Assembly: GCA_030949405.1 (NCBI GenBank)
Contig: JAUZSN010000002.1
Location: forward strand, 1,426,001-1,490,000
Length of the DNA: 64,000 nt
Source of the DNA: Methylococcales bacterium
GTDB lineage: Bacteria > Pseudomonadota > Gammaproteobacteria > Methylococcales > Methylomonadaceae
Reading direction: 5' to 3'
The notes beneath the pieces are model-generated. The model did no database searches, was not told where the DNA came from, and saw only the letters and a list, made by a program, of their open reading frames with translations. Position 1 is the stretch's first letter. Each line of letters opens with the position of its first letter. The position numbers were made by a program, and so were the translations under genes. Shown one piece after another: positions 1-64,000 of the stretch.

Positions 1-1106
1 AAAATAGTTAGCGATAATTTACGACCAAACTTATCACTAATCCAACCCCCACCAGGTCGGGCGACTAAATTCATAAAGGCAAAACCTGCGGCTAATAATC
101 CTGCTTGCACCATGCTTACCCCTTGAGATTCATGAAAAGTTTCATAAAAAAACATCGGTAACATAGAGACCACCGCAAGCTCTGAACCAAAGGTAATTAA
201 ATAAGCTAAATCTAAAATGGCTACTTGTTTGAATTTGTATTTATGAATTTCATCAACAGGCTGCTGTAAATGCTCTTCATTAACATGAACAATTTTATAA
301 ACATTGTAGAAAAATAACACCCAGATACCGAGGTAAGCACAAAGAGCAGAACTACTCGAAAGCAAACTCACCCCTGCTGGCGATAATTTCCACGTTAATA
401 GCGTTAAAGTCGCATATAAAGGAATCGTCATTGTCACATAAAAGAATAAATCCCAAATGCTGGTTACTTCCATCGCCCCTGCTTTTTTCGGTTTGAAATA
501 AGTTGAGCCTTTAGGCGTATCCGTGACACTGAAAAAATAAATCACTGAATAAATTAAAGCAATCACACCTGTTGATGCAATCGCATAACGCCAGCCATTT
601 TCACCGCCATATATTAAAGCTAAGGTCGGTAACGTCATTGCCGCCGCTGCTGAACCAAAATTTCCCCAGCCACCATAAACTCCTTCAGCAACGCCCACTT
701 GTTTGGCTGGAAACCATTCGCCGACCATGCGAATGCCAATGACAAAACCCGCCCCGACAAAGCCCATTAAAAAACGTGCTAACGCCAGTTGTTCAAAACT
801 TTGAGCAAAAGCAAACATAAAACACGGTAGGCTGCCTAACGCCAGTAAAGTGGAAAAAGTGCGTTTAGGACCAAATTTATCGACTAAAATGCCAATCACA
901 ATACGAGCTGGAATGGTTAATGCCACGTTTAAGATTAAAACTGTTTTAATTTCGGCTTTAGTCATCCCAAGTGAATCAGCGATCACGAGCATTAATGGGG
1001 CGTGATTGAACCACACCACAAAGCTAATAAAAAAAGCAATCCACGTCGTGTGGAGAATTTTCATATTGCCTGAAAAAGACAGTAAATTAAATTTTTGCGT
1101 TGACAT
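1..1106 (-). CDS. nasA/narK: NarK/NasA-type nitrate/nitrite MFS transporter (partial, 3' end beyond window)
   Basis: The reverse strand reads without a stop from an ATG at 1106 to the window edge, about 368 codons. The product is a multi-spanning major facilitator protein. It carries the two family signatures: a Gly-rich GGWGNFGSA stretch in the N-terminal half and [17 protein letters not shown] in the C-terminal half, plus [19 protein letters not shown]. Members of this family import nitrate (or exchange it for nitrite) across the inner membrane. It is transcribed divergently from the kinase gene at 1277 and the nitrite/nitrate reductase genes, which supports a role in assimilation. A sigma-54-like promoter lies at 1180-1195. 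The final ~80-100 residues expected for the family are outside the window. Confidence 0.9.
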
Positions 1107-1179
1107 ATACACACCCCTATAAAGTTGGAAAATTTGTTTGTAACTATTTGAACGGTTTAATCCTATTAAGGGTTATATA

Positions 1180-1195
1180 AGCAGTTTATATGCCA
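1180..1195 (-). promoter_or_regulatory. Sigma-54 (-24/-12) promoter of the nitrate transporter
   Basis: The reverse strand reads TGGCATATAAACTGCT, with GG and GC separated by 10 nt as required for RpoN promoters (consensus TGGCAYR-N4-TTGCW). It lies about 75 bp before the transporter ATG. A nearly identical site faces the other way at 1237-1252. Confidence 0.7.
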
Positions 1196-1236
1196 AGTAA
1201 ATTGATTCCTTTAAAGCGATTGGTTGGGTTTTAAGC

Positions 1237-1252
1237 TGGCATATATTCTGCT
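1237..1252 (+). promoter_or_regulatory. Sigma-54 (-24/-12) promoter of the phosphatase/kinase gene
   Basis: TGGCATATATTCTGCT has GG/GC spaced by 10 nt. It ends 24 bp before the ATG at 1277, so the transcript start would fall near 1263 with a very short leader. It forms a back-to-back pair with the site at 1180-1195. Confidence 0.7.
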
Positions 1253-1276
1253 TGACTCTATGATTAAGGGTAATAA

Positions 1277-3025
1277 ATGAGTGAGGATTTAAAAATGACA
1301 GCGGTAAATGAACTTTCTGTAAGCATTGCTTATGCAAGTGATAAAGGCATTAAAGAAGAAAATGAAGATTTTTTTGGCAGTTTAATACCTGAAGGCGCAC
1401 AACTGACTCATAAAGGCATTAGTGTGGGTATTGCCGATGGTATGAGTGGTTGTGAGGCAGGCAAGGAAGCGAGTCAGTGTTGCATCGTGAGTTTTTTAAA
1501 TGATTATTACAGCACGCCTGATTCGTGGACGATTAAAAAATCAGGGCAAAAAATTTTATCCGCGACCAATTCTTGGCTTTACAGTCAAGGACAAATTCAG
1601 TATGAATCATCGAAGGGAATGGTTTCTACGTTGAGTGTTTTGGTGTTTAAATCAACCACCGCACATATTTTTCATATTGGAGATTCACGGATATATCGTT
1701 TGCGTAAAGGACGCTTTGAACAAATGACCCGCGATCATCGTATTTTTTTATCCAAAGATAAAAATTATTTAAGTCGAGCCATGGGAATAGAGCCTCGTTT
1801 AGAAGTTGATTACAAAGCGTTTCCTTTGGAAAGAGGCGATGTTTTTTTAATGACGACGGACGGTATTCATGATTTTATAGAGGATAAAAATTTAAAAAAT
1901 TGTTTACAAACAGGACACAATTTACAACAGCAAGCACAGGCCATTTTAAATCAAGCGGTGGATAATAAAAGTGATGATAATTTAACCTGTCAAATCATTA
2001 AAATTGAACAATTACCACCCATTGAAGGCGATGAAGTTTTGCGCCGTCATGTGAATATTCCTTTCCCCCCTCTATTGAAAGTGGGGATGCTGTTGGATGG
2101 TTATCGAATCGAGGAAGAGCTACACGCCAGTAATCGGACTCAGATTTATAAAGCGTTTGATACAGAGACTCAAAGTCGGGTTATTCTAAAAACCCCTTCG
2201 ATATTATTTAACGATGATACGCACTATATTGAACATTTTTTGCACGAGGAGTGGGCAGGAAAACGTATCCAGCATAAAAATGTCCTTAAAATTCTTAATC
2301 TAAATAAAGAAAAAAGCTATCTTTATTATGTCACTGAATATATAGAAGGTCAGACTTTAAGACAATGGATAGATGCCAGCCTTTATCCAAAAGAGATAAG
2401 TGAAATAAGGGAAATAATCGAGCAAGTGGTGAAAGGTTTGCGTGCTTTTCACCGTATGGAAATGTTGCATCAAGATTTAAAGCCTGAAAACATTATGATT
2501 GACAGGAATAATGTCGTAAAAATTATTGATTTTGGCTCGGTTAAAATTGCAGGGATTGCAGAAATAACCCCCTTAGATTACGATAAAGAAGAAAATATTT
2601 TAGGCACGTTAAATTACAGCGCACCCGAATATCATTTGGGGCAAACAGGCACGATACAATCGGATATTTATTCACTGGGAGTGATTACTTATGAAATGAT
2701 TAATCACGCGTTACCTTATGGGCAAATGCCTGAAAAACCTAATAAAATCAACCTAGCTAAATTACGTTATATTTCAAGTTTTCATCACAATACAATGGTC
2801 CCTGCTTGGATAGATGGTGCATTGAAAAAATCGACTTCGCTGAACCCTCAATTACGTTATGAGCATTTATCAGAATTTATTTATGATTTATCCGCGCCTA
2901 ATACACGATTTTTAAGTGCAGAAGAAAACATTCCATTTATAGAAGGCAATCCGCTGTTATTTTGGAAATCGCTGACGGCTTTATTATTTTTAAGTAATTT
3001 GGTGCTTATTTATTGGTTTAATTAA
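1277..3025 (+). CDS. Bifunctional PP2C-type phosphatase / Ser-Thr protein kinase of the nitrate locus
   Basis: 582 residues. The N-terminal ~240 residues are a PP2C phosphatase: DKGIKEENEDFFG, GIADGMSG, HIGDSRIYRLR, TTDGIHDF and the metal-binding DDNLTCQII are all visible. Residues ~275-545 form a protein kinase with Lys305 (VILK), catalytic loop HQDLKPEN (H398, D400), DFG at 418-420 and GTLNYSAPEY. The Gly-rich loop is degenerate (HASNRT instead of GxGxxG), so ATP binding may be unusual. A hydrophobic C-terminal segment (~559-581) should anchor it in the inner membrane. The order transporter–kinase–nirB–nirD–nitrate reductase is known in Pseudomonas. The substrate is not known from sequence. 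A signalling role in nitrate use is inferred from context and from the sigma-54 promoter. Confidence 0.9.
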   Translation: MSEDLKMTAVNELSVSIAYASDKGIKEENEDFFGSLIPEGAQLTHKGISVGIADGMSGCEAGKEASQCCIVSFLNDYYSTPDSWTIKKSGQKILSATNSWLYSQGQIQYESSKGMVSTLSVLVFKSTTAHIFHIGDSRIYRLRKGRFEQMTRDHRIFLSKDKNYLSRAMGIEPRLEVDYKAFPLERGDVFLMTTDGIHDFIEDKNLKNCLQTGHNLQQQAQAILNQAVDNKSDDNLTCQIIKIEQLPPIEGDEVLRRHVNIPFPPLLKVGMLLDGYRIEEELHASNRTQIYKAFDTETQSRVILKTPSILFNDDTHYIEHFLHEEWAGKRIQHKNVLKILNLNKEKSYLYYVTEYIEGQTLRQWIDASLYPKEISEIREIIEQVVKGLRAFHRMEMLHQDLKPENIMIDRNNVVKIIDFGSVKIAGIAEITPLDYDKEENILGTLNYSAPEYHLGQTGTIQSDIYSLGVITYEMINHALPYGQMPEKPNKINLAKLRYISSFHHNTMVPAWIDGALKKSTSLNPQLRYEHLSEFIYDLSAPNTRFLSAEENIPFIEGNPLLFWKSLTALLFLSNLVLIYWFN

Positions 3026-3053
3026 GACGCATTGATCGCATCCCTTTAATTGA

Positions 3054-3070
3054 TGCACTATTTTAGTGCG
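3054..3070 (+). promoter_or_regulatory. Probable NtrC-binding palindrome upstream of nirB
   Basis: TGCACTATTTTAGTGCG matches the NtrC architecture TGCAC-N7-GTGCA with one mismatch in the last base. It sits about 105-120 bp upstream of the predicted nirB start of transcription, the usual distance for a sigma-54 enhancer site. Confidence 0.7.
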
Positions 3071-3147
3071 TTAATTAAATAAAAACTAAATCCTATTTAA
3101 TTGTAAGTTATTATTTATCAACTACTTACAAATATCTCAAAGCCACT

Positions 3148-3163
3148 TGGCATGTTAAATGCT
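3148..3163 (+). promoter_or_regulatory. Sigma-54 promoter of nirBD
   Basis: TGGCATGTTAAATGCT fits the RpoN consensus with the correct 10-nt GG-to-GC spacing. The transcript would start about 30 bp before the nirB ATG at 3206. With the NtrC-like site upstream this indicates nitrogen-limitation control. Confidence 0.75.
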
Positions 3164-3205
3164 TAATTTGAAATCATTCATATTAAACATTGCTGAGAAT
3201 CAAGC

Positions 3206-5743
3206 ATGAGTAGGAAACAAACATTAGTGGTTATTGGAAATGGCATGGTCGGGCAAAACTTCCTGACTGGCTTAATGGCAAGCCCTCTCAAAGACAACTA
3301 TGAGGTGGTGACATTTTGCGAAGAATCGCTGGTCGCTTATGACCGAGTGCATTTAACCGACTATTTTTCAGGCAAGAGTGCAAACGATTTATCGTTAGTC
3401 GAAGATGGTTTTTTTGAAGATAACGGTATTACCATTCATATTGGCGATAAAGCCGTTGCGATTGATCGTGCGCGTAAATTAATCACGTCTGAAAAAGGGG
3501 TAAGTATCGCTTATGATAAAATCGTTTTAGCCACAGGTTCTTATCCGTTTGTTCCACCGATTCAAGGACATCAACGCGAACAATGTTTAGTTTATCGCAC
3601 GCTTGACGATGTAGAGGCGATTACAAAAATTGCAAAAAAATCTAAAGTAGGGGCGGTAGTCGGTGGAGGCTTATTAGGTTTGGAAGCGGCGAAAGCCTTA
3701 AAAGATTTAGGTTTAAAAACCCACGTTGTTCAGTTTGCACCCCGTTTAATGGCGGTACAGGTTGATGAAGGCGGCGGTGCAATGTTGGAGAAAAAAATTG
3801 AAGACTTAGGCATTAGTGTTCACACCAGTAAAAATACCACCAAAATTGCGGCAGGGAAATCGTGTTTTCATAAAATGAGTTTTGCGGATGGTGGTGAACT
3901 TGAAACTGATATTATTTTATTTTCCGCAGGGATTCGTCCGCGTGATGAGTTAGCCAGTTCAGCAGGATTAGCCTTGGGTGCACGTGGCGGCATTCAAATT
4001 GATAACCAATGTCGTACGTCTGATCCTGATATTTTTGCAATAGGCGAATGTGCGATTTGGAACGGTGAAATTTTTGGTTTAGTTGCACCAGGTTATGCCA
4101 TGGCACGAACCGTTTTGAATGTCCTTGAAGGCGGTGACGCTGAATTTACAGGGGCAGACATGAGTACCAAACTCAAATTAATGGGGGTAGATGTCGCGAG
4201 TATCGGTGATGCTCATGCGCGAACGCCTGGTGCTTTAGTTTATACTTATCAAAATGGGGCAGATGAAGTTTATAAACGTTTGGTTGTTAGCCAAGATAAA
4301 AAAATACTCTTAGGCGCGGTATTGGTCGGGGAAGCTTCGGGTTATGGAACGTTATTACAATACTGTTTAAATGGAATTGAATTACCTGAACATCCCGATT
4401 CATTAATTTTACCTTCACGTTCTGATGAGTCCGTTGGTTTAGGCGTGGATGCATTACCTGATTTGGCGCAAATTTGTTCCTGTCACGATGTGACTAAAGG
4501 ACAAATTTGTCGCGTTATTGAATCAGGCTGTATGACCCTAAATGGTTTAAAAGATGAGACTAAAGCCGCAACAGGCTGTGGAGGGTGTACGGCGTTATTA
4601 AAATCAGTTTTAGATTCTGAATTAGAAAAATCGGGTATTGAAGTCGATACTAGCCTTTGTGAACATTTCTCTCATACTCGCCAAGACCTTTATAATTTGG
4701 TCATGGTTGAGAAAATAAAAACCTTTGATGCGTTATTAGACAATCACGGACAAGGACGCGGTTGTGACGTTTGTCGTCAAGCAGTCGGTTCAATTCTAGC
4801 GTCTTATTGGAATGAATATGTTCTGGAAAAAAATCATTTAAGTCAGCAAGATACTAATGATACGTTTCTAGCGAATATGCAAAAAGACGGGACTTATTCC
4901 GTTGTTCCTAGAATGACAGGTGGCGAAGTTAGCCCTGATGGTTTGATTGCCATTGGACAAATTGCCAAAAAATATAATCTTTATACTAAGGTTACGGGCG
5001 GACAACGCGTTGATTTATTTGGCGCAAGAGTGGATCAATTGCCTCCGATCTGGAAAGAACTCATTGAGGCGGGTTTTGAATCAGGTCATGCTTATGGAAA
5101 ATCTTTAAGAACGGTTAAATCCTGTGTCGGTAGCACTTGGTGTCGTTTCGGAGTTGATGACAGTGTGGGTTTAGCGGTGGAATTAGAAAATCGCTACAAA
5201 GGGTTACGCGCACCGCATAAAATTAAATTTGCGGTTTCAGGTTGCACTCGTGAATGTGCCGAAGCGCAAGGTAAAGACATAGGAATCATTGCAACCGAAG
5301 GCGGCTGGAATTTATATGTCTGCGGCAACGGTGGAATGAAACCTCGTCACGCCGATTTATTCGCCACTAATTTAGACAAAGAAACGTTAATTAAATACAT
5401 TGATCGGGTCTTAATTTTCTACGTCCGAACGGCTGAACGTTTACAACGAACCTCAGTCTGGATGGAAAACATGGAGGGCGGGTTAGATTATTTAAAATCC
5501 GTGGTCATCGAAGACAAGCTTAATTTGAGTCAGTCCTTAGAATCACAAATGAAGCATGTTGTTGATACTTATCAATGTGAATGGAAAACCACCATTGAAA
5601 GTGAAGAAAAACTCAAACGTTTTCGTCATTTTATTAACAGTGATAAAACCGATGAAAATATTGTCTTTGTTGAAGAACGCGGACAAATTCGCCCGGCCGA
5701 TGAAGAAGAACGTCAACATTTTAAATTAGTGGAGGACGCGTAA
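3206..5743 (+). CDS. nirB: Assimilatory NAD(P)H nitrite reductase, large subunit
   Basis: 845 residues, the normal length for NirB. It reduces nitrite to ammonium in the cytoplasm with six electrons from NAD(P)H through FAD, Fe-S and siroheme. The N-terminal half is an FAD/NAD(P) oxidoreductase (VVIGNGMVG at residues 8-16, second nucleotide fold VVGGGLLGLEAA). A BFD-like [2Fe-2S] domain follows, with Cys 424, 426, 458 and 461, and then a second Cys pair (CDVC). The C-terminal half has the nitrite/sulfite reductase ferredoxin fold. Its siroheme/[4Fe-4S] cysteines are CVGSTWC (640, 646) and CTREC (680, 684). It abuts nirD with no gap. Confidence 0.97.
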   Translation: MSRKQTLVVIGNGMVGQNFLTGLMASPLKDNYEVVTFCEESLVAYDRVHLTDYFSGKSANDLSLVEDGFFEDNGITIHIGDKAVAIDRARKLITSEKGVSIAYDKIVLATGSYPFVPPIQGHQREQCLVYRTLDDVEAITKIAKKSKVGAVVGGGLLGLEAAKALKDLGLKTHVVQFAPRLMAVQVDEGGGAMLEKKIEDLGISVHTSKNTTKIAAGKSCFHKMSFADGGELETDIILFSAGIRPRDELASSAGLALGARGGIQIDNQCRTSDPDIFAIGECAIWNGEIFGLVAPGYAMARTVLNVLEGGDAEFTGADMSTKLKLMGVDVASIGDAHARTPGALVYTYQNGADEVYKRLVVSQDKKILLGAVLVGEASGYGTLLQYCLNGIELPEHPDSLILPSRSDESVGLGVDALPDLAQICSCHDVTKGQICRVIESGCMTLNGLKDETKAATGCGGCTALLKSVLDSELEKSGIEVDTSLCEHFSHTRQDLYNLVMVEKIKTFDALLDNHGQGRGCDVCRQAVGSILASYWNEYVLEKNHLSQQDTNDTFLANMQKDGTYSVVPRMTGGEVSPDGLIAIGQIAKKYNLYTKVTGGQRVDLFGARVDQLPPIWKELIEAGFESGHAYGKSLRTVKSCVGSTWCRFGVDDSVGLAVELENRYKGLRAPHKIKFAVSGCTRECAEAQGKDIGIIATEGGWNLYVCGNGGMKPRHADLFATNLDKETLIKYIDRVLIFYVRTAERLQRTSVWMENMEGGLDYLKSVVIEDKLNLSQSLESQMKHVVDTYQCEWKTTIESEEKLKRFRHFINSDKTDENIVFVEERGQIRPADEEERQHFKLVEDA

Positions 5744-6076
5744 ATGTCTCAATGGATAGATGTAGGCAGCGTGGATGATCTCCAAGCTGATTCTGGCGTG
5801 TGTGCGTTAGTGGAAAACACGCAAGTTGCGATTTTTTATATGCCGAAAGAAAATGGCCTCTATGCGATTAATAACTACGACCCTTTTAGTAAAATTCAGG
5901 TCTTATCACGGGGCTTAATCGGTGATATTAAAGGAATCCCGATGGTTTCCTCTCCAATTTATAAACAACATTTTAATCTTCAAACGGGACAGTGTTTTGA
6001 AGATAAAACTGTTTGTATTAATACTTATGCGGTAAGAAATAAAAATGGGCGTATTGAAGTGAGTCTTACGGAATAA
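5744..6076 (+). CDS. nirD: Nitrite reductase small subunit
   Basis: 110 residues with a Rieske-like fold (ALVENTQVAIFYMPKENGLYAINNYDPFSKIQVLSRGLIGDIKGIPMVSSPIYKQHF can be recognised in part). It lacks the Cys/His ligands of a true Rieske protein, as is normal for NirD. It partners NirB in the cytoplasmic NAD(P)H-nitrite reductase. The ATG follows the nirB stop immediately, so the two are translationally coupled. The PhzF-like gene starts directly after its stop. Confidence 0.93.
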   Translation: MSQWIDVGSVDDLQADSGVCALVENTQVAIFYMPKENGLYAINNYDPFSKIQVLSRGLIGDIKGIPMVSSPIYKQHFNLQTGQCFEDKTVCINTYAVRNKNGRIEVSLTE

Positions 6077-6991
6077 ATGATGAATTATAATTACTATATT
6101 GCTGATATTTTTACTAAAGAAGTTTTTGGTGGTGCACAAATTGCTGTTTTCCCTAATGCCGATGGCTTGACTGATGAAGCTATGCAGTTGATTGCCAAAG
6201 AATTTAATCTTTCGGAAACAGTGTTTGTCACTCACCCAGAAGCTGAAGGAAATACTCGCCGAATGCGTATTTTTTCGCCATTAGAAGAAAAAGACTTCGC
6301 GGGACACCCTATTATTGCTACGGCTTACGTTTTAGGCACTTGCGGTGATGTTAAATTAAAAGAAACCATTACGCCGATTTTATTTCAACAAAATCTAGGT
6401 GATATTGAAGCGAATGTCACCAGCGAATCGGGTAAACCTGTTTTTGTACAATTTAGTCGTCAAAGCAGTTCTATTATTGATCGTTTTACGCCTAATGATG
6501 ATGAGTTAGTCAGCTTTTTAGGTTTAGATCAATCGGAATTAGATCATAAAAAATACAGTCCGCGTTTAGTTTCTTGTGGGTTTCCGTATTTAATTGTGCC
6601 TGTATGGAATTATGACAGTGTACGCCATGCTAAATTTAGTTATAGCGCGTGGAGTCAATCTATAGCCCCCCAAACGGCGGCTTCTGAAATTTTATTATTT
6701 GCACCCAAATCACCGTTTAATGATGCCGATTTTAACGTGCGTTTATTAGGACCTAATATTGGCATTCATGATGATCCGCCTGTAGGAACGGCAATGCCAG
6801 CGTTTGCGGCGTATTTATGTTCATTTGATATTACTCAAAAAGGGACACATGTTTTTGCAGTAGATAGAGGTGATGAAGAAACGCGTCGTAGTGTGTTGAA
6901 TTTAGAAATGGATAATAAAGGAAAAGAGCTGTTGACGCTTAGGACTGGTGGCACGGCAGTTATGTTTGCGGAAGGTAAGATTATGGTTTAA
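6077..6991 (+). CDS. PhzF-family isomerase-like protein
   Basis: 304 residues, typical PhzF/YddE length. The N-terminus (YIADIFTKEVFGGAQIAVF) and the LSETVFV / FAGHPIIATAYVL segments are family hallmarks, and the second half repeats the diaminopimelate-epimerase-like fold (PPVGTAMPAFAAYLC). Known members include the PhzF isomerase of phenazine synthesis, but most have no assigned substrate, so no reaction is claimed here. The start (ATGATG) follows the nirD stop directly, making it the third gene of the nirBD transcript. A trans-acting role in nitrogen assimilation is possible but not shown. Confidence 0.88.
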   Translation: MMNYNYYIADIFTKEVFGGAQIAVFPNADGLTDEAMQLIAKEFNLSETVFVTHPEAEGNTRRMRIFSPLEEKDFAGHPIIATAYVLGTCGDVKLKETITPILFQQNLGDIEANVTSESGKPVFVQFSRQSSSIIDRFTPNDDELVSFLGLDQSELDHKKYSPRLVSCGFPYLIVPVWNYDSVRHAKFSYSAWSQSIAPQTAASEILLFAPKSPFNDADFNVRLLGPNIGIHDDPPVGTAMPAFAAYLCSFDITQKGTHVFAVDRGDEETRRSVLNLEMDNKGKELLTLRTGGTAVMFAEGKIMV

Positions 6992-7011
6992 AACGTTATT
7001 TATAGCTAGAA

Positions 7012-7040
7012 TTGACTTATAACCACAATGTAATTATAAA
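7012..7040 (+). promoter_or_regulatory. Sigma-70-type promoter before the nitrate reductase gene
   Basis: TTGACT (7012-7017) and TATAAA (7035-7040) are separated by exactly 17 bp and lie 50 bp before the ATG at 7090. No sigma-54 motif is seen in this gap. The reductase could therefore have basal expression in addition to read-through from nirB. Confidence 0.5.
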
Positions 7041-7089
7041 TATCATTACATATCAATATACTTAATATTAACTAATAAATGGTTCTTTC

Positions 7090-9291
7090 ATGCTATTTGG
7101 TCGAAACAAAAAAAATCCCATTAAAATTACTGACAAAGGCATTGTCAAATGGTCGTATTCCACTTGTAATTATTGCTCGACAGGCTGTGCGATAGAAATT
7201 GGAATCAATAAAGAAGGCGACCCTGTCGGTGCGCGAGGCGTTGCGAGCGCGGATGTTAATCGCGGCAAACTCTGTACCAAAGGTATTTTTGAACATGAAA
7301 TTTTTAATTCCGCAGGCCGTGGAACAACGCCTTTAATTCGTGATCGTATTCATGATGATTATCAAGAAACCAGTTGGGATTCGGCACTCGGTAAAATGGC
7401 GGATGAAATCAAGCGTATCCAAGAAAAATACGGGCGTGATTCGTTTGCGATTGTTTCAACAGGACAAATTTTAACCGAAGGCTTTTATACGTTAGGGAAA
7501 TTAGCACGCGGCGTAATTGGCACAAATAATTATGATGGCAATACCACGCTGTGCATGGCCTCAGCAGTTTCAGGGTATAAACGCTCTTTTGGTTCCGATG
7601 GCCCACCAGGGTGTTATGAAGATTTTGAACATACGGATTGCTTATTAGCATGGGGCTCGAATTTACCTGAACAACATCCAATTATTTATTGGCGATTTAA
7701 AGAAGCCCAAGAAAAACGCGGTTTCCCATTAATTGTGATTGATCCTAGAGTCACCATGTTTGCCCAAGCAGCGGATATTCATTTACCAATCACATCAGGG
7801 ACGGATGTGGTATTAATGAATGCGTTAATGTATGTGATTTTAGATGAAGGCTTGGAGGATCAAGCTTACATTAAAGCCAATACCACTGGTTTTGATGAAC
7901 TCGCTGCCGAAGTACAAAATTATGACCCCGTGAGTGCGGCTAAAATTTGTGGGATTGATGAAGATACCATTCGCGTTGTGGCACGTCTCTATGCCAAAGC
8001 GGGGGCAGCGATGAATATCTGGTGCATGGGAATTAACCAAAGTACGCATGGTTCAGATGGGGTGGTGGGTTTAAATAATCTTAGTTTATTAACAGGAAAT
8101 ATTGGTAAAAAAGGCGGCACCAGTTTATCCATTACGGGACAGTGTAATGCGATGGGAACACGAGAATGGTCTTCATGTTCGGGATTACCTGGCTATCGGT
8201 TATTAGAAAATCCCGATGATCGCGAAGAAATAGGTAATTATTGGGGGGTTGATCCTGAATTTTTTCCTAAAAAACGCGGCATGACGCAGACCGATATTTT
8301 CCCTGCGATTGAAACAGGAAAAATTAAAGGCTTATGGTTAGTTGGAACTAACCCCATGACCTCAATGGCGAATACCGCTCGAATTCGTAAAACCTTAGAA
8401 AAACTTGAATGCTGTATTGTGCAAGATTCTTATTTGGATGTTGAAACCACAGAGTATGCACATATTTTTTTACCCGCGGCGATTTGGGCAGAAAAAGAAG
8501 GCGTGTTCACCAATACCGAACGACGGGTTAATATTATTCGTAAAATTAAAGAACCTTATGCGAATACTAAAACCGATTTACATATTTTCAACGCCTTAGC
8601 TCAACAGTTTGAACAAGGTCGAAAAATGACTTTTCCTGATAATTTCCATGAAGTATTTGCTGAAATGTGTGAATTATCCAAAGGGCGATTGGTTGATATT
8701 TCAGGGATGACGCATGATTTAATTGAGCAACATCAAGGGATTCAATGGCCGTATACCGAAGCTCAAGCGAAAAGAGGTGAAACTCCTGTTAAAGGTGGCT
8801 TACGATTATATACCGAGGATGCAACGTTTCGATTTGCGGAGGGTAAAGCTAAATTAATTCCATTACCCTTTATTGATAATAATGAAAAACCTGATGAACA
8901 ATTTCCTTTTTGGTTAAATTCTGGGCGATTAGTGGAGCATTTTCACTCTCGTACCCGTACTGGAAAAATTGCCAATAATAATAAATTTAGTCCTACCCCG
9001 TTTATGGAAATGAATCCTGATGCGGCGATAGAATTAGGGATTAAACATCAATCCTATGTTCGAGTGATTTCAAAACGAGGTGATGCCATTGTGATGGTGA
9101 TGCTAACCCAACGAATTGCCCGCAATATGGTTTTTATTCCGTTTCACTTTTTTAATTGTGTTAATCGTTTAACCCTCGGATTATTAGACCCACATTCACG
9201 TCAACCTGCCTTTAAACAATCCGCAGTTAACATCGAACTCATAGACCAAAAACAAGCGGCGATTCTGAATAAAGAAGCACGTACCTATTAA
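7090..9291 (+). CDS. nasA: NasA-type nitrate reductase, molybdopterin catalytic subunit
   Basis: 733 residues of the NasA/NapA/DMSO-reductase molybdoenzyme family. The N-terminal [4Fe-4S] ligands are C26-x2-C29-x3-C33-x28-C62. The likely Mo-coordinating Cys155 lies in TLCMASAVSGYKRSFG, as in NasA/NapA. The MGD-binding domains continue to the usual C-terminal beta-barrel (HFHSRTRTGKI, FHFFNCVNRLTLGLLDPHSRQP). There is no Tat signal, so the enzyme is cytoplasmic. It also lacks the C-terminal BFD [2Fe-2S] domain of many NasA proteins (~850-900 residues). The next gene supplies Fe-S clusters and a membrane anchor, suggesting electron supply from quinol. The nitrate substrate is assigned from family plus neighbours. 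Confidence 0.85.
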   Translation: MLFGRNKKNPIKITDKGIVKWSYSTCNYCSTGCAIEIGINKEGDPVGARGVASADVNRGKLCTKGIFEHEIFNSAGRGTTPLIRDRIHDDYQETSWDSALGKMADEIKRIQEKYGRDSFAIVSTGQILTEGFYTLGKLARGVIGTNNYDGNTTLCMASAVSGYKRSFGSDGPPGCYEDFEHTDCLLAWGSNLPEQHPIIYWRFKEAQEKRGFPLIVIDPRVTMFAQAADIHLPITSGTDVVLMNALMYVILDEGLEDQAYIKANTTGFDELAAEVQNYDPVSAAKICGIDEDTIRVVARLYAKAGAAMNIWCMGINQSTHGSDGVVGLNNLSLLTGNIGKKGGTSLSITGQCNAMGTREWSSCSGLPGYRLLENPDDREEIGNYWGVDPEFFPKKRGMTQTDIFPAIETGKIKGLWLVGTNPMTSMANTARIRKTLEKLECCIVQDSYLDVETTEYAHIFLPAAIWAEKEGVFTNTERRVNIIRKIKEPYANTKTDLHIFNALAQQFEQGRKMTFPDNFHEVFAEMCELSKGRLVDISGMTHDLIEQHQGIQWPYTEAQAKRGETPVKGGLRLYTEDATFRFAEGKAKLIPLPFIDNNEKPDEQFPFWLNSGRLVEHFHSRTRTGKIANNNKFSPTPFMEMNPDAAIELGIKHQSYVRVISKRGDAIVMVMLTQRIARNMVFIPFHFFNCVNRLTLGLLDPHSRQPAFKQSAVNIELIDQKQAAILNKEARTY

Positions 9292-9308
9292 GGAATTAAG
9301 AAAATATT

Positions 9309-11216
9309 ATGTTTGAAGTCCGTCCCGATGAACCCAAATACGCTTTTTTAGAAAAATTGGAGAGCCAAACTAAAAACCATTACGGTAAAAATATAGAATT
9401 AACCTCAGATGTTAGTGAATTACGCAATGAAAGTTTATTAATTAATGGGGATGAGGCTATTGGTGATAATCCTAATCGTTATAAGCAACATGGTTTCTAT
9501 TTAAATGTCGATAATTGTATTGGTTGTCATGCTTGTGAATCGGCTTGCAGTGAAAAAAATGATGTTCCCGCGCATTTAGCTTTTCGGTCGGTCGGTTTTA
9601 TTGAAGGCGGAAGTTTCCCGAATTATCAACGAATTAATCTTTCGATGGCCTGTAATCATTGTGATGATCCCGTGTGTTTAACAGGCTGTCCCACTCGTGC
9701 TTATACTAAATTTGCCGAATATGGGGCAGTGTTACAAGATCCTGATATTTGTTTTGGCTGTGGTTATTGTACATGGGTTTGTCCTTATAATGCGCCGCAA
9801 CTTGATCCCGTAAAAGGTGAAGTCAGCAAATGTAATATGTGTGTGGATCGTTTGGAAGTGGGCTTAAAACCCGCCTGTGTTGCGGCTTGTTTAGGTAACG
9901 CGCTGGATTTTGGGGTTGTTGAAGATATTCCTGAAAATCGTGAACAAGCAAAAGCGGCCATTCCAGGTTTTCCAACCCCTGAAATTACCCATCCTAATAT
10001 TCGCTTTCAACAAACAAAAGCCACGCAACAGGAAATGACGCGTACCGATTCGATGCCGATTAAATATCATAAAGATAGTCCGCAAAGTGAATTTAAAGCG
10101 GTTGTCGATGAAAAGCAAGGGCATGAAAAATTTTGGAATTTTAAAACATTATTAACCAGTCATGAGTCCGCACATGTAATTTTCACCTTGTGTATCCAAG
10201 CGACTATTGGGGTATTATTGATGTTGATTTTAGGCGATATTTTTGCGATTGAAGCCTTAAGTTTATTAACTGAAAAAGCTTTATTATTGCCCGTGTTGTG
10301 GGTAACAATTGTGATTTCTACAATAGGTTTATATAAACTCAATATGCACTTAGGTAAACCGCATCGGTTTTATCGCGGCTTTAATAATTTACGTTTATCA
10401 CCTGTGAGTCGGGAAATTGCAGGGGTATCGATGTTTTATACTGGCTTACTAGGTTATGGATTGTTTGCATTATTTGATAATGCCTTTATGGGTTTTATTG
10501 CCACGAGTTTTGCTTTATTAGGGGGGTTAAGTGGCCTCATTGGTTTATTTTACATGTATAAACTGTATCGAATTCCTGCGCGTCCTTTTTGGGATCATTA
10601 TCAAACGGCGACGGCATTTGTGGGTTCAATGCTTAGTTTTGGCGCGTTAATTATTGCGGTGGTGACTACCATTGTCCTACCCTTGAGAGTTGATGCTATT
10701 CTGTTATTACAATCCTTAGCGACTATCATGGCAATCGGTTTAAGTTTAGAGGGCATTGGGCATATTTTTCATGCTCGTGATATGAAAACGAGAAACAATG
10801 AAGGTGCGGCCTCCTATTATCGTCAAGTCACCCAATATGGAAAATCATATTTATTACGAAATGGTTTATTAGGGATTAATTTATTAGCGTCTATCTTGAT
10901 GATCTATGTGGAATCTGCGCTGGCATTTATTATCCTTGGTGGATTATTAACGGTCTCCATGTTAGTCATGGGTGCATTTGGGCGTTCATTATTTTTTGTA
11001 TTGGTCATTCCAACCACCATGCCAGGTGCCTTTTTCTGGAAAAATGATGGCTTTGTCGATCATGCTAGAGAAACGGGATTAGCCGATATGCCACAAACAG
11101 GCGTTGTTTATGAAAGACATCATGCGTTTAAGGTTGATGAGTTTATTCAAACCTTAAAAGGAAATTCCTTTAAAGATATGCTTGAACATGTAAAGTGGAT
11201 TTTTGGTCGTCAATAA
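9309..11216 (+). CDS. Fused DmsB-like ferredoxin / DmsC-like membrane anchor subunit
   Basis: 635 residues combining two subunits that are usually separate. Residues ~60-205 carry four ferredoxin clusters: CIGCHACESAC, CNHCDDPVCLTGC, CFGCGYCTWVC and CNMC-x11-CVAAC, each able to bind [4Fe-4S]. After a ~90-residue linker comes a DmsC/YnfH-type membrane domain with about eight hydrophobic spans (from HESAHVIFTLCIQATIG to ALAFIILGGLLTVSMLVM). In known DmsABC enzymes DmsC oxidises menaquinol and DmsB passes electrons to the molybdenum subunit. The gene lies 17 bp after the nitrate reductase gene. No Tat signal is visible, so the clusters should face the cytoplasm. Confidence 0.87.
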   Translation: MFEVRPDEPKYAFLEKLESQTKNHYGKNIELTSDVSELRNESLLINGDEAIGDNPNRYKQHGFYLNVDNCIGCHACESACSEKNDVPAHLAFRSVGFIEGGSFPNYQRINLSMACNHCDDPVCLTGCPTRAYTKFAEYGAVLQDPDICFGCGYCTWVCPYNAPQLDPVKGEVSKCNMCVDRLEVGLKPACVAACLGNALDFGVVEDIPENREQAKAAIPGFPTPEITHPNIRFQQTKATQQEMTRTDSMPIKYHKDSPQSEFKAVVDEKQGHEKFWNFKTLLTSHESAHVIFTLCIQATIGVLLMLILGDIFAIEALSLLTEKALLLPVLWVTIVISTIGLYKLNMHLGKPHRFYRGFNNLRLSPVSREIAGVSMFYTGLLGYGLFALFDNAFMGFIATSFALLGGLSGLIGLFYMYKLYRIPARPFWDHYQTATAFVGSMLSFGALIIAVVTTIVLPLRVDAILLLQSLATIMAIGLSLEGIGHIFHARDMKTRNNEGAASYYRQVTQYGKSYLLRNGLLGINLLASILMIYVESALAFIILGGLLTVSMLVMGAFGRSLFFVLVIPTTMPGAFFWKNDGFVDHARETGLADMPQTGVVYERHHAFKVDEFIQTLKGNSFKDMLEHVKWIFGRQ

Positions 11217-11558
11217 ATCGCTGGTAAATGTGGATTTCACCCTTTTTTAAAGCATCTCTTACAAGTATTTTAGCAGATTCGAGTAAATTTAAATAAAACT
11301 GTTAATTTTAAGTTTTCTCCGATTTTATCCCTATTATTCCTCTGAAATCAAAAGGGTCGAATCAAAAGGGTCGGATCAACTTGATTATGACTCCTTTGGT
11401 TGGGTATTGTATTTTGCAATTTCTCGATCAAATGGAGTCAGAGTAAAATTAACAGCTATAAAGAGCAGTAAAATAATGGGGTGATGGAGCTTATAAAGTT
11501 GATTACTTTTAATAACAAGTAGATACTCAAACTATATACATAAAATACAGAGGATATC
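11217..11558. other. Non-coding stretch with a tandem 14-bp repeat
   Basis: No gene is supported here. The stretch holds the tandem repeat at 11346-11373. It also holds an inverted pair built on TGACTCC-TTTGG (near 11388) and CAAATGGAGTC (near 11430), the latter followed by AGAGTAAAATTA. This motif resembles the ends of REP-type elements, but that is only a suggestion from memory. Confidence 0.4.
11346..11373. repeat. Tandem 14-bp direct repeat (2 copies)
   Basis: AATCAAAAGGGTCG occurs twice head-to-tail at 11346-11359 and 11360-11373. It is followed by a partial third copy (GATCAA). Confidence 0.8.
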
Positions 11559-11629
11559 ATGTTACAAAGTTCAGTATTTGTTAATAATAAAATTCAAGCA
11601 GTACGTTTACCTGTTGAAGCACGTTTTGG
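11559..11629 (+). pseudogene. vapB: VapB antitoxin remnant, cut by a repeat element
   Basis: An ATG preceded by an AGAGGA ribosome binding site opens a frame reading MLQSSVFVNNKIQAVRLPVEARF, the N-terminus of VapB/AbrB-type antitoxins. About 23 codons in, the sequence runs into the left end of repeat family A (11628-11776) and the antitoxin similarity stops. No recognisable VapB continuation or VapC toxin was seen beyond the repeat. The gene is therefore a truncated remnant of a toxin-antitoxin pair. Confidence 0.7.
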
Positions 11630-11776
11630 CTACCAACTTAAGACGGGATACTATGGAGCGAGGCTTAACCATTCGTCCTGAACCCAGTCGAAGGGCGGAC
11701 GGTTAAGCCGTTCATGCTTCGATAAGCTCAGCACGAACGGCTTAACCTCAACGTGTCTCGTCTTAAGTTAGTAGCC
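11628..11776 (+). mobile_element. MITE-like repeat, family A copy 1
   Basis: A 149-bp element with inverted ends CTACCAACTTAAGACGGG and its counterpart CGTCTTAAGTTAGTAG. The interior is made of smaller palindromes (TTCGTCCTGAACCC, CGGACGGTTAAGCC, TTCGATAAGCTCAG). It has no coding capacity. Related copies lie at 39440-39588, 44814-44961 (inverted) and 63389-63464 (internally deleted). Confidence 0.85.
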
Positions 11777-11902
11777 TAAGTGGAAGAACTTATCACGCTT
11801 GTTTTTCCCTAACTCATAGAAAGGGGTGTTAAACTAATAAAGCGTCAAATGCCAAACAAGTCACCTTGTTTATCGGCAACTCTAATTAACCAGGGGAATA
11901 GC

Positions 11903-12292
11903 ATGATTAAATTACATCAAATTATAATTTTATTATTTTTTATAGCCTTTACTAATCAAGTGGCTGCCTACGGTACGAGTAGCAGTAAGAAAGCCTGTAA
12001 AAAACCCACGTTCTCTGAATTTAGTCCGCCAAAACTTACCGAGGTAAAACTACAATCCGAATTTTCATTTATCGCCTCATCAACGACGGATCCTAAAAGC
12101 ATAAAGGTCACGGTGAAAAAACAGTCCGTTGCAATTAAAGTCAGTGAAAAGGGTAATAAATATTTAGTAACGGGAACCTTACCCGCTGAGATAAAAGGGG
12201 CTTATGCCCGAGTTAATATCAACGCAACGGGAACCAATAAATGTAAAGGGAATAATGGCTGGCTGTTGAAAATAAAGACTACAGAAAAATAA
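11903..12292 (+). CDS. Small exported protein of unknown function
   Basis: A 129-residue reading starts at the ATG at 11903, preferred over an upstream in-frame ATG at 11849. AGGGGAAT precedes it at proper distance, and the protein then begins directly with a signal peptide (MIKLHQIIILLFFIAFTNQVAA). The mature part is Lys/Thr-rich with two cysteines (KKACKKPTFSEFSPPKL and NKCKGNNGW) that could form a disulfide, and probably a beta-rich, immunoglobulin-like fold. It is likely periplasmic. I do not recognise a named family. It converges with the heptosyltransferase gene at 12382. Confidence 0.75.
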   Translation: MIKLHQIIILLFFIAFTNQVAAYGTSSSKKACKKPTFSEFSPPKLTEVKLQSEFSFIASSTTDPKSIKVTVKKQSVAIKVSEKGNKYLVTGTLPAEIKGAYARVNINATGTNKCKGNNGWLLKIKTTEK

Positions 12293-12309
12293 CATTTATT
12301 ATTTTATCA

Positions 12310-12380
12310 TTTCTTGAATTCAACCTAAGCGCAAAGCTGTATAACGACTGGCATTGCACTTATAACTTGAATTCAAGAAA
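12310..12380. terminator. Inverted repeat between convergent genes
   Basis: A perfect 14-bp inverted repeat, TTTCTTGAATTCAA at 12310-12323 and its complement at 12367-12380, with a 43-nt loop. It lies between two converging genes and may act as a bidirectional terminator, though the loop is long and there is no T-run. Confidence 0.45.
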
Positions 12381-12381
12381 A

Positions 12382-13476
12382 CTAATCAGGCTTATTCAAA
12401 GCACGATCAATTGTTTTTATAACCTGATCGGCACGGATTGAATCCAAACACAGACTATAACTATTTTGATGACGCTCACAGCCTTCTGAATAACACGGAA
12501 CACAGGCTTCTTGACCTTGAATAATATAAATATTATTAACCTGCTGACAACCGCGTGTTTTAAACGGTGGAGTAGTCGAATGATAATCGTTAGGCCAAGG
12601 CGACCATTTAACTGGGTCACTCGGCCCTAATAAGGCGATCGTTTTAACCTTAGTTGCCGCAGCTAGATGTGTAATTCCCGTATCAGGGCCTATAAATAAT
12701 TGAGCCCCTTCAATAATCATCGCCAAATGTGCTAACGATACTTTTCCCGCTAAATTAATCGTATTCGTCGGAAACTGTTTTTGAAGCTGCATTAAATAAT
12801 GAACCTCTTCCACAACAGGACTCCCTGATAATAAGACTTGTAACCCTTGCTGTTTTAAATGATGGGCAACCGCAATCCACCCCGCTTCCGTCCATTGCTT
12901 ATAACGCCATTGCGGTAAAACGTGTATAACTACATACGCTGACGTAATCCCCATCCGTGATATTTCCAAGGGTTGCGTTGTAGACGGCGGCGTTAATTCA
13001 TAAACAGGCTTAATGGCTAATAATTGACATAACCGTAATAATTCTAAAACCGTATGGGTTTTCGTTTCATCAAACGTTAACCATCGTTGAAAAAAATAAC
13101 GTTTAAATCGTCTTTTTTCTGTGGGTTTAGGGATAAATCCAATCCGCGTTTTAGCCGCTAAAACCGCATATAAAGTCAGTCTATCCCCCGTTTGAGTCGT
13201 CATCGCTAAATCATAACGTCGATATATTTGTTTCAATAAAACATTGTAATCGTGTAGCGTTGGCTTTTTCGGACTAAAAATACACTGAGAAATAGCAGGA
13301 TTCCCTTCCAAAATTAGGGCGTTATACCCGTAAGTAAGCACATCAATTTCAGCCTCAGGGTAGGCTTTTTTTAATGAATTAAGTAACGGGGTGATTAATA
13401 ACGTATCTCCTAAAAAACGTAAACTAATGACTAAAATACGTTGCGGCTTATGTTTCAAAAAAAGAGGTGGCTTCAT
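12382..13476 (-). CDS. Glycosyltransferase family 9 (heptosyltransferase-like)
   Basis: 364 residues, typical for ADP-heptose:LPS heptosyltransferases (WaaF/WaaC type). The N-terminus RILVISLRFLGDTLLITPLLNSLKKAYP and the C-terminal GPDTGITHLAAA and GPSDPVKWSPWP motifs mark the GT-B fold and ADP-heptose site. A Cys-rich stretch follows (CVPCYSEGCERH). It acts at the cytoplasmic face of the inner membrane in LPS core assembly. It is the last gene of the rfbACDB run, 4 bp after rfbB, linking rhamnose-nucleotide synthesis to LPS. Which heptose it adds cannot be told. Confidence 0.88.
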   Translation of the reverse strand: MKPPLFLKHKPQRILVISLRFLGDTLLITPLLNSLKKAYPEAEIDVLTYGYNALILEGNPAISQCIFSPKKPTLHDYNVLLKQIYRRYDLAMTTQTGDRLTLYAVLAAKTRIGFIPKPTEKRRFKRYFFQRWLTFDETKTHTVLELLRLCQLLAIKPVYELTPPSTTQPLEISRMGITSAYVVIHVLPQWRYKQWTEAGWIAVAHHLKQQGLQVLLSGSPVVEEVHYLMQLQKQFPTNTINLAGKVSLAHLAMIIEGAQLFIGPDTGITHLAAATKVKTIALLGPSDPVKWSPWPNDYHSTTPPFKTRGCQQVNNIYIIQGQEACVPCYSEGCERHQNSYSLCLDSIRADQVIKTIDRALNKPD

Positions 13477-13480
13477 TAGG

Positions 13481-14533
13481 TTAGTGTTGATAGGCGGCTA
13501 AATACCATTCAACTGTTTTCCTAATCCCTGTTTCAAAACTTTCTTTAGGTAACCAGTTTAATTGCTGATGAATTTTACTGGCATCAATCGCATAACGAAC
13601 ATCATGCCCTGAACGATCGGTGACATAAGTAATTAAATCACGATAGTGGGTAATAGTCTCAGGTTTATTCGGCGCAAGTTCTTCCAGTAGTTCACAAAGT
13701 AGGTTTACCACTTCTATGTTTTGCATTTCATTATGCCCACCAATATTATAGGTTTCGCCTATTTTTCCTTCCGTTGCGACTAAAATTAAAGCCCGTGCGT
13801 GATCGTCAACATACAGCCAATCTCGAATTTGCCGCCCTTTTCCATAAACAGGCAAGGGTTTACCCGCAAGGGCGTTAAGAATCATTAAGGGAATTAATTT
13901 TTCAGGGAATTGGTATGATCCGTAATTATTTGAACAATTGGTGATGACAATGGGTAAACCATAAGTTCGGTGCCATGCTCTGACTAAATGATCGGAACTC
14001 GCTTTTGAGGCTGAATAAGGTGAACTCGGAGCGTAAGCCGTGGTTTCTTTAAATAACGGTAAAGGCTGTTCATCTGAATTTTCTTGCTCGTCTGGATGAG
14101 GTAAATCCCCATACACCTCATCGGTTGAAATATGATGAAATCGAAAATTGGCTTTTTTATCGGCCTCCAGTTGTGACCAATAATTTCGGGCTTGTTCAAG
14201 TAAGGTATACGTTCCGACAATATTGGTTTGAATAAACTCAGAAGGCCCTGAAATAGAGCGGTCAACATGAGATTCTGCCGCAAGGTGCATAATCACGTCC
14301 GGTTGACAGTTTGTTATAACCCGTTCCATTGCTACACTGTCACAAATATCCACCTGTTCAAACTGATAGCGATCACTGTGGTCAATGGATTTTAAGGTCT
14401 CTAAATTACCTGCATAGGTGAGTTTGTCAACATTAAGAACGTGATGTGAATGGTTGTTAATAAGTTCCCGAATGACCGCCGAGCCAATAAATCCAGCTCC
14501 CCCTGTCACTAAAATAGTTTTGCTCGCTGTCAT
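13481..14533 (-). CDS. rfbB: dTDP-glucose 4,6-dehydratase
   Basis: 350 residues, normal for RfbB/RmlB. The NAD-binding TGGAGFIGS motif (residues 10-18), the [11 protein letters not shown] segment carrying the Thr-Asp-Glu catalytic residues and the SDR dyad in YSASKAS are all present. It converts dTDP-glucose to dTDP-4-keto-6-deoxyglucose, second step of dTDP-L-rhamnose synthesis. It is one base downstream of rfbD in the operon rfbA-rfbC-rfbD-rfbB-GT9. Confidence 0.96.
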
Positions 14534-14534
14534 A

Positions 14535-15416
14535 TTAATTATTTAGAGTCTGTAAACAGTGTTGTAAGGAATCTTTCCAATAAGGAAGGGTTAAATCAAA
14601 CGTTTGTTTTATTTTTGCTTTATTAAGTAAGCTGTAATGAGGCCGTTTAGCGGGGGTGGGGTAGTCTTTTGTTTCAATCGGATTAAGCTGACAGTCTATC
14701 GCACTTAATTCAAAAATAGCCTTGGCAAAATCATACCAACTACAGACCCCTTCATTACTGTAGTGATAAATGCCCAGTGAGGTTGATTGTTTTTCTAGCT
14801 TAGGATTCGAGACAATCGCTAAAATAGCCCGTGCTAAATCGGTGGCATAAGTTGGAGTGCCGATTTGGTCAAAAATAACCCCCAGTGATTCTCGTTCACG
14901 TCCGAGTCGTAACATGGTTTTAACAAAATTAGCCCCATATTCAGAATAAACCCAGCTGGTACGAATAATCAACCCTTGGGGGTTAATCGCTTGAATGGCT
15001 TGCTCCCCTTTTAGTTTACTGTCGCCATAGACACTTTGCGGACAGGTTACCTCGGTTTCTTGATAAGGCGCAAAATTTTCACCTTTAAAGACATAATCCG
15101 TACTGATATGAATCAAAATCGTCTGCTGTTGTTTCGCTATTTGGGCTAATTGTTCAACCGCTGTGGCATTAATTAAGGTGGCTAATTCAGGTTCTGATTC
15201 CGCTTTATCGACCGCTGTATAAGCCGCGCAATTGATAATGACATCAAAATGATGGTGTGAAAAAAAATGTTGAATAGAATCGGTGGACGATAGATTACAT
15301 TCATTTCGAGTGACAAAGGTTAGATCATAATCCTCGTAATCCGTTTGAATCGCTTGAATGGATTGTCCAAGCTGTCCGTTTGCACCCGTTACTAAAATCG
15401 TTTTTTTTGAAGACAT
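14535..15416 (-). CDS. rfbD: dTDP-4-dehydrorhamnose reductase
   Basis: 293 residues. The N-terminal GANGQLGQS binds NAD(P)H, STDYVFKG and the YGDSKLKGE (YxxxK) motif belong to the RmlD short-chain reductase family. It carries out the final reduction that yields dTDP-L-rhamnose. It lies between rfbC (11-bp gap) and rfbB (1-bp gap) on the same strand. Confidence 0.95.
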
Positions 15417-15427
15417 AAGCTGAGTTT

Positions 15428-16003
15428 TTAAGCGTAGTAATTGATTGAGGCGTTAAAGAATTCAGGGCTTTCGGATAAGCTCGGTTGTTTTTTATCTTTT
15501 TCAGAAAGCTGTAGCGCGTCGGGAGCTAAGAGCCAATCAATATTAATGGATTCATCATCAAAGGCTAATCCACGATCACAGGCAGGCGAGTAATAATTAT
15601 CGACTTTATAGGCAAAAATAGCGGTTTCGGTTAAAACGACAAAGCCGTGTGCAAAACCGCGTGGAACAAATAATTGATGTTTATTTTCAGCACTCAATCG
15701 GGCGGTAACGTGTTGCCCAAAAGTGGGACTCCCTTGGCGAATATCCACGGCAACATCTAAGACTTCACCTTCAATGACCCGCACTAATTTTGATTGCGCA
15801 TAAGGAGCCAGTTGAAAATGTAACCCGCGTAAAACCCCTTTAGAGGATTTGGATTCGTTGTCTTGAACAAAATCAACGGAATAACCCAATGCTTTTTCAA
15901 ATAAATCCTGTCGAAAGGTTTCAACAAAATAGCCGCGCGTATCACCATGAACTTTGGGCTGACACAGAATGACATCTGAAATAGTTTGTGGAATAAACTT
16001 CAT
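15428..16003 (-). CDS. rfbC: dTDP-4-dehydrorhamnose 3,5-epimerase
   Basis: 191 residues, cupin fold of the RmlC family. The GVLRGLHFQ motif holds the catalytic His, and [23 protein letters not shown] and [11 protein letters not shown] are diagnostic. It epimerises the 3 and 5 positions of the 4-keto sugar. Its ATG overlaps the rfbA stop by 4 bases (ATGA), so translation is coupled. Confidence 0.96.
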
Positions 16004-16884
16004 GATTGCCCCTCTTCGGCTATTTGTAATAAGTATTGCCCATATTGATTTTTTCGTAAAGGTTCGGCTAAGGTTAACAATTGGGCTTTATCAATATAGC
16101 CTTTTTCATAGGCAATTTCTTCTAAACAGGCAATTTTCATTCCTTGGCGTTTTTCAATGGTTTCAATAAAAACCGATGCTTCCAATAAACTTTCATGCGT
16201 TCCCGTATCAAGCCACGCCATTCCACGGCCCATAATATTTAATTTAAGTCGTTGCTCATCTAAATACATTTGATTGACAGTGGTAATTTCCAGTTCACCC
16301 CGTGCTGATGGTTTAACTTCTTTCGCTTTTTTAACAACATCATTCGGGTAAAAATAAAGCCCTGTGACCGCATAATTACTTTTAGGCTCGATGGGTTTTT
16401 CTTCTAAACTGACCACATTGCCTTTATCATCAAATTCGGCAACGCCGTAATCTTCGGGCGTGGAAACCCGATAACCAAATACGGTTGATTTTTGATCTTC
16501 TTTTGCATTAATCACCGCTTGATTGAGTAATTCGACTAAATTATGCCCATAAAAAACATTATCGCCTAAAATTAAGCAAACATCGTCATCACCTATAAAA
16601 TCTTCACCTAACAGAAAAGCTTGGGCAAGGCCATCAGGGGAGGGTTGAGCGACATAATCAAATTTCATGCCTAAATCAGAACCATCGGCAAGCAACCGTT
16701 GAAAACTGGCCTGATCTTCGGGGGTTGTAATAATTAATACCTCACGAATACCTGCAAGCATTAAGACCGACAATGGATAATAAAGCATCGGTTTATTATA
16801 CAAAGGCACCAGTTGTTTAGAGACCCCTTTCGTTATGGGGTATAAGCGTGTACCTGAACCGCCTGCAAGAATAATTCCTTTCAT
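16000..16884 (-). CDS. rfbA: Glucose-1-phosphate thymidylyltransferase
   Basis: 294 residues, normal for RmlA. The nucleotide-binding [11 protein letters not shown] at the N-terminus, [10 protein letters not shown] (metal-binding Asp) and VSLEEKP are family signatures. It makes dTDP-glucose from dTTP and glucose-1-phosphate, the entry step of dTDP-rhamnose synthesis, and leads the rfbACDB operon. Only about 30 bp separate its ATG from a family B repeat element, so the promoter must lie inside or beyond that repeat. Confidence 0.96.
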
Positions 16885-16913
16885 ATAAGTGCCTTAATTA
16901 GTATGGATTTTTT

Positions 16914-17060
16914 AGCATCCTTCATTTTTCGGTTTACAGTTTAAACTGGAGTCCAACAGCTTTAGCTGTTGGCGAGTTACGAAAATAGCTAAAGCTATTT
17001 TACGCCACACTATTTTTTAAGAATAAAGTGTAAATTACTTTTGAGCTAAAGAAGGATGCC
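16914..17060 (-). mobile_element. MITE-like repeat, family B copy 1
   Basis: About 147 bp bounded by GCATCCTTCATTTTTCGG and its inverted counterpart AAAGAAGGATGC. The interior has palindromes such as AACAGCTTTAGCTGTT and AATAGCTAAAGCTATT. A copy in the opposite orientation is at 61977-62126. It occupies most of the gap between rfbA and the potassium-channel gene. Confidence 0.8.
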
Positions 17061-17129
17061 AAAAATTAGTTTCACCATATAGTTAAATAGCGTTTTTACC
17101 CCTAATATGACTTAAAGTATCGTCATAAT

Positions 17130-18893
17130 TCATGCCTTATTTTTTTTATCCTGTTCCGTACCTTCAAATTTTTTCCCTAAATCAAGTATTTTTTTACCTA
17201 ATTTACCTCTCGGTAGAAAAACACCTTTTTGGGTATAAAATAATTTATAGTCATTATTAGTGATGGCATTAAATAAAGACTGACTACGTTTGGTACCGCA
17301 AAAAAGTAATTGATCGCCCAGTTTGATTTTGTAATCATCTTTTGGTAAAACAATAATTTCATTTCCTGATTTGATGACAAAAACGACTAATTCTAATAAC
17401 CGCTCTCTATTATCAGGGTGTTTTAGCAGCCCGCCTAAAAAAACATCGTCACCATTCATTAACCATTTATAAACCGATTCCGTACTGTCTTCGGTAAAAT
17501 TAATGGTGGTTAAATAAGGGGTTTTATCGCCAATAATCATTCGTAAACGCTCAATAACCTGTTCCATCTCGTCCGCTCTTCCTACTTTATCCTCTAAGAG
17601 ATAAAAAAAGAAGGGTTTTAATAACGGCGCAATCAATAAAAATAAAATTTTCCTTGCCGTGACTAACGTAGGTTGCATCACCATATCAGTATCCGTCGCG
17701 GTAAAGGCGATGTCATTTTGATGATGATTTTGTCGAGCAATCGTAAATAAAGTAGGATTAAAACGGCGGGCATTTAATATAATCGCTAAATTATGCCCAT
17801 CATCATTGGTTCCTGCTAAAATTCCAACCGCCTGCTCAATCTTTGCCTCAGATAATGTTTTTGACGTTGTACGTCCTGTAATATAACTATTAACAGGTTG
17901 ACCATTATAGCCATGAGGATCAATAATTGTCGCCTCAATACCATGATGAGATAACACGCGATTAACTTCATAGCCCATCCGTCCATAACCACAGATCACC
18001 CATTTTCCTAATGGCGGTTTAGTATGATAATTAATCCGTCCTCTTTTCTCTCGAGCTAACCAACGATTTAGAGCATAAAACCCCGGATTGTGCATGGAGG
18101 CGGCTAATACTTTGGCAAAGGTTTTAAAAGGGTCAACAATATGTGTTTCTCCCCCTAAATTGGCTAACGTCTCTTCAACGACTTCAATTTTAGACATGGT
18201 AATAATTCCAAGATTAGGATTTAAAACCCGTGCAATCGTGGAGATTTTTAAATTAACTTCTTCATCATTGGTGATCGCTACAATCGCTTTGCAATTTTTA
18301 CGCGTAAGACCCGCTTCTAATAGATGTTTAGGGACACTGGCATCCGCATAAAGCCCAAGCATGGGGACTTTATAATTCCGTAATTGAAGGGCCTTAATTC
18401 GCTCTTCGTTATCATCAATAATAACACATGCCCAGCCATAATCACTTAAGCCCCGCGCCAATACACTGCCTGTATCGCCAAAGCCACAAATAATAAAATA
18501 GGGGATTCTAATTTGACGAACTTTACGTGAAAATCGCCACTCCGCTAAAGCGTATATAAAAAAAGGGTTTTGTAATAGTTGTACAATCGCGCCAATGGCA
18601 TAAATCCAAGTAATGACACTGGAATAAAGACAAATAATGGCCCATCCGCGTTGTGCATCGCTAAAAGGATATGGAATCTCACCAAAGCCTGTTGTTGTTG
18701 CCGTATAGGTCATAAAATAAAAGGAATGAAAAATAGTCATTCGACGGGGATGACCGAAATCATCGAGTTCACCCGGTATAAAGGTCATCCCTAAAATAGA
18801 AAAGGCATACACTAACAATAAGGCCATAATCGGCCGACGCATATCACGCATGACAATAAAGGTCACACGACTTAGATCTACAGGGGTTGCCAT
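17130..18893 (-). CDS. Potassium channel with two RCK (TrkA-N/TrkA-C) modules
   Basis: 587 residues. Two transmembrane helices (~19-40 and ~84-106) flank a pore loop with the filter TGFGE at 68-72, so K+ conduction is likely, though TGFG differs slightly from the common TVGYG. A first RCK domain begins at GFGDTG (137-142) and a second at GYGRMG (near residue 300), both Rossmann folds that bind nucleotide, and a TrkA-C domain closes the protein. It sits in the inner membrane. The DUF6394 gene lies 26 bp upstream on the same strand, and the two probably work together. Confidence 0.88.
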   Translation of the reverse strand: MATPVDLSRVTFIVMRDMRRPIMALLLVYAFSILGMTFIPGELDDFGHPRRMTIFHSFYFMTYTATTTGFGEIPYPFSDAQRGWAIICLYSSVITWIYAIGAIVQLLQNPFFIYALAEWRFSRKVRQIRIPYFIICGFGDTGSVLARGLSDYGWACVIIDDNEERIKALQLRNYKVPMLGLYADASVPKHLLEAGLTRKNCKAIVAITNDEEVNLKISTIARVLNPNLGIITMSKIEVVEETLANLGGETHIVDPFKTFAKVLAASMHNPGFYALNRWLAREKRGRINYHTKPPLGKWVICGYGRMGYEVNRVLSHHGIEATIIDPHGYNGQPVNSYITGRTTSKTLSEAKIEQAVGILAGTNDDGHNLAIILNARRFNPTLFTIARQNHHQNDIAFTATDTDMVMQPTLVTARKILFLLIAPLLKPFFFYLLEDKVGRADEMEQVIERLRMIIGDKTPYLTTINFTEDSTESVYKWLMNGDDVFLGGLLKHPDNRERLLELVVFVIKSGNEIIVLPKDDYKIKLGDQLLFCGTKRSQSLFNAITNNDYKLFYTQKGVFLPRGKLGKKILDLGKKFEGTEQDKKNKA

Positions 18894-18919
18894 CGTTTAT
18901 CGTTCCTGAAATGAATGAT

Positions 18920-19303
18920 TTATAAGCGGGTCATTAAGGTTTCACTGACTAAAATAACAGCGGAAATAATATTCGCCAATAAAGCACCCCCTGAAAGTGA
19001 AACAATGGCGGCAACTATCCGAGGTTCAACTCCTCCCCCTGTAATATGAACGGCAAATGTCCAATACATCGCGGCCATGACCAGTTGTAAATCAGCGACT
19101 AAACTGGTTGCAAGAAGTACCGCCCCAATTTGCGAGCGATCCCCTAATTTTAAGATCGTTGCAATAAAATTAACCACGATCGCCGCAAATAATTCAAGAA
19201 TGTTGTGATGATCTGCCTTCCCCATGTCACCTAAAAAAAATCCAAAATTTAAGGTTAAGGCAAAAACAATAAAAAAACCAAAGATGACTTTTTCAAGATT
19301 CAT
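18920..19303 (-). CDS. DUF6394-type small membrane protein
   Basis: About 127 residues from the ATG at 19303, chosen over a start 24 bp upstream because GGAG precedes it and the protein then begins MNLEKVIFGFF. Three or four hydrophobic spans are seen (VIFGFFIVFALTLNFGFFLG, LFAAIVVNFIATILKLG, GAVLLATSLVADLQLVMAAMYWTF, GGALLANIISAVILVSET). The family is uncharacterised. Its placement just before the RCK channel gene suggests an accessory role to that channel. Confidence 0.75.
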   Translation of the reverse strand: MNLEKVIFGFFIVFALTLNFGFFLGDMGKADHHNILELFAAIVVNFIATILKLGDRSQIGAVLLATSLVADLQLVMAAMYWTFAVHITGGGVEPRIVAAIVSLSGGALLANIISAVILVSETLMTRL

Positions 19304-19477
19304 TTTTTTCTCCACCACACAGGGCAAGTAACAATTTATAAAGGAATGTATTTTAACCTAAAGAATTATAGAAACGAAATAGGTAAGATTTTACTGACAA
19401 CTCAGTTCATAAAGATATTAATTAAACAGTCAGCAAGGTAAAATTATGCTTCTTCATACTAAAGATGTTATCAACAA

Positions 19478-19870
19478 ATGCCAGAATTAGAAACATTAAG
19501 AATTGATAAATGGTTGTGGGCGAGTCGTTTTTTTAAAAGCCGAAAACTTGCCTCGGATGCGGTATCAGGCGGAAAAGTCCATGTTAATGGCCAACGTTGT
19601 AAACCCAGTAAAGAAATAAAAATAGGCTCACAAGTCCTCATCCATAAAGACCAGTGTCGTTGGGAAATTCAGGTTTTAGGGTTGAATAAACAACGTCGCC
19701 CTGCCTCTGAGGCGGTTTTATTATATGAGGAAAGTGTCGAAAGTCACGATAAACGCCAACAACAAATCATCGATAATAAAGAACAGCGTCACTTATTACC
19801 CCATTCCGAGCGCGAACATCGGCCCAATAAAAAACAACGCCGTCAAATTCATCAATTTAAGCAAAGTTAA
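19478..19870 (+). CDS. hslR: S4-domain ribosome-rescue protein Hsp15
   Basis: 130 residues, matching Hsp15 (~133). The N-terminal S4 RNA-binding domain reads LRIDKWLWASRFFKSRKLASDAVSGGKVHVNG, and the basic C-terminal tail (HRPNKKQRRQIHQFKQ) is typical. The known E. coli protein binds 50S subunits that carry stalled nascent chains. It is divergent from the DUF6394 gene and convergent with tusE. Confidence 0.93.
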   Translation: MPELETLRIDKWLWASRFFKSRKLASDAVSGGKVHVNGQRCKPSKEIKIGSQVLIHKDQCRWEIQVLGLNKQRRPASEAVLLYEESVESHDKRQQQIIDNKEQRHLLPHSEREHRPNKKQRRQIHQFKQS

Positions 19871-19885
19871 TTTCGTTCAAAAAAA

Positions 19886-20197
19886 TTATAAACAGGTCGG
19901 GGGTTTGGGTAATCCTGCAATTTTACAGGCATATTTTAAAGGCCCTTTTGGAAATAGTCGATGTAAATAACGACTATTGCCTTTATCCGTTCCTAGTTTT
20001 TTAGCAATCGCTTTGGTAAAAACCCGTGCATTGGGTAAGTCCTTAAAATTTTCATAGTAGGCTCGAATAAAAAAAATAATTTCCCAATGAGCTTCCGTGA
20101 GTTCCAATTGATTTAACTGTGCTAAGGTAAGTCCCGTTGCTTGATCCCAATCATTAGGTTGCACTAAAAAACCGTCTGAATTTAAACTTAATTCCAT
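19886..20197 (-). CDS. tusE/dsrC: TusE/DsrC-family sulfur-carrier protein with both C-terminal cysteines
   Basis: 103 residues. The family core HWEIIFFIRAYYENF and GNSRYLHRLFPKGPLKYACKIAGLPKPPTCL is complete. E. coli TusE retains only the penultimate Cys, whereas here a second Cys sits ten residues before it (C-x10-C), the arrangement in DsrC proteins that carry trisulfides. It may serve tRNA 2-thiouridine synthesis, sulfur trafficking or both. It overlaps the end of the tusB gene by 10 bases. Confidence 0.88.
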   Translation of the reverse strand: MELSLNSDGFLVQPNDWDQATGLTLAQLNQLELTEAHWEIIFFIRAYYENFKDLPNARVFTKAIAKKLGTDKGNSRYLHRLFPKGPLKYACKIAGLPKPPTCL

Positions 20198-20493
20198 GTG
20201 TGTATTAAGGGGTGTTTAAGGGTGAGTTGGACAAAGTCTGGGTAATCAATAATTTCAATTCCTGAAATTAAGTCATCGGGACAAATTCCACGAATTTCAA
20301 TCTCCTCCTTTAAAACAAACAAGGCTTTATTTAAGGTCATTGTTTTTAATTCCGTTGTGTGTCGGCTTGATTTTAATAATCGTAACACCGCATTCTCCAT
20401 AAAAAGAATACTATCCCCCGCCGAGATTCGTTGGAGTGTTGCCGTTTCTAAAGGCGATTGATAAATTAAATTAAATGAAGCATTATTCAACAT
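20188..20493 (-). CDS. tusB: TusB/DsrH-like sulfur relay subunit
   Basis: 101 residues of the TusB/DsrH family, recognised from NLIYQSP, GDSILFMENAVLRLLKS and LFVLKEEIEIRG. TusB normally forms a TusBCD hexamer that hands sulfur to TusE. No tusC or tusD lies nearby in this window. The only cysteine is in RGICPDD, so the classic DsrH active-site Cys is absent. Its start overlaps the upstream gdx gene by 11 bases and its end overlaps tusE. Confidence 0.8.
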   Translation of the reverse strand: MLNNASFNLIYQSPLETATLQRISAGDSILFMENAVLRLLKSSRHTTELKTMTLNKALFVLKEEIEIRGICPDDLISGIEIIDYPDFVQLTLKHPLIHTWN

Positions 20494-20803
20494 AGGTTAA
20501 TTTAAGTCCAATCAGACCGATAATGATAAAACCAATGGAAACTAACCGCACCCAGTCAATGGACTCCTTAAATAAAACAATGCCTAAAATAGCAACACCA
20601 ACCGCTCCCATTCCCGTCCAAATCGCATACGCGGTTCCTAAAGGCAGTGATTTAATCGCAAGCATTAATAAATAGAAACTACAGCATCCTGAAATACACG
20701 TAATGACACTAGGCCATAATTTGGTAAAGCCTTCGTTATATTTTAAACTTAACGCAAAAATAATTTCTGCCCCCCCTGCTGTAAATAAAAGCAACCATGC
20801 CAT
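20483..20803 (-). CDS. gdx: Small multidrug resistance transporter, SugE/Gdx type
   Basis: 106 residues with four transmembrane helices. The AGGAEIIFAL motif carries the essential membrane Glu, and GFTKLWPS plus LPLGTAYAIWTGMGAVG are diagnostic of the SugE/Gdx branch rather than EmrE. Gdx proteins export guanidinium in exchange for protons. No guanidine riboswitch was recognised in the short 53-bp upstream gap. It overlaps tusB, so the three small genes form one operon. Confidence 0.9.
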   Translation of the reverse strand: MAWLLLFTAGGAEIIFALSLKYNEGFTKLWPSVITCISGCCSFYLLMLAIKSLPLGTAYAIWTGMGAVGVAILGIVLFKESIDWVRLVSIGFIIIGLIGLKLTYVE

Positions 20804-20856
20804 TTAGAACCCTCTAAGGTATCAAAAAAATGAATTATTTTAACAAACTTTAAACA

Positions 20857-22161
20857 TTAGATCGCTTTAATATTCATGACCCGCTCTTGCCAGCGTTGAA
20901 ATAAAAGAATCCCAATAAAGGAAGTTTGCAAACTTGCAATCACAAGGGCAATGATTAAATTTTCATTTAGAATAGGTAATATAATGCCTGCAACCCATTC
21001 AAGTTCAGCACTTATAAAGATGGCAGGAAGTAAACCATATAAACAAATCAAATACAGTAAGGTTAACCCCAACACACGTTTAGAATTGAGTGAATAGCTA
21101 AAATAAAGTAATATTGCGATGTCACGCAAGAGTAATAAATAAATCACTAATGGATGCAGATAAAGCTCTTCAATGGCTTGAACAGAGTAAAAAATAGTCA
21201 GAAAAATAGTTGCGGGTAACACAAAAATGACACTTACCATCCAGCATGGAATTTCTTGTAAAACGCGTAGCCATTGATGCTGTTGAGAATAAATCCATAA
21301 TTTACGCACTAACAGTGGACTATTGTCATCAATCAATAAGCCTAAATAACTCACTGAAATACCGACACAAAAACTCGCTAATACGATCCCCATAAAAAGG
21401 TTAATTTGAGGGTCATCATTGCTAATAAAAAATCCCGTTAAATAAATAATTAAAAAACTAATAAACGCTAACCATGCTGATGGTAAGGTTCTAATTCGTA
21501 ATTCGGTTGATAATAAACGGTAAATTCCCATAACCGACCATAAGCAAGCGAGGATTAAACTAACGCCAACAAAATAAGCAAGATTATACGACTCCCCATA
21601 CCAAACGACACTTTCTCTTTTAATATCATGGCTATTAAACATCAGGGGAATAATAAAGGACAAAATAATAAGAATAAATAAATAGCTCATATTATTGCTT
21701 CTATTTTTTTGTCGCACTGAAAATAAGCTCATTAATAAGCTAATGCTTTGGGCTAATAACCCTGACCCTAAAAAATAAACCCCGTTTAAAATAATATATT
21801 CAGGCTCAGGCGTGGCTAACATATAGATGATTAAGCAAATAATTCCACCGTACCATGTGAAAAGCGTACTTCCTAATAATTTCCCCCAGGTTAATGACCA
21901 CGCGGAAATAGCCGAGGTTTTTTGAATATCCCACGTATTATTGTTTAATTCATCAATCATACTCATCGCCGCTTGTTTAGCCCCCCAAAATAAAACAAGC
22001 AGGGTGTATAGTCCCAATGCCGTATAAGCAATGCCCTCATCCGCTTGTTTATCATTGAGTAAATACGCAAACGAAAAAATGACCCCTAAAAAAATAGGCA
22101 TCCCGATGACGCGTGATAAGGAAAATTCTAAGTACAGTTGTCGTTGAAATTCAGGATTCAT
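20857..22161 (-). CDS. ABC transporter permease, ABC-2 type
   Basis: 434 residues with about 10-12 hydrophobic spans. An amphipathic start (MNPEFQRQLYLEFSLSRVIGMPIFLGVIFSFAYLL) is followed by WSLTWGKLLGSTLFTWYGGIICLIIYML. It forms the membrane half of an exporter with the ATPase gene just upstream (4-base overlap). The transported substrate cannot be told from sequence. Confidence 0.78.
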   Translation of the reverse strand: MNPEFQRQLYLEFSLSRVIGMPIFLGVIFSFAYLLNDKQADEGIAYTALGLYTLLVLFWGAKQAAMSMIDELNNNTWDIQKTSAISAWSLTWGKLLGSTLFTWYGGIICLIIYMLATPEPEYIILNGVYFLGSGLLAQSISLLMSLFSVRQKNRSNNMSYLFILIILSFIIPLMFNSHDIKRESVVWYGESYNLAYFVGVSLILACLWSVMGIYRLLSTELRIRTLPSAWLAFISFLIIYLTGFFISNDDPQINLFMGIVLASFCVGISVSYLGLLIDDNSPLLVRKLWIYSQQHQWLRVLQEIPCWMVSVIFVLPATIFLTIFYSVQAIEELYLHPLVIYLLLLRDIAILLYFSYSLNSKRVLGLTLLYLICLYGLLPAIFISAELEWVAGIILPILNENLIIALVIASLQTSFIGILLFQRWQERVMNIKAI

Positions 22162-23069
22162 AGTTTCACCGTTGATAAATACGCATCTTGTAAATTAGTC
22201 GTTATCGGACTAAATTCACAGACAGGAAGTTGATGCTCTAAAAGTTTTTTTAATAACTCATGCTGACTCTTGAGATCCCCCCCTAATTTAAAAGTAGCCT
22301 GTTCTGCCTCTATTTTTAGCTCGGTAAGCTGATCTATCGTTGATAAAATAGTCGCTAATTCTGTACTGGGATGGGTTAAAACAAGCTTAAAGGCTTTGAG
22401 TTGTTCGGCTTTTTGTTGAATAGAAATATGCTCAATAATTTTTCCTTCACGCAACACCAACATATCACTGGAATACGCTTCTAATTCGGCCAAAATATGT
22501 GACGAGACAATCAGCGTCATCCCTTGTTTTTGTAACGCCAAAAATAATTCGGCTAATAAATGCCGTGCTTCAGGGTCTAAACCCGACGCAGGTTCATCTA
22601 AAAGGATAACTTTCGGTTGATGAATAATCGCCTGAGCAATCGCCACCCGTTGGCGTAAACCGCGTGATAATTCAGTGGGTGTCATGTCTAAGCGATCACT
22701 AATATTTAATTGCTGACTGACACGCAAAATAGCCTGTTCACACGCATTGGTTTCAATGCCTTGCGCTCGAGCCACAAAATATAAACACTGGCGGACGGTT
22801 AAACGATCATAAAGTCCAAAAAAATCGGATAAATACCCTACTTGACGATGACAAAGACGCGGATGTTCTAATACGTCAATATTATTAATTTGAATGGAAC
22901 CCGTTAAGGGTTGGTCTAAGGCGGATAAACAACGTAATAAGGTTGTTTTTCCTGCCCCATTAGGGCCGACTAACGCGGTAATACTGCCAGCAGGAATTGA
23001 AAAAGAAAGGTCGTTTAAAGCACGAAACCCCGTATATTCAAAAATGAGATTAGAGACGTTGATTAACAA
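22158..23069 (-). CDS. ABC transporter ATP-binding protein
   Basis: 303 residues. Walker A is GPNGAGKTTL, the signature LSRGLRQRVAIAQA, Walker B VILLDEPASGLDP and the H-loop VSSHILAELE. A ~80-residue C-terminal extension follows, as in CcmA/NosF-like exporters' ATPases. It pairs with the permease gene that overlaps it by 4 bases (ATGA). The substrate is unknown. Confidence 0.92.
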   Translation of the reverse strand: MLINVSNLIFEYTGFRALNDLSFSIPAGSITALVGPNGAGKTTLLRCLSALDQPLTGSIQINNIDVLEHPRLCHRQVGYLSDFFGLYDRLTVRQCLYFVARAQGIETNACEQAILRVSQQLNISDRLDMTPTELSRGLRQRVAIAQAIIHQPKVILLDEPASGLDPEARHLLAELFLALQKQGMTLIVSSHILAELEAYSSDMLVLREGKIIEHISIQQKAEQLKAFKLVLTHPSTELATILSTIDQLTELKIEAEQATFKLGGDLKSQHELLKKLLEHQLPVCEFSPITTNLQDAYLSTVKL

Positions 23070-23335
23070 AGGACTGACTCCTAGAGTGAAAAGATGCAGT
23101 GCGTTACATCTTTGAATACTGAGTCATTGAGGAATAGGTTTAGTGACACGTTATAGGCAACGGGTAAAACGAGTAAGCCATTATCTTGAATTATTTACGT
23201 TAATCAATGTTATCCCTTAATTACAAATGAATCAGTCTAATGAAAAATTACACGTAATTATTTTCAAGTTTAGTCTGCTTAGGGTAAATATTCAAATACT
23301 AACCTCTAAAAATGCAGACCTTAAACGGTTCATTT

Positions 23336-24166
23336 TTAGTGGGAAACGAGAGCGGGTTGACAGTTTGGGCAAAAATAACTGGCACGTTGCGCTAACGTTA
23401 TTTGTTCAATTAAGGTTTGACATTGATAACACGGTTGTCCTGCCCGCCCGTAAACTAATAATGATTGACTAAAATAGCCTGGATTTCCTGATTCATTAAC
23501 AAAATCTTTCAACGTCGTCCCCCCTTGTTCAATCGCTCGTTGCAAGACATCTTTAATAACCGAAACCAATTTTTGATAATCCGCTAATGAAACCTGACCC
23601 GCTGGACAAGTGGGATGAATGCCTGCACTAAATAAGGACTCACTCGCATAAATATTTCCAACCCCAACCACGATATGACCATCCATAATAAAATTTTTAA
23701 TCGCTTTTCGGCGTTTGGCGGCCCGTTGGTAAAGATAATCGCCCGTAAAATCGACCGTCAAAGGTTCTGGGCCTAAATTTATGAGAAGTTTATGGGTATA
23801 AACATCGCCTTCGCCCCATAACACCGCACCAAATTTACGCGGATCATTAAACCGTAATACCGTATTGTCATTAAAAACAAAATCGACATGATCGTGCGCG
23901 GTGACAGGTGTTTGTAGATTAACAATGCGTAAACTTCCCGACATTCCTAAGTGTAAAATAATACTCCCTGATGCGGTTTTTAATAAACAGTATTTACCGC
24001 GTCGGCTAACACTATCAACCGTTAATTCAGTTATTAGCGCAGCAAAATCAGCGGGAATTTTCCAGCGTAATTGTGACTCACGAACAATGACTTCACGAAT
24101 CATTTTATGCTGGATATGAGGACGAATTCCATTACAAATGGTTTCTACTTCGGGTAATTCAGGCAT
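23336..24166 (-). CDS. mutM: Formamidopyrimidine-DNA glycosylase
   Basis: 276 residues. The MPELPEVETI N-terminus includes the catalytic Pro and Glu after Met removal, RRGKYCLL carries the beta-hairpin Lys, and GVGNIYASESLF is the H2TH region. The C-terminal zinc finger is C-YQ-C-x16-C-PN-C. The enzyme excises 8-oxoguanine and nicks the abasic strand. It stands alone between the ABC operon and the CSD gene. Confidence 0.97.
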   Translation of the reverse strand: MPELPEVETICNGIRPHIQHKMIREVIVRESQLRWKIPADFAALITELTVDSVSRRGKYCLLKTASGSIILHLGMSGSLRIVNLQTPVTAHDHVDFVFNDNTVLRFNDPRKFGAVLWGEGDVYTHKLLINLGPEPLTVDFTGDYLYQRAAKRRKAIKNFIMDGHIVVGVGNIYASESLFSAGIHPTCPAGQVSLADYQKLVSVIKDVLQRAIEQGGTTLKDFVNESGNPGYFSQSLLVYGRAGQPCYQCQTLIEQITLAQRASYFCPNCQPALVSH

Positions 24167-24290
24167 ATTTTTATCGGTGTTATTTTGAAAACAAGACTTA
24201 TTTTATTATAATTTTTTGCGGTATAAACGTTTAAATATTATTTTTTTAGTCTTGGTGATACGCATATTAACGAGTTCACATAGGAATCTA

Positions 24291-24929
24291 TTAATGCGGT
24301 AGGATCGGTTCGATGAAGGTTTGCAGAAAAGTAATCATGATCTTAACTTCGTTTAACGAACTTAAAAAACCCATAAAAATACAAATATTGATACCAACCG
24401 TTAGCCAAAAAATCTTACGAAAAGGCTGTTTTTTAGATTTATGTCGAAAAAATTTTTGAGCGATTAAAGCCCCCGGCCATCCGCCTATTAATGCAAGTAA
24501 ATGAAGATTATTTTCAGATATTCGCCAATTATTTTTTTGAGCGGCTGATTTATCCCAACCGTAAATTAAAAAAGTAATCAAACTCAGAATAAGATAGGCG
24601 TATAAAATCAAAACAGACGTATGATTAATGAAAACAAGGCTGCTCACGATGATTAAAAAAGTAACCGCGAGCATAATTGAAAACGAATTGTTTTTTGATG
24701 GTTGAGACGTTCTTTTTTTATCGGTTGAACGAGTGATTTTCACCGTCGATTTACGCCCTTGTTTGTCGGTTGAACGGGTATAAGTAATAAGTTGATTAAT
24801 CTCAGGTCGTAATTGACGATCTTTAAAGGCGGTAATATGAATAAATAGTTGCTCTTCACTCTTTAGCGGCTGAACAAAGCCAAAGCCTTTTTCATCATTC
24901 CATTGAGTGATTTTACCTTGATGACGCAT
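24291..24929 (-). CDS. Cold-shock domain / DUF1294 membrane protein
   Basis: 212 residues. The N-terminal ~60 are a cold-shock RNA-binding domain (RNP1 KGFGFV, RNP2 LFIHI). A basic linker leads to a DUF1294 membrane part with about four hydrophobic spans and the characteristic YGWDKSAAQKNNWRISENNLHLLALIGGWPGALIAQ stretch. The combined architecture is widespread in proteobacteria but its role is not known. Confidence 0.87.
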   Translation of the reverse strand: MRHQGKITQWNDEKGFGFVQPLKSEEQLFIHITAFKDRQLRPEINQLITYTRSTDKQGRKSTVKITRSTDKKRTSQPSKNNSFSIMLAVTFLIIVSSLVFINHTSVLILYAYLILSLITFLIYGWDKSAAQKNNWRISENNLHLLALIGGWPGALIAQKFFRHKSKKQPFRKIFWLTVGINICIFMGFLSSLNEVKIMITFLQTFIEPILPH

Positions 24930-25119
24930 GATGGTTAAATTCCTAAGCAGGTGTGAATTGTTATCGTTTTTTGACTAAATTAATCATAGCCAAAAAATTA
25001 AAAATGCGAAAGTAATTATTCAATAAATACTGTGTTTTGAAAATTAGAATTGCTCTCATAACAGGAGACTTCGCAAAAAAATTGAGGGGTATGTTAAACT
25101 TTATTCAATTTTTAAAATC

Positions 25120-25789
25120 AGCATTCACGGACAATCTTTAGCAATTAAAAGTCAACTCGGTAATAAAGCGGGTGAAGCTATAAGCTTAGGTGAATTAGGC
25201 AACCTTTATGCTGCTTGGGGTAGGCTGGAACAAGCGATAGTGTTTTATAGGCAAGCGGCAGATATTCACGTTCAACATGGAGATAAACGCTATGAAGGTC
25301 AAGATCGAAATAATATTGCGGGTAGCTTAATTAAACTGCAACGCTATAAGGAAGCGCGTAGTGAATTACAACGAGCAATAGACGGTAGAAAAGAATTTGG
25401 ACATAGTGGAAACCTTGTGGGTAACTTGGAATATATTATACGATTTAGAGATCGCCTGCAATAACCCCACAGCCGCTTTTAAGGCAAAGAAAGAAGCCAT
25501 TCAAAGCTATTTTAGCTATCGCCGTGACGGTGGCGAGAATATGAGTGACTCACAAGTCCCTCAACTTTGCTAAACCATTTTACAAGCTATTCATGAAAAC
25601 AACATTGATAAGCGACTAAAAGATCTCCATGAGGCTCAAAACCAAGAAGATCCATCCGACTACCTAAACGCCATCATCCCTAAGCTTATCGCTATCCTTC
25701 AAGGTAATCGTAACCCCAAATTAATAGACGACCCTGAACTAAACTACGATGATGCCGCAGAACTATTATTACTACTCGAACAACTTTAA
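25120..25789 (+). pseudogene. Decayed TPR-repeat protein
   Basis: A tetratricopeptide fragment (GQSLAIKSQLGNKAGEA, GELGNLYAAWGRLEQAIVFYRQAADI) has no start codon. It shifts frame near 25415 (EFGHSGNL to ETLWVTWNILYDLEIACNN), contains an in-frame TAA at about 25571, and ends near 25789 with an Asp/Glu-rich tail (DDPELNYDDAAELLLLLEQL). It looks like the C-terminal third of a large TPR protein of the NB-ARC/CHAT type. Unlike other broken genes here, the lesions are not at homopolymers, so real decay is likely. Confidence 0.75.
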
Positions 25790-25835
25790 CCGAAAGTAGT
25801 GGATAAATTACCGTCCTTCCTTTGTCAGATAACCA

Positions 25836-27221
25836 TTACTTACTTATTTTTGATGACATAAAATATGTCAACAAACGTAACATCGCCGCTGCTTTATCAA
25901 AACTCTCTTGATACTCATCTTCCATAACCGAATCATTAACAATACCGCCCCCTGCCCAAAAACGAATCGTATTATCGGAATGCACTAAGGTTCTAATCGT
26001 AATACTACTGTCCATATTACCATTAAAGCCCATATAAGCAATGGAACCACAATAAAGACCCCGCCGATTCGGCTCAAGCTCTTCAATGATTTCCATCGCT
26101 CTAATCTTAGGCGCACCTGTAATCGAGCCACCGGGAAAACAGTCTTTAAACAAATCAATCGCGTGCTTATGGTTGGCCAAAACGCCTTTAATCGTACTCA
26201 CCAAATGATGAACCGTTGCATAACTTTCAACATCAAATAACAGCGGCACATGAATCGACCCTGCTTGACAGCCCTTACTCATATCATTACGTAATAAATC
26301 AACAATCATCAGGTTTTCAGCCCGATCTTTATCACTATTCACTAACGCCTCTATTTGTTGCTGATTTTCCAATGGATCTTGTTTTCGGGGGCGTGTTCCT
26401 TTGATGGGTTTGGTTTCAACCTCGCCTTTAAAAATTTTTAAAAACCGTTCAGGGGATGAACTTAAAATTTGAACCTCTGGAAAATTCAAATAGGCTGAAA
26501 AGGGCGCGGGATTTAATTGACGTAATTTTTGATAAGCAACCCATGGATTTCCCTCACAGGGACTTTGGAATCGCTGTGTTAAGTTAATTTGATAACAATC
26601 ACCTTCGGTCAAATAATATTTAATCCGTTCAAACGCCTGTGCATAAAAATCCTTAGTCATATTTGACTGCGGTTTTTTTAAGACTTGAAAATCCGTATGA
26701 TTTGTCGGTGGATTGACATCACTAAATTGATGAATTAATTGTTGCCAGTGTTCTAGTTCCACATCAACCCCAACTAACCAGCTTTGTTGGCATTGATGAT
26801 CGACAATAACCGCCCACGGATAAATACCCACGGCCATTTCAGCCATATTTTCTTTATCTTCCGCTAAATTAGGCAGTTTTTCTAAACGTCGGGCTAAATC
26901 ATAGGAAAAATAACCTAATGCCCCGCCATTAAAGGGTAAGTCATGATCGGATTCAATAAAGGGTAAGTGCTGTTTAATTAATGCGAAAGGGTCATCTGTC
27001 GATTGCTCGCTTTTTCCATTGATGGTAACGGTAGTTATCTGTCCTTTTGTGACTAATGTACAACGAGGATCAGACGCTAATATATCATAACGTCCTTGTT
27101 CGCTATGTGGGTAAGCACTATCCAGAAAAATAGCCCAAGCGTTTTGAGCAATAAGGGCAAAAAGAGAAGCACTGTCTTTTTGGTAAGGCAGTGCATGTAA
27201 ACGTTGATCTAAGGCTGGCAT
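25836..27221 (-). CDS. pabB: Aminodeoxychorismate synthase component I
   Basis: 461 residues. The chorismate-binding fold is complete. PIKGTRPR carries the Lys specific to PabB (TrpE has PIAGT), and FPGGSITGAPKIRAMEII and the metal-binding EEDEYQESFDKAAAM region are present. It aminates chorismate to 4-amino-4-deoxychorismate for folate synthesis, with a separate PabA glutaminase not in the window. Confidence 0.95.
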   Translation of the reverse strand: MPALDQRLHALPYQKDSASLFALIAQNAWAIFLDSAYPHSEQGRYDILASDPRCTLVTKGQITTVTINGKSEQSTDDPFALIKQHLPFIESDHDLPFNGGALGYFSYDLARRLEKLPNLAEDKENMAEMAVGIYPWAVIVDHQCQQSWLVGVDVELEHWQQLIHQFSDVNPPTNHTDFQVLKKPQSNMTKDFYAQAFERIKYYLTEGDCYQINLTQRFQSPCEGNPWVAYQKLRQLNPAPFSAYLNFPEVQILSSSPERFLKIFKGEVETKPIKGTRPRKQDPLENQQQIEALVNSDKDRAENLMIVDLLRNDMSKGCQAGSIHVPLLFDVESYATVHHLVSTIKGVLANHKHAIDLFKDCFPGGSITGAPKIRAMEIIEELEPNRRGLYCGSIAYMGFNGNMDSSITIRTLVHSDNTIRFWAGGGIVNDSVMEDEYQESFDKAAAMLRLLTYFMSSKISK

Positions 27222-27323
27222 TTAATAATGATATTTAACGAGGTATAAGAGCCTATTATAACAGCCTAAAATTTACTTAATCATCATCCCAGGATGAAAC
27301 CTTATGACTCGGGTACATTGCTT

Positions 27324-28937
27324 TTACAAATTTGGCGTGGTGGTTTGAAAAACATTTTGTAAAAAAGCGGTTTCTAAATTATCGTCAAGGGTTGTTTTAA
27401 AATTATTTAAATTAGGTAAAACAGTGGTCATTAACTCATCATTAACCCCAAACCATCGTAAAGCAGGCGCGAGCATTTGTTCGATAGAGGTGGTAGGAAT
27501 CGTGCGCCCACGACTTTTATAATTGTTCACCCCCTCTAAATTTAAATCAGTTATAACTCGCCCTAAAACCTGCCCGCCATTAAAGGTAGTATCCCCTGTC
27601 AACATAAATGAATGCCCTCCCCAACCATGATCCGTTCCATCACCATTGTTTTGTAAGGTACGCCCAAATTCAGAAACCGATATAACCAGTACTTTATCAT
27701 CGACTCCCATTTCTTCTAAGGATTTATAAAAATCAGATAAGGCTAAACTCAATGATCGTAAGTTTGATGAATGTTGTTTCATTTGATTAGAGTGTGAATC
27801 GTAATTTCCTGCACGGACATAAAAAATTTGTCGACTATAAGATAAATCATTTGCACCTAGTTTAATCATTTTAGCCGTCGTTTCTAATTGCTCAAATAAG
27901 ACATTAGCTAATCTAAAATTACTATCTAAACCCAATGTTAATAGTGGATTTGGAATAGTAAATAAATTCTCTCCGTAACTATTTTTTGCGCTAAACCCTG
28001 AAAAATCAGGCGCATTCTCCCAAGCACTCGCTAATGTTGTCGATAAGTTTGCCGTTATTTTATTAATTTTATTGTAATAATTAACAAAGGGGTTTGAATG
28101 CGTCGTGTTATCGGCGAAACGAAACAATAGATCTTCAATTTGTTCACCCTCAACACGACCATTTGCATACGATTTAGGCGTACCTAAACTCATGGCTAAC
28201 GGCCAGGTCTTTGCTCCAATCAAGGTTTTATTAACATTAACATACGAAATGTTTAAACCAATAGGCGCGTTAATAGGATCCCAAGCATCCGCTAATCGTC
28301 CTGCCCAACCTGTTGTGCCTAATACATCCGCTTGTGCTGTTTCTACCGCACGACTTTGATGATTATGAGCAAATAAAAAGATGGGAAGTTCGGCCGTTCC
28401 ATTACTGATGTCTATTTTAGTGGTCGGTTTAACCAATGGTCCCACATTAGAAATTAACGATAACTTTCCTTTCGCATACAAACCCGCCATTTCAGGCATC
28501 ATGCTATTAATACCTAACCCCGACCCTGTATGATAACTCCCTTTTCTATAGGTTGCTTCTCGATCCGTTCGAGGTGAATTAGCCGTTGATCTATCTAAAG
28601 AAACCGCGTAATAAGGCTGGTTAATATTAGGGCTACCATTAGGCGTATTTCCTCTAAAATAGCCATTATCTACTTGATAAGCTTCATCATTATATAAATT
28701 AGTCTGCGCGATAGTTAAACGACCTCTATGCGCCGCATAGGTTCCATAAGGGATAGGATTTGTAGGGATAAATGTATTCATCGCATCATTTCCTCCATCT
28801 AAATTTAGAATAACAATGGCTTTATAATCCGTAAAATTAGGCGACGCGGCAAGGGCGTTTTTATTTAATGATAACAAGGGAAAGACCCCTGTTGCGGTAG
28901 TTGCTACTGTCGCTTTTATAAAATTTCGTCTATTCAT
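27324..28937 (-). CDS. DUF1501 family exported protein
   Basis: 537 residues starting with a twin-arginine signal (RRNFIKATVATTATG followed by a hydrophobic stretch and ALA-ASP cleavage region). The sulfatase-like fold of DUF1501 is seen in VILNLDGGNDAMNTFIP, YDSHSNQ and SEFGRTLQNNGDGTDHGWGGH. The protein should be folded in the cytoplasm and exported by Tat. It lies 10 bp downstream of the DUF1800 gene, a pairing common in many bacteria. Function unknown. Confidence 0.88.
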   Translation of the reverse strand: MNRRNFIKATVATTATGVFPLLSLNKNALAASPNFTDYKAIVILNLDGGNDAMNTFIPTNPIPYGTYAAHRGRLTIAQTNLYNDEAYQVDNGYFRGNTPNGSPNINQPYYAVSLDRSTANSPRTDREATYRKGSYHTGSGLGINSMMPEMAGLYAKGKLSLISNVGPLVKPTTKIDISNGTAELPIFLFAHNHQSRAVETAQADVLGTTGWAGRLADAWDPINAPIGLNISYVNVNKTLIGAKTWPLAMSLGTPKSYANGRVEGEQIEDLLFRFADNTTHSNPFVNYYNKINKITANLSTTLASAWENAPDFSGFSAKNSYGENLFTIPNPLLTLGLDSNFRLANVLFEQLETTAKMIKLGANDLSYSRQIFYVRAGNYDSHSNQMKQHSSNLRSLSLALSDFYKSLEEMGVDDKVLVISVSEFGRTLQNNGDGTDHGWGGHSFMLTGDTTFNGGQVLGRVITDLNLEGVNNYKSRGRTIPTTSIEQMLAPALRWFGVNDELMTTVLPNLNNFKTTLDDNLETAFLQNVFQTTTPNL

Positions 28938-28947
28938 CTATTTATCC

Positions 28948-31794
28948 TTAATCTAAAACTAAATACAAGGGTGAGGTAACAATGGCACGAATCGCTACTG
29001 AAATAATATATTTAGCTTTATTAATTGAATGAACTGTCGTAATAGCTAATAAATGATCGCGTAATTGCATTTTGTAATCCATCGGCATCGTCCCGCCTAA
29101 TAATCGCAAATCTAAGTAACTAATAAGATTATTAATAGCGGTTGTTTTTCTTGTAATATCTGGCATATTAATAAAATCCCCGTTATTATCGCCATCCAGT
29201 TGTTGTTCAAAAAAGCGAAATACGCCCGTTAAATCAATGTATAAATTATCCCTGTGTAATTTTCTCTTACGATGGTCTTTTGCCCATTTCGCCATTGATC
29301 CTGCCCCTTCTAAATCAATGAGACGGTATTTTTCATAGAATATCAATGAATAAATTAACCCGCTAAAACCTAATAAATTATTATTATTCCGAATTTGTAA
29401 TTCTGGAGCCGCTAATTGTTTATTCACAAAATAGGGGTCGCTAGGAATAAAGTCAGCACTATAAAAATTAAAAACCGATTCTGCTTTTAAAGGAAGTTGT
29501 GGATAGTAAAATGTTGGGTTAAACCAATAAGTATTTGCAACAGGAACCCGTTTATCAGACGTTTTCTCACTCCAATAATCCCAACTTGATAAGGGACTCA
29601 CATTAAAGCTACTCAAAAAATGTGTCGTGGCTAATAAAAACTCATCAACCTTACCAAAGTTATCGCGTAAATCATCAGCTGTTAAGTTAGGATTTGCTAT
29701 TCCCTGTTCTTGTAAAGCCAGTTTTCGTGATGCGGGGTCTCTTGCTTCAGCATCCATTAAAACAGCTTTAACGGTTGCTTTTAAATCCCCTTTTACCCCT
29801 TCACCATTATTATTAAAGATGGTTGCTACTCTTTTAACATAAGCAGGTGTCGGGTTAGAGGTCACTAAACGCATAATTAAATGCTTACTGACATGGGGGG
29901 CGATATTAGGATGGGAAAAAAGAATATTTAAAGCCGCATCAATATCGGCTTCACCACTAAGACCCGCTACAATAAGATGCCCCAATACATTTTTAGCCCC
30001 AAAGTCATGATAAATTGAGGTGAACTCTAATGGGACAGTTAACGAATGACGGGTTAGATACGCGGTTGAGCCATAATTTGCCGTTCCACCCGCACGTTCT
30101 TGCCAATCCCACCCGGTAAATACTTTTGATAATTCGGAAACATCATTTTGCGTATAGGTAGGAATGGCTTTCCCGTTAACTATTTTTTGTGTTCCATCTA
30201 AGTTTAATTCATATAAACCGATAGTAAACAACTGCATTAATTCACGCGCATAATTTTCATCAGGGGCGGAGCTTCCTAATGCCTTTTTATTACCTACATA
30301 CGTTAGGTAATAACCCATGGTAGAAGATAAAGTGACTTCTTTTAATAAATCACGGTAATTTCCAAAGGCATGTTTAATTAAAATATCATAATAATGAGCT
30401 AATGCCTCCCCTCGACTTTCTAAAGCCCTCCCTGCTGGCGATATATTAGAAACAACTAATAGTTGGCTAAGTGCGTAAGCCACTCGCTGTCGTAGCTGGT
30501 CTTCATTGTGCAGGGCTTTTTGCCACCATACCGAACGACTAAAAATTTTAAACCGGTCTTTATCTTCTTTTTCTTCTAAATGCGTGTAAGGATCATTGAT
30601 AACTGCTTCTGGGTAACGGGTTGGCGTTACGTTATTTAAAAATTGAAGCACTGATTTAAGATGCCCCTGTTTTTTCACTCCAGATCCAACGGGTTCAGTC
30701 GAAATAACCTCTAAATCACTAGGTAAAGCTAATTGTTTTAATAACCATGCCTCATCCCCTCTTCGTCTGATAAAATCAATATCCACTTCTTTTGACGTAA
30801 AAGCACTTTGTCGTAACAATCGTAACGCTTGTTTTCGCGTTTCAATTTTAGGTTGAGTACCATCACCTAGCTGTGACGAAATAAACGGGCTATTTTGAGG
30901 AATACATTGTAATCTCACTTCCCCTTCATGGGTTGAAGGGTTAACCGATCGCCCCGCAATCAATATATTTTTTGCGTTAGCCGATATAGCTAGGGCAGTT
31001 ATTTGATCATCACCGTATTTTAGCCATGGTTTAACATCAATAAAAATAGGCTCATTAAGAGCATCACTATCATAGATGTTATAAGCAACTTGAGAAGAAT
31101 TATTGGCATTAAAGATACTTGATGCCGTTGTATTAAGAATTTTCCACCCTGATTGCAACTGAATGATCGTCATTCCTAAAGCATCTATTTGTGGTAACTC
31201 GGAAGCAAGGATAACCTCTTTCCCCGGTTGTTCTGAATCAATGACTATTTTTAATTGTTTCGTATTCCATTGACTATGTAGCCATTGAAACTGAGTGTTC
31301 CCGCCCTGTGTTCGATAAATCGATAGAGCTTGTTGTGGTTGCCCTTGACGGGTTCTATTTAATAAAAAAACCAGATCACCTTCCTGTAATCCTTGAATAG
31401 AAAGGTTGGTTGATTGTCCTTGCCCATAAAATAAAGGAAAGAAGAGGGTTTGATCCTTTGTTATTCCTTGAGGAACTAAACTCATTCCACTTACTTGTTC
31501 AATAGGTAATTGTTCAAAAACAGATAATACATTAGGCACCCACTGAACCCCTTTATTATCATTGATATTCATACGTATTAACGTCGTTAATGCATCAGAA
31601 TCGACCGCTCCTTTACGCAATAAAATATATAAATCATGATTAACTAACACCATTGCTTGAACCCCTTGTATTTGTTGCTTTTCTAAGGGGGCTAATGAAG
31701 ATAAATTATCATTTATATTTTCACAAACGTTTGCTAAAGCCGTGCTTGAAAAAAAATACAGTAATAACAGAAAGCGGAAATACCTGTTCAACAT
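28948..31794 (-). CDS. DUF1800 family exported protein with an extra N-terminal domain
   Basis: 948 residues with a Sec signal peptide (YFRFLLLLYFFSSTALA). Residues ~25-320 are an unassigned, beta-rich domain. The DUF1800 part follows, recognised from RVAYALSQLLVVS, ENYARELMQLFTIGLYELN, VSELSKVFTGW and APHVSKHLIMRLVTSNPTP. DUF1800 proteins are typically ~450-600 residues, so this one is long. It is the first gene of a two-gene unit with DUF1501. The pair's function is unknown; a surface or secretion role is sometimes proposed. Confidence 0.85.
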   Translation of the reverse strand: MLNRYFRFLLLLYFFSSTALANVCENINDNLSSLAPLEKQQIQGVQAMVLVNHDLYILLRKGAVDSDALTTLIRMNINDNKGVQWVPNVLSVFEQLPIEQVSGMSLVPQGITKDQTLFFPLFYGQGQSTNLSIQGLQEGDLVFLLNRTRQGQPQQALSIYRTQGGNTQFQWLHSQWNTKQLKIVIDSEQPGKEVILASELPQIDALGMTIIQLQSGWKILNTTASSIFNANNSSQVAYNIYDSDALNEPIFIDVKPWLKYGDDQITALAISANAKNILIAGRSVNPSTHEGEVRLQCIPQNSPFISSQLGDGTQPKIETRKQALRLLRQSAFTSKEVDIDFIRRRGDEAWLLKQLALPSDLEVISTEPVGSGVKKQGHLKSVLQFLNNVTPTRYPEAVINDPYTHLEEKEDKDRFKIFSRSVWWQKALHNEDQLRQRVAYALSQLLVVSNISPAGRALESRGEALAHYYDILIKHAFGNYRDLLKEVTLSSTMGYYLTYVGNKKALGSSAPDENYARELMQLFTIGLYELNLDGTQKIVNGKAIPTYTQNDVSELSKVFTGWDWQERAGGTANYGSTAYLTRHSLTVPLEFTSIYHDFGAKNVLGHLIVAGLSGEADIDAALNILFSHPNIAPHVSKHLIMRLVTSNPTPAYVKRVATIFNNNGEGVKGDLKATVKAVLMDAEARDPASRKLALQEQGIANPNLTADDLRDNFGKVDEFLLATTHFLSSFNVSPLSSWDYWSEKTSDKRVPVANTYWFNPTFYYPQLPLKAESVFNFYSADFIPSDPYFVNKQLAAPELQIRNNNNLLGFSGLIYSLIFYEKYRLIDLEGAGSMAKWAKDHRKRKLHRDNLYIDLTGVFRFFEQQLDGDNNGDFINMPDITRKTTAINNLISYLDLRLLGGTMPMDYKMQLRDHLLAITTVHSINKAKYIISVAIRAIVTSPLYLVLD

Positions 31795-32189
31795 AAAAAA
31801 TCACCTTAACTCAGTTAAATTCATCAACTTATTCATATATAAACTAATTTTTAGTGTAAGTGTTAGCCTAGTTATGAAATAAATAGTCAGTTTTTGCGTA
31901 CAATACCATAAAGAGTATAAGATTTTTTGAAAAGTTTAACGCTATGGTATACAGCTCTCAAAAAAACTGTTTTTTTATCTGAATGATTCAGTATTAATAC
32001 TCGTTGTAGGCAACGGTTACTGAATAAATTTGTTGAGGGAAACTTGTGCTTGAAATTGATGCGTTTTATAACGGTATGACGCCATTAACTTGTATTATAT
32101 GGATAATTGCTATTAATTTGGAATTAGCCGCCTCATACAGTATATAATGACCTGTTTTTTTCAATCTTTTCATTTCATCGGAATAAAGT
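31795..32189. other. Intergenic region between the divergent DUF1800 and secA genes
   Basis: No gene is supported. It contains the secA promoter candidate (32118-32148) and AT-rich DNA. No secM-like leader peptide was recognised. Confidence 0.5.
32118..32148 (+). promoter_or_regulatory. Possible secA promoter
   Basis: TTGGAA (32118-32123) and TATAAT (32143-32148) with a long 19-bp spacer; TATATA two bases upstream would give 17 bp. The site is about 40 bp upstream of the ATG. Confidence 0.4.
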
Positions 32190-34925
32190 ATGCTCAGTAA
32201 GCTGGTTAAAGTCGTTGTCGGTAGTCGTAATGACAGACTCATCAAAAAGAAAATGAAGGTCGTTAAAAAGATTAACACCTATACATCCGACTATGAAAAA
32301 TTATCGGATGAGGAGTTACAAGCTAAAACGCCTGAATTTAAAGCCCGCTTAGCAGACGGTGAAACGCTAGAAAATCTTATTCCAGAAGCGTTTGCAACCG
32401 TTAGAGAGGCCTCCAGCCGTGTCTTTGATATGCGTCATTTTGATGTGCAGTTTATCGGCGGCATGGTCTTAAATGATTCAAAAATTTCTGAAATGAAAAC
32501 AGGGGAAGGAAAAACCCTGATGGCAACCTTAGCGGCTTATTTGAATGCACTGCCTGAGCGCGGCGTTCATATTGTCACGGTGAATGATTATTTAGCCGAA
32601 CGCGATTCAGAATGGATGTCAAAACTTTATGGCTTTCTAGGACTAACAACAGGTGTTATTCTAAGTTCAATGGGTCCTAATGAACGGCGGGAAGCTTATG
32701 CGGCTGATATTACCTACGGAACAAATAATGAATTAGGCTTTGATTATTTACGTGACAACATGGCCTTTAGTTTGTCACAGAAAGTTCAACGTGATTTATA
32801 TTTTGCTATTGTCGATGAAGTTGACTCCATTTTAATTGATGAAGCTAGAACCCCCTTAATTATTTCAGGGGTAACTGATGAAGGTACAGGGCCGTATACA
32901 CAAGCCAATAAATTAGTCCCCTTTCTGACCAAACAATTAGAAGAAGAAGGCGAAGGCGATTACTCGATTGATGAAAAATCACGTCAAGTTCATTTAACCG
33001 AAGCCGGTCATGAAAATATTGAACGTTTAATGGTGGAACATGAATTGATGAATGAAGGCGAAAGTCTTTATGATTCAAGTAACATTCGTTTAATGCACTA
33101 TTTGAATGCGTCACTTAAAGCGCATGGATTGTTTAAACGGGATGTTGATTACATTGTCACGCATGGCGAAGTGATGATTGTTGATGAATTCACAGGTCGA
33201 GTAATGCAAGGACGGCGTTGGTCTGAAGGATTACATCAAGCCATCGAAGCGAAAGAAGACGTTAAAATTCAAGATGAAAACCAAACGCTGGCTTCAATCA
33301 CTTTTCAAAATTATTTTCGTCTGTATGAAAAACTGTCAGGAATGACAGGAACAGCCGATACCGAGGCGTTTGAATTAAATAATATTTATGGGTTGGAAGT
33401 GATTGTTATTCCAACGCATCGCCCCATGATTCGTGATGATAAAGGCGATTTAATTTATTTATCATCGATGGAAAAATACCGTGCGATTTCCGTAGATATT
33501 AAAGATTGCGTTGAACGAGGGCAACCGGCCTTAGTTGGAACCACCTCCATTGAAACTTCGGAATTAATTTCATCGCTGTTAACACAACAAAAAATTAAGC
33601 ATGAAGTTTTAAATGCGAAACAGCATGAACGTGAGGCTCATATTATTGAACAAGCGGGTATGCCAGGGGCGATTACTATCGCTACCAATATGGCGGGTCG
33701 TGGAACGGATATTGTATTAGGCGGCAACCTAGATGCTGAATTAAAGGCACTCGGCGAAGAGGCGAGTGAGGCGGATAAAGATAAAATTCGTCAAGCTTGG
33801 CAAGTACGTCATAATCAAGTGATTGAAAATGGTGGTCTACATGTCATCGGCTCTGAACGTCATGAGTCACGTCGTATTGACAACCAATTAAGAGGACGCT
33901 CAGGCCGACAAGGGGATCCCGGTTCAACCCGTTTTTATCTGTCCTTAGAAGATGATTTAATGCGAATTTTTGCCTCTGAAAAAGTGGCGGGCTTAATGAA
34001 AAAATTAGGCATGGATGAAGATGAAGCCATTGAACATCCGTGGGTAACTCGCTCGATTGAAAATGCACAACGGAAGGTAGAAGGCCGTAACTTTGACCAG
34101 CGTAAAGAAGTGTTAGCGTATGATGATGTCGCTAACGATCAACGTAAAGTTATTTATGAGCAACGTAATGAATTAATGGCCTCGGATGATATTTCTGACA
34201 TTATTAGGGCGATTCGTGAAGATGTAATTAATAGTGTTATTACGCAATATATTCCCCCTAAAACGATGGAAGAACAATGGGATGTGGCAGGCTTAGAAAC
34301 GCATTTAAAGGATGAGTTTTTACTGAGTGTGCCGATTGCTCAACACTTAGCCGATGATAAATCGTTGCAAGAACTCGGGCTACGTGATTTATTAATTAAA
34401 GCATTGAATGATGACTATATCGAAAAAGAAGTTCAAATTACAGCGGATGTTTTACGCAATTTTGAAAAATCGGTGATGTTACAAGTACTGGATAATAATT
34501 GGAAAGAACATCTTGCCGGGATGGATTATTTACGCCAAGGCATTCAGTTTAGAGGCTATGCTCAAAAAGACCCTAAACAAGAATACAAGCGCGAATCCTT
34601 TGAAATGTTTACCAGTTTATTGGATCATATTAAATATGAAATTATTGGCATTCTATCCAAAGTAGAAATTGCAAGTGAAGAAGATGTTGAAGCGATAGAA
34701 GAAGAACGCCAGGCACAAGCTGAACAAGAAATGCACTTTGAACATGCCGAAGCTCATTCTATCTTAGAAGAAGAGGTCGCTGTTGCGCCACTTGCTTTGA
34801 ATGACCTGCCTGACTTAGAAACTGAACAACCGTTTACACGTGATAATGAAAAAACAGGGCGTAATGATCCTTGTCCTTGTGGAAGTGGTAAAAAATACAA
34901 ACAATGTCATGGTAAATTAAGTTAA
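32190..34925 (+). CDS. secA: Preprotein translocase ATPase SecA
   Basis: 911 residues, normal for SecA. Walker A reads [17 protein letters not shown], Walker [20 protein letters not shown], and the second ATPase half contains [17 protein letters not shown] and [22 protein letters not shown]. The C-terminal SEC-C zinc motif is [13 protein letters not shown]. It drives protein export through SecYEG at the inner membrane. A strong terminator follows at 34964. Confidence 0.98.
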
Positions 34926-34963
34926 TTTATCATCAAATACACTCCGTTAAATTTAACTAAACT

Positions 34964-34992
34964 AAAAGGGGGCTTTTTTACCCCCTTTTTTT
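34964..34992 (+). terminator. Rho-independent terminator after secA
   Basis: AAAAGGGGG pairs with CCCCCTTTT around an 8-nt CTTTTTTA loop, followed by a T-run. Confidence 0.85.
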
Positions 34993-35039
34993 GTTAAAGA
35001 TACGCTCTCTTATTTAAACTATTTTTAAGGGTAATACCT

Positions 35040-37544
35040 ATGCCTCATAGAGTTTTTAAAAAAAGCAAGCCCAAAGCAATTATTTGTAAATTGCCCAATC
35101 TGGGTATGGATAAACAAAATTTCATTAATGATTTCAAGCAGTATTACGGCCATCGTTTAGGGCGTGATAAAGAGTGCCGTTCGCCGCATTATGCCTATGA
35201 AGCCCTTTCGATGGCGATTAGTGATCGCATGATTGAGCGTTGGAAAGATACGTTTAATACCTATAAAGATAAAAACTGTAAGCGTGCCTATTACTTATCA
35301 ATGGAATTTTTGATGGGACGTAGCTTAAGTAATGCCATGCTTAATTTAGGCGTTTCGGATGTGGTTTCTAAAGCGATGTACGATTTAGGCTTAGATTTAG
35401 AAGAATTGGAAGATGTTGAAGTGGATGCAGGCTTAGGTAATGGTGGGTTAGGACGTTTAGCTGCATGTTTTATTGATAGTTGCGCCACGTTACAACTTCC
35501 CGTCACAGGTTATGGACTGCGTTATGAATATGGCATGTTTAGTCAATCTATTGCCGATGGCGAACAGATAGAAAACCCCGACCATTGGTTAAAAAATGGC
35601 AATGTGTGGGAAATAGAACGTACCGAGTACAGTCAGCGTATTAAATTTTATGGGCGGACTGAATCGTATTTGGATAGTGAAGGCAATGAAAAGCGTCGTT
35701 GGGTCGATACCCATGACATTATTGCTGTTCCTTATGATACGCCGATTCCTGGTTATCAAAATGGGACAGTAAATACCTTACGATTATGGAAGTCAACGGC
35801 CACAGAAGTTTTTGATTTACAAGAGTTTAATGCCGGTGATTATGCAGAGTCCGTTGCGGCTAAAAATAATGCTGAAAACATCACCATGGTGTTATACCCT
35901 AATGATTCCAATGAAAATGGTAAAGCGTTACGTTTACAGCAGCAATATTTATTAGCCTCTGCCAGTTTACAAGATGTTATTGATAATTGGGTTGACCTTC
36001 ATGGGTCTGATTTCAGCCAGTTTGCAGATAAAAATTGCTTTCAACTCAATGATACCCATCCAAGTATTGCCGTCGCTGAATTGATGCGTTTACTGATGGA
36101 TGAACACGGCTTAGGTTGGGATGAAGCATGGGGAATTACGACTCATACGATGGCGTATACAAACCATACTTTATTACCTGAAGCTTTAGAACGATGGTCA
36201 GTTGGCTTGATGGCGCATTTGTTGCCTCGGTTAATGGAAATTATTTTTGAAATTAATGCGCATTTTATGGCTGAAGTTTCAGCACATTGGCCAGGGGACA
36301 GTCATAAGATGGCTGCGATGTCCATCATTGAAGAGGGACAGGAAAAACATGTTCGCATGGCTTATCTTGCGATCGTCGGTAGTTTTTCTGTGAATGGCGT
36401 TGCTGAGTTACATTCGCAGCTTCTACAACAAGGTTTATTCAAGAATTTTTATGATTTTTGGCCGCATAAATTTAATAATAAAACCAATGGTGTTACGCCT
36501 AGACGTTGGTTAGCGGCGTGTAACCCTGACTTAGCGGACTTAATTACCAAAACGATTGGCAAAGGGTGGGTGACTGATTTATCACAATTAGAAAAACTAA
36601 AACCTTATGCGGAAAATAAGAAGTTTGGTGATGCGTGGTATAAAATTCAACAAAGCAGTAAGCAGCGTTTGATTGATTTCAATAAGTTAGAAATGGATAT
36701 TGACTTGGACGTTAATTCATTATTTGACATCCAAGTGAAGCGAATTCATGAATATAAACGTCAGTTATTGAATGTGCTGCATGTGATTCATCTATATGAA
36801 CGCATTAAACGCGGCGATACTAAAAACTGGACCAATCGAACCGTTTTAATTGGGGGAAAAGCAGCCCCTGGTTATGTGATGGCAAAAAATATTATTAAAT
36901 TAATTAATAATGTGGCTAAGGTCATTAATAACGACCCTAAAGTCGGCAATAAATTAAAATTAGTTTTTATGTCGAATTATCGGGTTTCTGCGATGGAAAA
37001 AATATGCCCAGGGGCGGATCTATCTGAACAGATTTCGACCGCAGGTAAAGAAGCATCAGGAACAGGTAATATGAAGTTCATGATGAATGGCGCGTTAACC
37101 ATTGGGACATTGGATGGGGCTAATATTGAAATCCGTGAAGAAGTCGGTGAAGAAAACTTTTTCTTATTTGGATTAACCGAAACGGAAGTGGAAGCCTTAC
37201 GCTCTCATTATGATCCTCAAGCGATCATTCATGATGATAACGATTTAAAACGGGTGATGAATTTACTTGAATGCGGTCATTTTAACCAATTTGAGCAAGG
37301 TATTTTTGATGATATTATCAATTCACTGAAATCCTCTGATGATCCGTGGATGACGATTGCTGATTTTAGAAGTTATATCAATGCTCAAAAACAAGTTGAA
37401 ATTGCGTATAACGATAAAAAGCGTTGGACAAAAATGAGTATTTTAAATTGTGCCTCCAGTGGTAAATTTTCAACGGATCGGGCTATCAGTGATTACAATC
37501 ATGATATTTGGAAGTTGGAAGCCATTAAAGTAACGGGCGGTTAA
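35040..37544 (+). CDS. glgP: Glycogen/maltodextrin phosphorylase
   Basis: 834 residues, typical GT35 length. The N-terminal KRAYYLSMEFLMGRSLSNAM, the catalytic NDTHPSIAVAELMR and the PLP-binding EASGTGNMKFMMNGALTIGTLDGANIEI (PLP Lys in GNMKF) are all intact. It releases glucose-1-phosphate from storage glucan. An in-frame ATG at residue 23 (MDKQNFI) is an alternative start. No other glycogen gene is adjacent. Confidence 0.96.
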   Translation: MPHRVFKKSKPKAIICKLPNLGMDKQNFINDFKQYYGHRLGRDKECRSPHYAYEALSMAISDRMIERWKDTFNTYKDKNCKRAYYLSMEFLMGRSLSNAMLNLGVSDVVSKAMYDLGLDLEELEDVEVDAGLGNGGLGRLAACFIDSCATLQLPVTGYGLRYEYGMFSQSIADGEQIENPDHWLKNGNVWEIERTEYSQRIKFYGRTESYLDSEGNEKRRWVDTHDIIAVPYDTPIPGYQNGTVNTLRLWKSTATEVFDLQEFNAGDYAESVAAKNNAENITMVLYPNDSNENGKALRLQQQYLLASASLQDVIDNWVDLHGSDFSQFADKNCFQLNDTHPSIAVAELMRLLMDEHGLGWDEAWGITTHTMAYTNHTLLPEALERWSVGLMAHLLPRLMEIIFEINAHFMAEVSAHWPGDSHKMAAMSIIEEGQEKHVRMAYLAIVGSFSVNGVAELHSQLLQQGLFKNFYDFWPHKFNNKTNGVTPRRWLAACNPDLADLITKTIGKGWVTDLSQLEKLKPYAENKKFGDAWYKIQQSSKQRLIDFNKLEMDIDLDVNSLFDIQVKRIHEYKRQLLNVLHVIHLYERIKRGDTKNWTNRTVLIGGKAAPGYVMAKNIIKLINNVAKVINNDPKVGNKLKLVFMSNYRVSAMEKICPGADLSEQISTAGKEASGTGNMKFMMNGALTIGTLDGANIEIREEVGEENFFLFGLTETEVEALRSHYDPQAIIHDDNDLKRVMNLLECGHFNQFEQGIFDDIINSLKSSDDPWMTIADFRSYINAQKQVEIAYNDKKRWTKMSILNCASSGKFSTDRAISDYNHDIWKLEAIKVTGG

Positions 37545-37600
37545 TTAAAATTTAAAGACAAAGGAGGATTAGAGTTAGGGTCATAACCTCCGAAACTTTC

Positions 37601-37655
37601 GTGTGGGTTGGGTTAATTTTTTTGCGAGAGTGAAAAAATATAATCCAGCCTACAC
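37601..37655 (+). repeat. Long hairpin downstream of glgP
   Basis: GTGTGGGTTGGGTTA (37601-37615) can pair along its full length, with three G-U wobbles, with TAATCCAGCCTACAC (37641-37655). A run of T and a run of A extend the stem. It could end glgP transcription. Its GGGTTGGGTTA-type motif also resembles dispersed palindromic repeats of other bacteria. Confidence 0.65.
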
Positions 37656-37731
37656 TCCTCTTTTGATTTTAGATATAAATTCAGGCGTTATTAATCGCTT
37701 ATTCCCTACCTTTCAACGATAACGTATCACT

Positions 37732-38202
37732 ATGTTAAATATTGTCTTACATGAACCTGAAATTCCTGCGAATAGTGGTAATATCATTCGCCTGTGTGCG
37801 AATACAGGGGCAGCACTGCACTTAATTGAACCGTTAGGGTTTGAATTAGAGGATAAAAAATTACGTCGAGCAGGATTAGATTATCATGAATGGGCGCAAG
37901 TACAGCGTTATCAGCATTGGAATGACTTTCTTGAGAAACAACAGCCCCAACGACTTTTTGCATTAACCACCAAAGGCCACAGTCTATACAGTGACGCGCA
38001 TTTTTTAGAGGATGATTTTTTAATTTTTGGCCCAGAAACACGGGGCTTACCCGCTGAGATTTTAAATTCACTCACCGAGGATAAAAAACTATATTTACCG
38101 ATGCAAGAAAATAGCCGAAGTTTAAATTTATCGAATACGGTCGCGATTGTTTTATTTGAAGCGTGGAAGCAAATAGGGTTTGTGAATGGAAAAATTAAAT
38201 AA
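37732..38202 (+). CDS. trmL: tRNA (cytidine/uridine-34-2'-O-)-methyltransferase
   Basis: 156 residues of the SPOUT family, matching TrmL length. [37 protein letters not shown], the central FGPETRGLP and the C-terminal knot [19 protein letters not shown] are diagnostic. It methylates the ribose of the wobble base in tRNA-Leu species. It is convergent with the broken histidine kinase. Confidence 0.95.
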
Positions 38203-38214
38203 CCTGCGTTATTT

Positions 38215-39425
38215 TTAAATATATTTATCAACTGTTTTATAAAATAACGGAATATCCATAGGTTTCGTTAAATAGTCATTAAAGCCTGCCTTTTTGCCTT
38301 TTTCAATATTATGTTTACTGGTATTTGCTGTGATAGCAATAACAGGGGTATTTTTTGTAACGGAATGCGCTTTTAATTGCTCCAATACCTGATAACCATC
38401 AAGCTCTGGTAAATTAATATCTAACAAAATTAAATTAGGTTGATGACTAAAGGCCAAATCTAAACCTAAATGAGACGACGGGGCAAAAATAAGTTCTAAA
38501 TCAGGCCTGTTTTTTTTCAAGTAACATTTTAACTAGCTTAGTGTTAACGGGATTGTCTTCAATATATAATAACTTTGGCAACACGTTATCGTTTGATACC
38601 TCATCTTTTTCAATATAATCCTGACTCGCCTGAAAATTATTTCGTTGTTCATCCGAAAGTTCTGCAAGAGGAATTTCAATGGAAAAAGTACTGCCTTCAC
38701 CTTCATTACTGGTCACATAAATACGACCATCCATTAATTCAATTAATTTTTTGGTAATGACTAGCCCGATTCCTGTCCCTTCTATACTGGTTGTTTCCGC
38801 GTCTAACCGATTAAACGGTTTAAACATTTCTTTTAAATGCTTCGGAGAAATTTCTCTTCCCGTATTGGTATCGGTAATAGATAAAACTAATTTATTTTGT
38901 TGATTTTTGTGCGTACTAATTTTAATGGATCCGCTTTCTTTATTATATTTCACCGCATTAGAGAGGATATTTAAAATGACCTGCCGTATCCGTGTGTGAT
39001 CGGCATACACAATATATTCATTGCTATTAAGCTCACTACCCACCGTAATGGTAATATTTTTTGCTTCCGCCTGAACATCTAATAATCGTTTGCACTCACA
39101 AACTGTTTCATAAAGAAAAACGGTCTCCATTGATAATTCAACATGCCCTGTCTCAATTTTTGATAAATTAAGAATTTCATCAATAAGTTTTAATAAATGT
39201 TCGCCTGATTTTACAATATAACTCAGTTGTTCTTGATGTTTAGTCTCGTCAAGTGTCATTTGTAAGAGCTGACTAAACCCTAGAATGGCATTAAGTGGGG
39301 TTCGTAATTCATGACTCATATTCGATAAAAACAAGGATTTAGCCCGATTTGCTTCCTCAGCTTCATTTTTAGCGTGTAGGATTTGCTGTTTTTGTTTTTT
39401 CTCTAAACTATTATCCCAAATTATT
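38215..39425 (-). pseudogene. Histidine kinase–receiver hybrid, 5'-truncated and frameshifted
   Basis: The reading begins without a start codon (IIWDNSLEKKQKQQIL), giving a short coiled coil, then HisKA with the phospho-His in NMSHELRTPLNAILGFSQLL. The HATPase domain follows (NILSNAVKYN, GTGIGLVITKKL), then a receiver domain (LLYIEDNPVNTKLV). The receiver shifts frame at an A8 run (38510-38517 on the + strand shows T8) and continues with the phospho-acceptor Asp in LILLDINLPELDGYQVLE. With one A less the frame is continuous. Any sensor domain is missing, and a family A repeat lies 15 bp upstream of the remaining 5' end. Confidence 0.85.
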
Positions 39426-39439
39426 TAATCTATTTAGGG

Positions 39440-39588
39440 GGCTACCCATTTAAGACGGGAGATTCTGGTTCGAGGATTAACCGTTCGTCCTGAGCCCAGT
39501 TGAAGGACGGACGGTTAAGCCATTCATATTTCGATAAGCTCAGTACGAACGGCTTAACCTCAACCTGTCCCGTCTTAAGTTAGTAGCC
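39440..39588 (+). mobile_element. MITE-like repeat, family A copy 2
   Basis: 149 bp, the same length as copy 1, with ends CTACCCATTTAAGACGGG and CGTCTTAAGTTAGTAGCC. The interior (GTTCGTCCTGAGCCCAGT, CGGACGGTTAAGCC, TTCGATAAGCTCAGTACG) matches copy 1 closely. It lies between the truncated kinase and cysM. Confidence 0.85.
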
Positions 39589-39603
39589 TATGAAGTTAGG
39601 GTC

Positions 39604-40500
39604 TTATTCAGGAAAAACGCCTGTTGATAAATAACGATCCCCTCGATCACAAATAATAGCAACAATGACCGCATTTTTAAGTTCTTGAGATAAATGCAAT
39701 GCAGCCGCAACCGCTCCCCCTGATGAAACACCTGCAAAAATACCTTCTTTAGCGGCTAAGGCTCGTGTTGTTTCTTCCGCTGTTTGTTGATCGACTTCCA
39801 TAATGCGGTCGACGCGACTAGGCTCGTAAATTTTGGGTAAATAGGCTTGAGGCCAGCGACGAATTCCTGGGATTTTTGAATCGCCTTCGGGTTGAACCCC
39901 AATAATTTGAATATCTGAATTTTTATTTTTTAAATAGCGCGATGTTCCCATAATCGTCCCTGTGGTTCCCATGGCACTCACAAAATGGGTAATTGAACCT
40001 TCGGTATCACGCCATATTTCAATACCCGTGCCTTCGTAATGTGCGAGTGGATTATCAGAATTAGAAAACTGGTCTAAAATGCGTCCTTGCCCTTCTGCTT
40101 GCATTTGTCGTGCTAAATCAATAGCCCCCTCCATACTTTTTTTCGCAGGGGTTAAAATAATCTCAGCCCCATAAGCTTTCATCGACGCTCGACGCTCGGC
40201 ACTCATATTATCAGGCATAATCAACGTCATTTTATAGCCTTTAATGGCTGCGACCATCGCTAAAGCAATCCCTGTATTACCACTCGTTGCCTCAATTAAC
40301 CGATCACCGGGCTTTATTTCACCGCGTTGTTCGGCCTGTTGAATCATACTTAATGCAGGACGATCTTTCACCGAACCTGCGGGGTTATTCCCTTCTAATT
40401 TAACTAAAAGGGTATTACTATTAGAGTCAATTAGCCGTTGTAGCTTAACCAGCGGGGTATTGCCAACAAAAGATTCAATGGTTTTAAAGTTCATGGGCAT
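39604..40500 (-). CDS. cysM: Cysteine synthase B
   Basis: 298 residues. The PLP Lys lies in NPAGSVKDRPALSMI, the CysM form of the motif. TSGNTGIALA and GTTGTIMG bind the cofactor, and C-terminal GVSSGGAVAAAL is conserved. It makes cysteine from O-acetylserine and sulfide or thiosulfate. A second ATG two codons in (MNFKT) is equally plausible. Confidence 0.94.
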   Translation of the reverse strand: MPMNFKTIESFVGNTPLVKLQRLIDSNSNTLLVKLEGNNPAGSVKDRPALSMIQQAEQRGEIKPGDRLIEATSGNTGIALAMVAAIKGYKMTLIMPDNMSAERRASMKAYGAEIILTPAKKSMEGAIDLARQMQAEGQGRILDQFSNSDNPLAHYEGTGIEIWRDTEGSITHFVSAMGTTGTIMGTSRYLKNKNSDIQIIGVQPEGDSKIPGIRRWPQAYLPKIYEPSRVDRIMEVDQQTAEETTRALAAKEGIFAGVSSGGAVAAALHLSQELKNAVIVAIICDRGDRYLSTGVFPE

Positions 40501-40570
40501 CTATGATAAAAAAATGAAATTGATTATCCCATGAAACCCACCTTGAAAAGGTTATTTAACAGGGATTATT

Positions 40571-40579
40571 TGTTATAAT
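40571..40579 (+). promoter_or_regulatory. Extended -10 promoter of gyrA
   Basis: TGTTATAAT is an extended -10 element with a perfect TATAAT (40574-40579). No good -35 is visible at 16-18 bp, which fits extended -10 promoters. It precedes the likely gyrA start by about 115 bp. Confidence 0.55.
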
Positions 40580-40693
40580 TGCGAGGTTAATTCGTTATCT
40601 TTAGAAGTTTTAAAAACAAGAATAGTCTATCAAACTTCGAGATGCACAGACCAACATAAAGTGTTTGTCCTAAATCAACCTAATATGGATCTT

Positions 40694-43600
40694 ATGTCAG
40701 ATTTTGCTAAAGAAATTATTCCCGTTAATCTCGAAGATGAGATGAAACAATCCTATCTTGATTATGCCATGAGCGTAATTATAGGACGTGCGCTTCCTGA
40801 TGTTCGAGATGGCTTAAAACCTGTGCATCGTCGGGTTTTATATGCGATGAGTGTACTCGGTAATGATTGGAATAAACCGTATAAAAAATCAGCGCGGATT
40901 GTGGGTGACTGTTTTGTGAAAGGTGCTTTGGTTCATACAGAACAAGGCTTAAAAGCAATAGAAACCATTAAAGTAGGTGAAAAAGTTTTATTACCTGATG
41001 CGCGTTTAAGTGAGGTCGTTGAAGCTTTTCATAACCCACCGAGCGACGTAGTCAACGTTAATTTATCGAATGGTAATAAGTTAACGGTTACCTTGGGTCA
41101 ACTGTTTCGAGTTTTAAATGATGACTTAGAAATTACATGGGAAAAAGCGGAAGACTTACAGGGAAAACGTATTTTAGCGACTAATTCACGTTGTTTAGGT
41201 GATAACGGTTCTACTAATGATAAAAATAATTTAGCTTATATTATTGGTTTGTTAGTAGCGGAAGGCTGCTTAGCTGACCGAGGACGCACACAAAGAGTCT
41301 CTATTAATATGGTTGATACAGAAGCTTTAGAGTTTTTAAGTCAATATTGTGTTGCTAATAATATTAAAGTGAGCTGGACAGAAGTTACACCGAAAAATCC
41401 TAAGCATTCCCTACAACATTGTGTTCGTTTTACAGGTTTAGATGAAGCCTATCAATCTTGTGATCCTACTTGTGCTGATAAAATTGTGCCTGAATGGGTT
41501 TTAAGCGATAGAACTTTATTTGCAGCTTTTATTGCAGGATTTACCGATGGCGATGGACATATCCGCCTTAAAAAAAGTAAACGAGAAATCACGCTAACCT
41601 CTGCCTCAGCAAAATTATTGACACAAATACAAACTATGTTGGCTGATTTTGGTATTCATAGTTATTACACTTGTGAAGACTTTAGTGATAAAAATTATGG
41701 TGATAATTTCTTACCACGTTATAACTTATGGATTACAGGTGAAAACGCGAGTCGTTTTAGTCGTTTTATCGTTGATTATTTAAAAATTCCACGCAAACAG
41801 GCTGTAGCAGCTGAAATATCTGCATGGGAACGTTCTCATGCAAATGTGTTATCAGAGTTTATTTCAAGTGACGTTATTTTTACAGAGTTATCAAAACATC
41901 ACTTAGGCGGTGGTTGGTACAAAGATAAAAACGGTGATAAATTTCGTGCTGGAATTAAATACCTAACAGGTGCAAAAATTCGCTATAGCAGTGATTTATT
42001 TGATAAAGATATTTCCTATTCTCAGCTTGAGCAATGGGGAATTATTAACAAATTAGAACGAATTGGCTCACCCTTGGCCAAAAAATTAACCCATCTAATC
42101 AATACCTATTCGGTACTGACGGTTAACGATGTTATAAAACAAACAGAACAAGCAGAAACCTATGATATTCAAATTGCAGATGATAGCCACGAATTTTTAG
42201 TACAAGGGTGTGCTGTTCATAATTGCATTGGTAAATATCACCCTCATGGAGATACCGCAGTTTACGACACAATGGTTAGAATGGCACAGCCGTTTTCAAT
42301 GCGAAATATGCTCATTGATGGGCAAGGAAATTTTGGTAGTGTCGATGGCGATTCACCTGCCGCAATGCGTTACACAGAGGTTCGTATGGCTAAAATTTCT
42401 CATGAAATTTTAGCCGATTTAGATAAAGAAACCGTCGATTTTGTTTCTAACTATGATGACTCAGAATCTGAACCTTCGGTTATGCCAACTCGTGTTCCTA
42501 CGTTACTCGTTAATGGCTCATCAGGAATTGCTGTTGGAATGGCAACCAATATTCCCCCTCATAATTTAGGTGAAGTGATTAGTGCTTGTTTAGCCTTAAT
42601 CGACAATTCAGAAATGACGATTGCCGATTTAATGCAACATATTCCTGGGCCTGATTTTCCAACTGCCGCGTTTATTAATGGGGTAGACGGCATTTATGAT
42701 GCTTATAGCACAGGACGAGGTAAAGTTCACTTACGCGCAAAAGCGCATTTTGAACCGTTTGGGATAAATGATACCCGTGAAGCCATTATTGTTACCGAAC
42801 TTCCTTATCAAGTAAATAAAGCCCGTTTATTAGAAAAAATTGGGGAAATGCACAAAGATGGAAAGTTAACAGGTATTTCAGCCTTACGCGATGAATCCGA
42901 TAAAGATGGAATGCGGATGGTCATTGAGCTTAAACGCGGTGAAGTCGCTGAAGTGATTCTTAATAATTTATACAAACAAACCCAATTACAAACGGTTTTT
43001 GGAATGAATATGGTTGCGATTCTTAATCGCCGTCCGTATTGTATGAACTTAAAAGAAATATTAGCCGCTTTTATCAATCATCGTCGTGAGGTTGTTACAC
43101 GTAGAACCTTATTTTTATTACGCAAAGCGCGTGATAGAGCCCATATTTTAGAAGGGCTTGGGGTCGCTTTATCCAATATTGATGCCATGATTGTATTAAT
43201 TAAAGGCGCGAAAAATCCAGCCGAAGCACGAGCGGGTTTATTAGCACAAAATTGGAACGTAGGCATGGTGCGGGCTTTATTGGAAAATTCTGATATGTCG
43301 CGTTCACGCCCTGATGATTTACCCGAGGGTTTTGGTGTAGACGGTGATTTTTATAAACTTTCACCGATACAAGTCCAAGCCATTTTAGAATTACGTTTAC
43401 ATCGTTTAACAGGGTTGGAACAAGATAAAATTCTGGCTGAATTTAAACAGCTCTTAGGCTTGATTGATGAATATTTATTTATTATTAATCATGATTCCCG
43501 TCTAATGGAAATTATCAAAGAAGAATTAGAGGTCATCAAAGAACAGTATGCCGATGCCCGTCGTACCGTTATTTTACAAGATCGTTTAAACTTAAGTATT

Positions 43601-44695
43601 GAAGATTTAATCACCGAGGAAGATAGGGTGGTTACGATGTCTCATGAAGGCTATGTTAAATCACAACCGTTAAGTGATTACAAAGCACAACGACGCGGCG
43701 GTCGTGGAAAAATGGCGGCGGCCACTAAAGAAGAGGATTTTGTTGAAAAACTCATTATTGCCAATACTCATGATACGGTTTTATGTTTCTCATCGTTAGG
43801 CAAAGTTTATGGCTTAAAAGTTTATAACTTACCCGTAGCCAGTCGAACCTCACGCGGTAAACCCTTTGTTAATTTATTACCTCTGGCCAAGGATGAAAAA
43901 ATTAATGCCATGTTGCCCGTTAGTGAATTTAGTGATGATAAATTTGTATTTATGGCAACGGCAAATGGAACGGTTAAGAAAACCCCTCTAAAAGAATTTT
44001 CCCGTCAACCCGTTAATGGAAAAATTGCTCTTGATTTACGTGGTGATAATAGTTTAGTGGGTGTTGTTATTACTGATGGGCAACAAAACGTTTTATTATT
44101 TAGCAGTAATGGAAAGGTCATTTGTTTTAATGAAGCCGATGTACGGTCAATGGGACGAACAGCCGCTGGGGTTCGTGGAATTCGTTTAAAAGAAGATCAA
44201 AAAATTATTTCATTAATTATTGGTGCCGAAGGAACCGTTCTTAATATTACTGAAAATGGTTTTGGTAAACGCACCTTGATTGAAAAATATAATTGCCAGA
44301 AACGAGGTGGACAAGGGGTTATTGCTATTCAAACCTCAGAACGTAATGGGGCGGTAGTTGGGGCTGTTTTAGTGAATGATACCGATGAAATTATGCTCAT
44401 TACTAATGGTGGAACCTTAGTTAGAACGCGTGTTGATGAAATTTCAATCGTGGGGCGTAATGCACAAGGTGTAACGGTTATTCGTCCTGATAATGGTGAA
44501 AAAGTCGTAGGGGTTGATCGAATTGATGGGTTACCTGATGACGATGAGGAGAGTTCTTTAGATTCATTAGAAGCCGAAGAAAATGGAGAAAATGGAGAAA
44601 ATGGAGAAAATGGAGAAAATGGAGAAAATGGAGAAAATGAAATAGAAAGTAGCCCTGAATCCAATGTTAATGATGATAAAGGAATCGTTGAGTAA
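40694..44695 (+). CDS. gyrA: DNA gyrase subunit A precursor with an intein
   Basis: The ATG at 40694 ([19 protein letters not shown]) matches the family start; in-frame GTG (40661) and ATG (40685) lie upstream. The precursor has about 1333 residues, of which 438 are an intein, leaving an 895-residue GyrA. The N-extein ends ARIVGD and the C-extein resumes [16 protein letters not shown], so the intein splits the motif just before the quinolone-resistance region (Thr at the E. coli Ser83 position). The catalytic Tyr is in [11 protein letters not shown]. GyrA-box QRRGGRGK and the six-blade beta-pinwheel follow. The acidic tail contains a six-fold Asn-Gly-Glu repeat. Confidence 0.96.
40910..42223 (+). 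other. Intein with LAGLIDADG homing endonuclease inside GyrA
   Basis: 438 residues, beginning with Cys1 ([27 protein letters not shown]) and ending AVHN before a Cys +1. Block F ([17 protein letters not shown]) and the penultimate His-Asn are intact. The two LAGLIDADG helices are [11 protein letters not shown] (~residues 111-121) and [12 protein letters not shown] (~207-218), so the endonuclease may be active. Block B reads TVTLGQ (61-64), with Gln where the usual TxxH has His. A GyrA intein in mycobacteria sits at the active-site Tyr, a different position. Confidence 0.93.
44582..44635 (+). repeat. Six tandem 9-bp repeats at the 3' end of gyrA
   Basis: AATGGAGAA is repeated six times without a mismatch, encoding Asn-Gly-Glu units in the acidic C-terminal tail. 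Changes in copy number would keep the frame. Confidence 0.95.
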
Positions 44696-45096
44696 TTTGA
44701 AAAAATATGGATAAAAACTTATTTTTAACAATGAATAGCCCGTATTTTTCACACTATATACGGGCTAACGTATAAAAAAATGCCATCGCCTTTTATTTTT
44801 AAATGCTTGTCACGGCTATCAACTTAAGACGGGGAAGTTGAGGTTAAGTCGTTCGTACTGAACTTGTTGAAGTATGAACAGCTTAACGGTCCGCCTTTCG
44901 ACTAGGCTAAGGACGAACGGTTAAGCCTCGCTCCATAATGTCCCATCTTAAGTTGGTAGCCCTTATTACCAAAGCACGCTATTTTTATTTATTTTTCAGT
45001 CTAATAATATGAAACCCCCTCCTAAAAGCTTACAAGTTTTATTCTTTTTGTCAGAATTTTAGGGGTTATGATTACTATTAACCCTCATTAAACCTT
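44696..45096. other. Intergenic region with repeat copy 3 and an inverted repeat before the defence operon
   Basis: Apart from the family A element (44814-44961), the 135 bp before the methyltransferase hold an imperfect inverted repeat: CCTAAAA at 45021-45027 and TTTTAGG at 45057-45063, each flanked by C- or G-runs. It lies 30-80 bp before the ATG and could be an operator or hairpin. Confidence 0.4.
44814..44961 (-). mobile_element. MITE-like repeat, family A copy 3 (inverted)
   Basis: 148 bp between GGCTATCAACTTAAGACG and ATCTTAAGTTGGTAGCC. The order of the interior palindromes is reversed relative to copies 1 and 2 (GGTTAAGCCTCGCTCCAT is near the right end). It lies just upstream of the methyltransferase operon. 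Confidence 0.83.
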
Positions 45097-47736
45097 ATGA
45101 ATACAGAAGAAAATCTTCATTCACTTATCGCTTCTTTGGATAAAAATACCTTTATCTATGATTTATTATTAGCTTATGGTTTACCTAGAGCGTCGATTAC
45201 TCGCTTAAAAAAAGGCGATTACAATTTATCTAACGTTGAGGGGGAAATTATTTGGAAGAAGAAGCTTTTTTTTAAATCGGTAGAGGATGAAGATTTACAT
45301 AGTTTATTTGATGCGTTAAAAAATTCGCCTGTAATCAGTAAGCAGCATCCGCGTTTTATGATGTTGACTAATTTTAAATCCTTGTTAGCGACGGATACTA
45401 AAACGGGGGATAGTTTAGATATTGCGCTGGATGAATTGCCTAAGCATTATGATTTTTTCTTGCCTTGGGCGGGGATTGAAAAAGCGCAATTTCAGAATGA
45501 AAACCCTGCGGATGTTAAAGCGGCTGAACGTATGGGGCGTTTGTATGATCTTATTTTAGAGGACAATCCTACACATGAGGCAACGGAGATTCACGCGCTG
45601 AATATTTTTTTGTCGCGGTTGTTGTTTTGTTTTTTTGCGGAAGATACGGGGATTTTTAAGCCGAGTCAGTTTACTAATGCGTTAGCATTGCATACGGTTG
45701 AGGATGGGGGAGATTTACAGGGGTATTTACAGAAGTTGTTTGTGGTTTTGAATCGGCGTGAGCGTTCGGAGTTTCCTCAGTTTTTGCAATATTTTCCGTA
45801 TGTAAATGGCGGTTTATTTGCCGATGATGTGGCTTTGCCTGTGTTTAGTCGTCAGTCGCGGAAGTTGATTATTGAGTGTGGGACGTTAAATTGGAAGGAT
45901 ATTAATCCTGATATTTTTGGTTCGATGATTCAGGCGGTGGTGCATAACGATCAGCGTAGTAATATGGGGATGCACTATACCTCGGTGGTTAATATTATGA
46001 AGGTGATTGAGCCTTTATTTTTGAATGATTTGACGTTGGCGTTAGAGAATGCTGAGAATCATGAGGGACGCTTGAAGAAGTTGTTGCATCGTTTGTATCA
46101 GTTGCGAATTTTTGATCCTGCGTGTGGGTCGGGTAATTTTTTGATTATTGCGTATAAGGTGTTGTGTCGGTTAGAGATTGCGATTTTTAAGCAGTTGCAA
46201 AAGATTGATGCGTCTAATTGGAAGCAGGCTGTTTCGGGTTTGCATTTGAATCAGTTTTATGGGATTGAGTTGGATGATTTTGCGCATGAGACGGCGAAGT
46301 TGTCTTTGTGGTTGACTGAGCATCAAATGAATCTTGAGTTTAGGGCGGTGTTTGGTGAGGCGCGTCCGACGTTGCCTTTACAAGATACGGGGCATATTGT
46401 GTGTGGCAATGCGACCCGTTTAGATTGGGAAGAGGTATGTCCGAAAGTGGGGGAGATTTATATTTTGGGAAATCCGCCTTATTTGGGTGGAAAGTTACAA
46501 AGCGCAGACCAAAAAAAAGATTTGAGTTTTGTATCATTTGAAATTATGAATTGTAAAAACTTAGACTATATCTCTTGCTGGTTTATCAAAGGAACTAAAT
46601 ATATAAATAATTCATTAATAAAATGTGCTTTTGTTTCAACTAATTCAATATGCCAAGGTGAACAAGTCTCACTGCTTTGGAATTATTTATTTAGCAAAAA
46701 AATAGAAATAGACTTTGCTCATCAATCGTTTAAATGGACAAATAATGCAAGAGGTAACGCTGGAATAACATGCGTTATAGTGAGTATTCGTAATATATCG
46801 AATCAACCTAAATTTTTATTTGAAAACTTAGTGAAAAGACAAGTTAAAAATATAAATGCTTATTTGACATCTGGTACTGGATTAATAATAAATAAGAGAG
46901 CTAAAGCTATTTCAAACCTTCCCCTTATTTATTTTGGTAATATGCCTAGAGATGGAGGGCATCTTGTTATATCCTCTGAAGAAGAGAGAGCATCAATTAT
47001 TTCATCAGATCCTAGGGCTAGTAAATTTATTCTTAAATATTTAGGTTCAAAAGAGTTTATACGAAGTGAGATACGTTATTGCTTATGGATTGAAGATAAA
47101 GATTTAAATGAAGCCTCTTCAATTCCTAAAATTAATAATCGAATACTTGCTGTAAAAAACGAACGATTGATAAGTAAAGCTGAAAGTACAAAAAAATATG
47201 CGAATCAACCTCATAGATTTGTTCAAATAAGCTATCAAAAAAAAAGATCAATCATTATTCCAAGTGTTTCTTCAGAACGAAGAGAATATATTCCTATTGG
47301 TTTCCTTGATAAAAATATTATTGTTTCTAATCTTGCATTTGCAATTTACGACCCACCCACTTATATTTTCGCCATAATTTCCTCAAGAATGCACATGACA
47401 TGGGTACGCGCAGTGGCTGGTCGCTTAAAAACAGATTACCGTTATTCCTCTACACTTTGCTACAACACCTTCCCCTTTCCAAAAATCAGCAAAGCTAAAA
47501 AAATCATTTTAGAAGACTGTGTTTTTAAAGTTTTAGACGAGCGCGAATTACATCCCGAAAAAACAATAGCGCAACTTTATGACCCCGATAAAATGCCCGA
47601 AGGCTTACGCCAAGCCCATCATGAAATGGATCTAGCCATCGAACAATGTTACCGCACCACACCCTTTAAAAATGACGAAGAACGCCTAGAATATTTGTTT
47701 AAACGCTATGAAAAAATGATTGCAGCGGAGGCTTAA
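45097..47736 (+). CDS. MmeI-like class I DNA methyltransferase (possible restriction-modification component)
   Basis: 879 residues. The N-terminal ~130 (FIYDLLLAYGLPRASITRLKKGDYNL, EIIWKKKLFFK) and ~250-residue helical spacer resemble MmeI-like/YeeA-type proteins. SAM-binding motif I is DPACGSGNF (from D340) and motif IV ILGNPPYLGG (N459), so it is an adenine-N6 or cytosine-N4 amino-methyltransferase. The target-recognition part (~470-770) is followed by a conserved C-terminal region (GRLKTDYRYSSTLCYNTFPFP). No convincing nuclease motif is seen at the N-terminus. DNA encoding the recognition part (46490-47390) is more AT-rich than both flanks. It leads an operon with brnT, brnA, a helicase and a GIY-YIG nuclease. 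Confidence 0.87.
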   Translation: MNTEENLHSLIASLDKNTFIYDLLLAYGLPRASITRLKKGDYNLSNVEGEIIWKKKLFFKSVEDEDLHSLFDALKNSPVISKQHPRFMMLTNFKSLLATDTKTGDSLDIALDELPKHYDFFLPWAGIEKAQFQNENPADVKAAERMGRLYDLILEDNPTHEATEIHALNIFLSRLLFCFFAEDTGIFKPSQFTNALALHTVEDGGDLQGYLQKLFVVLNRRERSEFPQFLQYFPYVNGGLFADDVALPVFSRQSRKLIIECGTLNWKDINPDIFGSMIQAVVHNDQRSNMGMHYTSVVNIMKVIEPLFLNDLTLALENAENHEGRLKKLLHRLYQLRIFDPACGSGNFLIIAYKVLCRLEIAIFKQLQKIDASNWKQAVSGLHLNQFYGIELDDFAHETAKLSLWLTEHQMNLEFRAVFGEARPTLPLQDTGHIVCGNATRLDWEEVCPKVGEIYILGNPPYLGGKLQSADQKKDLSFVSFEIMNCKNLDYISCWFIKGTKYINNSLIKCAFVSTNSICQGEQVSLLWNYLFSKKIEIDFAHQSFKWTNNARGNAGITCVIVSIRNISNQPKFLFENLVKRQVKNINAYLTSGTGLIINKRAKAISNLPLIYFGNMPRDGGHLVISSEEERASIISSDPRASKFILKYLGSKEFIRSEIRYCLWIEDKDLNEASSIPKINNRILAVKNERLISKAESTKKYANQPHRFVQISYQKKRSIIIPSVSSERREYIPIGFLDKNIIVSNLAFAIYDPPTYIFAIISSRMHMTWVRAVAGRLKTDYRYSSTLCYNTFPFPKISKAKKIILEDCVFKVLDERELHPEKTIAQLYDPDKMPEGLRQAHHEMDLAIEQCYRTTPFKNDEERLEYLFKRYEKMIAAEA

Positions 47737-47742
47737 TAAACT

Positions 47743-48039
47743 ATGCAATATCATTTTGAATGGGATCCTATTAAAACCAAAACAAACTTAAAAAAACATG
47801 CTGTTAGCTTTGAAGAAGCCGCTGAAGTGTTTCTTGACCCCTTACAATTAACGCTACCTGATAATGAACATCATGATGCAGAAGAACGCTGGATTACTTT
47901 AGGAAATACGCAGCAACATAAATTACGCTTAGTTGTTCATACTTTTGTAAGCTACAGCCAAGAGCAAATAACAATCCGTATTATTTCAGCAAGACCTGCA
48001 AACCGACACGAACAAAGACGCTACGAGGAAATAGAATGA
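47743..48039 (+). CDS. brnT: BrnT-type ribonuclease toxin
   Basis: 98 residues. FEWDPIKTKTNLKKHAVSFEEAAEVFLDPLQLTLPD and the C-terminal IRIISARPANRHEQRRYEE are the hallmarks of BrnT, a RelE-fold ribonuclease. It starts 6 bp after the methyltransferase stop, and its end overlaps the antitoxin start by 4 bases (ATGA). It should cleave RNA when not held by BrnA. Its position inside a restriction-like operon is notable. Confidence 0.93.
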   Translation: MQYHFEWDPIKTKTNLKKHAVSFEEAAEVFLDPLQLTLPDNEHHDAEERWITLGNTQQHKLRLVVHTFVSYSQEQITIRIISARPANRHEQRRYEEIE

Positions 48040-48245
48040 AAGACGAATATGATTTTTCCAATGCCGAACGTGGGCGTTTTTATCGCCCCGATGCCACTTT
48101 AAAACTGCCCGTTTATTTAGAAACTGATGTTGAAAACTGGTTTACAGAAAAAGCCCAAGCCAAAGGCGTTAATCTTACGGATTTAGTGAATGACTTATTG
48201 CGTAAAGATATATCTTTAATTCAAGCCGTCACTAAAAATGCCTAA
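48036..48245 (+). CDS. brnA: BrnA-type antitoxin
   Basis: 69 residues. KDEYDFSNAERGRFYRPDATLKLPVYLETDVENWFTEKAQAKGVNLTDLVNDLLRKDI matches the BrnA/CopG-like antitoxins that follow brnT, with a C-terminal ribbon-helix-helix segment for DNA binding. Such antitoxins repress their own operons. It overlaps both brnT (4 bases) and the helicase (8 bases), so it might influence expression of the whole unit. Confidence 0.88.
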   Translation: MKDEYDFSNAERGRFYRPDATLKLPVYLETDVENWFTEKAQAKGVNLTDLVNDLLRKDISLIQAVTKNA

Positions 48246-50175
48246 CCTTGTTGATGTAAACTATTCCCAAACAGGCGACAGCATTTCCATAAATAAAATG
48301 GGAATGCGCAAAATGCAAATCCGCGCTTTTGAAGCGCGACATGCACAATATTTACTATTAAAATCGCCACCCGCATCAGGAAAATCAAGAGCCTTAATGT
48401 TTCTAGGCTTAGATAAACTCTATCACCAAGGCATAAAAAAAGTGATTGTCGCCGTTCCTGAACGTGCCATCGGCGCATCCTTTGATTGCACCAAACTTAC
48501 ACAACACGGATTTTTTGCCGACTGGGATTACGCGCCTAAATACAATTTATGCACAGGGGGCGGCGAATCCAGCAAAGTCAGCGCCTTTAAAAACTTTCTT
48601 AACGACAACAGCGCGACGATATTAATTTGTACCCACGCCACCCTGCGCTTTGCCTATCAAGCCGTTGATGAAAATGACTTTAATAATACCCTATTAGCCA
48701 TAGACGAATTTCACCATGTCTCAGCCGATAGTGACAACCAATTAGGCGAAGTGATTCGCTCTATTATGCGTCACACAAATGCCCATATTATTGCCATGAC
48801 AGGCTCTTATTTTCGCGGCGATAGTATACCTGTGTTATCACCCGAAGACGAAGCCAAATTTTCTAAAGTCACTTACAACTATTACGAACAACTCAATGGC
48901 TACAGCTATTTAAAAACTCTCGGCATTGGCTATCACTTTTATCAAGGCAACTATCTCAACGCAATAGATGACGTCTTAGATACCAACAAAAAAACCATTC
49001 TGCATATTCCCAATGTTAATGGCGGTGAATCCACCAAAGACAAACATAATGAAGTCGATTGTATTTTAGACTGCATCGGCACAGTGACACACCAAGACAA
49101 CGACACAGGCGTTATTCATATTAAACGCAAAGGCGATGACAAAATTATCAAAGTCGCCGATTTAGTCAACGACACCCCGAAAGACCGCGATAAAATTATG
49201 CGTTATCTACGCGAAATGAACGCCGCAGATGATATAGATGTGATTATCGCGCTCGGAATGGCAAAAGAAGGCTTTGATTGGGTATTTTGCGAACACGCGC
49301 TGACCGTGGGTTATCGTGGCTCATTAACTGAAATAATCCAAATTATTGGCAGAGCCACACGCGATAGCGAAAACAAAAACCACGCTCAATTTACCAACTT
49401 AATCGCTCAACCCGATGCCGCCGATGACTTAGTAAAACTATCGGTTAATAACATGTTGAAAGCGATTACCGCCTCATTATTAATGGAACAAGTGCTTGCG
49501 CCTAATTTTAAATTTAAAACCAAATTACCCGATGATGATAAACATGTCGCAGGCACGATTAAAATTCACGGGTTTAAAGAACCCAGCAGCCAACGAGTTA
49601 AAGAAATTGTCGAATCAGATTTGAATGATTTAAAAGCCGCTATTTTGCAAGATAATACAATGCTAAAAGCGTTACCTAGTGAATCCGTTGATCCACAGGT
49701 CATTAACAAGGTGATGATTCCTAAAATCATTCAAACAAAATACCCTGATTTAACCGCAGAGGAAGTGGAAGAAATTCGCCAACATGTTGTCACCGATTCC
49801 GTGATTAAAAATGGCGAAATTAAAGAAGTGGGCGGTAAATATTTTGTCCGCATGGCCAGTAAATTCGTCAACATAGAAGACTTGCATATTGATTTAATTG
49901 ATAAAGTTAATCCGTTTCAAAAAGCCTTTGAAGTGTTATCAAAATCCGTCACCGCAAAATTATTAAAAGTGATTCAAGAAACCATTGATGCAGGGCGTAT
50001 AGAAATGACTGACGAAGAAGCGGTGATTCTGTACCGCGATAAAATCGGCGAATTTATCAAAAAATATAACCGCGAACCTGATATTAATTCATCAGACGCG
50101 CTAGAAAAACGCATGGCAGAAGCGATTATTTATCTTAAAAATAAAAAACGCCAACAAAACACCGCGCAAGCATGA
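48238..50175 (+). CDS. SF2 (DEAD/DEAH-type) helicase of the defence operon
   Basis: 645 residues. Walker A PPASGKS ends at Lys49-Ser50, Walker B is DEFH (D156-H159), motif III TGS, and motif VI QIIGRATR starts at Gln368, so both RecA-like domains are complete. The C-terminal ~230 residues are helical and unassigned. This is the layout of a restriction-type translocase/helicase rather than an RNA helicase (no Q motif, no DEAD). It overlaps brnA by 8 bases and the nuclease gene by 4 (ATGA). Confidence 0.9.
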   Translation: MPNLVDVNYSQTGDSISINKMGMRKMQIRAFEARHAQYLLLKSPPASGKSRALMFLGLDKLYHQGIKKVIVAVPERAIGASFDCTKLTQHGFFADWDYAPKYNLCTGGGESSKVSAFKNFLNDNSATILICTHATLRFAYQAVDENDFNNTLLAIDEFHHVSADSDNQLGEVIRSIMRHTNAHIIAMTGSYFRGDSIPVLSPEDEAKFSKVTYNYYEQLNGYSYLKTLGIGYHFYQGNYLNAIDDVLDTNKKTILHIPNVNGGESTKDKHNEVDCILDCIGTVTHQDNDTGVIHIKRKGDDKIIKVADLVNDTPKDRDKIMRYLREMNAADDIDVIIALGMAKEGFDWVFCEHALTVGYRGSLTEIIQIIGRATRDSENKNHAQFTNLIAQPDAADDLVKLSVNNMLKAITASLLMEQVLAPNFKFKTKLPDDDKHVAGTIKIHGFKEPSSQRVKEIVESDLNDLKAAILQDNTMLKALPSESVDPQVINKVMIPKIIQTKYPDLTAEEVEEIRQHVVTDSVIKNGEIKEVGGKYFVRMASKFVNIEDLHIDLIDKVNPFQKAFEVLSKSVTAKLLKVIQETIDAGRIEMTDEEAVILYRDKIGEFIKKYNREPDINSSDALEKRMAEAIIYLKNKKRQQNTAQA

Positions 50176-51365
50176 TTGATTTTGCTCAAGAACTTGAAAA
50201 TATTTTAAGCGATGACCCTTTAGATTTATTAGCCATTAAAGCTAAAACCCTCTCAGCAATGAATGATGATGAGCGTTTAATTGCCTCATTTGAAGAAATT
50301 AATCAATTTGTGCGTAAACAGGGGCATGAACCCACAAAAAACCGTGATGATATTAATGAAAGAAGTTTGTTTTCGCGCTTAGAGGGTTTAAGAAATGATA
50401 TTAAAAAAGTAAAACGGTTAATGCCTTTTGATTGTTTTAAGTTATTAGAAACTATTTCTACGCTTGAACTTGAACCCGAAGCGAAAGAAATCACCAGCGT
50501 CAGCGATATTTTAGTAGACGATATATTAGGTTTGTTAGGCGAGGATGAGAATGATATTTTTACGCTTAAAAATGTCTCCAAAACCTTAAAAATGCCTGAA
50601 AAAGTTGCTCAACGAAAACCGTGTAAAAACTTTGCAAACTATGAAGCATTATTTAAACAATGTCATGCGGACTTAGTGTCTGAGAAAAGTGAATTAAAGA
50701 AATTTACAGGCGAGCAACAAATTACCACAGGGCATTTTTTTATTTTACATGGGGTGATGGTTTATGTTGCTAAAGTCGGCAAGAAATCAAAAAAACGCGG
50801 CAAGGTCAATGCGCGATTACGGTGTATTTTTGAAAATGGCACAGAATCCAACATGCTATTACGTTCGTTAGCGACCGAATTATATAAAGATGAAAACGGA
50901 CGGCGTATATTAAGTCACCGTGAAGAATTGTTTGATAACGCGGAAAAAATAACGCCAGCGGATAAGGCAACAGGTTATATTTATATCTTACGTTCATTAA
51001 GCGATGACCCTCAAATTAAAGCGATTAAAAACCTGTATAAAATTGGGTTTTCTCGGAAATCGGTAACACAACGTATCGCCAATGCTCACCATGAACCGAC
51101 CTATTTAATGGCAAAGGTTCAAATTATCACAGAATACCAAGCCTATAATTTAAATCCTCATAAATTAGAAACTTTATTGCATACTTTTTTTGCAGAATCC
51201 TGTTTGAATTTAGAGGTTTTTAATCAAGGGCAACGATATTCACCCCGCGAATGGTTTATCGTCCCCTTAGCGATCATAGAAACTACGGTTCAACTTTTAA
51301 GGAATGGTGAGATTATCCATTATCGTTATGATCGTGAGCAGCAGGAAATATTTTCTAAGGAATGA
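50172..51365 (+). CDS. GIY-YIG (T5orf172/MUG113-type) nuclease
   Basis: 397 residues. The C-terminal ~130 form a GIY-YIG-related domain: GYIYILRS (from G268), YKIGFSRKSVTQRIANAHHEP, HKLETLLHTFFAESCL and REWFIVP. The N-terminal 260 residues are helical and acidic, with no recognised domain, and may bind the helicase or target DNA. It overlaps the helicase gene by 4 bases and ends the operon. Nuclease activity is predicted from the fold; the tyrosines, Arg (QRIAN) and Glu (HKLE) needed for catalysis are in place. Confidence 0.87.
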   Translation: MIDFAQELENILSDDPLDLLAIKAKTLSAMNDDERLIASFEEINQFVRKQGHEPTKNRDDINERSLFSRLEGLRNDIKKVKRLMPFDCFKLLETISTLELEPEAKEITSVSDILVDDILGLLGEDENDIFTLKNVSKTLKMPEKVAQRKPCKNFANYEALFKQCHADLVSEKSELKKFTGEQQITTGHFFILHGVMVYVAKVGKKSKKRGKVNARLRCIFENGTESNMLLRSLATELYKDENGRRILSHREELFDNAEKITPADKATGYIYILRSLSDDPQIKAIKNLYKIGFSRKSVTQRIANAHHEPTYLMAKVQIITEYQAYNLNPHKLETLLHTFFAESCLNLEVFNQGQRYSPREWFIVPLAIIETTVQLLRNGEIIHYRYDREQQEIFSKE

Positions 51366-51429
51366 GATTTATAAACTATTCGCATTGAGTGAGGTCTGAT
51401 CTGTACCCATAAAACGAGCAGGTCTTATT

Positions 51430-51807
51430 ATGTCTCAGCAAGTAGAAACACCCTTTAGTATTGAAAAAATAGAACAACGCTTAAACGATGAATTACCGCA
51501 ATGGTCTTATGAAAATGGCTGGATACGGCGCAAATTTAAAACCAGTGGCTGGAAAGCAACCTTAATGGTGGTTACAACTGTGGGGCATTTAGCTGAAAAA
51601 GCATGGCATCATCCTGATTTAAATGTCTCTTATGCGTTTGTTATCGTCAAACTAGTCACCCATTCGGCCAAAGGAATTACCGAAAAAGACTTTAAACTGG
51701 CTAAAAAAATAGATGAGGTTTTAATGTGGGATGCAGCCAGTGATTCTGATGGGGTGTTTGAAGGAACCCCTGATGACCCGCGTTTCAATTATATTAAAAA
51801 CAGTTAA
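51430..51807 (+). CDS. phhB: Pterin-4a-carbinolamine dehydratase
   Basis: 125 residues of the DCoH/PCD family. EKAWHHPDLNVSYAFVIVKLVTHSAKGITEKDFKLAKKIDEV carries the catalytic His pair and the dimer region. It dehydrates 4a-hydroxy-tetrahydrobiopterin; in bacteria it also occurs without phenylalanine hydroxylase. No phhA was seen in the window. The gene starts about 65 bp after the nuclease and is probably outside the defence operon. Confidence 0.92.
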   Translation: MSQQVETPFSIEKIEQRLNDELPQWSYENGWIRRKFKTSGWKATLMVVTTVGHLAEKAWHHPDLNVSYAFVIVKLVTHSAKGITEKDFKLAKKIDEVLMWDAASDSDGVFEGTPDDPRFNYIKNS

Positions 51808-51846
51808 ACGCGTTCTTATTTTTAATCCAGTCACGTTACTTTAAAT

Positions 51847-51885
51847 AAAAAACCTCATAGAAATGAAACCGTCTATGAGGTTTTA
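51847..51885. terminator. Bidirectional rho-independent terminator
   Basis: AAAAACCTCATAGA and TCTATGAGGTTTTA form a 13-bp stem around a 10-nt loop with A and T runs on both sides. It serves the convergent phhB and Trp-rich repeat genes. Confidence 0.87.
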
Positions 51886-51905
51886 TTGATTGATAATCTA
51901 TTTTT

Positions 51906-52363
51906 TTATTGCTGGTTTTTCCAGACATACCAGTTAGGCACAACCCAAACCCAGTACCCTGCTACACCGACCTGACCACACCACGATCCTCCTCCCCAAT
52001 AACCATAATCTCGATATTGCCCATACTGACTTTTATCTTTAGGGCAATTCAATGTTTGTAATAACCCAGAATATTTACCTGCTGCTGAGGTTTTATTAGC
52101 CGATGCTTTATCCGCCCACACATACCACGAAGGCTGTAGCCAAACCCAATACCCTGCTTTACCTTGTTGACCACACCAAGACCCCCTTTCCAATAACCAT
52201 AATCATTAAACGTACCATATTTAGCACTATCGCTAGGACAAGCAAGTTCTTGAATAAGGTTATTATATTTACCATTGGCAGAAGCCGAGTTTCTGGCAAA
52301 ACTAGTGGTAGGCAAAAAACTGATGCCGCTCATCAATAAAACTAATAAAATTTTTATTTTCAT
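51906..52363 (-). pseudogene. Exported Trp/Tyr/Gly-rich two-repeat protein, frameshifted at a G-run
   Basis: The ATG at 52363 opens a signal peptide (MKIKILLVLLMSGISFLPTTSFA). Two ~60-residue repeats follow, each with KY-x2-L-x3-L-x-CP, YG, DYGYW, SWCGQ-x-G-x-AGYWVW and P-x-WYVW. The frame breaks in repeat 1 at a run of five C (52182-52186, five G on the coding strand). One extra G there restores GYWKGGSWCGQ and gives 152 residues. The domain family is unknown to me. The repeated aromatic motif suggests a surface or carbohydrate-binding role, which is inference only. Confidence 0.75.
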
Positions 52364-52517
52364 CTTATACTCCCGTCAAAGAACACACACCCTATAACCT
52401 AACTATTGATGATTCCAATGATGGATAATCGTTTAAGTTATTTTAGACACGATTCTACGTTAATCAAATTTAAACGCTATCCGTCGTCGTTGTTATTTTT
52501 TTAAATTCACCTCCGCT

Positions 52518-54926
52518 TTATGATAATTCTTTGTTAGAAAAGTCATCAACGGCAATCGCTTTAGAGCGGGCTATTTCTGCTATCGTTAATAGTTCGGCCT
52601 CGTTTGCAGAAATAATCTTTTTCGCTAATGCCTCTTTTATGAGTTGTTCTTGGGAAAGTCCTTTTGATAATTGTTTTTGTTTCTTAGCCTCATGTAATTT
52701 TTTTTCTACGCTCGCTGCGTTTAAAACTGCTTGAAAGGCTACTTCAAGTCGTCCCGTTGCATCATCAGGGTTATTATTAATATAAATACCCGCAGTCAGT
52801 CGGTCTCGTGTCGCCGAATCGTCTAATAACAGTCTAGCAATTTTTTCTTCAAGGGCATCGTTAGGCTCTGATAACCGCTTTCCTAATGGAAATAAAATAA
52901 GGCGAAGTGCATAGACTACGGGGGCGAAAGGTAATTTATCTAATAAGGCCGCTAAAGCTTGCTGGACTTGAAACAGCGTATGCTGACATGCCCAATCCAT
53001 CAGCGGTTTATCCTCTTGTAAACTTCCTTGTTCTTTATAGTGCTTGAGTACACAAGAACATAAATAAAGATTACTTAAGGCATCGGCAAAACGTCCTGAA
53101 ATTCGTTCTTTACGTTTTAATGCCCCGCCTAACGTTAACAAACCATAATCACTGAGTAAGGCGAAAGCCACACTAAAACGGCTAATCAGTTGGTAATAAC
53201 GTTGCGTGTCTTTATCGGCTTTAATCTTTAACCAATGCGCATTCGTTAACGCTAACCACGCCGTTGCCGCTAAATTATGTAGACTAAACCCTGCATGTTG
53301 AAATAATAAGCGATCAAATTCAGGAAGATCATTCGTATCTAACGCGGCGATTTCTTTTTGAATAAAGGGGTGACAGCGCACCGCCCCTTGTCCAAAAATC
53401 ATCATTGTTCGCGTCAGTATATTTGCCCCTTCCACGGTAATGCTCACAGGAATCACTTGATATAAACGCCCCATATAGTTTTTAGGCCCTAAACAAATCC
53501 CCGATCCCCCTTGTACATCCATGCCATCATTTAGAACCCCTCGCATTCTTTCGGTTAGTTCATACTTGATAATGGCTGAAATGACCGAGGGTTGTTTCCC
53601 TGCATCTAATGCGGCCACGGAAATTTTACGCGCGGCATCAATAAGGTAAGTTTGCCCTGCGATACGAGCTAAAGCTTCTTGTACGCCTTCAAATTCGCCA
53701 ATAGGTAAATTAAATTGCTTACGAATGCGTGCGTAAGCGCCCGTATTACGACTGGTAAATTTTACCGCAGCGGTGCTTAACGCAGGGAGTGAAATAGCTC
53801 GACCCGTTGCTAAACATTGCATCAGCATTTTCCAACCATTACCGACTTGAGCTTGCCCACCGATAATCCAGTCCATCGGGATAAAAACATCTTTACCCCA
53901 ATTAGGCCCATTTTGAAAAGCTGAATCTAATGGGAAATGCCGCCGACCAATAGAAACGCCCTTGGTTTTGGTGGGAATTAAAGCCACAGTGATCCCTAAT
54001 TCTTTTTGATCGCCGATTAATTGATTGGGATCATAAAGTTTAAATGCCATGCCTAATACTGTGGCAACAGGGCCTAACGTAATATAACGTTTATCCCAAT
54101 TTAGGCGAATGCCCAAAACATTATTTTTACCTTCAAATTTTTGTTGGCAAACAATGCCTGTATCAGGAATTGAGCCTGCATCACTCCCTGCATTCGGGCC
54201 TGTTAATGCAAAGGCAGGTATATCTTTACCAATAGCTAGGCGGGGTAAATAATAGTCTTTTTGTGCTTCCGTTCCATAACCCAACAGCAGTTTAGCAGGG
54301 CCTAAAGAGTTTGGCACCATGACGGTAACCCCTGCACTGGTACTTCGACTGGCAATTTTTATCACCACTTCGGAGTGGGCAAAATGTGAAAATTCTAAGC
54401 CATCATATTTTTTAGGAATAATCATGCCACAAAATTTATTTTTTTTAATAAAATCCCAGACATCGGCGGGTAAATCTTGATGTTTATGGGTGATTTCCCA
54501 ATCATTTAACATGGCACAAAGTGTTTCAACAGGCCCCTCAATAAAGGCTTGCTCTTCCTTCGTTAAGGTTACTTCAGGTAAATCATCCAAAACTGTCCAG
54601 TTCGGGTCGCCTGAAAATAACTCAGCCTCCCACCAAGTATCGCCTGCTTCCAAGGCTTCACGTTCTGTTCGTGAAATTTTTGGAATGGCCATTTGCATAA
54701 TTTTAAACGCGTGCTGACTAATAAAATGTTGTCTTAAAGAGGGAAAATTAAGGACACTGGCGGTCATTAAAAAGACAATCCAAATAAGTTGCGTGCCGAT
54801 ACTAAAGTCACCTTGTAACGTGACCATAAATAAGAGGGCGGCTAATACCGCCGTGTTGATGGGTAATGAGGCTTTAAAATAAGCTAAAGCCCAGAGAATA
54901 ACGAGTAATATAAGTAACCAAAACAT
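52518..54926 (-). CDS. fadE: Membrane-linked acyl-CoA dehydrogenase
   Basis: 802 residues, the long FadE form (E. coli FadE 814). Two or three N-terminal hydrophobic segments (LLILLVILWALAYF, AVLAALLFMVTL) precede an acyl-CoA dehydrogenase domain with ITVALIPTKTKGVSIG and FALTGPNAGSDAGS, followed by the extended FadE C-terminus. It introduces the first double bond in fatty-acid beta-oxidation and passes electrons to the quinone pool. It lies 148 bp after the FadN-type gene in the same direction. Confidence 0.93.
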   Translation of the reverse strand: MFWLLILLVILWALAYFKASLPINTAVLAALLFMVTLQGDFSIGTQLIWIVFLMTASVLNFPSLRQHFISQHAFKIMQMAIPKISRTEREALEAGDTWWEAELFSGDPNWTVLDDLPEVTLTKEEQAFIEGPVETLCAMLNDWEITHKHQDLPADVWDFIKKNKFCGMIIPKKYDGLEFSHFAHSEVVIKIASRSTSAGVTVMVPNSLGPAKLLLGYGTEAQKDYYLPRLAIGKDIPAFALTGPNAGSDAGSIPDTGIVCQQKFEGKNNVLGIRLNWDKRYITLGPVATVLGMAFKLYDPNQLIGDQKELGITVALIPTKTKGVSIGRRHFPLDSAFQNGPNWGKDVFIPMDWIIGGQAQVGNGWKMLMQCLATGRAISLPALSTAAVKFTSRNTGAYARIRKQFNLPIGEFEGVQEALARIAGQTYLIDAARKISVAALDAGKQPSVISAIIKYELTERMRGVLNDGMDVQGGSGICLGPKNYMGRLYQVIPVSITVEGANILTRTMMIFGQGAVRCHPFIQKEIAALDTNDLPEFDRLLFQHAGFSLHNLAATAWLALTNAHWLKIKADKDTQRYYQLISRFSVAFALLSDYGLLTLGGALKRKERISGRFADALSNLYLCSCVLKHYKEQGSLQEDKPLMDWACQHTLFQVQQALAALLDKLPFAPVVYALRLILFPLGKRLSEPNDALEEKIARLLLDDSATRDRLTAGIYINNNPDDATGRLEVAFQAVLNAASVEKKLHEAKKQKQLSKGLSQEQLIKEALAKKIISANEAELLTIAEIARSKAIAVDDFSNKELS

Positions 54927-55074
54927 GATTCTTCTCCTTGATTTAGAGCGTTATTATTATTTTTAAATGGAGACCTTAAAAAAGGAATTAACGGGATTTA
55001 AGATTGCGTACATTTTAAAAAATGTTCTGGAACGATGACTTTAATCGCGGTTCCAAATCGTTATCGGTTACTTT

Positions 55075-57390
55075 TTAATTCCGCAGTGGTTTTCCTGTCG
55101 CTAACATGTGTTCTAAACGAGCGACGGTTTCAGGTTGTTTAACTAGGTGTAAAAATGCGTCTAACTCTAATGCTAATAAATCCGCTTCCGTGAGCGGTTT
55201 CGTCATATCACTGTCGCCTCCACTTAAAATAGTTCCTAACGCCGCTGAGATTTTGACATCATAAGCACTCGCTTTGCCCATCAACTGAAAAGCTTTCGTC
55301 CCCATTTCTAATAAAATTTGCGCACTTTTACCCGCTAATGAGTAGGTACAGGGTTCAGGGGGGTGATAATTTTTGATAAGGCTAAGGGCTTTGGCTTTCG
55401 CATCGGCTAATAAACGAGCCTTATTCATGCTAATACCATCGTCTGCGGATAAAAATAATAATGTTTTGGCATCAAACGCAGACGTTGATACCTTCGCTAA
55501 ACCAATCGTTTGAAAGGCTGCAACCGTCGGAGGAATTGAGCCACCAAAACGTTTAGGTTGCTGAATTTGCCGACGTAAATATTCTTTACATCCGCCCCAA
55601 CCTGGAATTAATCCGACGCCGACTTCAACTAAGCCAACATAAAGTTCAGCATGGGCTTGTATCGCATCACAATGGAGTAAAACTTCACAACCTCCGCCTA
55701 AAGCTAACCCTGATGGGGCTGCAACAACGGGAAAAGGTGCGTATTTTAATGCGTTATAGGTTTGTTGCCCTGTGTGAATTAAATCGGTCACCGCTTGAAA
55801 GTCATTATTTTCTAAGGCGACTAATAGCAGACCTAAATTTGCCCCCGCAGAAAAATTATCGGCCTCGTTATGAATAATTAACGCTGAAAAATCAGTTTTT
55901 ACTTTTTCAATACTGTCTCTTATTAACGCCATTGAGTCCATATCAAGCGTGTTCATTTTGCTATGAAATTCCAAACAAGCAACGTGGTCGCCAATATCCC
56001 ATAGACTTGCCGAATGATTACTTAAGACAGGCTGTTGACCTTGTTTTATATCACTTAAGAGCAATACCCCCTCGGCCCGTTTCACGGTTTGATAACCTTG
56101 TAAGCATCGATACTGTAATTCTGTTTCACTCACCTTATAAAAAGGATCTTTCGTTTGCAGTAGGGGAGGAATGATGCAGCCATCGGCTTCAAGCTTTTCA
56201 ACAAACGCGGCAACCCCTAGCTGATCAATTAATTCAAATACCCCATATTCCCAGTTGTAACCCAAGCGCATCGCTTCATCAATTGAGGTTATATCATCAC
56301 TGATTTCAGGCACTAATGACGCGGCATATAATAAGGTTTTACTCATGACTCGCCACGCATAATCGGCGTATTTATCATTTTCGGTTAATAAACTGGGGAG
56401 TCCTGATTTTTTAAGTCGTTTAATTATTTCAAGCTTAGGTTTTTCGCTTAAACGATAGTCTCCTGTCGTTAAATCAATGCCTTCTTTTACCCGCTTGCCA
56501 TCCACCTTATTTAACCGATAAAATCCCCCTTTTCCCTTACGTCCCGTATAGCCCTCGGCAATCATTTTTTCTAAGAGCGGCGGCATTGAATTAAGCGTTA
56601 AAAAGGCATCCTGTTTAGGTAATGCTGTCGTCATGCTTTTGATGACATGGGGCATTAAATCCAAGCCAACTAAATCTAATAGGCCAAAAACTCCTGTTTT
56701 AGGAATGCCGAAAGGAATACTTAGCACCGCATCCGCTTCTTCAATCGTTAAACCTAAGTTGATGGCTTCTAAAAGACCGCATTGAATCCAATAAATACCA
56801 ATCCGATTGCCCATAAACCCAGCGGTATCTTTACAGGAAACACAGCCTTTACCTAAGCGATGATCTGCAAATGTTGTTACCGCTTGAACTAAATCTGTTC
56901 GCGTTTGCTCACTCGCGACTATTTCTAATAGGCGCATATAACGGGGTGGATTGAAAAAGTGACTAATGATAAATTGCTGTTGAAATTTAACCGACAAACC
57001 CTTCGTTAATAAGGCTAAAGGCAATGTCGATGTATTTGAACTAATGAGCGTGTTTTCAGTACAATGGCGTTGTAGTTTTTGATATAAATTTTGTTTAATC
57101 GCCAAATTTTCAATGATGGCTTCGATCACCCAATCAACCTCTTCAAGCTGATATAGATCATCCTCAATATTACCTACCGTAATTAAACGCGCATTACGTG
57201 GCTGCATTAACGCAGGCGGGCGCGATTTTAATAATTTTTTGACCGCTGTTTCAGCAATGATATTACGATTTTTAGCGTCTTTAGGCGCAATATCTAACAA
57301 ATAAACAGGGATACCTGCATTAGCAATATGAGCGGCAATACTCGCGCCCATAACCCCTGCGCCAATGACGGCAACTTTTTTAATGTTCAT
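55075..57390 (-). CDS. fadN: FadN-type 3-hydroxyacyl-CoA dehydrogenase / enoyl-CoA hydratase fusion
   Basis: 771 residues from the ATG at 57390, chosen because a GGAGG site precedes it and it overlaps the thiolase stop (TGATG). An NAD-binding dehydrogenase comes first (VAVIGAGVMGASIAAHIANAG, SSNTSTLPL, SHFFNPPRYMRLLEIV). An enoyl-CoA hydratase follows (SAGANL, APSGLALGGGCEVLLHCD, ELYVGLVEVGVGLIPGWGGC). This order is the reverse of FadB/FadJ and matches Bacillus FadN. It performs steps two and three of beta-oxidation, with the thiolase upstream and FadE downstream. Confidence 0.9.
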   Translation of the reverse strand: MNIKKVAVIGAGVMGASIAAHIANAGIPVYLLDIAPKDAKNRNIIAETAVKKLLKSRPPALMQPRNARLITVGNIEDDLYQLEEVDWVIEAIIENLAIKQNLYQKLQRHCTENTLISSNTSTLPLALLTKGLSVKFQQQFIISHFFNPPRYMRLLEIVASEQTRTDLVQAVTTFADHRLGKGCVSCKDTAGFMGNRIGIYWIQCGLLEAINLGLTIEEADAVLSIPFGIPKTGVFGLLDLVGLDLMPHVIKSMTTALPKQDAFLTLNSMPPLLEKMIAEGYTGRKGKGGFYRLNKVDGKRVKEGIDLTTGDYRLSEKPKLEIIKRLKKSGLPSLLTENDKYADYAWRVMSKTLLYAASLVPEISDDITSIDEAMRLGYNWEYGVFELIDQLGVAAFVEKLEADGCIIPPLLQTKDPFYKVSETELQYRCLQGYQTVKRAEGVLLLSDIKQGQQPVLSNHSASLWDIGDHVACLEFHSKMNTLDMDSMALIRDSIEKVKTDFSALIIHNEADNFSAGANLGLLLVALENNDFQAVTDLIHTGQQTYNALKYAPFPVVAAPSGLALGGGCEVLLHCDAIQAHAELYVGLVEVGVGLIPGWGGCKEYLRRQIQQPKRFGGSIPPTVAAFQTIGLAKVSTSAFDAKTLLFLSADDGISMNKARLLADAKAKALSLIKNYHPPEPCTYSLAGKSAQILLEMGTKAFQLMGKASAYDVKISAALGTILSGGDSDMTKPLTEADLLALELDAFLHLVKQPETVARLEHMLATGKPLRN

Positions 57391-58531
57391 CAGATGGCCT
57401 CCAAAATAGTCGCGATACCTTGTCCACCACCGATACATTGAGTCGCTAAGGCATAGCGTTTTTGTTTACGTTTTAACAAACTTGCCGCTTTCCCTGTGAT
57501 TCTAGCGCCTGTTGCGCCTAGTGGATGACCTAAAGCAATGGCCCCACCATCCAAATTAAGTTTTTCAGCCGCAATAGGTAATTCATTTAACACCGCTAAG
57601 GCTTGGGCTGCAAAGGCTTCATTTAATTCAACGATGTCTAAGTCATCTAATGTTAAATTAGCCCGTTGCAACGCTTTATGGGTTGCTGAAACGGGGGCAA
57701 TGCCCATAATTTCGGGTAAACAACCTGAAACGGCAATTGATTTAATTAGAGCTAATTTTTCTAACCCTCGCTTATCTGCATAATCTTCACTACAAACTAA
57801 GACCGCTGCGGCTCCATCGGTTAAAGGCGACGAGGTTGCCGCCGTTACAGAGCCTTGTGCATTAAAAACAGGATTTAATTGAGCCAATTCATCTAGGGTT
57901 GAATCCCCTCGAATACACCCATCCCGATGAATGCTATCGCCATTTTCCAAATGAATCGGGATAATTTCATCATCGAATAAGGCGTGTTGTTGTGCATAAG
58001 CGGCTTTTTGTTGACTCAGTAGTGAAAAAACTTCTTGGCTTTCTCGCGTTATTTGATATTTTTGGGCTAAATTTTCCGCTGTTTCACCCATGCTCATATA
58101 GGCTTGAGGATAGCTTGAATACAATCTTGGATTGGGCATCATATTGTAGCCCCCCCATCGGCACACGGCTCATTGACTCCACCCCCGCACAAATAAAAGC
58201 ATCACCCGCCCCCATTTTAATAGCCCCCGCAGCCGTGTGAATAGCTTGCATTGATGAGCCACAAAAACGATTCAGTGTTGTCCCTGCCACCGTTGTCGGA
58301 AGCCCCGCTAAAAAAGACAACCAGACGCGCCATATTCATGCCTTGTTCGGCTTCTGGAAAGGCACAGCCTAAAATTAAGTCTTCAATTTCATCAGGATTA
58401 ACCGCTGTTTTACGAATGAGTCCTTTCACCACTTGTGCCGTTAAATCATCAGGACGCAATTTTAAAAAGGCCCCTTTATGGGCAGGCATAAAAGGTGAAC
58501 GGCAATACCCTGCAATAACAATATTTTTCAT
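57390..58531 (-). pseudogene. fadI/fadA: Acetyl-CoA acyltransferase (thiolase) broken by two homopolymer frameshifts
   Basis: The thiolase is complete in content: NRFCGSSMQAI (nucleophile Cys), GGAIALGHPLGATGARI (His) and ATQCIGGGQGIATI (second Cys). The frame shifts twice: at an A6 run (58310-58315, T6 on the coding strand) between ARLVV and FLAGLP, and at a C7 run (58150-58156) between RVPMGG and YNMMPNP. Removing one base at each gives 379 residues, the family length. I therefore regard it as a probable intact gene with sequence errors. It heads the beta-oxidation cluster. Confidence 0.85.
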
Positions 58532-58605
58532 GACAGACTCCTTTATTTATTAACTCAATCAACAATAATTTATTTTATTTTTTGCTTTCATTCGTGCTAT
58601 AAAAA

Positions 58606-60918
58606 TTAGGGGAGGATAGTTTTTAACGGTTCCAATTTTAATTTATGTAAAAAACGATCAATAACGCGCCAAGTGTTTTCCGAATTATCCATTAAAATGC
58701 CATGATGTTGCGTATGAATAATTTCTAATTGTTTATGGGGACTTCCCAATTTTTTAACAAATTCATTGGCACTCTCAATTGATACCACAGGATCATTATC
58801 GGCATAAATGACTAAACACGGTAAGGTAATTTCCCCTAAAATAGCTTCAACATCCTGTATTAATAAGCGTAATTCATAAAGACAGGTAATGGGGGTATTT
58901 TGATAATTTACGGTGGGGTGTTCTGGCGTATTGCTAACAAAGGATTTGACCGCCTTTAGTGAACTAATATGGCTTAGCAATTTGTTACTCCCATGAAGTA
59001 AGGGGACAAACATAAACGTTTTATCAACAAATTTTAAGGGAACGGCAATAACAATGATGGCGACTAAGTTTATCTTAGGCTCGACCGCTAATTTTGCAAC
59101 TAATCCACCGCCTGTTGAGAATCCGATAGCGATAATATCATCACAATAGCCAGTTAAAATTTGGTAACCCCGCATGACCGAGCTATACCAAGCATGACGA
59201 TCCTGATCGTGAAGCGCGTGGGGCGATGTGCCATGCCCTTTGAGTCTAATCCCTAAAACAGTATACCCTTGCTGGCAAATGTGTTCGCCATAACCATAGA
59301 CCTCAGCGGGACTGGCTAATAAACCATGAACTAATAAAATACCGCGTCCATTCGAGTCTTTTGGGTGTAATAAAAAGGGCGAAGAGTCTTCGGTAAATTG
59401 TTCTAATTGATTAATTTTACGGTAACGTGATTTATCATAATAATTTTTCTCCCAAGCTAATAAGCGCAGCTCATCATCAAAATACCAGTGGGAAAGTTGC
59501 TGTTTTGTCAGCGTATTATAGGTGGTTAACGCGTTTACTAAGGCGGCTCGAACGGCTTTAATCGGGGCGGCTTCGTTATGATAGACCGCAATTAAATTTT
59601 CTAAACGAATAGTATCAATAGAGTAGCTAACATAAAGCTTAGGTAGAAATTGATAGTAATGATTATGTTCAATAATTAATTCATTATTTTTAGCTGTAGA
59701 AATAAACTGTTCAAAATGTTTGTTTTTTCCCGTAATTAAATCCGTATAATCATTTGGGTTCAATAAACTACGGTGTAAATTAATTGTTTTATTCGTTTGT
59801 AGGTATTTAACCGCGCTATAAAGTACGGTATAAAAATGAATCTTTTTAATGGTTGTAAATTCCCTATTAATACAACACATGATTAGGGTGGCCGCAAGAT
59901 GGCTCAAGTTAATGGTAACCTGTGAATAAATAGCCTTCATGTATTGATTGCGCGTTTTTAAAGTATTTTGTTTAAAATACATCGCTAACAAGGTTTGTTT
60001 GTAATTTTTCGGGGTACGATGTAATTTAAAAATTTCATCCAGTGATTTAAAATTATCCGCCGCTTTCGTTAATAAATAGCGATTCCATGGGTAGCAATCT
60101 TGATAAGCATCAATAGGGGGGCCTAAATGAATATCCATATCCGTATTTTTAAGCATAATATTTCCCTCGATAATTAACTCTTCCGTTTGCCTAAGCGACA
60201 ACCCATCCGCAAATAATTCAACGGCTTGTTTTAGCCAGTTTTCAGAGGCTCGCATGGGGTAAAAAGTAATATTTGCAGGGACAATAAGGGTGGGTTTTAA
60301 AGCCGCCGTTAGTAATTGTTCAACGCTATCCAGCTTTAACGCTTCTTTCCAGCGCAATAATTCGGAGTGATTTTTTTGGTAGTACGCACGACGAACCGTG
60401 GCTTTAAACGTTTCTATTCCCTGCGCTAAAACAGCCGCGCCCGTATGATGTTTACGTCGAACACCATTCTGTCGCGATAAAATACTGTAATGACCTTGGT
60501 CGTCCAAAACTCGACGGTCTTTAATCATCCCCCCTTCTGGGAAAATAATAACCTTACGCCCTCGAAAAATTTGTGCGGCTAATAAGGGGAAAAGATTGGG
60601 ATGATCGTGAGGGAAGACTCCGACATGTTTTAGGTAGCGTGAAAGTAAATTATCCTCTTTAAAAAACTCAGCGGAGGCAATGGCACAACTGTAAGCTCCT
60701 GTCCGTTGATAAATTAAAAATTGAGGAATGAAGGTTTCAAAACGTGCGAAATGATTAAAGAGGAAAATATCCCCTTCAAGTGCGTTACCATCTGGGTACA
60801 GCTTCATATTAACGCTCAGCATTTTTTTGATTGAGCGAAATACAACACGAGTTTTATCGTAAAGATGGGTATCTATATCATACCAATCTTCAGCATAGTT
60901 TTTTTTAGACATAAACAC
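58606..60918 (-). CDS. Acyltransferase–alpha/beta hydrolase fusion protein
   Basis: 770 residues. Residues ~40-270 are a PlsC-like glycerolipid acyltransferase with FNHFARFET, a variant of the H-x4-D motif with Glu in place of Asp, and IIFPEGGMIKDRR. A ~230-residue helical linker follows. The C-terminal ~250 residues are an alpha/beta hydrolase: LLVHGLLASP (oxyanion), GFSTGGG (nucleophile Ser), IYADNDPVV (Asp) and HHGIL (His). It probably remodels lipids at the membrane. Its position 75 bp upstream of the thiolase gene fits fatty-acid turnover. Confidence 0.83.
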   Translation of the reverse strand: MFMSKKNYAEDWYDIDTHLYDKTRVVFRSIKKMLSVNMKLYPDGNALEGDIFLFNHFARFETFIPQFLIYQRTGAYSCAIASAEFFKEDNLLSRYLKHVGVFPHDHPNLFPLLAAQIFRGRKVIIFPEGGMIKDRRVLDDQGHYSILSRQNGVRRKHHTGAAVLAQGIETFKATVRRAYYQKNHSELLRWKEALKLDSVEQLLTAALKPTLIVPANITFYPMRASENWLKQAVELFADGLSLRQTEELIIEGNIMLKNTDMDIHLGPPIDAYQDCYPWNRYLLTKAADNFKSLDEIFKLHRTPKNYKQTLLAMYFKQNTLKTRNQYMKAIYSQVTINLSHLAATLIMCCINREFTTIKKIHFYTVLYSAVKYLQTNKTINLHRSLLNPNDYTDLITGKNKHFEQFISTAKNNELIIEHNHYYQFLPKLYVSYSIDTIRLENLIAVYHNEAAPIKAVRAALVNALTTYNTLTKQQLSHWYFDDELRLLAWEKNYYDKSRYRKINQLEQFTEDSSPFLLHPKDSNGRGILLVHGLLASPAEVYGYGEHICQQGYTVLGIRLKGHGTSPHALHDQDRHAWYSSVMRGYQILTGYCDDIIAIGFSTGGGLVAKLAVEPKINLVAIIVIAVPLKFVDKTFMFVPLLHGSNKLLSHISSLKAVKSFVSNTPEHPTVNYQNTPITCLYELRLLIQDVEAILGEITLPCLVIYADNDPVVSIESANEFVKKLGSPHKQLEIIHTQHHGILMDNSENTWRVIDRFLHKLKLEPLKTILP

Positions 60919-61070
60919 CCCCCTAGATATAACGGCATTAATATTTATTCTACAATAAATAGACTAACTTGTATTGTGTTGAACTTAAAATACTTTTAGG
61001 GGCATTGAGGGATAAATTTTTTATTCAGGTACTTATCGAATAATAAAAATTAAGATTAGGGTTGATGGCT

Positions 61071-61832
61071 CTAAATAAAACCATGCGTCCCGCGCTTAGA
61101 TTTAACGGCTAACCAATGTTTTAAATAGATTAATTCTTTCGTTTCGTCTAAGTCATCTAACGATTGTCTATTTTTAAGCAAGCGAAAAGCGGAAGATAAT
61201 ACTTTATACTTTTCCCCTATAATCCCAGCACGCCTTAACCCTAATGTATTTAAACGGTAATGTTTAGCAGGATAACCTGCAATTAACATAAAAGGGATCA
61301 CATCTTTACTCAAGCCTGTTGTCCCTTGAACAATGGCATACGAACCAATACGACAAAATTGGTGAACCATCGCCGATCCCCCCATAAAAACATAATCCCC
61401 AATATCGACAAAACCGCCAATGGCCACATTATTGGCAAAAATCGTTTGATTACCCACCGTACAATCATGAGCAACATGGCTATTATTCATAAAATAATTA
61501 TTTGAACCAATATGGGTCGCTCTCGTTTCAACCGTTGCTCTATGTGCGGTGAACCCTTCACGAAAAATATTATTATCGCCAATAATTAATTCAGAAACTG
61601 TCTCCGCCTTAAAACTAATATCTTGAGGAAGTCCGCCAAGAACGACCTGTGGATGTACTTCATTTCCCTTTCCCATTTTTACATAGGGTTGAATAACCGC
61701 ATGTGACCCAATTTTACAATTATCTCCAATTTCGACCCCAGATTTTATGACGGCAAATGCCTCAATCGTAATGTTTTTTCCTAAAGTTACATTATCTTCA
61801 ATAATCGCAGTTGAATGAATTTTTTGTTGCAT
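61071..61832 (-). CDS. lpxA: UDP-N-acetylglucosamine acyltransferase (LpxA-like)
   Basis: 253 residues of left-handed hexapeptide beta-helix (IHSTAIIEDNVTLGKNITIEAFAVIKSGVEIGDNCKIGSHAVIQP). The catalytic His is in NSHVAHDC (residue ~121), and GGLPQDISF matches the substrate-binding loop. It adds the 3-hydroxyacyl chain to UDP-GlcNAc, first step of lipid A synthesis. It stands alone, not in the usual lpxD-fabZ-lpxA-lpxB group, so it may be a second copy. Confidence 0.92.
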   Translation of the reverse strand: MQQKIHSTAIIEDNVTLGKNITIEAFAVIKSGVEIGDNCKIGSHAVIQPYVKMGKGNEVHPQVVLGGLPQDISFKAETVSELIIGDNNIFREGFTAHRATVETRATHIGSNNYFMNNSHVAHDCTVGNQTIFANNVAIGGFVDIGDYVFMGGSAMVHQFCRIGSYAIVQGTTGLSKDVIPFMLIAGYPAKHYRLNTLGLRRAGIIGEKYKVLSSAFRLLKNRQSLDDLDETKELIYLKHWLAVKSKRGTHGFI

Positions 61833-62243
61833 AGTTAAGTCTCTTGTTTAAGTTTGGGGTAAAGCTCTGAAGTCGATTAAAAATAATATTCCAACAATAA
61901 ACGCATTATCGTTACCAACTTGTTAATTTATCGTTGTAAAATACGGCAAACATCTTAAAGATAAGCGACTAAAAAAGGCATCCTTCATTTAGCTACAAAA
62001 AGTAGTTTACACTTTATTTTTAAAAAAATGCGCGGAGTAAAATAGCTTTAGCTATTTCCGTGACTCGCCAATAGCTAAAGCTATTAGACTCCAATTTAAA
62101 CTGTAAACCGAGAAATGAAGGATGCCCTAAAAAACATGATTTTACGTAGCGTGTTTGCTTTGGGTGATAATTTTAAGTGTTTTATACTATTATATAGTAT
62201 CTAAATTAATAATAATGACACGATAGTTTTTTAAGTTTTGAGA
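61833..62243. other. Intergenic region with a family B repeat
   Basis: No gene is supported. It contains the promoter region of two divergent genes and the element at 61977-62126. Confidence 0.5.
61977..62126 (+). mobile_element. MITE-like repeat, family B copy 2
   Basis: 150 bp from GGCATCCTTCATTTAGC to AAATGAAGGATGCC. The interior carries AATAGCTTTAGCTATT and AATAGCTAAAGCTATT palindromes. It matches the element at 16914-17060 in opposite orientation. It has no coding capacity. Confidence 0.8.
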
Positions 62244-63362
62244 ATGATAATGGGAAATGACACCAATACTGAGCAAGCAGATAAAGAAGACGATAAGATC
62301 ACTAATGTTATGCCAATTAAAGAAACAAATACATCAACGAGCGATCACGAGGAAGATGAAGTGGTTTATGAATTGATTGAAGAAAAATCAGATCAGGTTG
62401 AAAATTCAGCTGTTGATGAAAGTTCGGCGGCTGATGAAAATTTGGCGGCTGATGAAAATTCATGGCAAGAACAAATTAAGCAATTACAAGAAACGCAAGC
62501 ATTGATGGCATTGCAATTAGAGAGTGCATTTACCGCCTCTGATCGCTTAGCCAGACAATTAAAAAAAGAACGTCATGCTCGACGCGCATCGGTTACGAGT
62601 TATGTGGCATTAACAATGGGTGGATTGGCTTTAATTATTGGAGCTACGTCCGCGTTTTTTGCAGGAAGTTTACAACGTGATGTGACTGAATTATCAACAA
62701 CCATTTCAACGTTGGAACAGCATAAACACCCGAGTGACCCTATCAATGTCGCCAGTACCAAGTATATTCATGCACGTCTTGATGATTTAGCCATCAAACT
62801 TAATAAGGTTTTTGCTGAACAAGAGGCTACTGAAAAAAAGGCGAAACTCAGTTCCTCAGTAACTAATTTACCCGATAAGGAAAATAAAAATAAAGCGGTT
62901 GTTAAACCAAAAACCATTACCCCTCCCATTTTAGAAACGACCGTTCCTGCTAAAATAATTAAATTAGAGGATAAAACTGTTAAAAAGAATTTAACAACAG
63001 AGCCGATAGCAAAACCACCGACCATAAAGCCACAGGAAAAAAAGGAGCCTATCCGTAAGCCGAAGGTTCAAACAGAATTAATTCCTGACGTTATCAAAAA
63101 TAAACCCGAAATCAAACCTGTCATTAAAAAAGAGTGGGTTGTAGCTTTAGGCTCTTACAAAAATTCATTAACCGCCTCAAAAAATGCAAATGAATACCGA
63201 AAAGCTGGGGTTCCTGTTGTTATTTCTAAAGTAAATACGCAAGGGCAAACGTGGCATCGGTTATTAACAAAACCGTTTAGTTCTCAACAAGAAGCAACGC
63301 TTTATGCGGAACGGGTTAAAAATCAGCTTAAAATTGAGTCTATTTTAGTCACTAAGCAGTAA
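62244..63362 (+). CDS. SPOR-domain membrane protein
   Basis: 372 residues from the ATG at 62244 (another at 62250). An acidic N-terminus with a repeated DESSAADENLAADEN stretch is followed by a coiled coil (QEQIKQLQETQALMALQLESAF). One transmembrane helix (SVTSYVALTMGGLALIIGATSAFFAG) leads to a long Lys/Pro-rich linker. The C-terminal ~75 residues are a SPOR domain (EWVVALGSYKNSLTASKNANEYRKAGVPVVI). The layout places the SPOR domain in the periplasm, where such domains bind denuded peptidoglycan at the division septum. A DamX- or FtsN-like role is plausible, not shown. Confidence 0.85.
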   Translation: MIMGNDTNTEQADKEDDKITNVMPIKETNTSTSDHEEDEVVYELIEEKSDQVENSAVDESSAADENLAADENSWQEQIKQLQETQALMALQLESAFTASDRLARQLKKERHARRASVTSYVALTMGGLALIIGATSAFFAGSLQRDVTELSTTISTLEQHKHPSDPINVASTKYIHARLDDLAIKLNKVFAEQEATEKKAKLSSSVTNLPDKENKNKAVVKPKTITPPILETTVPAKIIKLEDKTVKKNLTTEPIAKPPTIKPQEKKEPIRKPKVQTELIPDVIKNKPEIKPVIKKEWVVALGSYKNSLTASKNANEYRKAGVPVVISKVNTQGQTWHRLLTKPFSSQQEATLYAERVKNQLKIESILVTKQ

Positions 63363-63388
63363 TACAATTTAGCGTACAAACGAGGACT

Positions 63389-63464
63389 ACCACCTTAAGA
63401 CGGGGCAAGTTGAGGACGAACGGTTAAGCCTTGCTCTATAGTGTCCCGTCTTAAGTTGATAGCT
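63389..63464 (-). mobile_element. MITE-like repeat, family A copy 4 (internally deleted)
   Basis: 76 bp with ends ACCACCTTAAGACGGGG and CCCGTCTTAAGTTGATAGC, lacking most of the interior. It is flanked by a perfect 12-bp direct repeat, CAAACGAGGACT at 63377-63388 and 63465-63476, a likely target-site duplication. Confidence 0.83.
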
Positions 63465-63538
63465 CAAACGAGGACTTGTACGCTAACCCCCCCTAAAAAT
63501 GATATACCATTACTTTAATCTACAAAAAAATACCGATT

Positions 63539-63988
63539 ATGACTCAACTTATCCCGCTTATTATTTGTAATGAAAAGAATGACTCCCATAAAAAAAACAC
63601 GACTCTTTATTCTAACCATCAAGAAATAACCGCCTTGGGTTTTAATCAGCCGCCAGCTATTGATGACTTGATTTCTGCTATTCTATTAAACCCTAATGTT
63701 TTACAAGCACATTTAGAGCGTATTTCTTTTTGCTATCAACAGGATTTAACCGATCATTTATTGGCGGCTTTAGTTGATTTCTTAATTATTATGAAAAAAA
63801 ATGGTTTGGATTTAAAACGCCGAATGATTGAAGGGACTAAGTTTAAACTATCCGCTCAAGATTACAATTATCTTAAAAATGCTTTAGACCTCCCTGCTGA
63901 TGAAATTAAATTATTGGAAGGAAATGCTTACTCTGTACTAACAAAAGGTTTTATAGGGGTTAGTCAGCTTATAAAAAAATCATCTTAA
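63539..63988 (+). CDS. Conserved hypothetical protein, 149 residues
   Basis: An open frame reading MTQLIPLIICNEKNDSHKK. It is mostly helical, has two cysteines (IICNEK and ISFCYQQ), and no signal peptide or recognised domain. The tail (GFIGVSQLIKKSS) is Lys/Ser-rich. I do not recognise the family. It lies 60 bp after the family A copy 4 and ends 12 bp before the window edge. Confidence 0.55.
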   Translation: MTQLIPLIICNEKNDSHKKNTTLYSNHQEITALGFNQPPAIDDLISAILLNPNVLQAHLERISFCYQQDLTDHLLAALVDFLIIMKKNGLDLKRRMIEGTKFKLSAQDYNYLKNALDLPADEIKLLEGNAYSVLTKGFIGVSQLIKKSS

Positions 63989-64000
63989 GTGAGTAGCTGA

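Follow-up and report, generated by a model that had tools for sequence, protein, structure and literature searches.

Organization of the locus

The gene pair described in this study is located in the window, a stretch of 64,000 nucleotides from a methane-oxidising Methylococcales bacterium, where it forms part of a nas locus that also harbors genes for a NarK-type transporter, a PP2C-kinase fusion, NirB, NirD and a PhzF-family protein. The features of this region, numbered from the first nucleotide of the window, are:

3–1112, − strand: narK-type MFS transporter for nitrate/nitrite, divergent; truncated by the window start (full length of 494 aa in the genome)
1277–3025, + strand: fused PP2C phosphatase and Ser/Thr kinase, part of the nas locus (Pfam)
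3206–5743, + strand: nirB, large subunit of NADH-dependent nitrite reductase, with its own Fer2_BFD (TIGR02374, 1077.5 bits)
5744–6076, + strand: nirD, small subunit of nitrite reductase, 110 aa (TIGR02378, above cut-off)
6077–6991, + strand: phzF-family gene within the operon (profile matches)
7090–9291, + strand: nasA-like molybdenum nitrate reductase of 733 aa, lacking both a Tat signal and a BFD domain
7165–7275, + strand: N-terminal [4Fe-4S] site of NasA (C26, C29, C33, C62; cysteine conservation)
7552–7554, + strand: Cys155 of NasA, Mo ligand, in the motif LCMASAV
9309–11216, + strand: DmsB–DmsC fusion protein of 635 aa without Tat signal
9483–10016, + strand: DmsB-like four-[4Fe-4S] domain with 16 invariant Cys (39% identity to E. 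coli DmsB)
10161–11021, + strand: DmsC-like eight-helix membrane domain
10347–10349, + strand: His347 of the fusion, equivalent to His65 of E. coli DmsC, quinol site, invariant
10413–10415, + strand: Glu369 of the fusion, equivalent to Glu87 of E. coli DmsC (menaquinol binding), invariant

The reading frames of the pair are both open, located on the same strand and separated by 17 bp. The nirD gene is present in the window at 5744–6076 and was missing from the genes listed in a preliminary description of this DNA. That description had also noted the absence of a NasB-like gene, which is borne out by a search of the whole genome, where a genuine NasB matches best to the N-terminal half of NirB and otherwise to generic flavoproteins, thus ruling out a hidden NasB. 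A second nitrate reductase was equally ruled out, with FdsA being the sole other full homologue in the genome.

The reductase and its fused partner

The NasA-like protein is composed of the Pfam domains Molybdop_Fe4S4, Molybdopterin and Molydop_binding and does not contain Fer2_BFD. Its description as a NasA without BFD domain was thus correct with respect to the domain itself but not as a loss in this protein, since BFD is absent from every examined member of its clade. In a tree that sampled classical assimilatory enzymes, cyanobacterial NarB not among them, the protein is part of a separate deep clade (SH-aLRT 100, stem 1.68) branching with nitrate reductases, which rules out a truncated classical NasA. 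Its identity to the classical assimilatory enzymes is about 35–39%, and the clade shares a conserved N-terminal extension of 25 residues ahead of the first cluster cysteine. All four cysteines of the N-terminal cluster are retained in 81 of the 82 fusion-linked sequences, with a gap in the remaining row, and no Tat motif was found in any of these 82 proteins. In the active site, Cys155–Met156, Asp170 and Arg358 are as in NasA and NapA, whereas FdhF and the genome's own FdsA differ at positions 156, 170 and 358. The protein scores 484.1 bits against the NasA/NasC equivalog NF047855, below the curated cut-off of 1100, and 40.9 bits against the NarG-type model TIGR01580, whose cut-off of 1084 is not reached, while the scores of DmsA-type models are far under those of the NasA and Fdh models.

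The subsequent reading frame combines Fer4_11 with DmsC (PF04976, 60.4 bits compared to a gathering cut-off of 22.3), as expected for the fused DmsB–DmsC protein recognized earlier, and the alignment to DmsC spans the whole membrane domain (hhalign, 98%). Across all 93 fusion homologues, the 16 cluster cysteines are invariant, which supports the four [4Fe-4S] clusters previously assigned to it. Equally invariant are His347, Gly349 and Glu369, whereas Arg353 is conserved to 94%; these positions match His65, Gly67, Glu87 and Arg71 of E. coli DmsC. The match to the DmsB equivalog TIGR02951 (162 bits) remains under its cut-off of 214.1, and in the release used none of the NCBIfam equivalog models reaches its cut-off for either protein of the pair; current annotation probably hides the system under the names of formate dehydrogenase or DMSO reductase. 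AlphaFold models are of moderate confidence in the case of the NasA-like protein and of low confidence in the Fe-S part of the fusion.

The orientation of the membrane domain is reflected in the distribution of its charges. Loops on the N-side contain 18.3 lysine and arginine residues per protein compared to 0.67 in the opposite loops, with the same direction in 93 of 93 proteins, whereas the equivalent comparison for E. coli DmsC (3 vs 7) shows the reverse. Placed by these positive charges, the clusters of the fusion would face the cytoplasm and its DmsC fold would be inverted relative to E. coli DmsC, thus offering a case of a DmsC-type domain whose membrane orientation appears to have been reversed. 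Of the helix residues in the half assigned to the cytoplasmic side, 31 of 110 are at least 90% conserved, compared to 5 of the 109 residues in the outer half, and these include nine polar residues in the former and none in the latter. No Tat motif was detected in the 93 fusion proteins.

Conservation and distribution of the pair

The fusion gene is immediately preceded by nasA in 73 of the 75 loci that include upstream DNA and in 19 of 20 genomes picked for divergence, a conserved order that rules out chance adjacency. At one exceptional locus (L042) a transposase precedes the fusion, and several loci show wide gaps between both genes that contain toxin-antitoxin-like or transposase genes. An insertion in one fusion gene, which was first taken as an extra domain, is a transposase gene. 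Plasmid copies of the fusion were not found at E 1e-60. The preliminary description had proposed to search other genomes for the two-gene unit, which was recovered, and had called a quinol-fed, membrane-tethered assimilatory enzyme unusual. Instead of being a rarity of this genome, the pair is widespread among Gammaproteobacteria, with the fusion present in 60 of the 369 genomes sampled from this class, and occurs in hundreds of bacterial species.

Among 61 genomes of the window's order, 17 carry the fusion, 34 a classical NasA-BFD and 2 both, compared to about 9.5 expected (Fisher p 2e-5); in this order the fusion-type reductase mostly replaces classical NasA. No exclusivity was found class-wide, where both types are statistically independent (19 genomes contain both and about 19 are expected), and it is thus limited to the order of the window. 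RuBisCO is encoded in 53 of 60 fusion carriers and in 122 of 309 non-carriers, in counts not corrected for phylogeny, and its presence in most carriers suggests an NADH-sparing role; the window's own genome gave no match to RuBisCO.

Proposed quinol-linked nitrate reduction and its alternatives

Judged from their sequences, both proteins probably constitute a membrane-tethered, cytoplasm-facing quinol:nitrate oxidoreductase for nitrate assimilation. A quinol-fed cytoplasmic enzyme had already been proposed in the preliminary description, and what this model predicts at the sequence level was found, including the gene pair, the lack of Tat signals, the clusters, the quinol-site residues, the orientation, the active site and the missing NasB. 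From these features we infer the formation of a complex between both proteins, its donor, its proton balance and its physiological role. Quinol would bind near His347 and Glu369 at the cytoplasmic end of the inverted DmsC-like domain, and its two electrons would travel along the four [4Fe-4S] clusters in the fused DmsB-like domain before reaching the [4Fe-4S] cluster and the Mo-bisPGD of the NasA-like subunit, which would reduce nitrate to nitrite in the cytoplasm, followed by the NADH-dependent conversion of nitrite to ammonium by NirBD. The quinol:nitrate step would probably be electroneutral because the release and the uptake of protons would take place on the same side. It would save one NADH per nitrate, which would be relevant where NADH has to come from reverse electron transport.

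By textbook account, assimilatory nitrate reductases are fed by NADH or ferredoxin. If our model is true, about one in six of the sampled gammaproteobacterial genomes would rely on quinol to assimilate nitrate, and the energetic cost of using nitrate would need to be recalculated for methanotrophs, sulfur oxidisers and vent symbionts. A family survey from 2020 associates no member of the NasA clade with four-cluster and membrane-anchor subunits (PMC7331816), and no description of the pair was found in the open-licence papers searched. We lean slightly towards the view that the pair represents an undescribed, widespread and NADH-sparing class of assimilatory quinol:nitrate oxidoreductases with an inverted DmsC-type anchor, which would be favoured in autotrophs and in oxidisers of methane or sulfur, given that the spared NADH would otherwise cost reverse electron transport.

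The same enzyme might instead serve redox balance or respiration, with quinol electrons dumped on nitrate and NirBD detoxifying the nitrite. A respiratory role is the norm for quinol-coupled reductases, NirBD is dissimilatory in some systems, and nitrogen-control elements were not found, with matches to NtrC/sigma-54-like sites in the window below the number expected by chance and none in the intergenic region 1112–1277, and no known RNA leader. We nevertheless consider this role unlikely, in light of the neighbouring nirBD, narK and PP2C-kinase genes, the replacement of assimilatory NasA-BFD in the window's order, and a quinol site whose cytoplasmic location, as suggested by orientation and conservation, would conserve no energy. 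Still less probable is that NasA would receive its electrons from a soluble ferredoxin or flavodoxin, in the manner of cyanobacterial NarB, and that the fusion would mainly act as anchor or serve another redox partner: the use of ferredoxin by NarB-type enzymes without BFD is established, but a protein acting only as anchor would have no need of the invariant 16 cysteines of the electron wire and quinol-site residues, the fusion gene accompanies this NasA clade almost without exception, and the clade is set apart from the classical enzymes in a tree that did not include cyanobacterial NarB. That the protein would be a different molybdoenzyme, such as a formate dehydrogenase that supplies electrons to the quinone pool, appears highly improbable. 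Its best curated model is Fdh-alpha (569.9 bits, under cut-off), but its active site matches NasA and NapA at the positions distinguishing FdhF and FdsA, its gene belongs to a nas operon, and nitrate reductases are the enzymes with which its clade branches.

As a probable quinol-fed assimilatory reductase, the system combines properties of several known enzymes. With NasA, NasC and NarB it shares a cytoplasmic location, Mo-bisPGD with a cysteine ligand, a single N-terminal [4Fe-4S] cluster and the proximity to nirBD and narK; in contrast to these BFD-bearing and NasB- or ferredoxin-fed enzymes, it has neither BFD nor NasB and is distinguished by its separate clade, the 25-residue extension and an obligate-looking Fe-S/membrane partner. 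The four-cluster B domain (39% identity), the DmsC domain and the quinol-site residues resemble E. coli DMSO reductase (DmsABC), although here B and C are fused, Tat export is absent, the membrane domain appears inverted by its positive-inside charge and the catalytic subunit is NasA-like and not DmsA-like. The composition of a complex iron-sulfur molybdoenzyme, with a Mo subunit, a four-[4Fe-4S] subunit and a quinone-linked anchor, is encoded together at this locus, and, judged by residue conservation, the enzyme may exchange electrons with quinone. In Mycobacterium tuberculosis, NarGHI with NirBD serves nitrate assimilation and similarly couples quinol-fed cytoplasmic nitrate reduction to a subsequent NirBD step, whereas it employs NarGH with a dihaem cytochrome b (NarI) and the catalytic subunit described here is not NarG. 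The fold of the membrane domain (matches to 2vpw_C, Z 16.8, and to ACIII chain C, Z 22) is shared with the membrane subunits of PsrABC and alternative complex III, which have different catalytic subunits and a periplasmic orientation. The cytoplasmic sulfite dehydrogenase SoeABC has separate subunits and oxidises sulfite, with electrons flowing in the direction opposite to that proposed for the system described here. It is likewise a cytoplasm-facing molybdoenzyme with an Fe-S subunit and an NrfD/DmsC-type anchor that exchanges electrons with quinone (PMC6335251).

A two-gene unit at the end of the nas locus

The 64 kb window lies in a gammaproteobacterial genome of 2.98 Mb. Its nas locus comprises a divergently oriented narK-type transporter, a PP2C/Ser-Thr kinase fusion, nirB, nirD, phzF and, as final genes, nasA and a gene fusing DmsB- and DmsC-like parts:

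1277-3025, PP2C phosphatase fused to a Ser/Thr kinase
5744-6076, nirD, absent from the gene list of the preliminary description
6077-6991, phzF-family gene, between nirBD and nasA
7090-9291, forward strand, nasA (733 residues)
9309-11216, forward strand, DmsB-DmsC fusion (635 residues)

The two terminal reading frames are present as described previously, the reductase containing three molybdopterin-enzyme domains and, as claimed, no BFD domain, and the second protein uniting a four-cluster ferredoxin domain with a DmsC domain. The proposed absence of a separate nasB partner also holds in this genome, where genuine NasB finds its best match in NirB. Where the upstream sequence is long enough, almost every Methylococcales or Cycloclasticus locus has the phzF-family gene at this position; it is missing there in Thiotrichaceae. 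The phosphatase-kinase fusion is also found in several related loci.

A scan of GTDB r220 genomes for relatives of the fusion yielded 445 stretches, the best 80 of which were retained; these span Methylococcales, Thiotrichaceae, Cycloclasticus and Thioglobus and include symbionts of Bathymodiolus, Solemya and Lamellibrachia. Among the matches listed, the nearest named relatives belong to Methylococcaceae, Methylobacter and Methyloglobulus. The same two-gene unit recurs in other genomes, with nasA immediately upstream of the fusion in 73 of 75 loci with upstream DNA, mostly at a distance of up to 100 bp; the exceptions are L037, with only 190 bp of upstream sequence, and L042, with a transposase upstream. 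Wide gaps in L024, L047 and L092 contain toxin-antitoxin-like or transposase genes, with a transposase gene separating nasA from the fusion in L092, from a Lamellibrachia endosymbiont. The pair is retained in 19 of 20 genomes selected for divergence; in the twentieth (L171, 5993-8721), read by eye, no nasA is nearby and the fusion adjoins a MobB-like gene (molybdenum cofactor biosynthesis). An even draw across Gammaproteobacteria contained the fusion in 60 of 369 genomes and a draw across the phylum in 6 of 398, two of these outside the class.

A distinct reductase and its putative quinol-oxidizing partner

The reductase shares 35-39% identity with classical, BFD-bearing NasA and does not reach the curated threshold of the models for NasC, for haloarchaeal NasA or for formate dehydrogenase. 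In a tree containing BFD-bearing NasA, actinobacterial and Burkholderiales fusion types, NapA and formate dehydrogenases, the 36 fusion-linked reductases all fall into a single clade (SH-aLRT 100, stem 1.68); the comparison extends to neither Bacillus NasC nor cyanobacterial NarB. The window's reductase agrees with nitrate reductases in its LCMASAV motif and at M156, D170 and R358, and differs there from FdhF and the genome's FdsA, the latter being the only further full-length homologue in the genome. In 71 of 82 members, 25 residues lie ahead of the first cluster cysteine, compared to 4-14 in most BFD-type NasA sampled, and this strongly conserved N-terminal extension may serve as docking element.

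In the fusion, the N-terminal domain is 39% identical to E. coli DmsB over 176 aligned columns, and each of its 16 cluster cysteines is kept without exception across 93 proteins. The membrane domain aligns over its full length with E. coli DmsC, whose His65 (at the quinol site), Gly67, Arg71 and Glu87 correspond to H347, G349, R353 and E369 (conserved to 100, 100, 94 and 100%). Glu87 is described as important in menaquinol binding in the title of a study cited in PMC6303296 (Geijer and Weiner 2004). A confident prediction of the membrane part displays eight long helices and resembles menaquinone-bound PsrC of polysulfide reductase (2vpw_C; Z 16.8, rmsd 4.2, 245 residues) and subunit C of alternative complex III (Z 22); since cytochrome bd also scores Z 18-20, the fold is not enough to identify the family.

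Membrane orientation and proposed mechanism

No Tat motif was detected in 82 reductases and 93 fusion proteins. On the side of the cluster domain, the fusion carries on average 18.3 Lys and Arg in 118 loop residues, on the opposite side 0.67 in 40, a bias of the same direction in 93 of 93 proteins. The equivalent counts in E. coli DmsC, 3 and 7, are reversed, as fits its periplasmic partners. The DmsC fold of the fusion thus appears, from its sequence, to be upside down, which would leave both the clusters and the quinol site facing the cytoplasm. Within the helices, positions of strong conservation concentrate in the cytoplasmic half (31 of 110, nine of them polar, compared to 5 of 109 and no polar one in the outer half). 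No conserved polar route leads to the outer face among the helix positions compared, which speaks for an electroneutral enzyme.

We infer a reductase-fusion complex, its quinol donor and its proton balance. Quinol would be oxidized where the membrane domain meets the cytoplasm, with electrons passing through the four [4Fe-4S] clusters of the fusion to the [4Fe-4S] cluster and Mo of the reductase, where nitrate would be converted to nitrite and subsequently, by NirBD, to ammonium. Because the nitrate/nitrite couple is far more oxidizing than quinone/quinol, thermodynamics allow such a reaction.

Known donors in assimilation are NADH, through flavoproteins, or ferredoxin-type proteins (PMC4724949). 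According to Wells et al. (2020, PMC7331816), canonical subunits of the four-cluster and anchor kinds do not accompany any enzyme of the NasA/NapA/AioA/formate dehydrogenase clade; the pair is an exception. Working precedents, alike in operation although the pair belongs to neither, are SoeABC, a cytoplasmic molybdoenzyme with NrfD-like anchor (PMC6335251), and NarGHJI with NirBD, assigned to nitrate assimilation in M. tuberculosis by a title cited in PMC11636981; in the Riftia symbiont, assimilatory nitrate reduction was attributed to NarGHI (PMC11636981). We found no prior description of the pair in the open literature; an earlier one is possible in subscription journals, most of which lay outside the search.

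Relation to classical NasA and to RuBisCO

Among 61 relatives within Methylococcales, 17 carry the fusion, 34 classical NasA and two both (Fisher p 2e-5, uncorrected for kinship), a near-exclusion expected if both reductases do the same job. This exclusivity is limited to the order, since across the class both types co-occur in 19 genomes, with about 19 expected for independence, and in several genomes the classical reductase lies immediately beside the pair. Such neighbors, some with NasB, are found in L022 (9924-13899), L028, L048, L170, L175 and L076. Strains with both systems thus occur naturally and would allow the two enzymes to be compared directly.

Of the 60 fusion carriers, 53 encode RuBisCO (PF00016), compared to 122 of the 309 genomes without the fusion; the numbers are 34 of 41 for genomes with the fusion only and 58 of 98 for those with classical NasA only (p 0.01). 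Both comparisons are uncorrected for kinship. The direction of this association fits an NADH-sparing role in autotrophs; the window's own genome contains no PF00016 match.

Three further loci were noted. In L108, from one relative (6148-8916; G020:C3:426000-440000), a transposase gene splits the fusion between its cluster and membrane domains and leaves nasA intact, a natural disruption. L109 (about 5826-6140; G000:C2:2090825-2091139) holds a second-copy remnant, a decayed nasA fragment with several stops and about 59% identity to the window's nasA, flanked by pnp and a TonB-dependent receptor gene. In L111 (247-4480, ahead of the window's start), genes that from their sequences resemble a group-4 [NiFe] hydrogenase or complex I-like cluster are located a few kb upstream of the nas locus.

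Follow-up and report, generated by a model that had tools for sequence, protein, structure and literature searches.

The locus described here raises the question of whether five closely coupled genes, encoding an MmeI-like methyltransferase, a BrnT toxin and its antitoxin, an SF2 helicase and a GIY-YIG nuclease, make up a defence system of their own, as a preliminary description of this DNA had proposed, or belong to a type that is already known. We analysed the genes within the window, by which we mean the whole stretch of 64,000 nucleotides from a Methylococcales bacterium, and consider it likely that three of them form a Type I-like restriction-modification cassette of the DnmA-YeeB-YeeC kind, with a BrnT-BrnA pair carried as passenger cargo.

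Table 1 Features of the cassette and of its left flank, in window coordinates
Feature	Position	Strand	Size and basis
MmeI-family (Type IIL) m6A DNA methyltransferase, DnmA/YeeA-like	45097..47736	+	879 aa; Pfam, 5hr4, motif-loss alignment
Degenerate MmeI_N domain, no D...ExK	45142..45564	+	Pfam, alignment
Methyltransferase domain, DPACGSGNFL and NPPY intact	46042..46821	+	Pfam, direct reading
Target recognition domain (TRD)	46879..47487	+	Pfam; 5hr4; published MmeI residue code
BrnT RNase-type toxin, probable accessory cargo	47743..48039	+	98 aa; BrnT_toxin (PF04365), E=5e-26
Probable BrnA/CopG-like ribbon-helix-helix antitoxin	48036..48245	+	69 aa; weak CopG_antitoxin match (PF12441, E=0.009, below the Pfam cut-off); position, BrnT overlap
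SF2 helicase/translocase, YeeB-like	48238..50175	+	645 aa; DEAD, ResIII and Helicase_C (Pfam); AF2 model
GIY-YIG (MUG113/T5orf172) nuclease, YeeC-like	50172..51365	+	397 aa; MUG113 (2e-13), T5orf172 (1e-11) (Pfam); AF2 model
MITE-like repeat, left of the cassette and outside the system	44814..44961	.	~150 bp, 20-bp inverted ends; genome repeat search

All five frames are open and intact, with a gap of 6 bases between the methyltransferase and BrnT genes and overlaps of 4, 8 and 4 bases at the BrnT/antitoxin, antitoxin/helicase and helicase/nuclease boundaries. Promoter and terminator scans of the cassette returned sites no more common than in shuffled sequence, and the operon structure is therefore deduced from the gene overlaps only; an Rfam search of the region gave no match. 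The preliminary description had given the same five reading frames, strands, gap and overlaps, and our check of the coordinates agrees with it exactly. Its domain calls also hold in Pfam, with the antitoxin weakly assigned, and the alignments described below bear out its reading that the N-terminus of the methyltransferase shows no certain nuclease motif; K49, the helicase residue that it singled out for mutation, is the Walker A lysine.

The methyltransferase matches all five Pfam domains of MmeI (MmeI_N, hel, Mtase, TRD and C; E=2e-104 for MmeI_Mtase) and finds the MmeI structure 5hr4 at E=6e-188 in a sequence search of the PDB. It shares with Type IIL MmeI the five-domain architecture, the methyltransferase and the TRD, and strand-asymmetric m6A would be expected. 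A Type IIL enzyme, however, joins PD-ExK nuclease, methyltransferase and TRD in a single polypeptide; here the other domains are present but the nuclease motif is absent, the equivalents of the MmeI cleavage residues D70, E80 and K82 (PMC4833311) having been lost and cutting having apparently moved to separate genes. Alignment of 88 methyltransferases, 10 without a helicase neighbour and 78 with one (the window among the latter, and L174 scored as positive for a helicase that lies on its contig just beyond the cut), places this loss in a wider pattern: D...ExK is intact in 10/10 of the former and absent in 78/78 of the latter. In a tree of the core domains, the group with the nuclease motif and the helicase-linked group form separate clades, with an SH-aLRT support of 100 once the divergent L170 is left out; with L170 kept, the same split is recovered at low support. 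Judged from these sequences, the built-in nuclease appears to have been swapped once, anciently, for an external motor and nuclease, and the exchange then fixed. Since the partition represents one ancient event, the 10/10 versus 0/78 division does not amount to 88 independent tests, and the chance figure of 2e-13 that can be attached to it ignores the shared history of the sequences. The same genome encodes a second MmeI-type enzyme (L161:6045-8840), one of the ten, which has kept its nuclease motif (VEMKS) and lacks a neighbouring helicase; a third strong MmeI_Mtase match in this genome is at G000:C2:708379.

The residues equivalent to MmeI 773, 774, 806, 808 and 810 in the TRD are N, L, K, D and R. 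Read with the published code, they give a predicted site of NN(C)GAG, with G at position 4, the methylated A (m6A) at position 5, G at position 6 and perhaps C at position 3. The GAG end and the position of m6A, as far as a prediction goes, fit the GACGAG of DnmA from Bacillus subtilis.

The helicase retains its Walker A sequence PPASGKS, DEFH and QIIGRATR, and these motifs, K49 included, are nearly invariant across the family. Its AF2 model (pLDDT 79) finds EcoR124I HsdR as the best fold match in the PDB at E=5e-10, with a TM-score of only 0.35, and would support at most an SF2 motor of the HsdR type. In the GIY-YIG protein the conserved residues are G268, Y271, K290-I-G292, R301, E333, H337 and E360-W361, with the tyrosine, the K-x-G, the arginine and the glutamate showing almost no variation across the family. 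A fold search with its AF2 model gave nothing significant (best E=0.004); the likeness of a short, SH3-like segment to EF-P domain I (54 columns of 5wxk) has little functional meaning. Neither helicase nor nuclease had a match in the PDB sequence search.

A sample of 399 genomes from the phylum contains 24 with a relative of the helicase; such relatives also come from 263 plasmid records, 118 of them conjugative, and from many other phyla, archaea included; among near relatives the cassette is patchy (5/41). Common as it is, neither helicase nor nuclease is well covered by PADLOC, with no good match to either among the models searched. Gene order was examined in the 83 loci whose sequence extends 2.7 kb or more 5′ of the helicase. 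The methyltransferase lies upstream of the helicase on the same strand in 82 of these, and 7.3 kb upstream in the remaining one (L042), while the GIY-YIG gene directly follows the helicase in 99 of 100 loci. These counts take in the window and two duplicated loci. Although 80 loci, from the genome collection, were chosen by similarity to the helicase studied, the 20 from the phylum search were chosen by E-value only, and their gene order is identical to that of the rest. With the same order of the three core genes found again in some 83 loci, the arrangement is far beyond chance. The conserved co-occurrence on which the preliminary description staked its proposal is thus borne out for the three core genes, in essentially all 83 testable loci, and fails for BrnTA, which was found in no other locus examined. 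Pairwise distances of the methyltransferase core, the helicase and the nuclease correlate at 0.87-0.90 (0.90 for core against helicase, 0.89 for helicase against nuclease). The correlation between TRD and helicase is only 0.51, as expected if the TRD is swapped, and the three proteins thus appear to be inherited together while the specificity domain is exchanged.

This gene set is not without precedent. DnmA (YeeA) of B. subtilis is an MmeI homologue without the nuclease motif, YeeB belongs to the SF2 helicases and YeeC carries a C-terminal T5orf172 domain, and the cluster is conserved and associated with defence (PMC9973331, PMC7261158); our profile search also finds an MmeI_Mtase match in B. 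subtilis. Likened through these published descriptions, the window has the same genes in the same order, with an MmeI-family methyltransferase that is missing its REase motif, followed on the same strand by a helicase and then a T5orf172/GIY-YIG protein, and differs by the BrnTA pair inserted 5′ of the helicase. By these features we take the cassette to be a member of a widespread and already described restriction cassette type; the preliminary description of an undescribed five-gene system cannot be upheld, since an existing cluster has the same three-gene core. The resemblance to Type I systems is looser. The motor has HsdR as its best fold match, and modification enzyme and motor are encoded in separate genes, but the HsdS and the HsdR-type nuclease of a Type I system (HsdM, HsdS and HsdR with fused PD-ExK) are absent from the cassette, and the nuclease, a GIY-YIG protein, is encoded apart from the motor instead of being fused to it as a PD-ExK domain. 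ARMADA (PMC12458937) was considered and rejected: it includes a YeeA-related methyltransferase, but with other helicases, and its text names no GIY-YIG protein.

We propose the following mechanism for the cassette. The methyltransferase would methylate a single strand (m6A) at an asymmetric 6-bp site, predicted to be 5′-NN(C)GAG-3′ with the A at position 5, and, its own nuclease domain being dead, would supply sequence recognition. On unmethylated DNA, the HsdR-like helicase would move along at the expense of ATP and deliver the GIY-YIG nuclease, whose gene overlaps its own, to cut the unmarked DNA. The three proteins may act as a physical complex; ATP-driven cleavage, use of the mark to tell self from non-self and a role against phage are likewise probable. 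Published proposals of such a division of labour date back to 2009; a Type I-like restriction was suggested for the cluster by Morgan et al. in 2009, as cited in PMC7261158 and PMC9973331. In Vibrio crassostreae, deletions of dnmA and yeeB homologues are reported, by way of PMC9973331 and PMC7261158, to raise sensitivity to some phages. The preliminary description had arrived at a similar model, with a methyltransferase that marks self DNA and a helicase-nuclease that cuts unmarked DNA, which agrees with the motif partition, read as one ancient switch, and with the literature of 2009-2023.

Against this mechanism stands B. subtilis itself, whose copy, the subject of the only detailed study in the literature covered, seems inactive. 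The cluster gave no protection against any of the three phages tested, and the authors termed it a relic (PMC9973331, PMC7261158); the literature covered reports no nuclease activity for any of its members. By the same argument, the methyltransferase here could be an orphan regulatory methylase beside a helicase and a nuclease that no longer restrict. Besides the B. subtilis deletion data, a relative from the same family (G405) points this way, its helicase being split by an in-frame stop (L214:9083-11004), and some cassettes are thus decaying. In the window, however, every frame is intact and the catalytic residues are conserved, and conservation across the family together with the co-inheritance of the three genes implies selection on the helicase and the nuclease. 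We therefore regard loss of restriction in this copy as unlikely.

It remains to place the BrnT-BrnA pair, which the preliminary description counted as a member of the system. A BrnT family toxin gene here precedes, with overlap, a small and probably RHH-like gene, in the manner of BrnT-BrnA toxin-antitoxin systems; the candidate antitoxin is CopG-like and weakly assigned, and the pair is embedded in a restriction cassette. The pair sits in the junction between methyltransferase and helicase, which holds inserts of more than 450 bp in 39 of the 83 loci, nearly all of them long co-directional ORFs, and is free of any insert in 43, while the junction between helicase and nuclease is almost always closed. 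Proteins encoded by these inserts include RhuM (7), Schlafen AlbA_2 (6), HATPase_c_4 (6), BRO-N (4), AAA_21 (4) and Fic (2), and many inserts also match the PADLOC candidate-defence families PDC-S05 and PDC-S23, in a tally that is not split by protein. Several loci have different toxin-antitoxin genes at this position: RelB-YafQ in L212, of the same genus, and in L040, a zeta-like ATPase with a PIN_2 protein in L214, of the same family, FitA/PIN and DUF433/DUF5615 in L058, and HigB in L076.

This recurrence, together with the overlaps of 4 and 8 bases that link BrnT, antitoxin and helicase, would fit a true unit of five genes to whose function BrnTA contributes, for instance as an abortive backup that is set free once the restriction genes are blocked. 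Yet many inserts are not toxin-antitoxin genes, more than half of the junctions carry none, and no insert is present in the closest cassette (L051/L213); with BrnTA present in no other helicase locus examined, we reject a named five-gene system and find a functional five-gene unit very improbable. The variety of inserts and the restriction of BrnTA to this locus make the pair best read as interchangeable cargo, presumably a passenger or stabilising module. We would venture only as speculation, and rather doubtfully, that the junction is a dedicated slot for exchangeable toxin-antitoxin and other candidate defence genes, which would act as guards and exact a penalty when the restriction genes are lost or inhibited. 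A delay of the restriction genes, or addiction, would be other conceivable roles of such a slot. What remains of interest is this one-sided cargo slot and the clean exchange of nuclease for helicase, and the ideas of guarding and of divided labour are directly testable.

Least probable of all is that helicase and nuclease block phage replication in the manner of BREX or DISARM instead of serving as an endonuclease to which methylated sites are immune. Phages show no avoidance of the B. subtilis motif (PMC9973331), and the methyltransferase also obtains PADLOC scores for DrmMI and PglX, but those scores fall far below that of the Type IIG model, and no other BREX or DISARM gene (PglZ/BrxC or DrmA/DrmB) is found among the five proteins of the cassette.

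The composition of the cassette is uneven. At third codon positions the methyltransferase gene has a G content of 0.33-0.50 and a C content of 0.01-0.09 between 45397 and 46596; further on, these positions turn A/T-rich and then, in the helicase, rich in C (up to 0.41) and poor in G (down to 0.02). This sharp switch along 45097-50175 points to a mosaic joined just behind the NPPY motif of the methyltransferase; several relatives show a dip in GC over the recognition domain as well. An empty insertion site was sought in five relatives, whose phhB stretches hold no gyrA, cysM, fadE, fadJ or cassette gene near phhB, so that the comparison gave no proof of such a site. The host genome has 53 matches, full or partial, to the MITE-like repeat left of the cassette, and in the window the repeat also occurs near 39439-39588 and 11628-11776. 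The gyrA frame (40661-44695, 1344 aa) appears, on direct reading, to carry an intein after its N-terminal region. Beyond the cassette, at 51906-52363, two overlapping minus-strand frames have in common a repeated GGxWCGQxGxxGYWVW-like motif and may be one frameshifted gene.
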